From Pseudomonadota bacterium (GTDB lineage: Bacteria > Desulfobacterota > Desulfovibrionia > Desulfovibrionales > Desulfomicrobiaceae), in assembly GCA_030529235.1 (NCBI GenBank), contig JAUMXF010000011.1:1-39199 (forward strand): 39,199 bases of DNA, written 5' to 3'. Positions 1 through 39,199 of the stretch are shown here, one piece after another. Position numbers and translations under genes: made by a program. Position 1 is the stretch's first letter. Every line of letters starts with the position of its first letter. The notes under the pieces are model-generated. The model saw only the letters and a program-made list of their open reading frames with translations. It searched no databases and had not been told where the DNA came from.

Positions 1-1530
1 GGATGTCAGTTCGCGCAGATAGTCCAGAGTGCGGATCATGAGACGCGTTCCGGCCTCGGTTTCAATGCCCTTGCCCAGCAGGTTCAGGCAGGCCTCGTGA
101 CCGCCCACCAGTCCAATGGTACTGAAGTGCCCGCGAAATCCGTTTTTGAGATACCGCCGGGAAAAGGGAAACATGCCCTTTTCCATGTTGTCCACGACCA
201 TCTTGCGCTTGAACTCCAGAGAGTCCTTGGCCAGTGTGGCATACTCTCCCACCAGATCCAGAAAATCCTCCTCGCCCTGGGCCAAGTAGGCCAGCTTGGG
301 CAGATTCAGAGTCACCACGCCGATGGAGCCCGTCAGGTCGCCCGCGCCGAAAAGGCCACCCGTGCGCTTGCGCAGCTCGCGCAGGTCCATCTGCAAGCGG
401 CAGCACATGGAGCGCACATCTTCGGGCTTGAGGTCGGAATTGATGAAGTTCTGGAAATATGGAGCCCCGAATTTGGCTGTCAGCTGCAGAAGCAGCCGTC
501 CCACTTCGGAGGACCAGGGAAAATCCGGCGTCACATTGTAGGTCGGAATGGGAAAGGAAAAGATGCGCCCGTGGTAGTCTCCGCCGAGCATCACTTCCAG
601 AAAGGCCCGGTTGATCATTTCCATTTCCGGCCCGAAATCGCCGTACACGGAGTCCGTCAGGGCCCCGCCGATAATGGCCGCTTCCGACGCGATATGCGCG
701 GGAGGCGTGAGGTCGAAGGTCAGGTTGGTAAAGGGGCTCTGCCCTCCCCAGCGCGAGGTGGTATTCAGGTTGAACACGAATTTCTGCATGGCCTGCCGGA
801 CATCGTCGTAGCTCAAGCCGTCGTACCGGACAAAAGGGGCCAGGTATGTATCCACATTGTTGAAGGCCTGGGCCCCGGCCCATTCATTTTGCAGCGTGCC
901 GAGGAAATTGACCATCTGCCCCAGAGCCGCGTCGAAATGCCGCGGCGGTCCGGAAGAGCAGCGGCCTTCCAGGTTGAAGCCCTCCAGCAGCAGGTCGCGC
1001 AGGGACCACCCGGCGCAGTATCCGGCCAGGCCGAAAGACAGGTCGTGAATATGAAAATAGCCGTGCTCGTGGGCCTGGCGGATTTCTTCGGGATATTTTT
1101 CCAGAGAGTACCGGGCCTGCACCGATCCGGACAGATGCAGCATGAGCCCCTGAAAGGAATGGGCCATATTGGCGTTCTCGCTGACCCGCCAGTCGGACTT
1201 GTTCAGATAGCTGTCGATGGTCTCGGTCACGTCCAGAAAAGTTTCGGTTTCGCTGCGGATTTGCCGCCGCTTTTCGCGATAGACGATATAGCGTCTGGCC
1301 ACATGATACAGCCGCGATTCCATGAGCACCTGCTCCACCGTATCCTGGACCATTTCCTGTTCGGGACTGGCCATTCCTTCCAGTTTGGCCTCCACTTTCC
1401 TGGCCAGGCGTCTGGCCAGAAGCGGATCCTTGATTCCGCTGGCGTTCAGGGATTTCAGAATGGCCTGGGCGATACGCTCCAGAGACCAGGTTTCAATACG
1501 GCCGTCACGTTTGACAATGTTCTTTGGCAT
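1..1530 (-). CDS. nrdD: Anaerobic (class III) ribonucleoside-triphosphate reductase, 3' end missing
   Basis: Reduces ribonucleoside triphosphates to deoxyribonucleotides with a glycyl radical, in the cytoplasm and without oxygen. The frame read from the ATG at 1530 stays open to the window edge (510 residues seen; the family is usually about 600-780). Residues 1 to about 90 form an ATP-cone, beginning with a KRDGRIETW motif. Typical NrdD blocks follow: NNVDTYLAPF, then GGQSPFTN near residue 260 and CCRLQ near residue 375. The C-terminal zinc site and the glycyl-radical loop lie outside the window, so intactness cannot be judged. A GGAG sits a few bases before the ATG. It begins 35 bases after nrdG on the same strand, so the two are surely co-transcribed under the upstream cobalamin riboswitch. 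The gene order nrdG-nrdD is the reverse of the more common one. Confidence 0.95.
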   Translation of the reverse strand, partial: MPKNIVKRDGRIETWSLERIAQAILKSLNASGIKDPLLARRLARKVEAKLEGMASPEQEMVQDTVEQVLMESRLYHVARRYIVYREKRRQIRSETETFLDVTETIDSYLNKSDWRVSENANMAHSFQGLMLHLSGSVQARYSLEKYPEEIRQAHEHGYFHIHDLSFGLAGYCAGWSLRDLLLEGFNLEGRCSSGPPRHFDAALGQMVNFLGTLQNEWAGAQAFNNVDTYLAPFVRYDGLSYDDVRQAMQKFVFNLNTTSRWGGQSPFTNLTFDLTPPAHIASEAAIIGGALTDSVYGDFGPEMEMINRAFLEVMLGGDYHGRIFSFPIPTYNVTPDFPWSSEVGRLLLQLTAKFGAPYFQNFINSDLKPEDVRSMCCRLQMDLRELRKRTGGLFGAGDLTGSIGVVTLNLPKLAYLAQGEEDFLDLVGEYATLAKDSLEFKRKMVVDNMEKGMFPFSRRYLKNGFRGHFSTIGLVGGHEACLNLLGKGIETEAGTRLMIRTLDYLRELTS

Positions 1531-1565
1531 GCATTCTCCAAAAAAGGCGAAGATTCAAAAATGTT

Positions 1566-2189
1566 TCACTTTTCCGGTGGTGGAACGAATTCCTGAAACA
1601 CGAGGGGCAGTTCCTCCGGAACCTGAGCGCGGGTCCGCGCCAGATCGGCTGCGGACAACGCGGGGACCTTGGTGCACCGGAAGTATACCCGCCCCGGATG
1701 AGCCAGAGCCAGAGCAAAAACTTCCCGCAGACTCTGCCGGGCCGAAGCCTCGGCCATGCCCCCGGTCAGTTCCGGATAGCGGTCCCAGGGACCTTTCACG
1801 TCCACGGCCAGGGTCTGCGCCAGGTCCGAAACCAGCAGCCGCTCCAGCACATCCGGAGCCGAGCCGTTGGAATCCACCTTGACCGGCAGGCCGATGGTCT
1901 TCAGGTCCGCCAGCAGGTCTTCCAGATCCGGAATACAGGTAGGCTCTCCCCCGGACAGCACGATGCCGTCCAGCCAGAAACGCCGCCTGCGCATATCTTC
2001 CAGAAGGGATTTGCGGCCCAGAACCGGCAGGGTCTGCCATGTCCAGGCCAGCCCGCCATTGTGACAGGTGGGGCAACGCAGGTTGCACCCACCCGTGAAC
2101 AGGACGCAAGATACCCTGCCCGGCCAGTCGCAAAGGCTCACAGGCGCGATGCCGCGCACGCGATCCCACGCGCAATTCGTTTCCGTCAT
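1566..2189 (-). CDS. nrdG: Anaerobic ribonucleotide reductase activating enzyme (radical SAM)
   Basis: Uses S-adenosylmethionine and a [4Fe-4S] cluster to install the glycyl radical on NrdD. The 207-residue protein has the radical-SAM cysteines C35-x3-C39-x2-C42 and a GGEPT motif (SAM binding) in the middle. The N-terminal stretch RGIAPVSLCDWPGRVS is typical of NrdG-like activases. The ATG at 2189 was chosen because family similarity starts right after it; a GTG at 2231 would add 14 residues of no recognisable character, and neither start has a strong Shine-Dalgarno site. It is the first gene of the nrdG-nrdD operon, about 76 bases downstream of a cobalamin riboswitch. Family and context are clear; the exact start is less so. 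Confidence 0.9.
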   Translation of the reverse strand: MTETNCAWDRVRGIAPVSLCDWPGRVSCVLFTGGCNLRCPTCHNGGLAWTWQTLPVLGRKSLLEDMRRRRFWLDGIVLSGGEPTCIPDLEDLLADLKTIGLPVKVDSNGSAPDVLERLLVSDLAQTLAVDVKGPWDRYPELTGGMAEASARQSLREVFALALAHPGRVYFRCTKVPALSAADLARTRAQVPEELPLVFQEFVPPPEK

Positions 2190-2265
2190 GAACGCCCGAA
2201 AAAGTGAAGCGTTTCGAGAAGTTCCCAACACCCCGCATCCGCGTGCGGAGAGTTAAGAGGGAATG

Positions 2266-2404
2266 CTTCAGGCCGGTATTCTGACTTCCCCGTTCCGCAT
2301 ACCGCCTTCCCGCCCGCAGGCAGTGGCATCGTGGTACGCGGCATTTGCAGAGGTTACAGCGGCGGGACCGTCCCGGACTCACACCGGGTTCCCTGCGCCT
2401 GAAG
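2266..2404 (-). promoter_or_regulatory. Cobalamin (B12) riboswitch upstream of nrdG-nrdD
   Basis: Read on the minus strand, the element contains the hallmarks of the AdoCbl-type aptamer: a core with GGGAACCCGGTG and CGGGACGGTCCCGC, then CTGTAACC, GCCACTG, GGGAAGGCGG, and the B12 box (plus 2271-2289) with AGTC and ACCGGCC. The ends close with a perfect 8-bp P1 stem, plus 2266-2273 (CTTCAGGC) against 2397-2404 (GCCTGAAG). It lies between a sigma70-like promoter and the nrdG start. Downstream there is a CCGCA/TGCGG hairpin without a U-run, so control is more likely at translation than by termination, which is inference. Known principle: B12 riboswitches repress B12-independent isozymes when cobalamin is plentiful. 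Confidence 0.93.
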
Positions 2405-2425
2405 ATTTATTGTGAAACAAAAGCA

Positions 2426-2455
2426 CTTATAGGCAGCCTTGCCCGGCGGTATCAA
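2426..2455 (-). promoter_or_regulatory. Sigma70-type promoter for nrdG-nrdD
   Basis: On the minus strand, TTGATA (plus 2450-2455) and TATAAG (plus 2426-2431) are separated by 18 bases. Transcription would begin about 15 bases ahead of the riboswitch P1 stem, which is the expected geometry. Inferred from sequence only. Confidence 0.6.
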
Positions 2456-2463
2456 TAAAAATC

Positions 2464-2500
2464 TTTTCCACAGGGCATTGCCCAACCCTTCTGTGGATAA
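2464..2500. promoter_or_regulatory. Pair of inverted DnaA-box-like sites
   Basis: TTTTCCACA at 2464-2472 on the plus strand and TTATCCACA on the minus strand (plus 2492-2500) form a 10-bp inverted repeat with one mismatch (including the flanking G/C) around a 17-base spacer. The minus-strand copy matches the bacterial DnaA box exactly; the other has one change. They lie directly upstream of the nrdG -35 element, in the region shared with the divergent gene at 2654. DnaA controls nrdAB in E. coli; a role here is inference. Confidence 0.5.
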
Positions 2501-2653
2501 CGGTTCTCACATGCGGCCATCCTGAGATCAAGACCTTCCGCCCTTGTTTCCGGCAGAAGAAGCTGACAGAAACGGACAGGCCCGAAGGCATTTCCGCGTA
2601 ATTTTTACGGGAAGTTCCGTCTTCTCCATTCACTCAAACCCAAGGGGGAACAG

Positions 2654-3559
2654 ATGAAAAAACTGACTGGACTGCTGGTGGCCGGGCTCTGCCTGGCCGG
2701 AGCCGGGCAACTTTTTGCAAAGGACAAAATGCCCGGCGCGGTCGATTGCCGAGCAGGATACGAATACGCTCTCAAGGGTGATTTCGAAGTCAAAGGCAGA
2801 CAGGGCATCGCCACGGACGGCAAATATTATTACGTCAGCGGCAGCAAATCCCTCTACAAATACGGCAAGGACGGCAAGCTGCTGCTCAGCAACGAAAATC
2901 CCTTTGAAGGCTATGCCATTCCGTCCAACCATATCGGCGACATCGACGTATTCGAAGGAGAGCTCTTCATCAGCGCCGAGAATTTCATGGACGGCGTGGG
3001 CAAGGATATCCAGATCGCCATCCATGACGCCGAAACCCTGAAGTTCAAACGGACCTTCAAGTTCGATCCCTCCTCCGGACAGCAGGAGGTATCGGGCATC
3101 TGCGTGGACAGGGACAAGCGCACGGTCTGGATGTGCTCATGGGTGGGCGAGGAGAGCGGCCGCTATCTGTACGAATACAGCCTGGACAGCGGAAAATATC
3201 TGCGCAAGGTGCATATATTCCCTGTGCCGCAATGGGTCCAGGGCGTGTATTATCACAAGGGTGCGCTGTATGTGACGGCCGATGACGGAGATGCCGATTT
3301 TGACGAGCCGGACCACATGTACAGAGTGAATGTGTCCGATCAGACCAGCGCCCAGGTCACTCTGGAAAAGACCTTCACCGAAGTGAAGCGGCAGGGAGAG
3401 ATAGAAGGCCTCAGCATGGACCCGGAAACAGGGGAACTGCTGGTGCTTTTCAACCGCGGCGCGCGCATCGTGCTGGGCATGGGCAAGGGCTTCTATCCCG
3501 GCTATGACAAGGAAATCCACGAAGTCTACCGCTACAGGATGACTCCGGCCAAGCAGTAG
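2654..3559 (+). CDS. Secreted protein of unknown function, beta-propeller-like
   Basis: I do not recognise a named family. The 301-residue product starts with a clear Sec signal peptide (MKK, hydrophobic stretch, likely cleavage after A22), so it should be periplasmic or extracellular. The mature part has repeated short blocks of the kind GIATDGKYYYVSG, DIDVFEGELFISA, GVYYHKGALYVTA and GLSMDPETGELLVLF. Their spacing resembles the blades of SMP-30/NHL- or YncE-like beta-propellers. There is no CxxCH heme site, and C13 in the signal peptide is not in a lipobox. The start ATG has AGGGGGAACAG before it. It is a single-gene unit, divergent from nrdG and closed by a strong terminator. Substrate and role are unknown. 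Confidence 0.75.
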   Translation: MKKLTGLLVAGLCLAGAGQLFAKDKMPGAVDCRAGYEYALKGDFEVKGRQGIATDGKYYYVSGSKSLYKYGKDGKLLLSNENPFEGYAIPSNHIGDIDVFEGELFISAENFMDGVGKDIQIAIHDAETLKFKRTFKFDPSSGQQEVSGICVDRDKRTVWMCSWVGEESGRYLYEYSLDSGKYLRKVHIFPVPQWVQGVYYHKGALYVTADDGDADFDEPDHMYRVNVSDQTSAQVTLEKTFTEVKRQGEIEGLSMDPETGELLVLFNRGARIVLGMGKGFYPGYDKEIHEVYRYRMTPAKQ

Positions 3560-3599
3560 CCCCGGGTCACGGGCGATTTCCCATCCACATCGAAAACAA

Positions 3600-3650
3600 A
3601 CGGGCCGGCGGCTTCCACAGAACACTGGGAGCTGCCGGCCCGTCGTTTTT
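3600..3650 (+). terminator. Rho-independent terminator after the secreted-protein gene
   Basis: Stem ACGGGCCGGC (3600-3609) pairs with GCCGGCCCGT (3634-3643). The inner GCTTCC and GGGAGC can extend the helix, and TTTTT follows at 3646-3650. It lies 40 bases after the stop of the gene at 2654-3559. Confidence 0.85.
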
Positions 3651-3701
3651 CACTCATGACCGGTCGATGCCTGGGGGCTCACGTCCGGCTGCGGCCCGGC
3701 A

Positions 3702-4259
3702 TTATAACTGCCCCAGAAGCTCCGCTGCCGGGGCATATGCCGGATCCTGATTCAGAATCAGCTCCAGCTGGGCTTTGGCTTCGTCTTTCCGGCCACAGGA
3801 AACCAAGCACCCGGCCAGAGCGTAGCGGACCTCACTCTTGTATGGGTGCAGTTCCAGATAGCTGTTCAGCGGCGCAACGGCATCCTGAGTGCGGCCAGCC
3901 AGATGGGCGGCCTGAACCAGGCCGAAAAGCGCCACCATATTGCCGGGGTTACGGCTTAGGGATTGCAGATAAAGCCCGCACGCCGCATCCTGATCTCCCT
4001 GCTGGCCGCGGACCAGCGCCATGCCCGCCAGGGACTTGTCCGAAGAGGCGATTCCGTCGGCCCTTTCATACATGGACAGGGCCTGCTCCAGATCGCCGCG
4101 CTGCACGGCGATGGTGGCCAGCCCCAGATACGGATCCGGATGCACACCATTGTTTCCGGCAGCCTTCTGATAATAGTCCTCGGCCTTGTCCAGATCACCC
4201 ATGAACAGATAACATTCGCCCAGTTCCTTGTTGATTTCGTAATCGAGATGGGAACTCAT
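3702..4259 (-). CDS. Small TPR-repeat protein
   Basis: A 185-residue soluble protein built almost wholly of tetratricopeptide repeats. Blocks such as GECYLFMGDLDKAEDYYQKA, YLGLATIAVQRGDLEQALSMYERA, FGLVQAAHLAGRTQDAVAPL and YALAGCLVSCGRKDEAKAQLEL repeat about every 34-36 residues. Such repeats make protein-protein contact surfaces and give no enzyme activity. No signal peptide is seen. The ATG at 4259 is preceded by AAAGGAG with 7-base spacing, which beats an in-frame upstream extension that would run through low-quality sequence. It is divergent from flgB across a 275-base gap, so a link to the flagellum is possible but unproven. Confidence 0.8.
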   Translation of the reverse strand: MSSHLDYEINKELGECYLFMGDLDKAEDYYQKAAGNNGVHPDPYLGLATIAVQRGDLEQALSMYERADGIASSDKSLAGMALVRGQQGDQDAACGLYLQSLSRNPGNMVALFGLVQAAHLAGRTQDAVAPLNSYLELHPYKSEVRYALAGCLVSCGRKDEAKAQLELILNQDPAYAPAAELLGQL

Positions 4260-4443
4260 TGTATTCTCCTTTCTGAAAATATCCCGACGCTTCCGGCGGA
4301 CTGCCGCCTCGCATCCGTGTCCGTTTCGGAACCAGCCAAGCAAAAAGGAGACCAAAAATGACCACAGCCCTTCGAGAGGCTCCCCTGCCACACCATCAAA
4401 CCATAACCATTTTTAATTGCTGGAAATTTTATGTCGAACGAAA

Positions 4444-4459
4444 TGGAACAGTGATTGCT
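4444..4459 (+). promoter_or_regulatory. Sigma54-type promoter ahead of flgB
   Basis: TGGAAC-N5-TTGCT matches the -24/-12 sigma54 pattern, with GG and GC exactly 10 bases apart. It lies about 75 bases upstream of the flgB start. Sigma54 with a FleQ/FlrC-like activator commonly drives middle flagellar genes; no activator gene is in the window. The rest of the 4260-4534 gap holds the TPR gene leader (a GGCGG/CCGCC hairpin at 4295-4308) and nothing else I can name. Confidence 0.6.
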
Positions 4460-4534
4460 AAAAGGTAGGCACAAATGACGCCGAGGCTTTCGGCATCAGG
4501 AAACACACAGCCTTGAGGCACACGAGGTTCAGCA

Positions 4535-4945
4535 ATGAAAAGCCTTTTCCCGGACCACATCGATTTGACGGCCAGAGTCATGGACTTCCAGATTCAGCGT
4601 CAAAACATCGTCAGCGGCAACCTGGCCAATATAAACACTCCCGGCTACAAAGCCCGGACTCTGGAATTTGAAAAGGACCTCCAGGCCGCTCTGGGCATTT
4701 CCCAGAATGGCCCCGTCAGCAGGACGCACCCCAAACACCTCCCCGCCAAATTCTCTCCGGACTCCACCGAGGCATCCGTCGTCAGGGATCTGAATCCCCG
4801 CGTGGTTCAGGGCACGGACAATGTCGATCTGGACAGGGAAACAGCGACCATGGCCAAAAACACCTTGGTGTACAACACCCTGGCCACCGTCATGCAGAAA
4901 AACTTCTCGGGCATGAAGCAGCTCATCCAGGAAGGAGGCAAGTAA
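4535..4945 (+). CDS. flgB: Flagellar proximal rod protein FlgB
   Basis: Forms part of the proximal rod of the flagellar basal body in the periplasm, exported by the flagellar type III system. The 136-residue protein matches the family length and has the rod-family N-terminal motif with NIVSGNLANINTPGYKAR near residues 25-42, plus a C-terminal helix ending QLIQEGGK. It has no signal peptide, as expected. GAGG lies about 8 bases before the ATG. First gene of the block; its stop TAA overlaps the flgC ATG by one base. Confidence 0.95.
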   Translation: MKSLFPDHIDLTARVMDFQIQRQNIVSGNLANINTPGYKARTLEFEKDLQAALGISQNGPVSRTHPKHLPAKFSPDSTEASVVRDLNPRVVQGTDNVDLDRETATMAKNTLVYNTLATVMQKNFSGMKQLIQEGGK

Positions 4946-5382
4946 TGGATCTGATGACCGCCATTGATGTCGGCGCATCCGGGCTCAAGGCCGAGCGCAC
5001 GCATCTCAATGTCACCTCCATGAATCTGGCCAACGCCAAAACCACCCGCACCGTGGGCGGCGGGCCGTATCGCCGCAAGGAAGTCATCTTCAGGGAAGCC
5101 GAAGTCCAGAGCCCCTTCTCCAAGGCTATGAATTCGGCTCTGGATCAGGAAGTCAAAGGCGTGCGGGTGGATTCCATCCAGAACGACCGCCGCGCCCTGA
5201 AAATGGTCTATGAGCCGGGACACCCGGACGCGGACAGCGAAGGTTATGTGGCCTATCCGGACATCAATGTGGTGGAGGAAATGACCAACATGCTTTCGGC
5301 CATGCGCGCCTACGAGGCCAACGTATCCACCATCACCACGGCCAAGAGCATGTTCTCCAAGGCCCTGGAAATCGGCCGGTAG
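4945..5382 (+). CDS. flgC: Flagellar proximal rod protein FlgC
   Basis: Rod protein that stacks with FlgB between the MS-ring and distal rod. 145 residues, normal for the family. Shows the conserved N-terminal segment LNVTSMNLANAKTTRT, the central YVAYPDINVVEEM typical of FlgC, and a C-terminal helix MRAYEANVSTITTAKSMF. GGAAGGAGG precedes the ATG inside the end of flgB, and the overlap suggests translational coupling. Confidence 0.96.
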   Translation: MDLMTAIDVGASGLKAERTHLNVTSMNLANAKTTRTVGGGPYRRKEVIFREAEVQSPFSKAMNSALDQEVKGVRVDSIQNDRRALKMVYEPGHPDADSEGYVAYPDINVVEEMTNMLSAMRAYEANVSTITTAKSMFSKALEIGR

Positions 5383-5436
5383 TAAAGGAATACATAAGCC
5401 AGCGCCCGCTCCGGGGCGGGCATCCGGGAGATACAC

Positions 5437-5754
5437 ATGACCATCACACCTTTGGCCCTCAAGGCATACTCCGCAGCGGGGGGACTCACTTCCAAGGGAG
5501 CCGCCTTACAGAACGCCGGAACCGGGGAAGCCACCCGGTCATTCGCTGACACCATCCAGGAATCCCTGGGCAAGGTGAACGAGATGCAGGCAGAGAAAAC
5601 AGCCATGATTCAGGATTTCGCCACGGGCAAGAACCAGAACGTGCACGAACTGATGATCACGCTGCAAAAGGCCGGACTGGCCATGGATATGACCGCCGCC
5701 GTGCGGAACAAGGTCATGCAGGCCTACCAGGAACTCATGCGCCTGCAATTCTGA
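5437..5754 (+). CDS. fliE: Flagellar hook-basal body protein FliE
   Basis: Small adaptor joining the MS-ring (FliF) to the proximal rod. 105 residues, a normal length. The N-terminal half is poorly conserved. The C-terminal half carries the family signature: SFADTIQESLGKVNEMQ, then ATGKNQNVHELMITLQKAGLAM and VRNKVMQAYQELMRLQF. GGGAGATACAC precedes the ATG. It lies 54 bases after flgC and 21 before fliF. Confidence 0.95.
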   Translation: MTITPLALKAYSAAGGLTSKGAALQNAGTGEATRSFADTIQESLGKVNEMQAEKTAMIQDFATGKNQNVHELMITLQKAGLAMDMTAAVRNKVMQAYQELMRLQF

Positions 5755-5775
5755 TAAATTTCCCGAGGACGCGTC

Positions 5776-7386
5776 ATGCCCCCATTTGTGCAAAACTCCC
5801 TGGCCCGGGCCACGGATTTCTGGAAAAATATCTCCCTGCCGCAGCGGGTGCTGCTCGGCGGGCTGCTTGCTTCGCTTCTGATCGTCCTTTCCGCGCTGCT
5901 CTTCTGGATGAACAGGACGGAGTACAAGGTGCTGTACAGCCATCTGTACCAGGAAGACGCCGCCGGCGTGGTCAACTTTCTGAAGAAGGAAAAAATTCCG
6001 TACGAGATCGCCGATTCCGGCTCGACCATTCTGGTGCCGGAAAGCCATGTGTACGAGGCGCGGCTCAAGCTGGCCGGCGAGAATGTGCTGCACGGCCAAG
6101 GCATCGGCTTCGAGCTCTTCGACGAGAACAAGATCGGCCAGACCAATTTCGTGCAGAACATCAACTACCAGCGGGCCCTGCAGGGCGAACTGTCCCGGAC
6201 CATCTCCGAGCTGCCCGAAGTGGAGAGCGCCCGCGTGCATCTGGTGCTGCCCAGCAAAAGCCTGTTCGTGGAAGAGCAGGCTCCGCCGTCAGCGGCCATC
6301 ATGCTCAAGCTCAGCGGCGGCCGGAGCCTCGCCCAGCAGCAGGTGCAGGCCATCGTCAATCTGGTGTCCACCAGCGTGGAAGGGCTGGGCCCCGAACACA
6401 TCACCGTGGCCGACAGCCGGGGCAAGGTGCTCTACGAACCCCGCTCCGACACGGATATGGCCGGCATGACCTCCACCCAGCTCGAATACCAGATGAACGT
6501 GCAGCGCCAGCTGGAACAGCGCGTGGAGCAGCTCCTCACGCCCATCGTGGGGCCCGGCCGGGCCATCGTCCGGGTCAACGCGGACCTGGACTTCGACCGG
6601 ACGACCATCCGCAAGGAAACCTTCGACCCCAAATCCGCGGTGGTCCGCAGCGAAGTCAAAAACGAAGAGGAAAACAGGGGCGCGGCCAACGTGGGCGGCG
6701 GCACTCCGGATCCCAATTACCGGGGTGAGAACGACCTGCTGAGCGGCTCCGGCACAACGCAGGAAAGCACGCGCACCTCCTCCACCACCAATTTCGACAT
6801 CAACCGCGAGGAACGGCAGATCGTCGCCCAGATCGGCGCGGTCAAACGCCTGAGCGTGGCCGTCCTGGTTGACGGCAAATATGTCACGCAGCAGGATGGC
6901 TCCCGGACTTTCGAGCCCCTCGGTGCGGACCAGCTGGCCCAGATCCGCCAGCTCGCGCAGCGGGCCGTGGGCTTCGACGAAGTCCGCGGGGACGCCATCG
7001 AGGTCTCCTCCATCGCTTTCGGCGATCCTGTGGAAGGCGAAAGCTTCTCCGCCCTGGATACGGCCTCGCGGTACTTCCAGCTGCTGGGCAAGCCGGTTCT
7101 GAACGTGCTGGTCATCCTGCTCTTCCTTTTCTTTGTGGTCCGGCCCGTGGTGCTGGCCCTGCTCCGGCCGAAGGTGGAGGATCCCACCGTGCAGGAACAG
7201 CAGGAGCTGGGAGCCGCCGAGGAAATGAAGGCCCTGACCGAAAACATGAGCGAAGAGGATCTGGCGGCTGTGGACGCGGCCAAGCGCATCGAAAACGCCA
7301 AATATCTGGCGCAGCAGATGGTGGAGCAGAACATGGACCAGGCAGTGCTGATCATGCGCCAGTGGCTGGCTCAGGGAGAAGCGTAA
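5776..7386 (+). CDS. fliF: Flagellar MS-ring protein FliF
   Basis: Builds the inner-membrane MS-ring, the scaffold for the rod, export gate and C-ring. 536 residues, normal. Two membrane segments flank a large periplasmic part: residues about 28-48 (LLGGLLASLLIVLSALLFW) and about 443-462 (VLVILLFLFFVVRPVVLALL). The periplasmic region has the ring-building motifs DSGSTILVPESHVYEARLKL and the FliF block GRAIVRVNADLDFDR. The cytoplasmic tail ends with an acidic and helical FliG-binding stretch. Preceded by GAGGACGCGTC. The stop TAA is directly followed by the fliG ATG. Confidence 0.97.
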   Translation: MPPFVQNSLARATDFWKNISLPQRVLLGGLLASLLIVLSALLFWMNRTEYKVLYSHLYQEDAAGVVNFLKKEKIPYEIADSGSTILVPESHVYEARLKLAGENVLHGQGIGFELFDENKIGQTNFVQNINYQRALQGELSRTISELPEVESARVHLVLPSKSLFVEEQAPPSAAIMLKLSGGRSLAQQQVQAIVNLVSTSVEGLGPEHITVADSRGKVLYEPRSDTDMAGMTSTQLEYQMNVQRQLEQRVEQLLTPIVGPGRAIVRVNADLDFDRTTIRKETFDPKSAVVRSEVKNEEENRGAANVGGGTPDPNYRGENDLLSGSGTTQESTRTSSTTNFDINREERQIVAQIGAVKRLSVAVLVDGKYVTQQDGSRTFEPLGADQLAQIRQLAQRAVGFDEVRGDAIEVSSIAFGDPVEGESFSALDTASRYFQLLGKPVLNVLVILLFLFFVVRPVVLALLRPKVEDPTVQEQQELGAAEEMKALTENMSEEDLAAVDAAKRIENAKYLAQQMVEQNMDQAVLIMRQWLAQGEA

Positions 7387-8388
7387 ATGGCCGAAAAACT
7401 GACAGGCCCCCAGAAGACGGCCATCCTCGTTCTGGCCCTGGGCGACGCCTTTGCCGCCGATGTCTTCAAAAAGCTCGACCGCCCCGAAATAACGGCCGTA
7501 TCCAAGGCCATGGCCAAACTGAACACCGTGACCAAGGAACAGGCCGAGGAAGTGTTGCGGGAATTCAACCAGGCCATGGCTCTGGGCAAGGAAATGCTCT
7601 ACGGCGGGCAGGATCAGGTCCGCCGGATGCTGGCCTCCAATCTGGATTCGGACACGGCCCGGTACATCATGGAAGAGCTCGACTTCGACGCCGGGCCGGC
7701 GCCGTTCAAGGAACTCCAGAACGTCAGCCCCAAAATTCTGGCCCAGATCCTCAGAAACGAGCATCCCCAGACCCTGGCTCTCATCCTTGGGCATCTGCCT
7801 CCGGACAGCGCGGCCAATCTGCTCCAGCACCTGAGCGCGGGCGTGCGGGCCGAGGTGGTCATGCGGCTGGCCAAGCTCGAATCCGTGGCCGAGGAAATGC
7901 TCATGGAGGTGGACCGCGTGCTGCAAAACCAGCTCATCGCCATCGGCGGCAAGGAAGGCCGCAAGGTCGGCGGAGTCGGCTCCGTGGCGGAGATACTGAA
8001 CGCCATCGACCGCGCCACCGAAGAAGAGATCATGGCCGACATAGAGGAAGAGAGCACACAGCTGGCCGAAGAGATCAAGCAGCTCATGTTCGTGTTCGAG
8101 GACATCATCAAGATCGACGAGCGAGGCATCCGCGAACTGCTCAAGGAAATCAGCAACGAGGACCTGACCATGGCGCTGAAAACCGCGGCGGAGGACCTGC
8201 GCCAGAAGTTCTTCAAGAACCTGTCGGAGCGCGCGGCCAACATGATCCGCGAGGACCTGGAAATCATGGGGCCGGTCAAACTTTCCGACGTGGAGACGGC
8301 CCAGCAGAATATCGTCAAGCAGGTGCGCCGCCTGGAGGCCGAGGGCCGCATCATCATCGCCGGCAGTGGAGGAGACGTCCTTGTCTGA
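7387..8388 (+). CDS. fliG: Flagellar motor switch protein FliG
   Basis: C-ring component that touches the MotA stator and FliF and transmits torque and switching. 333 residues. All three domains are present: the N-terminal FliF-binding part, the middle armadillo domain with HPQTLALILGHLPPDSAANLL, and the C-terminal torque domain with QLMFVFEDIIKIDERGIRELL, where the charged residues contact MotA. GGGAGAAGCGTAA lies just ahead of the ATG. Its end overlaps the start of fliH. Confidence 0.97.
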   Translation: MAEKLTGPQKTAILVLALGDAFAADVFKKLDRPEITAVSKAMAKLNTVTKEQAEEVLREFNQAMALGKEMLYGGQDQVRRMLASNLDSDTARYIMEELDFDAGPAPFKELQNVSPKILAQILRNEHPQTLALILGHLPPDSAANLLQHLSAGVRAEVVMRLAKLESVAEEMLMEVDRVLQNQLIAIGGKEGRKVGGVGSVAEILNAIDRATEEEIMADIEEESTQLAEEIKQLMFVFEDIIKIDERGIRELLKEISNEDLTMALKTAAEDLRQKFFKNLSERAANMIREDLEIMGPVKLSDVETAQQNIVKQVRRLEAEGRIIIAGSGGDVLV

Positions 8389-9109
8389 TCACGCCCTGTC
8401 CTTTTCCCCCGGCCGGGTCGTGTCCCATGGCGGCACGGCCGCACTGCATTGCCGCACCGATCTGCGCTGGAACGACGAGACCGAAGCCCTTTACATGGAA
8501 CAGGTCCGCGGCCGGGCCCGGCAAAAGGCCAGAGAAATCCTGGAACAGGCGCTGGCCGAGGCCGAAAGCATCCGCGAGCAGGCCCGCGACGAGGGATTCA
8601 GCGCCGGACAGGCCGAAGCGACGGCCCTGGGGCAGGCCGAGGCCCAAAGGGCGGCGGAGTTTCTGGCCTCCCTCAGACAGGCTCTGATGGATGAAAAAGA
8701 GCGGGTATTTCATGCGCACAAAGACACGCTCTTTCAGATCATGCGCGCGGGGCTGGAAAAAACCCTGGGCGTGATGCTTGAGGAACGGCGGGAGGAAATT
8801 CTGAAAACCCTGCTGGAAGAAGCTGTGGACAACCTTCAGGCTCGCACCACCGTGACCCTGCATGTCTGCCCGGACGATCTGCCCCTGGCCCGCGAACTGG
8901 CCGGGCATGCCCGGGAAATCGCGCCGGAATTGCCGGAACTGACCATCCGCTCCGCGCCCGATCTCGGCCCCGGCGGCCTGCGTCTGGAAAGCGGAGACGG
9001 TCTGGTGGACAACTCCGTGACCTCCCGCTTCGAGCAGGTGCGGCATATTCTTGACGAATATCGGGAGTCCGGCCCTTCCACCCCCGAAACGGGCATGGAC
9101 ATGCCATGA
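8381..9109 (+). CDS. fliH: Flagellar export apparatus regulator FliH
   Basis: Binds and inhibits the FliI ATPase and links it to the C-ring through FliN. With the start proposed here it has 242 residues. A central coiled-coil rich in Ala, Glu and Gln (about 35-90) fits FliH/YscL, and the C-terminal half has the family DLGPGGLRLESGDGLVDNSV block. Start: a TTG at 8381 has GGAGGAG six bases upstream. An in-frame GTG at 8366 has no such site, and no ATG is near. The gene overlaps the end of fliG by 8 bases, and ATGA joins its end to fliI. Confidence 0.9.
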   Translation: MSDHALSFSPGRVVSHGGTAALHCRTDLRWNDETEALYMEQVRGRARQKAREILEQALAEAESIREQARDEGFSAGQAEATALGQAEAQRAAEFLASLRQALMDEKERVFHAHKDTLFQIMRAGLEKTLGVMLEERREEILKTLLEEAVDNLQARTTVTLHVCPDDLPLARELAGHAREIAPELPELTIRSAPDLGPGGLRLESGDGLVDNSVTSRFEQVRHILDEYRESGPSTPETGMDMP

Positions 9110-10446
9110 CCGCGGATCTGGACGGCACCCTCCAGCTTCTGGGCAGCCTCCGCCCGGTCCAGTCCTATGGCAAAGTGACCAAGGTGGTCGGGCTGGTGGC
9201 CGAGGGCCGGGGCATCAAGGCTCCGCTTGGCTCCCTGTGCCAGATTCTGCCCGACAGCCAGCACAGCCAGGCGGTCAACGCCGAAGTGGTGGGCTTTCGC
9301 GACGACGTAGTGCTGCTCATGCCCTATGGCGAGATGCGCGGCGTACGGCCCGGCAGCCTCATCCGCAACACCAGCACGCCTCCGCACTTTCCCGTGGGCA
9401 ACCGGTATCTGGGCCGCGCCGTGGATGCCTTCGGCCAGTCCCTGGATCCGGAACACCCTGTTTTCCCGGCCCGCTATAATCCCCTGCATGCCGATCCGCC
9501 CAATCCCCTGAGCCGCCCGCGCATCAACGAATCGCTGGATGTGGGCGTACGCAGCATCAACGCGCTGCTGACCCTGGGCAAAGGACAGAGAGTGGGCATC
9601 ATGGCCGGTTCGGGCGTGGGTAAAAGCACGCTCATGGGCATGATCGCGCGCTACACCTCTGCCGATGTGAACGTCATCGGGCTCATCGGCGAACGCGGCC
9701 GGGAAGTGGTGGATTTCATCGAAAAGGATCTGGGGCCGGAAGGGCTGGCCAGATCGGTTCTCATTGTGGCCACTTCGGATCAGGGACCGCTGATACGCAT
9801 GCGCGCGGCCTACGCGGCCACGGCCATGGCCGAATTTTTCCGGGATCAGGGCAAAGACGTGCTGCTCATGATGGATTCCGTGACCCGCTTCGCCATGGCC
9901 GCACGGGAAGTGGGCCTGGCCGCGGGCGAGCCGCCCACCACCCGCGGATACACGCCCACGGTTTTTTCCCTGCTCCCCAGGCTGCTGGAACGGGCGGGCC
10001 GGTCGGCCACGGGCAGCATCACCGGCATCTACACGGTGCTGGTGGAAGGCGACGACTTCAATGAGCCCGTGGCCGACGCCGTGCGCTCCATTCTCGACGG
10101 GCACATCGTCCTGACCCGGGAGCTGGCGGACCAGGGGCATTATCCGTCCATCGACGTGCTGAAGAGCGTAAGCCGCCTGAGCGGAGACATTACGTCCAAA
10201 GAGACGCGGATGCACGCGCAACGGCTGATCCGCATGCTGGCCACGTTCAACCGGGTTGAAGACATGATCAATATCGGGGCTTATGTTCCGGGAAGCAATC
10301 CCGAGATAGATCTGGCTCTGGAAATGAACCAGCCCATCCGTTCCTTTCTGCAACAGAGCATCGACGAACGCTGTACGCTGGAACAGTCTTTTTCCCTACT
10401 GGACAGACTGGCCGGGAAGGCCACACCGGCACAGCCAGGGTCATGA
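9106..10446 (+). CDS. fliI: Flagellum-specific ATPase FliI
   Basis: Hexameric cytoplasmic ATPase of the flagellar type III export machine, related to F1 beta subunits. 446 residues, normal. Walker A is AGSGVGKST at 167-175; Walker B lies in DVLLMMDSVTRFA. The segment GEPPTTRGYTPTVFSLLPRLLERAG is the T3SS ATPase signature. The ATG overlaps the fliH stop (ATGA, 9106-9109). FliJ usually follows FliI but is absent here; the next feature is a terminator. Confidence 0.97.
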   Translation: MTADLDGTLQLLGSLRPVQSYGKVTKVVGLVAEGRGIKAPLGSLCQILPDSQHSQAVNAEVVGFRDDVVLLMPYGEMRGVRPGSLIRNTSTPPHFPVGNRYLGRAVDAFGQSLDPEHPVFPARYNPLHADPPNPLSRPRINESLDVGVRSINALLTLGKGQRVGIMAGSGVGKSTLMGMIARYTSADVNVIGLIGERGREVVDFIEKDLGPEGLARSVLIVATSDQGPLIRMRAAYAATAMAEFFRDQGKDVLLMMDSVTRFAMAAREVGLAAGEPPTTRGYTPTVFSLLPRLLERAGRSATGSITGIYTVLVEGDDFNEPVADAVRSILDGHIVLTRELADQGHYPSIDVLKSVSRLSGDITSKETRMHAQRLIRMLATFNRVEDMINIGAYVPGSNPEIDLALEMNQPIRSFLQQSIDERCTLEQSFSLLDRLAGKATPAQPGS

Positions 10447-10531
10447 TACGGACCGGCCCTGAAGAGACTCCGTACACTGCGAAAACTTCCCGGCGGACAT
10501 GGCCGGAGAATAAAACACTTGCCCCTGAAAC

Positions 10532-10561
10532 GAGAAAACCCTGCCGAAGCAGGGTTTTCTC
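10532..10561. terminator. Bidirectional hairpin terminator between fliI and dsrC
   Basis: A perfect 13-bp stem, GAGAAAACCCTGC (10532-10544) with GCAGGGTTTTCTC (10549-10561), around a 4-base loop. The stem carries its own TTTT, so it can serve both convergent genes. On the minus (dsrC) strand the loop reads C-TTCG-G, the very stable UUCG tetraloop, which points to dsrC as the main user. The rest of 10447-10584 holds nothing else that I recognise. Confidence 0.85.
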
Positions 10562-10584
10562 ACGAAGGTCCGAAAAAAAATGAA

Positions 10585-10902
10585 TTACACACAACCGGTG
10601 GGCTTGGGCAGGCCAGCCATTTTGCAAGCGCCTTTACCGGGGCCGGAGGGAAACAACTCGTAGATCTGTTTCAGTTTGTAGCCGGTGGACTTGGAGAGAA
10701 TGCGCACCATGGGGGCGATACCATTCTTCTTGTAGTAGTCCTGCAAGAAGTCCAGGATTTCCTGGTGGGCGGGAGTGATTTCGGCGATGCCTTCGCTGTC
10801 CTTGACATAGTCAACCCATTCGGGAGCCCAGTCTTCAAACTTCAGCAGGAAGCCGTCTTCGTCGATTTCGAAAGCTTTTCCCTCGAATTCAATTTGTGCC
10901 AT
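10585..10902 (-). CDS. dsrC: DsrC, sulfur carrier of dissimilatory sulfite reduction
   Basis: Small cytoplasmic protein that accepts sulfur from DsrAB as a trisulfide on its two C-terminal cysteines and passes it to the DsrMKJOP membrane complex. 105 residues, normal. The C-terminal arm has both functional cysteines, C93 and the penultimate C104, separated by ten residues (CKMAGLPKPTGC). TusE-type relatives keep only the last one, so this is a true DsrC and marks the organism as a sulfate or sulfite reducer. The ATG at 10902 has AAGGAGG upstream; an extension upstream would be through non-family sequence. It is a monocistronic unit with its own promoter and terminator, as is common because DsrC is made in excess over DsrAB. 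Confidence 0.97.
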   Translation of the reverse strand: MAQIEFEGKAFEIDEDGFLLKFEDWAPEWVDYVKDSEGIAEITPAHQEILDFLQDYYKKNGIAPMVRILSKSTGYKLKQIYELFPSGPGKGACKMAGLPKPTGCV

Positions 10903-10971
10903 GCTCGATTCCTCCTTGAATGTTGTGCCATAAAAATTTTTCCGTTCCGGAAAAAGAATTTGCAAAGGCCT

Positions 10972-11000
10972 CTGCTAGGGTAAAAAAAATTTCTTGTCAA
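10972..11000 (-). promoter_or_regulatory. Sigma70-type promoter for dsrC
   Basis: On the minus strand a perfect TTGACA (plus 10995-11000) is followed, after 17 bases with a T-run, by TAGCAG (plus 10972-10977). The transcript would have a leader of about 60 bases before the dsrC ATG. The -10 is weak, so the exact box is uncertain. Confidence 0.55.
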
Positions 11001-11052
11001 TGCGCCCCGCCGGTTATTCATCCGGCTTTCCGGGGAAGCGCCAAGCATGGGA

Positions 11053-11223
11053 TCACTTGAAATCCCGGACGACGACCTGCTCCTTGCGCAACCGGCACCA
11101 GGACGGACGGCCGCTTTCATCGTCCACGGGACGATGCTTGGGCAGGGAGATATTACAGACCCGCCTGTCCTCTTCCAGACTCAGGAAAGGGCACTGCCCA
11201 CATGCCGTTGCAATGATGATCAT
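11053..11223 (-). CDS. Very small four-cysteine protein
   Basis: Unrecognised 56-residue protein. Four cysteines, C8-x2-C11, C23 and C43, could bind zinc or an iron-sulfur cluster. The rest is polar, with no signal peptide or membrane segment. The ATG at 11223 has GGAG four bases upstream. It follows the gene at 11236-11448 by 12 bases on the same strand, which makes co-transcription likely, and it ends about 50 bases before the dsrC -35 box. Support for being real comes from the start site, operon spacing and cysteine pattern. It could be a small redox or regulatory protein; no function is assigned. Confidence 0.6.
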   Translation of the reverse strand: MIIIATACGQCPFLSLEEDRRVCNISLPKHRPVDDESGRPSWCRLRKEQVVVRDFK

Positions 11224-11235
11224 GTGCTCCGTCTC

Positions 11236-11448
11236 TCACACGTCGGCGGCCAGAGGGATTTCCTTGCAGTAGTCGTCCCACTCGGCGCAGGCCAGAGGCT
11301 GTTCGAAATCCGCCTGGCATCCGGCACACAGGACCGTCACCGTGGAATCGTTGCCGAAACGCTCCCGCATGGTCTGCTCGTCATACGTCTCCGTGCTTTC
11401 CAGACCACACTGGGGGCATGTGGTGGACACAATGAATTCCTTGGTCAT
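11236..11448 (-). CDS. Small zinc-ribbon-like protein (CpXC-like)
   Basis: 70-residue protein with an N-terminal C11-x2-C14 pair (TCPQCG) and a second CxxC pair (CAGC, about 41-44), the layout of a zinc ribbon. Two more cysteines follow (LACAEWDDYC). The TTCPQCG start resembles CpXC-type domains, but this is a guess from pattern. AAGGAGG sits seven bases before the ATG, a strong ribosome site. Cytoplasmic, no signal peptide. First gene of a probable two-gene unit with 11053-11223, next to dsrC. Role unknown. Confidence 0.7.
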   Translation of the reverse strand: MTKEFIVSTTCPQCGLESTETYDEQTMRERFGNDSTVTVLCAGCQADFEQPLACAEWDDYCKEIPLAADV

Positions 11449-11514
11449 GGGAATCCTCCTTCAAAAATGAAAATTGCCTGGGCCGCGAAGTTTCCACCTC
11501 TGAAACCGGAAAAT

Positions 11515-11527
11515 GGATATTATATCC
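11515..11527. promoter_or_regulatory. Perfect AT-rich palindrome, possible operator
   Basis: GGATAT-T-ATATCC is a perfect inverted repeat, about 70 bases upstream of the zinc-ribbon gene at 11448. It is unusually AT-rich for this genome and lies in a gap (11449-11641) with no gene. It may bind a repressor, but no regulator is known from the sequence. Confidence 0.3.
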
Positions 11528-11641
11528 AAATAGAGCCGATGCCGCGTTCCGTCAAAACATATTCCGGGACGGACGATTCCCAAGGCCTTCGGATCAGAGG
11601 CTGCGTCCCGGCATGAACCGCAGACGCGGCGAAAAACCGCA

Positions 11642-12052
11642 CTATCTCCCCATGGTCAGCTCCCGCTGAATGGTATCGTCCAGATTTCTGACCCACGCAT
11701 TGTAGTTGCTGTGGATCCTGGACTTCGCCCGGTCGTACTTCAGGTTGGAACTGTCCTTGTAGATGATGTCATAGGCTCTGTCGGTATAGAAAATGTCCAC
11801 CACGGCCCGATGCGAGCGACGCCGCAGATCGCCCACAATATGCCCTTCTCCGGCCGGGGTCATGCGCCAGCCGCGTTCAGCGCCGGCCCTGAGGATGGCC
11901 TGTTTGACATTGTCCGCACTCTGTTTCTGGCTCATGACCGGAACGGGCGAATTCCTGACGTTGGCCAAAGTAGCGACGCGGCATCCCGTCATGAAAAGCA
12001 GAGCGCAGGCAAACAAAGCCATGATGGAAAAATGCAGAAAACGGGAATTCAT
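11642..12052 (-). CDS. Putative lipoprotein of unknown function
   Basis: 136 residues. A hydrophobic N-terminus ends in a lipobox-like MTGC with C24 as the lipidated residue, so it should be anchored in the inner or outer membrane. The mature part is basic and polar (GWRMTPAGEGHIVGDLRRRSH, then VVDIFYTDRAYDIIY), which suggests a small alpha/beta domain. I do not recognise a family. A strong site, AGAGGAGG, precedes the ATG. It starts 21 bases after the acyltransferase gene on the same strand, so it is probably the last member of the lipid-synthesis set and may carry or transport its product. That last point is inference. Confidence 0.75.
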   Translation of the reverse strand: MNSRFLHFSIMALFACALLFMTGCRVATLANVRNSPVPVMSQKQSADNVKQAILRAGAERGWRMTPAGEGHIVGDLRRRSHRAVVDIFYTDRAYDIIYKDSSNLKYDRAKSRIHSNYNAWVRNLDDTIQRELTMGR

Positions 12053-12073
12053 TTTTTCCTCCTCTGTTGTGGT

Positions 12074-12853
12074 TCATGGGCAGTGGAAATTTGCGCTTCC
12101 GTCCAGACGGCGCAGTTCGCGGTCCAGAACATTCTTCGTTTCCCTGCGCAGCGACAGGTGCGCTCCGGGACCATGCTCCGCAAACGCCGCCGGATGCAGG
12201 GGCGGCAGGGTCGTGATGGAAATTTCCGCCCGGCGGACCCAGGCCCGCCCTCTGGACAAAAACCGCCCTGTGCCGTGGATGCAAAGAGGCACAATGGGCA
12301 CGCCCGCCTCCACGGCCAGGGTGAAGGCTCCGGAATAGAAGCGCCCCAGCCTGCCTGTGGCGCTGCGCGTACCCTCGGGGAAAATGATCAGCGAAACGCC
12401 CCGGTTCAGGCGGTCTTTCCCCAAGGTCAGAAATTCCGCGGCAGAAAGATTTTCGCTGTTCAGATATTCTCCAAGCAGCATGTACGGCCCGTAAAAGGGA
12501 ATGCGAAAAGGCCAGGCCCGGACCACGAAGGCCAGATCGTAAATGGGCAGAGATCCCATGCAGAAGGCGTCGAAAAAGGACTGATGGTTGGCCACCACGA
12601 TGCAGGGGACGGGATAATCCTCCCGAGCGCCGGTTCTGACGCGAACCGGAACAAAAACAGAGAGCAGATGGAGCCAGCCCCGTCCGTACAGCCAGACGAT
12701 GCGCCGCACGGCCCGCCCGGAGTCCAGCCCCTTCACGCGCAGCCAGCAGTATGCGGGCGGGGAAAAAATGATGGTGATCGCGGTCAACAGCAGCAGGCCG
12801 CCGTAAAAACCGGCGTTCATGAGCATTTCCCGGAAAGGACGCCGCGCGGCCAT
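12074..12853 (-). CDS. PlsC-family acyltransferase
   Basis: Transfers a fatty acyl group, typically from acyl-ACP or acyl-CoA, to a lysophosphatidate-like or other acceptor at the membrane. About 259 residues. It shows the catalytic NHxxxxD motif (H90, D95; ANHQSFFDAF) and the acceptor-binding PEGTRS (159-164). An N-terminal hydrophobic stretch (about 15-36) would anchor it in the membrane. The start is not certain: ATG at 12853 lies 6 bases after the ACP gene but has no good Shine-Dalgarno site; ATGs at 12826 and 12820 are alternatives. As it sits right after an ACP and two ketosynthases, it probably takes the acyl chain made by them rather than serving general phospholipid synthesis. Confidence 0.85.
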   Translation of the reverse strand: MAARRPFREMLMNAGFYGGLLLLTAITIIFSPPAYCWLRVKGLDSGRAVRRIVWLYGRGWLHLLSVFVPVRVRTGAREDYPVPCIVVANHQSFFDAFCMGSLPIYDLAFVVRAWPFRIPFYGPYMLLGEYLNSENLSAAEFLTLGKDRLNRGVSLIIFPEGTRSATGRLGRFYSGAFTLAVEAGVPIVPLCIHGTGRFLSRGRAWVRRAEISITTLPPLHPAAFAEHGPGAHLSLRRETKNVLDRELRRLDGSANFHCP

Positions 12854-12859
12854 GGGAAT

Positions 12860-13117
12860 TCAGGCGTCCATGGCCTGTTTCTTCTCGATCATGAAAGCGT
12901 GCAGGTCGGCCAGATTGCGGATGGCCGCGATGCGGGGATCCTTGCCTATTTTGACGCCGAATTCCTGCTCCAGCACGATGACCATGTCCACGGCGTCCAG
13001 ACTGTCCAGTCCCAGATCATCCTTGAAGGATGCCTCCGGTTTCAAAGCCGATGGGTCCAGCTCGAATTCCGTGGCAATGGCGGCGTTGGTGCGCGCGATG
13101 ACTTCTTCATTCGTCAT
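12860..13117 (-). CDS. Acyl carrier protein
   Basis: 85-residue acidic carrier; the growing acyl chain is held on a phosphopantetheine arm attached to Ser39 in GLDSLDAVDMV. Normal ACP length and predicted four-helix layout. Charge and sequence differ from the usual housekeeping ACP motif (GADSLDTVELVM), which suggests a dedicated carrier. AGGAG precedes the ATG at 13117, and the start overlaps the end of the upstream ketosynthase by 11 bases, so translation is probably coupled. The partner enzymes are the two ketosynthases and the acyltransferase on either side. Confidence 0.92.
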   Translation of the reverse strand: MTNEEVIARTNAAIATEFELDPSALKPEASFKDDLGLDSLDAVDMVIVLEQEFGVKIGKDPRIAAIRNLADLHAFMIEKKQAMDA

Positions 13118-14345
13118 GGGTGAATCTCCTGAGTACGACCGAGCAATTGACTCCGCCCAGGGCGAAATTGTTCTTGATGAGCGCTCCGGATTCCAACGGC
13201 AGAACACGGCGAGGCAAGAACAGGCCTGAACATTCGGGCGCGGGATTGTCAAGATTGCGGGTGGGGGCAAGCCGCCTGGCCGCAAGCATCCGCACACAGG
13301 CGGCAAGTTCCAGCGCCCCGCTGGCCGCCATGGTATGGCCCATGTGCCCCTTCAGACTGGAAACGGGCGTGGCCGCTCCGAAAAGCCGCCCGATGGCCCT
13401 GGCCTCGGCCTCGTCGCCCTGCACGGTGCCTGTCGCATGGGCGTTGACATAGCCGATGTCTTCGGGGCGCAGACGCGCATGGTCGAGGGCTTCTTCCATG
13501 CACCGGCGGACCGGCTCCGGATCCGGGCTCGCGATGCTCGTTGCATCGGATGTGGAGGCGAATCCGGCCACCTCGGCCAGGATGTCCGCACCGCGCGCCA
13601 GAGCGGAATCAAGAGCTTCCAGCAGCAGGATGCCCGCGCCCTCGGCGCAGACAATACCGTCCCGGTCCCGGTCGAAAGGACGCGGCGTGCGCTGCGGAGC
13701 GTCGTTGTATTTTGTGGACGCGGCCTGAATGGTGTCGAAGGTGGCCGCCGTGAGGGGATGAAATTCGTCCGCCCCGCCGCAGAGCATCATGTCCTGACGG
13801 CCCAGCGCCACGGTCTCGAAACCCAGTCCCACAGCCTGACACCCCGTGGAACAGGCCGCCGCCGGGGCCAGGACACGCCCCGTGATCCCCAGAGCCTGAG
13901 CCAGATTGGATGCACAGGAATGGCTCATGATGCGGAAAAACATCATGGATCTGGTGTGCTCCACGCTCTGGCCGGGCAGATACTGCGTAAAGAACTCCTC
14001 CATGGTGGACACGCTGCCCACGGTGGAGCCCAGAGCCACCCCCAGACTGCCGCCCGCGACCGTCTCCGCGTCCACCCCGGCCTGGGCCAGGGCCTCCCGC
14101 GCCGCGAACAGGGAAAAAACCGACATGGCCGACATGGAGCGCCTGATCCTGCGCGGCACGATGCTGGCGTCCACATCGCGGACCAGCCCGGCCACTCTCG
14201 GCCCCAGACCATGAACACGCTCCAGTTCCGGCACGCGGACAATGCCGCTCGCCCCGGCCAGCAGACCCGCGAACATCGGCTCCACGCCAAGGCCCAAAGG
14301 CGAAACAGCCCCAAGCCCGGTGATGACCACCCGCCTCAGCGGCAT
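13107..14345 (-). CDS. Beta-ketoacyl-ACP synthase, FabF-type (second of two)
   Basis: Condenses an acyl primer with malonyl-ACP. 412 residues, normal for KAS II. The catalytic set is intact: C165 (AAACSTG), H303 (NAHATGT), K332 and H337 (LKGHMGHTMAASG). So it is an active condensing enzyme and not a chain-length-factor relic. It overlaps both neighbours: its start lies inside the end of the FAD enzyme gene (10 bases), and its end covers the ACP start. The second ketosynthase at 15808 is clearly divergent from it, so they are not a recent tandem copy. Product chain unknown. Confidence 0.93.
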   Translation of the reverse strand: MPLRRVVITGLGAVSPLGLGVEPMFAGLLAGASGIVRVPELERVHGLGPRVAGLVRDVDASIVPRRIRRSMSAMSVFSLFAAREALAQAGVDAETVAGGSLGVALGSTVGSVSTMEEFFTQYLPGQSVEHTRSMMFFRIMSHSCASNLAQALGITGRVLAPAAACSTGCQAVGLGFETVALGRQDMMLCGGADEFHPLTAATFDTIQAASTKYNDAPQRTPRPFDRDRDGIVCAEGAGILLLEALDSALARGADILAEVAGFASTSDATSIASPDPEPVRRCMEEALDHARLRPEDIGYVNAHATGTVQGDEAEARAIGRLFGAATPVSSLKGHMGHTMAASGALELAACVRMLAARRLAPTRNLDNPAPECSGLFLPRRVLPLESGALIKNNFALGGVNCSVVLRRFTHDE

Positions 14346-15811
14346 GCGCGCACCTCCTCCCGCAGAATATCATGCCCGATCACGCAGCCGCAGGCCAGAA
14401 AGGCCGAGACCACGGCACCCAGCACGCCCGGAGCGACCACCCCCTGCCCGGCCGCCCACAGACCCGGAATGCGCGTAACGGGCGCGGGATTGAACTGCCC
14501 CGCCGTGTGCCCGGCGCCATACAGACTGCCCACCGGAGCGTGCATGAAATCGCGCAGGGTGAGCGGCGTGGCCCCATCCACGAAAGACACACCCGCAAGT
14601 TCCGGAGCATGGCGCAGCACAGCCCCGGCCATGGCCTCGAGCCGGGCGTGCTTATGCCGCCCGTACTCTCCGGGGCGCTTGCCCGGCCGCGAATCCGCCC
14701 ATTGCGCCACATCATCCATATATCCCGGCGCGATGACGGTCACGGTCCGCCTGCCATTCCCCGCTTCCGCGCCGGACACGACGTAGAACGGCCCCTGCTC
14801 CGGCGTCCGGCCGGGCCGGAAAAACGCGGTGACATCCGTCTCCGGACAGATGAACAGGTTTCGCCCTTCAAGAGCGCCGACAGGCTCGGAAAGGCCGAAC
14901 AGCATGTACGCAGAGGGAGTGTCCATCAGGGCCCTGATGCGCCGCCGGTAGGCCGGACGGAAGCCTTCGGGCGCAAGTTCCGGCAGAAATTTCGGATGCG
15001 CGGTGCACAGCACGCCCCGAGTCTCGATGACACAGCCATCCGAAATCTCCACGGCGCGGACGGCTCCGGCGGAATCCAGCAGTATCCGCCGCGCTCCGTA
15101 CCCGCAGCGCAGTTCCACCGAGGCCACCCGCAGGGCGCGCTCGAAAGCGCGGACCAGACTCAGGCCGCCCCCGGCCACGCCATGCACGGATTGCAGATAT
15201 GAGCCCGCGACTCTGGCGTGATGGGCAAAGGCCACCTCCCGCGGGGACACGCCATGCAACAGACAGTGCACGGACAGAACAGACTTGAGCAGCGCGTCGT
15301 CCGTCAGGGAATCCAGATATCCGGCCAGCGTGCTGCTGTCGCCGACAGCGGCCAGACCGGCACTCTGAAAAGGCCGGTCCGGATTCAGAAACGGAGAGGC
15401 CTCGAACTCCTTTCGCACGGCCGCCAGATAGGTCCGGATGGCGGGAATTTCATGGGGGAAGGCGGTCCCCAGGGTCTCCAGAGCCCGGTCATAACCGGCG
15501 GGAATGCGAAATTCGGCGTTCAGCGAGGGGTAACGGATGCAATCAAAGCCATCCGCAGCATAAGGCCGACGCTCAAGTCCGGTCAGGCCCAGAGCGCGGA
15601 AATACGTGTCCAGAATTTCTCCCGGTCCGAAAGCGCCGAGATAGTGCAACCCTGTGTCAAAGTACGCGCCCTGCCGGAAAAAGCCGCGCAGTGTGGGCGC
15701 CGGGAGGGGAAACTTCTCCACCAGGGTCACGGCGTATCCGTGCCGGGCCAAAAGCAGGGCCGCGCTCATGCCGGAAACACCGGCCCCGATGACCACAAAC
15801 CGGGGCGTCAT
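14336..15811 (-). CDS. FAD-dependent oxidoreductase, phytoene-desaturase-like
   Basis: 491 residues. An N-terminal Rossmann motif GAGVSG (9-14) is followed by an acidic end of the second strand (VEK), the FAD-binding set of the CrtI/retinol-saturase-like amine-oxidase superfamily. The C-terminus has the second dinucleotide block GLWAAGQGVVAPGVLGAVVSAF. The family adds or removes double bonds on long hydrophobic chains, so here the substrate is probably an acyl chain on the neighbouring ACP. That is inference. The ATG at 15811 overlaps the stop of the first ketosynthase (ATGA, 15808-15811), which fixes the start; the preceding in-frame stretch is antisense-like noise. Carotenoid synthesis is a weak alternative, since no crtB or other carotenoid gene is near. 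Confidence 0.85.
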   Translation of the reverse strand: MTPRFVVIGAGVSGMSAALLLARHGYAVTLVEKFPLPAPTLRGFFRQGAYFDTGLHYLGAFGPGEILDTYFRALGLTGLERRPYAADGFDCIRYPSLNAEFRIPAGYDRALETLGTAFPHEIPAIRTYLAAVRKEFEASPFLNPDRPFQSAGLAAVGDSSTLAGYLDSLTDDALLKSVLSVHCLLHGVSPREVAFAHHARVAGSYLQSVHGVAGGGLSLVRAFERALRVASVELRCGYGARRILLDSAGAVRAVEISDGCVIETRGVLCTAHPKFLPELAPEGFRPAYRRRIRALMDTPSAYMLFGLSEPVGALEGRNLFICPETDVTAFFRPGRTPEQGPFYVVSGAEAGNGRRTVTVIAPGYMDDVAQWADSRPGKRPGEYGRHKHARLEAMAGAVLRHAPELAGVSFVDGATPLTLRDFMHAPVGSLYGAGHTAGQFNPAPVTRIPGLWAAGQGVVAPGVLGAVVSAFLACGCVIGHDILREEVRACR

Positions 15812-17028
15812 GTCCCAAACCGCAGTGCGAGGCAGGAATTGGTGCCGCCGAAACCCGCCGCGTTGCACAGCACCGTGCGCGGCGGACGGTCGATGACGGA
15901 AGCCGCGATATTCAGGCCGGCCGAAATTTCGTCCGGTTCCTCGAAGTTGATGTTGGGGGCGATGAAGCCGTCCCTGGCCATGAGGGTGGAGTACACCACC
16001 TGCGAAGCCCCGGACATCCACAGCTCGTGCCCGGTCATGGATTTGGTGGAAGAGACGCAAGGCTTGGTCGGCCCGAACACATCGAGGATATTTTCAGCCT
16101 CGGCCCGGTCTCCGGCGGGCGTGGAGGTGGCGTGGGCGCAGATGTAATCGATCCGGTCCGGGGTCAGTCCGGCCGCGCGCAACGCAGCGGTCATGGCCCG
16201 GGCCAGACCGCCCCGGCTGGGCACGGACAGGCTCTCGCCATCGGAGGAAAAGCCGTACCCGGCCACTTCTCCCAGAATGCGCGCTCCCCGTCTGCGGGCC
16301 AGATCGTAATTTTCGAGCAGCACCGCGGCCGCCCCGCCGCTCGGCACCAGTCCGTCACGCGCCCGGTCAAAGGGACGACTGGCCGCCTCGGGCCGGTCCA
16401 GCCGGGCCGAGAACGCGCCCAGACCGTCGAAACTGCACATGGACTCCCAGTTGATCTCCTGCGCCCCGCCGCAGAGAACCCGGTCCTGGCGGCCCAAAGC
16501 GATGAGATCCGCCGCCTGACCCACGGCGTGCCCGCCGCTGGAACAGGCCGAACTGATGGTCCAGCACGCGCCGCGGGTGCCGAGCAGCGTATTCAGATTC
16601 ATGGTCACGCAGGAAGTCATGGAGCGAAAAACCAGCCCGCTGCCGATGAGCGCCGTTTCCCCGCGCTCCCGGAGCAGTTCCACCTGTTCGAGGGCGGCCA
16701 GACAGCTGGAATCGGAACCGAAAACCAGACCGGTACGGTCATTGCGCAAGTCATCGGGCTCCAGCCCGGAAGTTCTGACGGCCTCCATGGAAGCGGCATA
16801 GGCCATGACGGCGAAATCCGGCATGGTCTTCAGCTGCTTGCGGTTCAGCCAGGCGGAAGGATCGAAATCCTTGACGGCACCGGTGAGGGAAGAAGAAAAA
16901 CCGCGCCGAAGCCGCTCGGGGTCGCTGACAATGCCGGACCGTCCCCGGTACAGAGCCCGGGACACCGTATCCGTGTCGTTGCCCAGAGTGGAGATAACGC
17001 CGATACCGGTAATGGCCACGCGGTTCAT
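15808..17028 (-). CDS. Beta-ketoacyl-ACP synthase, FabF-type (first of two)
   Basis: 406 residues from the ATG at 17028, which begins with the typical MNRVAITGIGVIS. A GTG at 17121 would add 31 unmatched residues. The catalytic residues are all present: C162 (SSACSSGG), H299 (CAHATST), K329 and H334 (STKSMTGHELWMSG). The segment after GH (ELWMSGASQ instead of TMAASG) departs from housekeeping FabF and is reminiscent of the more specialised ketosynthases of aryl-polyene or polyketide-like loci. That comparison is only by eye. First gene of the overlapping KS-FAD-KS-ACP set; 127 bases separate it from ahbC upstream on the same strand. Confidence 0.9.
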   Translation of the reverse strand: MNRVAITGIGVISTLGNDTDTVSRALYRGRSGIVSDPERLRRGFSSSLTGAVKDFDPSAWLNRKQLKTMPDFAVMAYAASMEAVRTSGLEPDDLRNDRTGLVFGSDSSCLAALEQVELLRERGETALIGSGLVFRSMTSCVTMNLNTLLGTRGACWTISSACSSGGHAVGQAADLIALGRQDRVLCGGAQEINWESMCSFDGLGAFSARLDRPEAASRPFDRARDGLVPSGGAAAVLLENYDLARRRGARILGEVAGYGFSSDGESLSVPSRGGLARAMTAALRAAGLTPDRIDYICAHATSTPAGDRAEAENILDVFGPTKPCVSSTKSMTGHELWMSGASQVVYSTLMARDGFIAPNINFEEPDEISAGLNIAASVIDRPPRTVLCNAAGFGGTNSCLALRFGT

Positions 17029-17155
17029 GGCCGCGAAAGACGCGCGCCTGCGTCCGGATTCTGTCTCATGCTCAATGCGTTCATCGGCCGGTCCGTAGAA
17101 GAGAAAGAGGGCCGGGGACACATTCCCGGCGGAATACAGGACTGAGACGGGATAT

Positions 17156-18349
17156 TCACACAGGCTCTCCGGTGATCTCCTCGTCCGTCAGATAACAGGC
17201 CGGGTCCTGAGCCCAGAAATCGTCGTAATAGGCCTCGGCGCGGGCGCGGAAATTGCCGCCGCAGATGTTCAGAAAGCGGCACGCGGTACAGCGGCCCTTC
17301 ACATGCGGACGCTTGTCCTTCAGTTTGTGCAGCAGTTCGATGTTCCGGTCGGTCCAGATTTCCGAGAAGGGGCGCTCCAGGACATTGCCGAAGGTGATAT
17401 GGCGCATGAACTGGTCGGCATGCACGGAACCGTCCCAGGAAATACAGCCGATGCCACGGCCCGAGGAATTGCCTTCGTTCATCCTGAGCAGTTCCATGAC
17501 CTCGGCGGCCCGCTCCGGGTTTTCCTTCAGCAGACGGTAGTAAACGTGAGGGCCGTCGGCGTGGTTGTCGACGGTCAGCACTTCCTTGGGCAGGCCCTTG
17601 TCGTGCAGGGCGCGGGTGCGGTCCATGATCAGGTCCACCACGGCCCGCGTCTCGGCATGATCCAGATCTTCCTTGATCAGTTCCGATCCGCGCCCGGAAT
17701 AAACCAGATGATAGAAACAGATGCGAGGCACTTCCATGGCCTCGATGAGGTCGAAAAGGTGCGGAATTTCCGCCGCGTTGCGCTTGTTGATGGTGAAGCG
17801 AAGACCCACCTTGAGGCCCTCGGCCTGACAGTTCTCCACACCCTTGAGCGCCATTTTGTACGAGCCGGGCACGGCGCGGAAACGGTCGTGCACTTCCTCA
17901 GCCCCGTCCAGGGATATGCCCACGTAAGAGAGCCCCACACCCTTGAGTTCCCTGGCCTTGGCCTTGGTGATCAGCGTCCCGTTGGTGGAGATGACGGCCC
18001 GCATGCCCCTGGACGTGGCGTACTTGGCCAGTTCGACCAGATCTTCGCGGACCAGAGGCTCGCCGCCGGAAAAAAGCATGACCGGCGCGCCGAAGGCGGC
18101 CAGATCGTCGATAATGGCCTTGGCCTGGTCTGTGGAAATAGGGTCCTTGTGCCTGCTCGGCTCCACGGCGTGCGCGTAGCAGTGGACGCACTTGAGATTG
18201 CATCGCTGGGTCATGTTCCAGACCACGACGGGTTTCTTATCCTTGGCGAATTGCAGCAGATGGGACGGCAGTTTGCCGGAATGACGGCCGTAGCGCAGGG
18301 CGTCGGAGGGTTCCACCGTACCGCAGTAGAGTTTCGAAATGCCGATCAT
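17156..18349 (-). CDS. ahbC: Radical SAM enzyme AhbC, Fe-coproporphyrin III synthase
   Basis: Removes the two acetate side chains from 12,18-didecarboxysiroheme to give Fe-coproporphyrin III in the siroheme-dependent heme pathway used by sulfate reducers and archaea. 397 residues. Radical-SAM cysteines C50-x3-C54-x2-C57 with the conserved start MIGISKLYCGTVE, and GGEPL further on. A C-terminal SPASM/twitch-like region has more cysteines (GCISWDGSV; CTACRFLNICGG; a final DPAC) for auxiliary [4Fe-4S] clusters. GAGGT precedes the ATG. The N-terminal phrase and the neighbourhood match Desulfovibrio AhbC as I remember it. AhbD is the close relative it could be confused with. Confidence 0.8.
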   Translation of the reverse strand: MIGISKLYCGTVEPSDALRYGRHSGKLPSHLLQFAKDKKPVVVWNMTQRCNLKCVHCYAHAVEPSRHKDPISTDQAKAIIDDLAAFGAPVMLFSGGEPLVREDLVELAKYATSRGMRAVISTNGTLITKAKARELKGVGLSYVGISLDGAEEVHDRFRAVPGSYKMALKGVENCQAEGLKVGLRFTINKRNAAEIPHLFDLIEAMEVPRICFYHLVYSGRGSELIKEDLDHAETRAVVDLIMDRTRALHDKGLPKEVLTVDNHADGPHVYYRLLKENPERAAEVMELLRMNEGNSSGRGIGCISWDGSVHADQFMRHITFGNVLERPFSEIWTDRNIELLHKLKDKRPHVKGRCTACRFLNICGGNFRARAEAYYDDFWAQDPACYLTDEEITGEPV

Positions 18350-18359
18350 GATACCTCGC

Positions 18360-18377
18360 GTGAACCCGCAGGTTCAC
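18360..18377. promoter_or_regulatory. Perfect inverted repeat next to the ahbC ribosome site
   Basis: GTGAACC-CGCA-GGTTCAC is a 7-bp perfect stem with a 4-base loop. It ends 10 bases ahead of the ahbC start codon, directly against the GAGGT. It could be a protein operator or an RNA hairpin that affects ahbC translation; no U-run, so not a terminator. Confidence 0.35.
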
Positions 18378-18409
18378 CTGGTTGAAGGGGCGGACGGGCA
18401 GACCCGCCG

Positions 18410-19333
18410 TCAGACCACCGGAGTGTTTCTGAACAGGAGAATCATGAGCACAAGGCCGATCAGCCCCAGCAGTATGGGGATGCTCAGCACCGCGAGAACC
18501 TGCTGCGTGCCCGCCCGGTGAACGTATTTGAAACCGAAGAACTTGTAGACCATGAACCCGATCAGCCCCATGGGCAGACCGATGTAAGGCACGATCAGAA
18601 AAAGAAGGGGCACGGAACTATAAGCCGCCGCCCGGAAGGTGCCTGAAAAACCCTTGGAGTCGGCATTGAACACCCGCAGCAGCAGATGGTTCACACCCAC
18701 ATCCAGAAAAAACACCACGCCCGCCTGCAGCGGGTACACGATGAGCTCCAGAACCGCCTGCGTGTTCTGGCCAAACCCGTCCATCATCACTCCGGGAGGC
18801 AGAATGTCCAGCATCTGCCAGACAAGCCGGGACAGCGCCACGGCCTCGGCGATTATCAGAAAGAAAAGCAGAGGCTTCAGCAGCTCCCGGCGGACAAGCA
18901 TGGAGGAGAAGAAACGCCGGGGGTCGGACAGGACATCCAGAACCGTCTGGGCAAAAGCCTGGACCGGAGCCGCCCCGCTCTTCTCCCACGCAGGCGGCGT
19001 CGAGGCTTCCGGCTCATGATTCTGGCGGGCGTCTTCCTGGCCCTCGCTCAGCGCTTCCAGATTTTCCCACAGGTCTTCTTCCGCAACGGGTTCAGGCGGC
19101 GGCACGGGCCGAGGGCCGGGGGCGGCCTCCGCAGGCTCCGGAACCGCCTGCACCTGCGGTTCAGGCGTTTCTTCCTGAAGGTTTGGATCCGCCGCGGGCT
19201 CAGACTGTGGAGGACAGTCCCGGAATCTGAACCGGTGGGCACATTTGGGGCATGTAGCCATGACTGCTCTGGGGGGCAGAATCTCGTCGTCGACAGTGCG
19301 GGCAAAACCGCATTGGGGGCAGGTGATTTTCAT
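18410..19333 (-). CDS. Zinc-ribbon membrane protein (MJ0042 / Yip1-like)
   Basis: 307 residues. The N-terminus is an MJ0042-type zinc ribbon, C5-x2-C8 and C28-x2-C31. A low-complexity Pro/Glu/Ala linker runs from about 40 to 110. The C-terminal half has several membrane segments (for example LLFFLIIAEAVAL, LLFLIVPYIGLPMGLIGFMV, VLSIPILLGLIGLVLMILLF) like Yip1-family proteins. The ribbon would be in the cytoplasm. GGAG lies 12 bases before the ATG, rather far. It is followed by ahbC after 60 bases. Function unknown; such proteins are frequent in Deltaproteobacteria, so the link with heme synthesis may be incidental. Confidence 0.8.
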   Translation of the reverse strand: MKITCPQCGFARTVDDEILPPRAVMATCPKCAHRFRFRDCPPQSEPAADPNLQEETPEPQVQAVPEPAEAAPGPRPVPPPEPVAEEDLWENLEALSEGQEDARQNHEPEASTPPAWEKSGAAPVQAFAQTVLDVLSDPRRFFSSMLVRRELLKPLLFFLIIAEAVALSRLVWQMLDILPPGVMMDGFGQNTQAVLELIVYPLQAGVVFFLDVGVNHLLLRVFNADSKGFSGTFRAAAYSSVPLLFLIVPYIGLPMGLIGFMVYKFFGFKYVHRAGTQQVLAVLSIPILLGLIGLVLMILLFRNTPVV

Positions 19334-19384
19334 GGTACAGGCTGTCTCCTTCTTGGGCGCAACCGATACCCGCTCCCGCTCCGA

Positions 19385-21262
19385 TTAGCAACCAAGGCCC
19401 CTTCCGGGCCGCAGAAAGAGATCATCGAAAAGATGCAGAAAAAAGGCCACGATGAGCACGCCGCTGTAATCCATGGGACTGTCCGCGTCGAACTCTTGCA
19501 GCATGTGGTCGATGAATTCCGGCCGGAAATAGCCCTTTTCGCGCACGGTCCGGGCGGAGAGCACATCCCCCACCGCGGTACGGAAACGCCGCACGAACCA
19601 TCTGGATGGCGGAGCAAGAGGCTGTTTGCGGCGCTGACAGATGGCTCCCGGCAACACGTCGCGCATGCTTTTCTTGAGCAGAAATTTTTCATTCAGCCCG
19701 CGCATCTTGTAATGGGCCGGGAGGGAAAAAACATATTCCACCAGCCGGTGATCCATGAACGGCGAACGCAATTCCACGGAGTTGGCCATGCTCATGGCGT
19801 CGGCCAGGGTCAGGGTCAGGTTGGGCAGGCGCATGCGGGCTTCGAAAAGAAGGGCCTGATTGAGAATCGGAGCGGATTCAGGGACAGCGGGCAGTTCGCC
19901 CAGACGCTCTTCCCGGCGAGAGGTCAGACGCTCGTGGAAGAGCGGAGCAAGAAGCTGGTCTTTGAACTGGAAGGCCTGAAACCGGTAAGGCAGGGCCGGA
20001 TGCACCACGGGGTAGGATCTGAGCATCCGGTACTGCGCCCAGGTCTGAACCGGAGAAGACAGGGCCGGGAAGACCCGGCGCAGAAGATCGGCCCGGCCCG
20101 GCGTCTCCCTCCGGCCGATGAAGGCCATGAGCTTCAGAAGTTTGAAATAGTCGTACCCGCCGAGGATTTCATCGGCACCGTCCCCGGACAGCACCACCTT
20201 GAAGCCCATGCTCCGAATCTGGCGGGAGAGCAGATAAAGGGGCAGATTGAGCAGAGTGACCAGCGGCGTTTCCAGATACCAGACCAGATTTTCCAGCTCG
20301 TGCTCCTCGATGGAGCAGGCGAACTCCTGATGCCTTGTACCGAACCGGTCCGAAACCAGCCGGGCGAAATGGCGCTCATCATACCCGGCCTCCTCGAAGG
20401 TGATGGACAGGGTGTGCACGGGCGTCCCTGACAGCCGGGCATACAGTCCTGTCACGGCACTGGAATCGATGCCGCCGCTCAGATACGACGCCACGGGAAC
20501 GTCCGCCGCCAGCCGGGCGCGGACGGCCTCGGTCAGATGATGGCGCAGGCCGTCCGCCGCTTCGTCTTCGGACAGGGCCGCCGTTTCCTCGGGCAGCCGC
20601 CAGTAAGTCCGCTCCCGGCGCGTGTTCTCCGTGCAGAGCAGGCTGGAGCCGGGCATGACCTGGAATATGGACTCGAAAAACGTGGATGGAGCGAGGTTGA
20701 ATCCGTAGTCCAGAAGGCGGTCCATGGCCACGGGGTTGAACCGCCGCGTGACGCCGGGAAATCTCAGAAGCGCCTTTATTTCCGACGCGAAGACCAGGGT
20801 TTCGTCAGGCAGAACCGTGTAGAAAAGCGGTTTCTTGCCCATCCTGTCTCTGGCCAGAAAAAGCCGCCGGCCGCGGGGCTCCCAGACGGCGAAGGCGAAC
20901 ATCCCGGCCAGCCGGGAAGGACAGTCCTCGCCCCACTGCATATAGGAGGCCAGCAGAATTTCGGAATCGGAGCGGGTCTGGAAGACATGTCCCAGAGACG
21001 CCAGTTCCGCGCGCAGTTCCCGGAAATTGTAGATCTCGCCGTTAAAGACAAGCACCGCACTCGTTTCGGGATGAATGACAGGCTGATTGCCGCCGGGCAG
21101 ATCGATGACGGCCAGCCGCCTGGAAGCCAGGGCGCAGCGTCCGTCCTGATACAGTCCTTCGTGATCCGGCCCGCGGTGGGCGATACTTCCGGCCATGGCG
21201 CGCAGCACACCCGGATCGGAAGGAATATGGCTGGGATGAAAAAAACCGGCGATACCGCACAT
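19385..21262 (-). CDS. asnB: Glutamine-hydrolysing asparagine synthetase
   Basis: Makes an amide from glutamine and aspartate with ATP, or in carbohydrate-linked relatives amidates another carboxylate. 625 residues. The N-terminal glutaminase starts MCGIAGF with Cys2 as nucleophile once Met1 is removed; the synthetase domain has the PP-loop SGGIDSS (262-268) and the GDGADEILGGYDYF block. Length matches the long AsnB type. It lies on the minus strand between fliS (30 bases upstream) and the zinc-ribbon gene (51 bases downstream). Because it sits with flagellin genes it may amidate a sugar for flagellin glycosylation rather than make free asparagine, but this is only context. Confidence 0.92.
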   Translation of the reverse strand: MCGIAGFFHPSHIPSDPGVLRAMAGSIAHRGPDHEGLYQDGRCALASRRLAVIDLPGGNQPVIHPETSAVLVFNGEIYNFRELRAELASLGHVFQTRSDSEILLASYMQWGEDCPSRLAGMFAFAVWEPRGRRLFLARDRMGKKPLFYTVLPDETLVFASEIKALLRFPGVTRRFNPVAMDRLLDYGFNLAPSTFFESIFQVMPGSSLLCTENTRRERTYWRLPEETAALSEDEAADGLRHHLTEAVRARLAADVPVASYLSGGIDSSAVTGLYARLSGTPVHTLSITFEEAGYDERHFARLVSDRFGTRHQEFACSIEEHELENLVWYLETPLVTLLNLPLYLLSRQIRSMGFKVVLSGDGADEILGGYDYFKLLKLMAFIGRRETPGRADLLRRVFPALSSPVQTWAQYRMLRSYPVVHPALPYRFQAFQFKDQLLAPLFHERLTSRREERLGELPAVPESAPILNQALLFEARMRLPNLTLTLADAMSMANSVELRSPFMDHRLVEYVFSLPAHYKMRGLNEKFLLKKSMRDVLPGAICQRRKQPLAPPSRWFVRRFRTAVGDVLSARTVREKGYFRPEFIDHMLQEFDADSPMDYSGVLIVAFFLHLFDDLFLRPGRGLGC

Positions 21263-21292
21263 GAAAAACCGTCCCCGGAGAGAAGTCCCGCC

Positions 21293-21700
21293 TTACCGCG
21301 CGTACTGCGCGGCGGCCCTGGGCGCCGGATGCGGCGGAACTCTGGATATCTCGGCGAAGGCGGACCGGAAGGAAGACAGAATGCCTATAACCTCGTCCAC
21401 GGGCTCCGTTTCCATCCTCAGGTTGGCCAGAAGCAGACGGGAGTTACAGTATGCATACAGGCTGTGCAGATTCCGGGCGATGTCGCCGCCTTTTTCCGTG
21501 TTCAGAGAGCCGTCGAGCTCGGCGATGATATCCAGAGCCTGGGAAATGAGGATGCCCTTCTGGGCGTAGTTCTTCTCCTGCATCCGGACTTTGGCCTGCT
21601 CCAGAAAAGAGATGGCTCCATCGTAAAGCATGACCACCAGATGCCCCGGAGTGGTGGTGGTCACATGCGTCTGCATGTAGGCGCTGGCCGCTTTGTGCAT
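21293..21700 (-). CDS. fliS: Flagellin chaperone FliS
   Basis: Binds the C-terminus of flagellin in the cytoplasm and keeps it from polymerising before export. 135 residues, normal. The signature TTTTPGHLVVMLYDGAISFLEQA is present, followed by the conserved helices (QALDIIAELDGSLNTEKGGDIARNL). The C-terminus carries a short Pro/Ala extension. GGGAGA precedes the ATG. Placed right after fliD (12 bases). Confidence 0.95.
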   Translation of the reverse strand: MHKAASAYMQTHVTTTTPGHLVVMLYDGAISFLEQAKVRMQEKNYAQKGILISQALDIIAELDGSLNTEKGGDIARNLHSLYAYCNSRLLLANLRMETEPVDEVIGILSSFRSAFAEISRVPPHPAPRAAAQYAR

Positions 21701-21712
21701 TTTGGTCTCCCG

Positions 21713-23854
21713 TTATTTTGAACCGCCGCCCAGGCCGCCTATCTGCGATTTGAGCTGGGAGGAAATCTTGTCGTATCTGCCGAGCAGCGCTTCGAGGTTG
21801 GCGAAACGCTGACGCATGGTTTTTTCGAGCAAATTCAGACGCCGCTCTTCATAGGCGATCTTGCTGTCAATGGCGTCCATGATGTCCTGATAGTTGTCTT
21901 TCAATATTTCCAGAGGTCCGGCCAGAGGGTCCGTCAGCTTCTTCAGCTCCTGGGACAGCTCCTCGGCTTTTCCGGCCTTGAGATGCGCCTGCCCGGAATA
22001 GGAGCCGTCCACAAGCCTGACGACCTCGATAGACAGGCCCCTGGCCAGATTTCCGCCTCCGGCGGCAACCAGCTTGTTGCCGTCGATATTGGCCGGCTGA
22101 CCGTTGATGGTGGGCGGCGGAACGGCCGCAATGACCCCGCCGGAAATCGTGTAGCTGATGTCGAAATCTCCAGGCCGGGTCACGCCCTGAATGAAGGACT
22201 CGACCCTGAAGCTCTGGGCTTCCACGGCCTGGCCGTTTACGATCTCTTTGGCCGAAGGAGTGTAGTCCGCGCTGAAGATTCGAGCCACGGCGTCGGGATT
22301 GCCGCGCAGGGCCGAAGCGAAAGTGCCCTCATCGAAGGTCAGCAGGCCGAACGTGGGCGAGCCCTCCGAAGAGTCGGTGATGATGCCGACGCTGGCCAGA
22401 GACACAAGGGGATCCAGATCGTAATCGAAGCCCAGTCCCTTCTGAGCCAGGATGCTCTTCAGGCGCTGCTGAATCATCTGCACGCCGTAGTTGCCCGTCA
22501 GAATCGAGCCGGAGGTCCTCTCTCCCACGGAGGTAACCCTGGTCTGATCCCGGATCAGACCGAGAACATCGTTCACCTCCTTCACGAAGGTCCGCACCCG
22601 CTCCGTGACCGCCTCGCTGTCAAGTGACGCGGCCAGAGTAACGCTTTCCCCGGCTTTGGTCAGGTTCAGCTCCACGCCGGTGATGACATCGGAGACAGTG
22701 TTACCGGGGCGTTCGATGTATCCGTCCGTGGCCCCGGTTTCCTGCCTGAAATCATGGGCCTGCATGCCGGTCAGAGTTGTGCCCGGAGAATTGACGATGG
22801 TTATCTGATTGGCCGAGCCGGGCTGGCCGGTCAGAGTCAGTTCCACTTTTCCGTTCACAATCGCTGTGGACGCGGTCACCCCGGAACCCGTGGCGGTAAT
22901 GGCGTCGGCAAGCTGCTGAAGGGTCTGCCCGGCGGTGACGGCCACCGTATGAATCGCTCCGTTGTAGGCAAACCTGAATGTCCCCCCCGCGCCCAGGGCA
23001 TCGGTGGGGGCCGTGTACGAGGTGGTTGTCTTCAGCACGTCCGCCGTGGGGGTCAGAGAGTTCGGCCATCCATCGACCTTGAGCTGGGCATTGCCCGCTT
23101 TCTGGGTGCGGATGAAGTCTCCGGAAGAAAACCTGGGCACGGTGGTCAGCGTGTCGTCCACGATGAAATCGTTGCCCGCACCTGGCTCCAGGCCTCTGAT
23201 CTGAAGCCTATAGCCGCTGCCGTCGTTGATGACGCCGGCCCGGACAAGATTGCGGTTATCCGGGTCGGAATTGATCAGGTCGGCAAACTGAGCCAGAGTG
23301 GTGGCGGGACCGATATCCACGGAAACCTGCCTGCCGCCATAAACGAAGGTGAATACTCCTGCGCCGCCCCCGCTGATCACCGCATCCCGCGAGGAAAAAA
23401 TTGCCGAACCCATATGCATGTCGCTGGTGGCCAGAGACACGATGTCCACGGTGTGGGAATTTTCTTCCGCCCCGCTGGAAGCCTTGGCGGTCAGGGCCCC
23501 GGGGTTGGACGAGGCCATCTTCTTGATCAGAAACTCATCCGGCGTATTCATTCCCTGAAGCGTACCGTTCAATGTCCGCATGGCCGCGGAGAGCTTGTCG
23601 AATTCCTCACTTTTGGTTTTCCACTCGGATCTCCAGATCTGCAGCCGCTTGGTCCGGAGCTTCTCCTTCTCGATCAGCTTGGTGATCATGGAGTCGAAGT
23701 CGGAACCGGAGCCGAGCCCGGTGAAGCGGATGGAGCCGGAAGAGGCCGCCCCGGTCAGATTGATGTCCTTGCCTGCCTGCGGACGCGGTGTAGCCGCGGT
23801 CCTGCCCTGGGAAAAACCGGAAGATGTGATGGATGAACTCAGATCGGTAGCCAT
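21713..23854 (-). CDS. fliD: Flagellar filament cap protein FliD
   Basis: Forms the cap at the filament tip and helps flagellin fold into place. 713 residues from ATG 23854; longer than E. coli FliD (about 470), as in many species with large surface domains. The N-terminal D0 block has TGLGSGSDFDSMITKLIEKEK and a helix QIWRSEWKTKSEEFDKLSAAM. The C-terminal helices (DIMDAIDSKIAYEERRLNLLEKTMRQRFANLEALL) close the fold. The middle (about 150-600) is beta-rich and Thr/Ser/Gly-rich, expected for exposed domains. AGGG before the ATG is a modest ribosome site. No signal peptide, as it is exported by the flagellar route. Confidence 0.94.
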   Translation of the reverse strand: MATDLSSSITSSGFSQGRTAATPRPQAGKDINLTGAASSGSIRFTGLGSGSDFDSMITKLIEKEKLRTKRLQIWRSEWKTKSEEFDKLSAAMRTLNGTLQGMNTPDEFLIKKMASSNPGALTAKASSGAEENSHTVDIVSLATSDMHMGSAIFSSRDAVISGGGAGVFTFVYGGRQVSVDIGPATTLAQFADLINSDPDNRNLVRAGVINDGSGYRLQIRGLEPGAGNDFIVDDTLTTVPRFSSGDFIRTQKAGNAQLKVDGWPNSLTPTADVLKTTTSYTAPTDALGAGGTFRFAYNGAIHTVAVTAGQTLQQLADAITATGSGVTASTAIVNGKVELTLTGQPGSANQITIVNSPGTTLTGMQAHDFRQETGATDGYIERPGNTVSDVITGVELNLTKAGESVTLAASLDSEAVTERVRTFVKEVNDVLGLIRDQTRVTSVGERTSGSILTGNYGVQMIQQRLKSILAQKGLGFDYDLDPLVSLASVGIITDSSEGSPTFGLLTFDEGTFASALRGNPDAVARIFSADYTPSAKEIVNGQAVEAQSFRVESFIQGVTRPGDFDISYTISGGVIAAVPPPTINGQPANIDGNKLVAAGGGNLARGLSIEVVRLVDGSYSGQAHLKAGKAEELSQELKKLTDPLAGPLEILKDNYQDIMDAIDSKIAYEERRLNLLEKTMRQRFANLEALLGRYDKISSQLKSQIGGLGGGSK

Positions 23855-23931
23855 GACAAACCCTATGCTCTCGGCGGTGAATGTATCTGCCGGATCAAAG
23901 CAATCCTGATGCCAGAAGGATATTCCAGGAT

Positions 23932-23963
23932 GAAAAAGGCCGGGCCGCATCCGCGACCCGGCC
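23932..23963 (-). terminator. Rho-independent terminator after flagellin
   Basis: On the minus strand GGCCGGGTCGC pairs with GCGGCCCGGCC across a GGAT loop (one mismatch), followed by TTTTT. Plus coordinates of the stem are 23938-23963, with the T-run at 23933-23937. It separates abundant flagellin transcripts from fliD. Confidence 0.85.
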
Positions 23964-23989
23964 GGAGACAAAACGCCTGGCTATCCGAA

Positions 23990-24910
23990 TTATCCCTGCA
24001 TGAGCTGCAAAGCCATCTGCGGCAGGGAGTTGGCCTGGGACAGCATGGCCACCGCAGACTGGGTCAGAATCTGGTTGCGGACGAAGTTGGTCATTTCCGT
24101 GGCCACGTCCACGTCGGAAATCCGGGATTCCGCCGCCTGCATGTTTTCGGCCTGAATCTGCAGGTTGGTGATGGTGTTCTCCAGCCTGTTCTGCAACGCG
24201 CCGAGGTTGGCCCGGATGTTGTCCTTGGACGTGATGGCCCGGTTGATGGCGTCCAGAGCCTTCTGCGCACCCTGCTGGGTGGAGATGGAGAAACCGTCGT
24301 TTCCCGCCTTCGTGCTGTTGCCCACGCCCAGAGCCGAGGCAGTGGAGTTGCCGATGGCGATGTAGTAGTAGTCTTCCGCCGAATCGTTGCCCGAGCCGAA
24401 GTGCACCTTCAGAGGCCCCTTGGCGACGAGGTCCTTACCATCGTGACTCTCGCCCCACTTGGCGACCGCGGGATCCTTGGAAGAAAGATTTCCGTTCAGC
24501 AGATGGATGCCGTTGAAGTCCGTGGCGTTGGCGATACGGGTGATCTCCGAGGCCATGGCCTGATACTCGGAGTCGATGATCAGGCGCTGATCCGAGTTGT
24601 AGGTACCCGTGGCCGCCTGTTCCGCCAGCTCCTTCATGCGGATCAGCTTCTCGTCGATGACCTGGAGCGCGCCGTCCGCCGTCTGGATCAGGGAAATGGC
24701 ATCGTTGGCGTTACGCACGCCCTGATTCAGGGACGCGATGTCTGCACGCATAAGTTCACGAATGGCCAGGCCCGCCGCATCGTCGGCCGCGCCGGTAATG
24801 CGCAGACCCGAAGAAAGGCGGCTGGTGGATGTGGACAGGCTGTTGTAGGCCATGGCCAGATTGCGGTTCGCGTTCATGGCCATCAGGTTGTGGTTGATAA
24901 CAAGAGACAT
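23990..24910 (-). CDS. fliC: Flagellin
   Basis: Main subunit of the flagellar filament. 306 residues. N-terminal D0/D1 (MSLVINHNLMAMNANRNL; STSTSRLSSGLRITGAADDAAGLAI) and C-terminal D1/D0 (NTITNLQIQAENMQAAESRISDVDVATEM; then SQANSLPQMALQLMQG) are fully conserved. The central domain is only about 100 residues, so it is a short flagellin. A strong ribosome site, AAGGAGG, lies 7 bases before the ATG. It is driven by a sigma28 promoter and closed by its own terminator. Only one flagellin gene is in the window; others may exist elsewhere. Confidence 0.97.
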   Translation of the reverse strand: MSLVINHNLMAMNANRNLAMAYNSLSTSTSRLSSGLRITGAADDAAGLAIRELMRADIASLNQGVRNANDAISLIQTADGALQVIDEKLIRMKELAEQAATGTYNSDQRLIIDSEYQAMASEITRIANATDFNGIHLLNGNLSSKDPAVAKWGESHDGKDLVAKGPLKVHFGSGNDSAEDYYYIAIGNSTASALGVGNSTKAGNDGFSISTQQGAQKALDAINRAITSKDNIRANLGALQNRLENTITNLQIQAENMQAAESRISDVDVATEMTNFVRNQILTQSAVAMLSQANSLPQMALQLMQG

Positions 24911-24992
24911 GACATTCCTCCTTGAAGATTATCGGCTTCCTTGCCTTGAAAATGTTTCCGGACATCAGGCTGTTTTCTCGTGCCTGATAAAG

Positions 24993-25019
24993 GAATCGGC
25001 AGAAGCGGAATTTTCTTTA
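24993..25019 (-). promoter_or_regulatory. Sigma28 (FliA) promoter for flagellin
   Basis: On the minus strand TAAAGAAA-N11-GCCGATTC fits the FliA consensus TAAAGTTT-N11-GCCGATAA with the correct spacing (plus 25012-25019 and 24993-25000). It sits about 85 bases ahead of the flagellin ATG. A second GCCGATAA (plus 24931-24938 region) lacks a -35 partner. Confidence 0.8.
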
Positions 25020-25111
25020 GGAGAAATTCGCCAAACATTTTCTGTCAGACGAAAATAGCTCCATCCAAGCGGGATCCATGAGAAAAGCACACCATCAGGA
25101 CGTCCAGTCGT

Positions 25112-25145
25112 AAAAAAATGCCCCGCCATCTCCGGCGGGGCATTT
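25112..25145. terminator. Strong terminator after the lytic transglycosylase gene
   Basis: Stem AAATGCCCCGCC (25116-25127) pairs with GGCGGGGCATTT (25134-25145) around a 6-base loop. On the minus strand it ends in TTTTTTT, so it mainly serves the gene at 25182-26798. Together with the flagellin promoter this explains the 24911-25181 gap; nothing else is seen there. Confidence 0.85.
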
Positions 25146-25181
25146 CCATAAATCATCGTGCTCTTCTTGGAGCATTCGACC

Positions 25182-26798
25182 CTATTGCAACACTTTTAGT
25201 TCATCGCCCGGCCGGATGACCGACGTTTCGGCCAGTTTGTTCCATTGCCGCAAATCGGCGGGAGAAACGCCGAAACGTCTGGCGATGCTCCACAGGCTGT
25301 CCCCCTGCCGGACCTTGTAATGGGCAAGCTTCTGGCGCACCGCCGCGGCCTTGGTCTTGACCGCCATGGTCCGCGCGCCCCCCATGTCGGGCACATAGAT
25401 TTTCTGCCCGACTTTCAATGCTTTCTTGGACGACAGGTTATTGGCTTTGCTCAGTGTGGCCGTATCCATTTTGAACTGCTTGGCGATGCCCCACAGTGTA
25501 TCGCCTTCGCGAACCACATAATTGGCCCTTTTTGCGGCCCACTTCCCGGCATCGGCCTTTTCGGCCTTCGCCAGAGCCGCAACGCCGGGAATTTTCAGCG
25601 CCTGCCCGATCTGCAGCTTACCCGCCGCGCTCTTCTTGTTGGCCGCCTGCAAAGCTTTAACGGATATCTTGTGCTTCTTGGCCACGCCCCACCAAGTATC
25701 CCCCGGCCGAACCTTGTACGAGGCGTACCGAGTACCGCTGCGAACCAGAACGGGCTTTTTGAGGTATTCTTCGGCCTTGGCCGTCAGACGGCTGGGCACG
25801 GCCACATGGATGGAACGCTTCGGCGGAGCCGCCTTCTTGCGCAATACCGGGTTGAGCTCCTGAAAAGTCTTCCAGTCCATGCCCAGCACTTTGGCCAGTT
25901 CGGACAAATCTGTTCCCGGCTTGGCTTTGAGTTTTGCCAGAACAGGAGGGCTTACCGTCCAGTCGAGGGGCTCGAAGCCCAAGGCTTCCAGGTTCCGGAC
26001 GATTTTGACCAGAGCCAGAAACTTGGGCACATACAGTTTGGTTTCCTGATGCAGATCATCAGAAGCCTCGCACAGACTGAAATAATCCTCGCAGCCCGTC
26101 TTGGCCAGAGCCCGGCCGATGGTCCCCTCGCCGGCATTGTAAGCGGCCAGGGCCAAGGACCAGTCTCCGAAATCATTGTAGATTTTTTTCAGGTACTTGA
26201 TGGCCGCTTCCGTGGACGCATACGGATCGCGCCGTTCGTCGATCCAGTCGTCCACGGTCAGGCCGTAGTGGATGCCCGTGCGAGGCATGAACTGCCACAC
26301 TCCGGCGGCCCCGCTCCGGGACAGAGCGAAGGGGTTGAACCCGCTCTCGGCAAAGGGCAGATAGATCAGGTCCTCGGGCAGGCCCTCTTCCAGAAAGCGG
26401 GCCCGGATATGCGGCAAATAACGCTGCGCCCGCTTGAGCCACCCCGCCATGGTCTTGCGGTGGGTGTGGGTGTAGTAATGAAAATAGCGCTGGACATCCT
26501 CATTTTCGACGGTATCCAGTCCGATATGAAAAGAAATGTCCGTATCCAGAATTTTCTGCTCTTCGGAAGAAAGAGGGTCGGCCGCGCGGGCTTCTTCCTG
26601 TTCCGGCGAAAAGACGCCCTCATCTCCCAGGTTCAGATCCTCATCGGCATCGTCCGAAAGAGCGGACGCATCCAAGGCTTCCTCAGCCTTGGCAGGAGCT
26701 TGCGCGGCCTCTCCCGGAGCCGGGGCTTTCTTGACAGGCATACAGCCGGCAAGAGCCAGCATTCCCACCAGTACGACAAGACGTATATCGATTCGCAA
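25182..26798 (-). CDS. mltD: Membrane-bound lytic murein transglycosylase with LysM repeats (MltD-like)
   Basis: Cleaves peptidoglycan glycan strands between MurNAc and GlcNAc. 538 residues. N-terminal lipoprotein signal with ALAGC (C19), so it is anchored in the membrane. An acidic linker precedes the SLT-type domain with catalytic Glu151 in LPFAESGFNPFALS and GVWQFMPRTGIHYGL downstream. Three LysM repeats at about 361-404, 427-470 and 494-537 bind peptidoglycan. The start is TTG at 26798 with GGGGAA upstream; no ATG in frame gives a full signal peptide. It may be housekeeping or help clear the wall for the flagellar rod. The first is more likely. Confidence 0.9.
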   Translation of the reverse strand: MRIDIRLVVLVGMLALAGCMPVKKAPAPGEAAQAPAKAEEALDASALSDDADEDLNLGDEGVFSPEQEEARAADPLSSEEQKILDTDISFHIGLDTVENEDVQRYFHYYTHTHRKTMAGWLKRAQRYLPHIRARFLEEGLPEDLIYLPFAESGFNPFALSRSGAAGVWQFMPRTGIHYGLTVDDWIDERRDPYASTEAAIKYLKKIYNDFGDWSLALAAYNAGEGTIGRALAKTGCEDYFSLCEASDDLHQETKLYVPKFLALVKIVRNLEALGFEPLDWTVSPPVLAKLKAKPGTDLSELAKVLGMDWKTFQELNPVLRKKAAPPKRSIHVAVPSRLTAKAEEYLKKPVLVRSGTRYASYKVRPGDTWWGVAKKHKISVKALQAANKKSAAGKLQIGQALKIPGVAALAKAEKADAGKWAAKRANYVVREGDTLWGIAKQFKMDTATLSKANNLSSKKALKVGQKIYVPDMGGARTMAVKTKAAAVRQKLAHYKVRQGDSLWSIARRFGVSPADLRQWNKLAETSVIRPGDELKVLQ

Positions 26799-26903
26799 AA
26801 TATTCCCCAGGTTGATGTATATGCCCGCAGGCCTCGCCGAATCGCCCGAACGGGCTTCAAATTTTTCCCGCGCTACAAAAAAAAATCATAAAAGGCAAAC
26901 CTC

Positions 26904-27683
26904 GTGGAAATTCTTCCGAAGCTCTCCCGAAAACGCGGGAACCAAGCGGACACGCACCTTACTCCCGGCCGCAAACCCGTCCTCGAATGCATCACGGACC
27001 GGCCGCACATGCTGGATACGGTTTTTCTGGCCGAGGACACTCCCGGCCTGGGAGAAATCATCCAGGCCTGCAGACAACACGGCGTCCGCTTCCGGAAAAT
27101 CCCCCGCCGGGAACTGGACCGCATGTTTCAGGGCACGCACCAGGGCGTTGTCGCCCGCCTCCGGGGCAGAGAATTCATGGAGATAGGACCCTTTCTTGCC
27201 CAGGCCGCCCGCAGCCCACTGCCGCTTGTTCTGGCTCTCGATCAGGTTCAGGACCCCGGCAACGCGGGGACTCTGGCCCGCACTCTTCTCGCCCTAGGCG
27301 GCGGCGGACTCCTCTTTCCCCGGGACCGCGCCGCCTTTCTGGGACAAGCCGCGGCCAAAGCCGCCGCCGGAGCCCTGGACCGGCTGCCCCTGTGCCAGGT
27401 CGTCAATCTGGCCAGAGCGCTGGATGCCTGCCGCGACAGCGGGTTCTCCGTCTACGGCACCGGTCTTGGCCCGCAGACGCGGCCTCTCTTTGGTACGGCG
27501 TTTTCTTTTCCCGCGGTTCTTGTCCTCGGAAACGAAGACAAAGGCATGCGTCCCAATGTGGGCAAACGCTGTCAGACAATACTGTCCATCCCCATGCACG
27601 CGGGGTGGGATTCTCTGAATGTGGCCCAGGCCGGAGCCATGATCATGGGGGAAATGCTGCGCCAGCACGGCGGCGGAATCTGA
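26904..27683 (+). CDS. TrmH/SpoU-family RNA 2'-O-methyltransferase
   Basis: Methylates a ribose 2'-OH of rRNA or tRNA with SAM; RlmB-like (23S rRNA) by similarity, target not certain. 259 residues. An N-terminal substrate-binding domain is followed by the three SPOUT motifs: DQVQDPGNAGTLART (N120 conserved), LVLGNEDKGM, and IPMHAGWDSLNVAQAGAMI. GTG start at 26904, with only a modest AAAGG upstream. Convergent with fliQ; it shares no operon with the flagellar genes. Divergent from mltD across 105 bases. Confidence 0.88.
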   Translation: MEILPKLSRKRGNQADTHLTPGRKPVLECITDRPHMLDTVFLAEDTPGLGEIIQACRQHGVRFRKIPRRELDRMFQGTHQGVVARLRGREFMEIGPFLAQAARSPLPLVLALDQVQDPGNAGTLARTLLALGGGGLLFPRDRAAFLGQAAAKAAAGALDRLPLCQVVNLARALDACRDSGFSVYGTGLGPQTRPLFGTAFSFPAVLVLGNEDKGMRPNVGKRCQTILSIPMHAGWDSLNVAQAGAMIMGEMLRQHGGGI

Positions 27684-27730
27684 ATTTCTCGGGACTGATC
27701 CCGCCCCGGGAGGCAAGAACAAGACAGCCG

Positions 27731-28000
27731 CTATTTGATGTATTGCGGAAAATTGAGAAAAACGTCCTGAGTGAAGGTGATCATCTTGTCCATAACCCAG
27801 GGAAAGGAAATGAGCAGCGCCAGAAAAACGGCGATGATCTTGGGCACGAACGTCAGGGTCATTTCCTGAATCTGGGTCGCGGCCTGCAAAATACTGATCA
27901 CGACACCGACAACCAGCCCCACGCCGAGCATGGGCAGGGAAACGGACATGGTCAGCTCAATGGACTGCCGGGCAAACCCGATGACGAACTCCGGGGTCAT
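27731..28000 (-). CDS. fliQ: Flagellar export gate protein FliQ
   Basis: Part of the FliPQR export gate in the inner membrane. 89 residues, normal, with two hydrophobic helices and the family stretch PEFVIGFARQSIELTMSVSLPML and AATQIQEMTLTFVPKI. The ATG at 28000 has GAGGAG six bases upstream; a GTG six bases further up is less likely. Last gene of the block; fliR, flhB and flhA do not follow here. Confidence 0.96.
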   Translation of the reverse strand: MTPEFVIGFARQSIELTMSVSLPMLGVGLVVGVVISILQAATQIQEMTLTFVPKIIAVFLALLISFPWVMDKMITFTQDVFLNFPQYIK

Positions 28001-28009
28001 ATACACTCC

Positions 28010-28795
28010 TCACACGAAGCTGTTCACAAGGGAACCGATCATCAGATTCCAGCCGTCCACCATGACGAAGAGCAAAATCTTGAACGGCAGGGAGACCATC
28101 ACCGGCGGCAGCATCATCATGCCCATGGACAGCAGGATACTCGCCACCACCATGTCCAGTATGAGAAAAGGGATGTAGATCAGAAAACCGATCTGAAAGC
28201 CGGTCTTGAGTTCGCTGATCACATAGGCCGGAATGAGCACCATGGTCGGTACATCGTCCTTGGTCTGCGGCCGCTCCAGTCCCGCGATGGAAAAAAACAC
28301 GGAAATATCCTTTTCCCTGGTGTGTCTGAACAGGAAGGACCGCAGGGGGCCCTGGGCCCTGGAGAGGGCATCGTCGTAGCCGATCTCCTCCTGAAGATAG
28401 GGCTGCAGGGCGGTGTCATTGATCTGTTTGCCCACAGGCATCATGATCACCACCGTCATGAAAATGGCAAGAGCCGCCAACACCTGATTGGGAGGCATCT
28501 GCTGCGTGCCGATGGCCTGACGCAGAAAATGAAAAACGATGATGATCCGGGTGAAAGACGTCACCGTCAACACGATGGACGGAGCCAGGGACAGAACCGT
28601 GAAAAGGCCGAGAATTTCCAGAGCCAGAGCCACTTTCTGCGGCTCGGCCTGACCGCTGGAGAGTTGCAGGGAAATGGATGGCGCATTCTGCGCCCCGAAA
28701 AGCAGGAGAGGAAAGAAGACGAGCGGCAGGCTACAGAGGAGAATCCTCGCCGTCCGCCTGTTCCAAGGTTTTCTGAAAATCCGGTTGTTCCGCAT
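28010..28795 (-). CDS. fliP: Flagellar export gate protein FliP
   Basis: Forms most of the export gate pore. 261 residues. Starts with a basic, signal-like segment that FliP proteins are known to have cleaved, then LSLAPSIVLTVTSFTRIIIVFHFLRQAIGT, the family signature, and C-terminal PFKILLFVMVDGWNLMIGSLVNSF. At least four hydrophobic segments. Its start lies 65 bases inside the end of fliO in another frame; fliQ follows 9 bases after its stop. Confidence 0.97.
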   Translation of the reverse strand: MRNNRIFRKPWNRRTARILLCSLPLVFFPLLLFGAQNAPSISLQLSSGQAEPQKVALALEILGLFTVLSLAPSIVLTVTSFTRIIIVFHFLRQAIGTQQMPPNQVLAALAIFMTVVIMMPVGKQINDTALQPYLQEEIGYDDALSRAQGPLRSFLFRHTREKDISVFFSIAGLERPQTKDDVPTMVLIPAYVISELKTGFQIGFLIYIPFLILDMVVASILLSMGMMMLPPVMVSLPFKILLFVMVDGWNLMIGSLVNSFV

Positions 28796-29087
28796 GGTCT
28801 GCCTGGTCCTCGGCGATCAGATTGATGCCGTTATCGGTTACACCCAACAGCAGACGCTTATTCAAGAAGCGGACCACCAGCAGTTGTTTGCGCGGCCCGA
28901 GCATGGCCCGCTCCTCGATACGCAGGGCCGAACCCGCTCCGCCCTGAAATCTGGCGGCCAGACCGTAACGCTTGAGCAGGGCCAGACCCAGAAACAGCAG
29001 GGCCAGCAGAAGGAGCATGGCTCCCGCCATTTTGAGGGAGGCAAGACCCAGACCCACCTCCGGCACCGGGAGTGTCGCGTTAGCCAA
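28731..29087 (-). CDS. fliO: Flagellar biosynthesis protein FliO
   Basis: Small membrane protein that assists FliP assembly. 118 residues with one clear membrane helix at about 19-39 (KMAGAMLLLLALLFLGLALL), then a basic patch and the FliO block LRIEERAMLGPRKQLLVVRFLNKRLLLGV. The acidic C-terminus is encoded where the frame overlaps fliP by 65 bases. Start is TTG at 29087, overlapping the fliN stop by 8 bases; a shorter ATG start at 29030 would cut into the membrane helix. A moderate AGGG site precedes the TTG. Confidence 0.88.
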   Translation of the reverse strand: MANATLPVPEVGLGLASLKMAGAMLLLLALLFLGLALLKRYGLAARFQGGAGSALRIEERAMLGPRKQLLVVRFLNKRLLLGVTDNGINLIAEDQADHAEQPDFQKTLEQADGEDSPL

Positions 29088-29634
29088 GCTGCTTGACCCT
29101 GTCCACGGGGCTGATGATGTCCGTCAGCCGCACGCCGAATTTTTCATTGACGACCACAGCCTCTCCGCGGGCCACCAGCTTGCCGTTGACCAGCACTTCC
29201 AGAGGTTCTCCGGCGAGCTTGTTCAGCTCGATGACCGACCCCTGTCCGAGTTGCAGAAGTTCGTTGATGAGCAGACGGGTACTTCCCAGCTGCGCCGACA
29301 CATCCAGAGGGATATCCAGAATGAAGTCCAGCTCCTTGCGCACGGTTTCCCTGGCATCCTTAGCCTCCGGGGCGAGGTCCCTGTACTCGAAATCCCGGCT
29401 CTGAGACGCGGCCTGTTTCTGCTGCCGGTCCTGACGGATTTTGGATTCCTCTTCGTCAGCCAGCGCCTTGGCCCACTCCTCGGCCAGCGCCTGGTCGGAA
29501 TCAGCGGACTGCTCCTGCAACGCGGCGCTCCATTCCTCGGCCAGAGCCGCCTCGTCGGGCTCCGCGCCGCCCTCTTCCTCCTGCGCCAGCGCCTTGGCCC
29601 ATTCTTCGGCCAGCTTGTCCTGATCTTCGGCCAT
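29080..29634 (-). CDS. fliN: Flagellar motor switch protein FliN, with triplicated N-terminal motif
   Basis: C-ring component that binds FliM and FliH. 184 residues, longer than E. coli FliN (137) owing to its N-terminus. The C-terminal SpoA domain is typical: LDFILDIPLDVSAQLG, LLQLGQGSVIELNKLAGEPLEVLVNGKLVARGEAVVVNEKFGVRLTDI-type sequence. The N-terminus has LAEEWxxAL three times (residues 8-16, 31-39, 50-58), each followed by an acidic run. E. coli FliN has a single related DLWAEALSEQ. The ATG at 29634 has AGAGG five bases upstream. Confidence 0.95.
   Translation of the reverse strand: MAEDQDKLAEEWAKALAQEEEGGAEPDEAALAEEWSAALQEQSADSDQALAEEWAKALADEEESKIRQDRQQKQAASQSRDFEYRDLAPEAKDARETVRKELDFILDIPLDVSAQLGSTRLLINELLQLGQGSVIELNKLAGEPLEVLVNGKLVARGEAVVVNEKFGVRLTDIISPVDRVKQLG
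29463..29614 (-). repeat. Near-identical DNA repeats coding for the FliN LAEEW motif
   Basis: The 26-base units at 29463-29488 and 29589-29614 differ at two positions only. A third, shorter and more diverged copy lies near 29525-29546. The protein motif LAEEWxxAL is encoded in each. Low divergence suggests recent duplication or strong selection. Confidence 0.75.
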
Positions 29635-29642
29635 ATCCACCT

Positions 29643-30620
29643 CTAATAATTGAGTTCCTGTTCCCGGATCACCTTGAAGGCCTTATTTCCTTTCACCAGG
29701 CCCGGTTCACCCTGAAACTTCAGGATGCCCTGCACGCGCGCCGTAAGCAGATCGTCTTCGTCCTGATCCAGCAGCACGACATCCCCTACTTTCAGATTCA
29801 GCAGCTGGCGGCCCGTAAGCCGGGTCGTGCCCAACGTGATATCCATGTCCACCGGAGTCTCCATGAGCCGGTCACGGAATCGGGACACCCACACCTGGTC
29901 GATCTCCAGCCGCTCTGTCTGAAAGGCGGCATACAGTTTCGCGCGGATGGGTTCGATGGTCGCATAGGGCAGGGCCAGAACCATGGTCCCCATGGCGTTT
30001 TCCAGCTCCACTTCGAAAGAAATGACCACCACCACATCGCTTGGCGGCACGATGGTGGCAAACTGCGGATTGATTTCGGAACGCAGCAGTTCGACGGCTA
30101 TCTCGTGCACCGGCCGCCACGCATCTTCCAGATTGGACAGGATGATTTTCACCACCTTGGCGATGACGGACTGCTCGATGGGCGTGAAATCGCGCCCCTC
30201 TATCTTGGGATGGGTGCCCACCCCGCCAAAGAAATTCTCCACCAGGGAGAACACCAGTCTGGTGTCCACCACCAGAAGGGCGTTGCCGCGCAGGGGCTCC
30301 AGTTTGAAAATGTTGATGCTGGTGGGTACCGGCAGGGAGCGCATGAAATCCCCGAATTTGGACATCTCTATGGACATGGGGTTCACGTCGATGCGCTTGC
30401 GCATGGTGTTGCCCAGCGCGCCGGTCATGAGCCGGGAGAACCGGTCGTTGATGATCTCCAGAACCGGCATCCGGGCGCGGATGATCCGGTCCTGGTTGAC
30501 CAGATCGAACGGCACGATGCCGTCGGCACTCTCAACGGGTTCTTCCTCGGTTTCGATTTCCCCCCCCGATATTCCACGGAGCAGGGCATCGACCTCATCC
30601 TGATTCAGAATCTTGCTCAT
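29643..30620 (-). CDS. fliM: Flagellar motor switch protein FliM
   Basis: C-ring protein that binds phospho-CheY and sets rotation direction. 325 residues. The N-terminal CheY-binding motif MSKILNQDEVDALLRG is intact, followed by a short acidic linker, the middle domain (SVEFVDxxxF type with DRIIRARMPVLEIINDRFSRLM) and the C-terminal SpoA domain with RQLLNLKVGDVVLLDQ. ATG at 30620 chosen because the family begins there; a GTG six codons upstream has no better ribosome site. It lies 8 bases before fliN and 32 after fliL. Confidence 0.97.
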   Translation of the reverse strand: MSKILNQDEVDALLRGISGGEIETEEEPVESADGIVPFDLVNQDRIIRARMPVLEIINDRFSRLMTGALGNTMRKRIDVNPMSIEMSKFGDFMRSLPVPTSINIFKLEPLRGNALLVVDTRLVFSLVENFFGGVGTHPKIEGRDFTPIEQSVIAKVVKIILSNLEDAWRPVHEIAVELLRSEINPQFATIVPPSDVVVVISFEVELENAMGTMVLALPYATIEPIRAKLYAAFQTERLEIDQVWVSRFRDRLMETPVDMDITLGTTRLTGRQLLNLKVGDVVLLDQDEDDLLTARVQGILKFQGEPGLVKGNKAFKVIREQELNY

Positions 30621-30652
30621 ACGCGCAATCCGCTGCACCGCAGGGCGTCAGT

Positions 30653-31162
30653 TCACTGCACCACGAATTCCGTGAAATAAACGTTGCGCACACGGCCCTT
30701 GCCCAGCACAAGGTTGAGCCGGTCAACAATCTCGTTTTTTAGCTCCAGCTTGCGGTCCGTGCTGCCGATGTCCTCGAACGATTTGCTGGACAGCAGAAGA
30801 AGCAAGGAGTCCTTGACCTTGGGCATGGCCGTGGTCAGGTCGGCCGAGGCGGCCTCGTCCAGCACTTCAACATCCAGAGTCATTTTCAGGTAGCGCCGCC
30901 CCATGGGGTCCGCCAGATTGACCACAAAAGGCTCCAGAGGCACCAGCGGCCCCGCCGGAGCCACCTTCGACGCATTCTCCGCCGCTTCGGCAGCCTTTTC
31001 CGCCGCTTCCGCCGCGGCCTCCTGCCGGGGCACCCAGAAGTATTTCCAGCCCGCGAAACCGCCGCCTCCGAGGACGGCCAGAATCAGCACCAGAAAAATG
31101 AGCTTCTTCATGCCCCCGCCTTTCTTCTTTTCCTCAGCCGCCTGTCCGTTCTTCTCGGCCAT
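30653..31162 (-). CDS. fliL: Flagellar basal body-associated protein FliL
   Basis: Single-pass membrane protein that surrounds and stabilises the stator. 169 residues: a short Lys-rich cytoplasmic part, membrane helix at about 20-42 (KLIFLVLILAVLGGGGFAGWKYFW), an Ala/Glu-rich linker, then the periplasmic stomatin-like domain with PFVVNLADPMGRRYLKMTLDVEV and the C-terminal VRNVYFTEFVVQ. ATG at 31162 with GGAGAGACTG upstream. Lies downstream of the two motB-like genes, in line with its stator role. Confidence 0.96.
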   Translation of the reverse strand: MAEKNGQAAEEKKKGGGMKKLIFLVLILAVLGGGGFAGWKYFWVPRQEAAAEAAEKAAEAAENASKVAPAGPLVPLEPFVVNLADPMGRRYLKMTLDVEVLDEAASADLTTAMPKVKDSLLLLLSSKSFEDIGSTDRKLELKNEIVDRLNLVLGKGRVRNVYFTEFVVQ

Positions 31163-31221
31163 CAGTCTCTCCAAAGGTCACGCACGGGCCGCCCCATGCG
31201 CCGCATTACGGGCTGCACACC

Positions 31222-31953
31222 TCAAAGATATGTCCGCCCTCTTGTTTTCAGCAGAATCTCCACACGTCTGTTTCTGGCCCGCCCCTCCGGCGAAGCGTTG
31301 TCAGCCAGGGGAAAAGCCTCGCCGTACGCGGACACGGAAAACCGGTGCGGATCGAATTCCTTTTCCAGAAAATACTCCAGCACCGACATGGCCCGCTCCC
31401 CGGACAGAGCGTAGTTGTCCTTGCGGCCGCCCGGTACGTTGTCCGTATAGCCCGCCACATTGACCGGCATGGTGGTCCCGGCCAGGAATTCGGCAAATTC
31501 GCTCAGCAGACGCCGCCCGTTTTCATCAAGAACGCTCTGGCCCGTGCCGAAGAGCAGGCTGTCCGAAAGCACCAGGGCGACGCCTTCCGGCCGCGCCAGA
31601 ATTTCCAGGTTCTTCTCCAGCGTGCTGCGCATCATGTCCGGGGGCAGCACTTCGTCAGGGAACAGCAGATCCTTGATGCGCTTCGACTCCCGCAAAGCCC
31701 TTTCCGGATCCTCCAGAATCTTCTTCACGAGTTCAAACCGCGCCGGTATGCGGCCCGCGCCCCGCTTCGGCGCGAGATCCATCTCACCCGCAAAATGAAC
31801 GACCGCATCCCGCAGCACGGACTTGTCCATGGACGACATGGACAGCAACAACACGAAAAAGGTCAGCAGCAGGGTCATCAGGTCCGCGAAGGTGACCATC
31901 CACCCCAGGCCACCCGACGACGAACCCTCGCGGGATTCCTTGCGCCTGCTCAT
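31222..31953 (-). CDS. motB: MotB-like stator protein, canonical OmpA domain
   Basis: Stator B subunit: anchors MotA to peptidoglycan and carries the ion-binding Asp. 243 residues. Asp24 lies in the single membrane helix (VTFADLMTLLLTFFVLLLSM), the place of E. coli Asp32. The C-terminal OmpA/Pal domain is canonical: GYTDNVPGG with Asp161, YALSGERAMSV, and GRARNRRVEI. The ATG overlaps the stop of the preceding motB-like gene by 4 bases. Two B subunits with one motA suggest either mixed stators or a division of labour. Confidence 0.93.
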   Translation of the reverse strand: MSRRKESREGSSSGGLGWMVTFADLMTLLLTFFVLLLSMSSMDKSVLRDAVVHFAGEMDLAPKRGAGRIPARFELVKKILEDPERALRESKRIKDLLFPDEVLPPDMMRSTLEKNLEILARPEGVALVLSDSLLFGTGQSVLDENGRRLLSEFAEFLAGTTMPVNVAGYTDNVPGGRKDNYALSGERAMSVLEYFLEKEFDPHRFSVSAYGEAFPLADNASPEGRARNRRVEILLKTRGRTYL

Positions 31954-32780
31954 GGGCGGCGCTCTCCCGGAAGGTCGAAGCGGAAAAGGAAATCCCGTAC
32001 CCGGAACCCTTCTTCCTTTTCCTTTTCTTCCTGCGCGTCCCGGGCCGCCAGTTCGGGCGACCAGCCACTGATGCGGCGGTCCAAGGTAATGTCCACCCGC
32101 CGGTTTCTTTTCCGTCCTTCCGGCGTCTCATTTTCGGCCACCGGATGGAAACGCCCGAAGGCTTCCACCCGCAGCTTTTCCGGGTCGATGCCCGCACCCA
32201 CGAAATAGCGGTACACGGCCAGCACCCGGCGCAAGGAAAGCTCCCAGGAAAAATCCACACGCGCGTCCCGGGGCTGCTCGTAATCCGGCCCCAGTTCTCC
32301 GAACCCGCCCGCCGTATGTCCGGACAGAGCCAGCGGATACGCGGAGCCGGCCATCACGGGCAGCAGCCGGTCCAGCAGGGCTCGCCCCCGGTCCGTGAGT
32401 TCGGAGGAATTGGCGGTGAAAAGCGCGTCGGCATCGATGGACAGGCGCTGTACAAAACGGTTGGACTCGAAGCGCAGGTCCTGGTCCGGCCGCTCCCAGA
32501 GCTGTTTTTCCAGCGGCGCGAGATCGTCGAACATGTTGACAGGTCCGGGAGTCACGGATTTTTTGGTGTCCACGGTGGTCAGATCATCCAGGTTCCGCGC
32601 ACCCTTGCCGAAAGCCCCGGCCACCGAACCCAGAGCCACCTTGCGCTTGTGCGTGTCGACCAGCGAGGCCATGGACACCAGCACGATGAAAAAGGTCATG
32701 AGCAGCGTGACCAGATCGGAGAACGTGACCATCCAGGGCGGGATGCCCGGATCGGAAGAGGCGCGCTTACGTTTCCGCAT
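31950..32780 (-). CDS. Second MotB-like stator protein, altered peptidoglycan motif
   Basis: 276 residues, with the same plan as its neighbour: Asp22 in the membrane helix (VTFSDLVTLLMTFFIVLVSM) and a C-terminal OmpA-like domain ending GRKRNRRVDITLDRR. The usual peptidoglycan-binding TD is changed to TA (GHTAGG, Ala157), though WELSLRR and the NRR element are kept, so wall binding may be weak or changed. A charged 35-residue tail (EEKEKEE) follows. It starts 12 bases after motA and overlaps the next motB by 4 bases. Could be the motB of this pair, with the other an accessory; the sequence does not decide. Confidence 0.88.
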   Translation of the reverse strand: MRKRKRASSDPGIPPWMVTFSDLVTLLMTFFIVLVSMASLVDTHKRKVALGSVAGAFGKGARNLDDLTTVDTKKSVTPGPVNMFDDLAPLEKQLWERPDQDLRFESNRFVQRLSIDADALFTANSSELTDRGRALLDRLLPVMAGSAYPLALSGHTAGGFGELGPDYEQPRDARVDFSWELSLRRVLAVYRYFVGAGIDPEKLRVEAFGRFHPVAENETPEGRKRNRRVDITLDRRISGWSPELAARDAQEEKEKEEGFRVRDFLFRFDLPGERRP

Positions 32781-32792
32781 GGCCGCTCCGCG

Positions 32793-33548
32793 TCAGGCCT
32801 TGGTCTGCCGTTCCTTGGGCGGCAGGAAGCCGTTCAGCTTTTCTTCGAGAATCCGGGGATTCTCGCCCTTGGAAAGAGACATGACGCCTTCCACGATCAT
32901 ACTGCGCAAAAGTACTTCTTCCTGGCTGCGCGCCCGCAGTTTCCCGGCCATCGGGTTGAAGACCAGGTTGGCCAGAAGCGCCCCGTAGAAAGTGGTCAGC
33001 AGGGCCACGGCCATGGCCGGTCCGATGGTGCTGGGGTCGTTCATCCTTTTCAGCATGAGCACCAGACCGATGATGGTGCCGATCATGCCCATGGCCGGAG
33101 CCAGAGCGCCGAGAGTCTGCAGAATCTCCGCACCCTTCAGGTGCCGCTCCTCCAGACAGGAAATTTCGGTTTCGAGAATCTGCTGGATGAGCTGCGGTTC
33201 GAGGCCGTCCACCGTAAGCTGCAGGGCTTTGCGCAGAAAATCGTCGGACACGTCTTTCAGGCTGGCCTCCAGAGACAGGATACCCTCCTTGCGCACGCGG
33301 ACCGCGTATTCGATGAAGCGGGAAACCAGTTCCGCCGGTTCGCCGGATTTCGACAGAAAGGTTTTTTTGACGATGCGCATGACCCCCAGCACGTTTTCCA
33401 GAGGATACGTCACCAGTATGGCGCCGATGGTTCCGCCGATCACGATGAGCAGCGAAGCGACATCCACGAACATGATGGCATCGGTGCCCATGGACGCGAG
33501 CACCAGACCGAAAGCGACCAGAATGCCGATAATGGTTGCCAGATCCAT
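32793..33548 (-). CDS. motA: Flagellar stator protein MotA/PomA
   Basis: Stator A subunit; forms the ion channel with MotB-type partners and pushes on FliG. 251 residues with four membrane helices: two near the N-terminus (about 2-20 and 28-48) and two near 150-210 (PAMGMIGTIIGLVLML; VALLTTFYGALLANLVF). The cytoplasmic loop holds the charged cluster YAVRVRKEGILSLE, where the Arg and Glu contact FliG. It follows yggS by 3 bases and has only a weak ribosome site within the end of that gene. H+ or Na+ use cannot be told from the sequence with certainty. Confidence 0.95.
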   Translation of the reverse strand: MDLATIIGILVAFGLVLASMGTDAIMFVDVASLLIVIGGTIGAILVTYPLENVLGVMRIVKKTFLSKSGEPAELVSRFIEYAVRVRKEGILSLEASLKDVSDDFLRKALQLTVDGLEPQLIQQILETEISCLEERHLKGAEILQTLGALAPAMGMIGTIIGLVLMLKRMNDPSTIGPAMAVALLTTFYGALLANLVFNPMAGKLRARSQEEVLLRSMIVEGVMSLSKGENPRILEEKLNGFLPPKERQTKA

Positions 33549-33551
33549 AAC

Positions 33552-34247
33552 TTACTGTTTCCGTTCTCCAAATATTCTGGTGCCCACCCGGATCAGGGTG
33601 GCGCCTTCCGCCACGGCGGCCTCGAAATCTCCGGTCATGCCCATGGACAGCTCCGGCAGCGGCAGGCCGAAATCCTTGCCCAGACGCGCGGCCAGTTCCC
33701 GCAGACGGGAAAAATAAGGACGGACCCGCTCCGGGTCGCCGAAAAAAGGCGGCATCAGCATGAGCCCCCGCCAGCGCAGACCGGGAGCACCGGCCAGAAA
33801 CTCGGCCAGTTCGGGCAGCTCCGCTTCGGAAATGCCGCCTTTTTGGACTTCTCCGGCCAGATTGACCTGCACCAGAACATCCTGGGTCAGGCCAAGCTCC
33901 ACTGCTTTTTTTTGCAACGAACGGGCCAGTTTGACCGAATCCACGCTGTGGATCAGGGCGAAGCGGCCCGCCGCCATTCTGGCCTTGTTCGTCTGCAGGT
34001 GCCCGATGAAATGCCATTCGATTTCCCCGGGCAAGGCGTCCATCTTGGCCAGGGCTTCCTGAATGTAATTCTCTCCGAAAGCCCGGTGTCCGGCCTGAAA
34101 CAGGACTTCCACCGCCTCGGGTCCATGCAGCTTGGACACGGCCACCAGACGCACATCCTCCGGCCGCCTGCCGGCGTTGCCGGCGGCCAGAGCCATACGG
34201 TCCAGAACTTCCCGCAGACGTTCAACACTGGACATCATTTTCGTCAT
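33552..34247 (-). CDS. yggS: YggS-family PLP homeostasis protein
   Basis: Pyridoxal-phosphate-binding protein without known enzyme activity, which keeps free PLP in balance (PLPBP family). 231 residues from ATG 34247; ATG 34238 is an alternative, both downstream of GGAG. PLP lysine K39 in LVAVSKLHGPEAV. Other family blocks are FGENYIQEAL, WHFIGHLQTNKAR, and LPELSMGMTGDFEAAVAEGATLIRVGTRIFG. It lies only 3 bases before motA; in other bacteria it sits near division or proline-synthesis genes, so the flagellar placement is local. Confidence 0.95.
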   Translation of the reverse strand: MTKMMSSVERLREVLDRMALAAGNAGRRPEDVRLVAVSKLHGPEAVEVLFQAGHRAFGENYIQEALAKMDALPGEIEWHFIGHLQTNKARMAAGRFALIHSVDSVKLARSLQKKAVELGLTQDVLVQVNLAGEVQKGGISEAELPELAEFLAGAPGLRWRGLMLMPPFFGDPERVRPYFSRLRELAARLGKDFGLPLPELSMGMTGDFEAAVAEGATLIRVGTRIFGERKQ

Positions 34248-34325
34248 CTCCGGCTCCAAAATGAATACGCGGAAGCTCCCGCAAGGCCGGCCCCCCGGCA
34301 AACGGAATCTCCCGCCGGAAAAATC

Positions 34326-35240
34326 TCACGCGCCAAGGCCAAGGGACAGCATGAAGCGGCCGTCCTCGGTCCAGCCCTCGCGGACCTTGACCCACAGTTC
34401 CAGATGCACTTTCACGCCGAGCAGGGACCGCAATTCCTCCCGCGCGGCCTGGCCGACCCGCTTCAGGTTCTGACCCTGGCGGCCGACGATCATCCCCTTG
34501 TGACTGTTTTTTGACGTATAGATGGCCGCGTGGATAACCGTCCGGTCCGGATTTTCCTCCCAGGACTCGATTTCCACGGCCACATTGTAGGGCAGCTCCT
34601 GCTCCAGAGCCAGAAAGAGCTTCTCCCGGATGATCTCCGAGGCCAGAAAACGCACGGAGACCGTGCTCAACTGATCTTCGGGAAAAAGAGGCGGTCCTTC
34701 GGGCAGAAACACGCACACCGCCGCCAGCAGCCGGTCTATACCGTCGCCCGTCCGGGCCGAAACGGGAACCAGTTCCGCACCGGGAAACAGCTCCGCGGCC
34801 GCGGCCAGCACGCCCAGCAGCCGATCCTTGGGCCTGACCGCATCGACCTTGTTCACAGCCACAGCCAGAGGGATGCCTGAACTGCCGAACCGGGCGAGCA
34901 GAGGCCGCAGATCGCGCTCCAGCAACCCGGGCTGCTGGGCGTAGCGCGCGCCGTCCAGGAAAAGAATCGCGCCGTGGGCCTGTTGCAGCGCGCCCCAGGC
35001 CGCATCCACCAGAAAACGGTTCAGCTTGCCTCTGGCCATGTGGATGCCCGGCGTGTCCAGAAAGACGATCTGCTCCGTCCGGGTGGTGTGGATGCCGGTG
35101 ATGCTGTTGCGGGTGGTCTGGGGCTTGGGCGAGACAATGGCGATCTTCTCGCCCAGCACCGCGTTCAGGAAGGTGGATTTACCCGCGTTGGGGGGGCCCA
35201 TCAGGGCAATGCACCCGGACTTGTATTCTGTATCGGTCAT
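34326..35240 (-). CDS. era: GTPase Era
   Basis: Essential GTPase that binds 16S rRNA and helps 30S assembly. 304 residues. G1 GPPNAGKST (15-23), G2 TTR (42-44), G3 DTPG (62-65), G4 NKVD (130-133), G5 SAR (161-163). The C-terminal KH domain has GMIVGRQGQNLKRVG. A short N-terminal extension only. Divergent from topA across 108 bases; 78 bases ahead of yggS. The gap 35241-35348 has a loose sigma70-like pair for topA (TTGCCC-N18-TATAGG, 35308-35337). Confidence 0.97.
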   Translation of the reverse strand: MTDTEYKSGCIALMGPPNAGKSTFLNAVLGEKIAIVSPKPQTTRNSITGIHTTRTEQIVFLDTPGIHMARGKLNRFLVDAAWGALQQAHGAILFLDGARYAQQPGLLERDLRPLLARFGSSGIPLAVAVNKVDAVRPKDRLLGVLAAAAELFPGAELVPVSARTGDGIDRLLAAVCVFLPEGPPLFPEDQLSTVSVRFLASEIIREKLFLALEQELPYNVAVEIESWEENPDRTVIHAAIYTSKNSHKGMIVGRQGQNLKRVGQAAREELRSLLGVKVHLELWVKVREGWTEDGRFMLSLGLGA

Positions 35241-35348
35241 CTCTTCCGCCGCATGAAAAGCCTGGAAAAATCTTCCGCGAACCGGCCTGCCGCGCGGGAA
35301 TTAGCCCTTGCCCTGCGCTTCGCAATCTGGATATAGGCCCCACCCATT

Positions 35349-37583
35349 ATGAGCAAGGACTTAATCATCGTCGAGTCGCCCGCCAAAATCAAAACCATCA
35401 AGAAGTTCCTGGGCAGCGGGTATGAAGTGGAAGCCTCCGTGGGCCATGTGCGCGATCTGCCCTCCAAAACCCTGGGAGTGGACGAGGAGCACGACTTCGC
35501 CCCCGACTACCAGATCATTCCCGGCAAGGCCAAGGTGGTCAGCAAACTGAAGGCCGCCGCCAAAGAGGCGGATACGGTGTATCTGGCCCCGGACCCGGAC
35601 CGCGAAGGTGAGGCCATCGCCTGGCATGTGGCTGAAATCATCCGCGGCGCCAACTCCAATCTGAAGCGGATCCAGTTCAACGAAATCACGGCCAGGGCCG
35701 TGAAGGATGCCCTGGCCCACCCCACGGAACTGCGCAAATCCCTTTTCGATTCCCAGCAGGCCAGACGCATTCTGGACCGTCTGGTGGGCTACAAAATTTC
35801 CCCCCTGCTCTGGAAAAACGTCAAACGCGGCCTTTCGGCGGGCCGGGTCCAGTCCGTGGCCCTGCGCCTCATCGTGGACCGGGAACGCGAGCGGCAGGCG
35901 TTCGTGTCCGAAGAGTACTGGGTTTTCAAAGCCACGCTTCAGGGCGACGCGCCTCCGGCCTTCGAGGCCGACCTGTGGAAAGTGGACCAGGCCAAGCCTG
36001 TCCTCGGTAATGCCGAAGACGCCGGGAAACTGGAAAAACGCATCGCCGGGCAGCCCTTCATTGTGGAAGACATCACCCAGAAGGAACGCCAGCGCCATCC
36101 GCGCCCGCCGTTCATCACCTCCACATTGCAGCAGGAAGCGAGCAACCGGCTCGGCTTCAACGCCAAACGGACCATGTCCGTGGCCCAGCGACTCTACGAG
36201 GGTGTGGAACTGGAAGGACGGGGCACTACGGCGCTCATCACCTATATGCGTACGGACTCGGTGCGCGTTTCCGACGAGGCCAGGGAGGCGGCCAAAGACT
36301 GGATCGGCCGGAATCTGGGGCCGGATTTCCTGCCCGGAAAACCCCGCGTGTACAAGAGCAAGGGTGGTGCTCAGGATGCGCACGAAGCCATCCGGCCGGT
36401 GGACCCGGCTCTGACTCCGGACGAGGTGAAAAGCTCGCTCCCGGCGGAACAGTACAGGCTCTACCGCCTCATCTGGCAGCGGTTCATGGCGTCCCAGACG
36501 GCATCGGCCCGCTTCTGGGACACGGTGGTGACCATCCAGAGCGGCCCGGCCCAGTGGCGGGCCAAGGGCGAGCAACTCATCTTTCCGGGATTTCTGAGCG
36601 TTTCCCCCGCGCCGGAAGCGGACGCTTCCGCCCTGCCCGAACTGCGGCAAGGGCAGGAGCTGCACCTGGAAAAGCTGCATAAGGAACAGAAATTCACCCA
36701 GCCTCCGGCCAGATTCTCCGAAGCGTCCCTGGTGCACAAACTCGAAGAACTGGGCATTGGCCGGCCGTCCACCTACGCGGCCATCATCTCCACCCTGACC
36801 GAGCGCGATTATGTCCACATAGAGGACAGGCAGTTTCTGCCCACGGATCTGGGCGTCATTGTCTGCGACCTGCTTCTGGAGCATTTCGCGCGGCTCATGG
36901 ACACCGGCTTTACGGCGCGCATGGAGGAACGGCTGGATCAGGTGGCCGAGGGGAGCGAGGACTGGGTGCAGCTGCTGCGCAACTTCACACAGGATTTTTA
37001 TCCGCTGCTGGACAAGGCCCGCGAAACCATGACCCAGCTCAAGGCAGGCATGGACACGGGCCTTTCCTGCCCGCAATGCGAAGACGGCCGCCTGACCATG
37101 AAGTTCGGCAAGAACGGCATGTTTCTGGGATGCTCCAACTATCCCGCCTGCTCCTTCACCAGCAACTACACCCGCGACGAGCAGGGTCAAATCCGGATCG
37201 CGGAAGCGGTAGCCGCCGAAGACAAAGGTCCCTGCCCCGACTGCGGCACCGGGCGGCTGGTAGTGAAGAAAACCAGGGCCGGCGGACGCTTTGTGGCCTG
37301 CACCAATTATCCCGAATGCCGCCATGCGGAATCGGTCTCCACGGGCGTGCCGTGCCCCAGGGAAGGCTGCGGCGGGGAGCTGGTGGAAAAAAGCAGCCGC
37401 CGGGGCAAGGTCTTCTTTTCGTGCGGCACGTATCCCAAATGCGATTACGCGGTATGGGACTATCCCGTGGCCAAGCCCTGCCCTTTGTGCGGATCGAAGA
37501 TACTGGTCCGCAAGGAGACCAAGAAAGGCACCTATCTGGCCTGCCCGGTCAAGGAGTGCGGCTTCCGGGAAAAGCCGGAATAA
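35349..37583 (+). CDS. topA: DNA topoisomerase I
   Basis: Relaxes negative supercoils by cutting one strand. 744 residues. TOPRIM at the N-terminus (LIIVESPAK; PDPDREGEA with acidic Asp82, Asp84, Glu86) and the active Tyr299 in LITYMRTDS. Four C-terminal zinc ribbons follow, each with four cysteines (starting near residues 576, 627, 674 and 714); E. coli TopA has three plus other domains. The ATG has no evident Shine-Dalgarno site, and the putative TSS lies only a few bases upstream, so a very short leader is possible. A terminator follows. Confidence 0.97.
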   Translation: MSKDLIIVESPAKIKTIKKFLGSGYEVEASVGHVRDLPSKTLGVDEEHDFAPDYQIIPGKAKVVSKLKAAAKEADTVYLAPDPDREGEAIAWHVAEIIRGANSNLKRIQFNEITARAVKDALAHPTELRKSLFDSQQARRILDRLVGYKISPLLWKNVKRGLSAGRVQSVALRLIVDRERERQAFVSEEYWVFKATLQGDAPPAFEADLWKVDQAKPVLGNAEDAGKLEKRIAGQPFIVEDITQKERQRHPRPPFITSTLQQEASNRLGFNAKRTMSVAQRLYEGVELEGRGTTALITYMRTDSVRVSDEAREAAKDWIGRNLGPDFLPGKPRVYKSKGGAQDAHEAIRPVDPALTPDEVKSSLPAEQYRLYRLIWQRFMASQTASARFWDTVVTIQSGPAQWRAKGEQLIFPGFLSVSPAPEADASALPELRQGQELHLEKLHKEQKFTQPPARFSEASLVHKLEELGIGRPSTYAAIISTLTERDYVHIEDRQFLPTDLGVIVCDLLLEHFARLMDTGFTARMEERLDQVAEGSEDWVQLLRNFTQDFYPLLDKARETMTQLKAGMDTGLSCPQCEDGRLTMKFGKNGMFLGCSNYPACSFTSNYTRDEQGQIRIAEAVAAEDKGPCPDCGTGRLVVKKTRAGGRFVACTNYPECRHAESVSTGVPCPREGCGGELVEKSSRRGKVFFSCGTYPKCDYAVWDYPVAKPCPLCGSKILVRKETKKGTYLACPVKECGFREKPE

Positions 37584-37602
37584 CCATCCCCGCAAAACAA
37601 TC

Positions 37603-37627
37603 GGCGGCCCGAAGGCCGCCTTTTTTT
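37603..37627 (+). terminator. Rho-independent terminator after topA
   Basis: GGCGGCC (37603-37609) and GGCCGCC (37614-37620) form a 7-bp stem around CGAA, followed by seven T. It lies 20 bases after the topA stop and just before the convergent gene at 37632; on the minus strand the loop reads C-TTCG-G, so it may stop both. Confidence 0.88.
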
Positions 37628-37631
37628 GAAA

Positions 37632-38519
37632 TCAGCTCAGGCTGCCGCGCAGACAGACCGTATATTTCTTCAAAAAATCCACTGGGTTATAGCTGAGCTT
37701 GGCCTTGCGCAGACCTTCGTCCCCCAGATCCTGCTCCCGATTAACGATGCTGAAGCCTTGGGCGCAATGCTCCAGAAACATCTGATTGATGGCCTGATAG
37801 ACTCCTTTGAACAGCGGACAACCCTTCTCGAAATGGATCAGCACGCTCTTCTCGTCCAGCGCCTCGGCGATGGTGTAGGCAATCATCTTGCCGTCCACCA
37901 CGATTCCCCCGCCCATGAGGGAGCCAAGCCGCGACCAGTCGTGCATGACCTTGACGATGGCCCGGTTCTCCGCTTCCAGAGTCCGGTCGTTTTCGGAATT
38001 GCGCCATAAAAACCAGTCCGTCTGCATGGCCAGGGCGCACTCCACGGTTTTCTCGTCCAGCTCGACGAAAGTGGCGTCGTACTCCCGCACAAACTGGTTC
38101 AGCAGGTTCTTCTTGTTGTGGAACTTCCGCCCCTTGAGTTCCGTCAGTTCCGCGCGATCGTACAAATAGTCCCAGTGTTCCCGGCATTCCCGGACCCGCA
38201 CACCCTCGAGGCGGGCCTCCCAGATATTCTTCAGTTCCTCGGGAATGCGGCTGAAACAGGTATCCTGAGGCAGATCGTTCTGCAGAGCCTTCCAGTCCGC
38301 TCCCGCCCAGTCGCCCACAGGGGCCCAGTAAACGAGATCGGGAATTGTCTGGCGGATCAGCACATACTTCTCGCAGAAAGACCATTCCAGACCGTATTCG
38401 CGGCCCCATCCCCACAAATTCACAAAACTGTAATCCGAAGCCTTCTGAGCGCACATGGCCAGAAGGCGGTTGTACCCGGTCTGCCCGTCCAGAGAGACGG
38501 GCGTGAAAATTCTGTTCAT
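37632..38519 (-). CDS. DUF2156 / LPG-synthase-C-like protein
   Basis: 295-residue cytoplasmic protein of the DUF2156 group, related to the catalytic domain of MprF (lysyl-phosphatidylglycerol synthase) and to GNAT-fold aminoacyl transferases. Visible marks: DYSFVNLWGWG near the start, the conserved YDRAELTELKGRKFHNKKNLLNQF block (about 120-143) and C-terminal NREQDLGDEGLRKAKLSYNP. No membrane region, so it is not a full MprF. The real substrate is not known. GAGGAAGC precedes the ATG. Divergent from recJ with a good promoter of its own. Confidence 0.85.
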   Translation of the reverse strand: MNRIFTPVSLDGQTGYNRLLAMCAQKASDYSFVNLWGWGREYGLEWSFCEKYVLIRQTIPDLVYWAPVGDWAGADWKALQNDLPQDTCFSRIPEELKNIWEARLEGVRVRECREHWDYLYDRAELTELKGRKFHNKKNLLNQFVREYDATFVELDEKTVECALAMQTDWFLWRNSENDRTLEAENRAIVKVMHDWSRLGSLMGGGIVVDGKMIAYTIAEALDEKSVLIHFEKGCPLFKGVYQAINQMFLEHCAQGFSIVNREQDLGDEGLRKAKLSYNPVDFLKKYTVCLRGSLS

Positions 38520-38604
38520 GCTTCCTCATGCCAGCGTGCTGGCCACGGCGAATACGCCATTAAGAATTCAAAAAAATCAAGTAGGTTGCAGTTTCGAGAC
38601 AAGA

Positions 38605-38632
38605 AATATACTCATCGATTTTACCTTGTCAA
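38605..38632 (-). promoter_or_regulatory. Sigma70-type promoter for the DUF2156 gene
   Basis: On the minus strand TTGACA (plus 38627-38632) and TATATT (plus 38605-38610) with 16-base spacing. The plus-strand TATACT at 38607-38612 overlaps it and may serve recJ, which would make the two promoters face each other; that second call is weak. Confidence 0.6.
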
Positions 38633-38660
38633 AGAACACCCCAGCCCGAACCGGACATCC

Positions 38661-39199
38661 ATGACCGCTTCCAGACACCCCACATGGCGTGTGAAATCCG
38701 CGCCAAAAATTCCCGGCCAGAGCGATCTCGTGCATCTGGCCGCGCGTCTGGAAGTCAGCCCGCTTCTGGTGCGGCTCATGGCCCTGCGCGGGCTGGCGTC
38801 CGAAAAGGACATGGACCGGTTTCTGAATCCCGGCCTCAGACATTTCTCCCCGCTGGAGCAATGGCCGGGATTCGGGGCGGGGGCGGAATTTCTGTACGCG
38901 GCCATCCAAAGCGGCAAAAAAATTGCGGTCTGGGGCGACTACGATGTGGACGGCATCACGGCCACGGCCCTGATCAAGGATTTTCTGGCCCTGCGCGGCG
39001 TGAGCGTACTGCACCACATCCCGGCCCGGCTGGCCTTCGGCTACGGAATACATGCCGAAGGGATCCGGGAGCTGGCCCGCCAGGGCGCGGACGTTCTGCT
39101 GACCGTGGACTGCGGCATCACGAGTGTGGCGGAAATCCGGGAAGCCAGGGCTCTGGGGCTGGGCACGGTAATCACGGATCATCATCTCCCCGGCCCGGA
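38661..39199 (+). CDS. recJ: Single-stranded-DNA-specific exonuclease RecJ, 5' part only
   Basis: Degrades single-stranded DNA 5' to 3' in recombination and mismatch repair. 179 residues are seen before the window edge; RecJ is usually about 570. The DHH phosphoesterase motifs are there: VWGDYDVDGITATAL, TVDCGI and ITDHH. The ATG at 38661 has no strong ribosome site, but the RecJ-like reading begins near it (TWRVKSAP, as in many RecJ). Divergent from the DUF2156 gene. Confidence 0.94.
   Translation, partial: MTASRHPTWRVKSAPKIPGQSDLVHLAARLEVSPLLVRLMALRGLASEKDMDRFLNPGLRHFSPLEQWPGFGAGAEFLYAAIQSGKKIAVWGDYDVDGITATALIKDFLALRGVSVLHHIPARLAFGYGIHAEGIRELARQGADVLLTVDCGITSVAEIREARALGLGTVITDHHLPGP

Follow-up and report, generated by a model that had tools for sequence, protein, structure and literature searches.

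Why would the operon of a B12-independent ribonucleotide reductase (RNR) be placed behind a cobalamin riboswitch? This question is raised by the leader of nrdG-nrdD, which encodes a class III RNR and its activase, in the genome of a sulfate-reducing bacterium of the family Desulfomicrobiaceae. The preliminary description of the locus held that turning off such an enzyme when B12 is plentiful is sensible only in a cell with a B12-dependent class II enzyme, NrdJ, as well. Here "the window" means the whole stretch of DNA that was analysed (39,199 nucleotides); it is the whole of contig C125 of a 2.32-Mb, 164-contig, 99.2%-complete genome. We examined the leader itself, its relatives in the family and in the order, and the position that nrdJ would occupy in this genome.

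A cobalamin riboswitch upstream of nrdG-nrdD

The element in front of nrdG-nrdD is confirmed as a cobalamin riboswitch. A cmscan search of the whole window against Rfam gave a single match at the gathering threshold, RF00174 (Cobalamin), with E = 1.1e-19 and with the model covered at full length (1-189, not truncated). P1 is formed by CUUCAGGC (2404-2397) and GCCUGAAG (2273-2266) in 8/8 contiguous Watson-Crick pairs. The RF00174 alignment contains the conserved core: GGGAA, CUGUAA and the B12 box near the 3' side of P1. The element thus belongs to the RF00174 class both by its full-model match above the gathering score and by its closed P1 and core. The preliminary description, which named a complete aptamer with a perfect P1 and proposed a covariance search with the Rfam cobalamin model, is borne out by this match; its limits, 2266-2404, run exactly from P1 to P1, and the strand, which it did not give, is minus. 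The riboswitch is probably of the adenosylcobalamin type, with a corrinoid as the presumed ligand.

The sigma-70-like promoter upstream reads TTGATA-18-TATAAG and would start the transcript at about 2419. A generic promoter scan did not pick it up, since the last base of its -10 is G. Its position is kept across the genus, where several sister species have TTGATC-17-TAATAC. The promoter, the riboswitch and the genes follow one another in the order given by the preliminary description, all on one strand, and a riboswitch so placed in the nrdDG leader is the arrangement of a B12-repressed class III operon.

Table 1. Coordinates of the features around the nrdG-nrdD leader in the window
Feature	Position	Strand	Basis
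Inverted repeat TTATCCACA-N19-TGTGGAAAA	2464..2500	-	just 5' of the -35; genus leaders compared
Sigma-70-like promoter	2426..2455	-	sequence and genus conservation
Cobalamin riboswitch aptamer, RF00174	2254..2417	-	84.9 bits (gathering score 31.5 bits); fold computed
P13-like hairpin after P1	2222..2263	-	conservation, covariation, fold
nrdG (NrdG2, class III RNR activase)	1566..2189	-	TIGR02495, 137.9 bits (cut-off 131.15)
nrdD (class III RNR), 510 codons	1..1530	-	NF006126, 752 bits (cut-off 548); PF13597 and ATP-cone

The nrdD gene is cut off by the contig start (position 1). For nrdG we prefer the conserved ATG at 2189 to the GTG at 2231, which lies inside the P13-like hairpin and is not kept: several sisters have GCG there, and non-triplet indels occur upstream of the ATG. 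A short leader ORF beginning at the AUG in the loop of this hairpin was also rejected, as its frame varies among relatives. A NrdG search of the genome contigs gave only five distant loci (L053-L057), with RF00174 in none of them.

The inverted repeat next to the promoter may have a DnaA-box-like function. In the genome under study both its arms fit the DnaA-box pattern TTWTNCACA. TGTGGAAAA was found in 14/15 genus leaders and the dyad in 12/15 (L039, L088, L082 and L080 among the loci), its conserved form before the nrdG promoter being TCCACA...TGTGGAAAA. In five genus relatives the region before nrdJ was examined as well and lacked this repeat. The intergenic region is common to nrdG and a divergent gene on the plus strand (2654-3559), whose 301-aa product begins with a signal-peptide-like segment and has no match in Pfam or NCBIfam.

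The leader between P1 and nrdG

The P13-like hairpin pairs 2244-2250 with 2231-2237 around the loop CGCGGA (2238-2243); AAC/GUU and flanking pairs extend the stem. Its consensus over 2263-2222, CUCUUAAC-CUCYGCA-CGCGGA-UGCRGGG-GUUGRGA, is nearly invariant within the genus. Across genera 99.3% of cells are paired, and 4/13 pairs have changed on both sides; slid registers, taken as a control, pair in no more than 48% of cells. The hairpin folds 3.4 sd better than shuffles (z = -3.4). Its position and loop suggest P13/L13. Four G-C pairs are possible between L13 (CGCGGA) and L5 (GGUCCCGCC), GCGG of the former with CCGC of the latter, as a putative kissing contact of the two loops.

A terminator scan of the minus strand from 1500 to 2700, including the region from P1 to nrdG, found no intrinsic terminator. 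There is a lone run of five U at 2199-2195 with no recognised stem ahead of it, and the earlier remark that a U-run terminator is lacking after P1 was right in substance. The leader thus does not have the intrinsic terminator before the gene that defines a transcription-terminating cobalamin riboswitch, and no textbook output step is visible. Direct masking of the Shine-Dalgarno sequence by P13 was rejected, the 3' arm of the hairpin stopping about 32 nt short of the nrdG AUG. A switch in which UGAAGC of the P1 3' strand would instead pair with GCUUCA close to the nrdG start was rejected as well: in a sister with 95% identity the partner reads GCUGCA and the helix is broken, and the pairing does not occur elsewhere.

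Output at translation initiation seems most likely, and the main rival is Rho-dependent termination, which would leave the switch as it is and change only the last step. The missing intrinsic terminator speaks for Rho, and so does P13, the only conserved structure here, which at its distance from the start codon cannot cover it directly. However, it is chiefly translational control for which the P13 hairpins of cobalamin riboswitches are known. We regard Rho-dependent output as the less probable and translational output as the better reading.

Conservation of the riboswitch and the predicted nrdJ partner

RF00174 was found in 22/22 Desulfomicrobiaceae genomes searched, before nrdG-nrdD in 19 of them and directly before an nrdD in three (G010, G016 and G017). 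In G010 (L041:1-420, G010:C4) the riboswitch is followed by a strong hairpin with T7, i.e., an intrinsic terminator, and then by a divergent nrdD; this gene is 50% identical to nrdD of the window, and the arrangement is unlike that of the genus mates. Another locus, L094 (G004:C23:24772-24972, 27521-27633), has two cobalamin riboswitches on the same strand 2.5 kb apart, the second of which matches only positions 47-167, an inner part of the model.

The order sample comprises 61 genomes. Among them, 59 have a match to nrdD, and in 45 of these RF00174 lies within 2 kb upstream of the gene on the same strand; the 45 are a lower bound, as the first-pass filters were strict and G009 was scored negative only through a contig break. 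Under permissive filters, seven other negatives and the nrdD contig of G009 were still without RF00174. Thus, for about one in four of the sampled order members with an nrdD, no riboswitch was found at that gene. Most of these have nrdJ, and therefore the link between the riboswitch and nrdJ is not obligatory.

No class I/II reductase was found in the 99.2%-complete assembly of the genome under study, whether the query was PF02867, TIGR02504 or a concatenate of IlvD, FtsX, FtsE, NrdJ and Mog; at first sight this speaks against the predicted nrdJ. The close sister G005 is 95.4% identical over 11.6 kb, and its nrdJ (C1:983530-985764) lies inside the interval 983168-986455. Contig C92 of our genome matches the G005 flank to its own last base (983168), and contig C6 matches from its own second base (986455). 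The 3.3 kb between them, which in G005 include all of nrdJ, are an assembly gap in our genome; the absence of nrdJ from the assembly is therefore uninformative. PF02867 found nrdJ in 20/22 family genomes and in every other genus member searched. We conclude from this synteny that nrdJ is probably present behind the C92-C6 gap.

Two relatives from the order sample have lost nrdJ. G059 has its nrdJ site on an unbroken contig, where it spans about 1.9 kb, against 5.3 kb including nrdJ in G057; in G054 the two nrdJ flanks share a contig, with one flank in inverted orientation, and nrdJ is missing. A permissive recheck found no cobalamin riboswitch before nrdD in either genome, while 11/11 other sampled genomes of the genus of G059 have one. 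This joint absence is suggestive of a link between nrdJ and the riboswitch, though there are two cases, and a rough hypergeometric count gives about 0.055 for the pattern (58 genomes, our own left out).

G021 shows another picture. Between mog and ftsE it has a 72-codon in-frame nrdJ remnant (L121, G021:C3:47733-47955) that keeps the N-terminal 34 residues of NrdJ (alignment score 75; best shuffled score 48) and its C-terminal 10 residues (alignment score 50; best shuffled score 43), and PF02867 has no match in this 85%-complete genome. Its nrdDG riboswitch is retained (37.2 bits, core intact). The claim that the riboswitch makes sense only if nrdJ is present thus stands as a tendency, seen in the lack of both in G054 and G059, but fails as a rule, since the 85%-complete G021 keeps the riboswitch beside a mere remnant of nrdJ. 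Together, the three genomes lend themselves to studying whether enzyme or regulator is lost first.

The state of G021 is also an argument for a true loss in our genome, where the riboswitch would then act on the sole RNR and would have to be leaky or decaying, or B12 would merely trim expression. Such a state exists in the same family with the riboswitch kept, and no class I/II reductase was found in a 99.2%-complete assembly. On the other hand, the nrdJ position is flanked by the very termini of C92 and C6, as is typical of a gap in an assembly; nrdJ is present in the sister at 95% identity; and the riboswitch is undecayed here (84.9 bits, perfect P1). After the synteny comparison with G005 we judge a true loss very unlikely. 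That nrdJ is gone as it seemingly is in G021, with B12 limiting the synthesis of DNA if the switch does not leak, appears if anything a shade less likely still. The presence of nrdJ behind the gap remains our reading.

Proposed regulation and known systems

Two further cobalamin riboswitches were found in our genome, before metE (C57; PF01717/PF08267) and before cbiK (C62; PF06180). NrdDG and MetE are both B12-independent isozymes under B12 riboswitches, as would be expected of OFF-switches, and the metE, cbiK and nrdD riboswitches fit a coherent B12-economy set. A MetH-like gene on C69 (L104:1082-3474) matches TIGR02082 below the cut-off. It is interrupted, with two frames split near L104:1500, as though a short stretch were missing, either through a fault of the assembly or as a genuine lesion.

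In the model that we propose, the B12 coenzyme would bind and so fold the aptamer together with the P13-like hairpin that follows P1, and the folded leader would reduce how much of the B12-independent class III enzyme NrdDG is expressed. With B12 available, the cell would turn to the B12-dependent class II NrdJ; under B12 shortage, nrdG-nrdD would be expressed. We hold this model as a whole, an AdoCbl-type OFF-switch in the nrdG-nrdD leader with NrdJ as the B12-dependent alternative, to be very probable. Repression by B12 is the direction that we infer, as it matches the published reading and the metE and cbiK riboswitches and because a relative, G010, carries a platform of the terminator type ahead of its nrdD. 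The unusual expression platform of our leader could instead point to an ON-switch or to a ligand other than B12. But the aptamer is a standard RF00174 with a conserved core, metE, cbiK and nrdD are classical B12-repressed targets, and the terminator platform of G010 occurs within the family, so that we consider this alternative highly improbable and retain the OFF-switch.

The same logic is known from the Streptomyces nrdABS riboswitch, where repression of a B12-independent reductase by B12 beside a class II enzyme has been shown experimentally; the Streptomyces operon is of class Ia and nrdG-nrdD of class III. In the actinobacterium Propionibacterium acnes, cobalamin riboswitches precede nrdDG and nrdAB (PMC3848588). 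As in our case, the riboswitches stand before B12-independent reductases, and the P. acnes genome has nrdJ, as ours probably does; but nrdAB transcripts of P. acnes end early, whereas the leader described here has no intrinsic terminator.

The closest known systems are the B12-elements before nrdDG in Desulfovibrio vulgaris, a related sulfate reducer, and in Desulfuromonas (Rodionov et al. 2004, PMC545781). The same work found NrdJ in all deltaproteobacteria studied and proposed the same B12 repression of nrdDG. Both the arrangement and its explanation were thus already published in 2004, and the Desulfomicrobiaceae case is a further instance, alike in riboswitch family, target operon and the proposed logic of the NrdJ partner. 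It differs in that the nrdJ site falls in an assembly gap, and a near-complete assembly can thereby mislead about a gene that the regulatory logic needs. It also differs in that the promoter, P13 and family-wide conservation are documented. The case confirms the published isozyme-switching regulon and extends it to Desulfomicrobiaceae.
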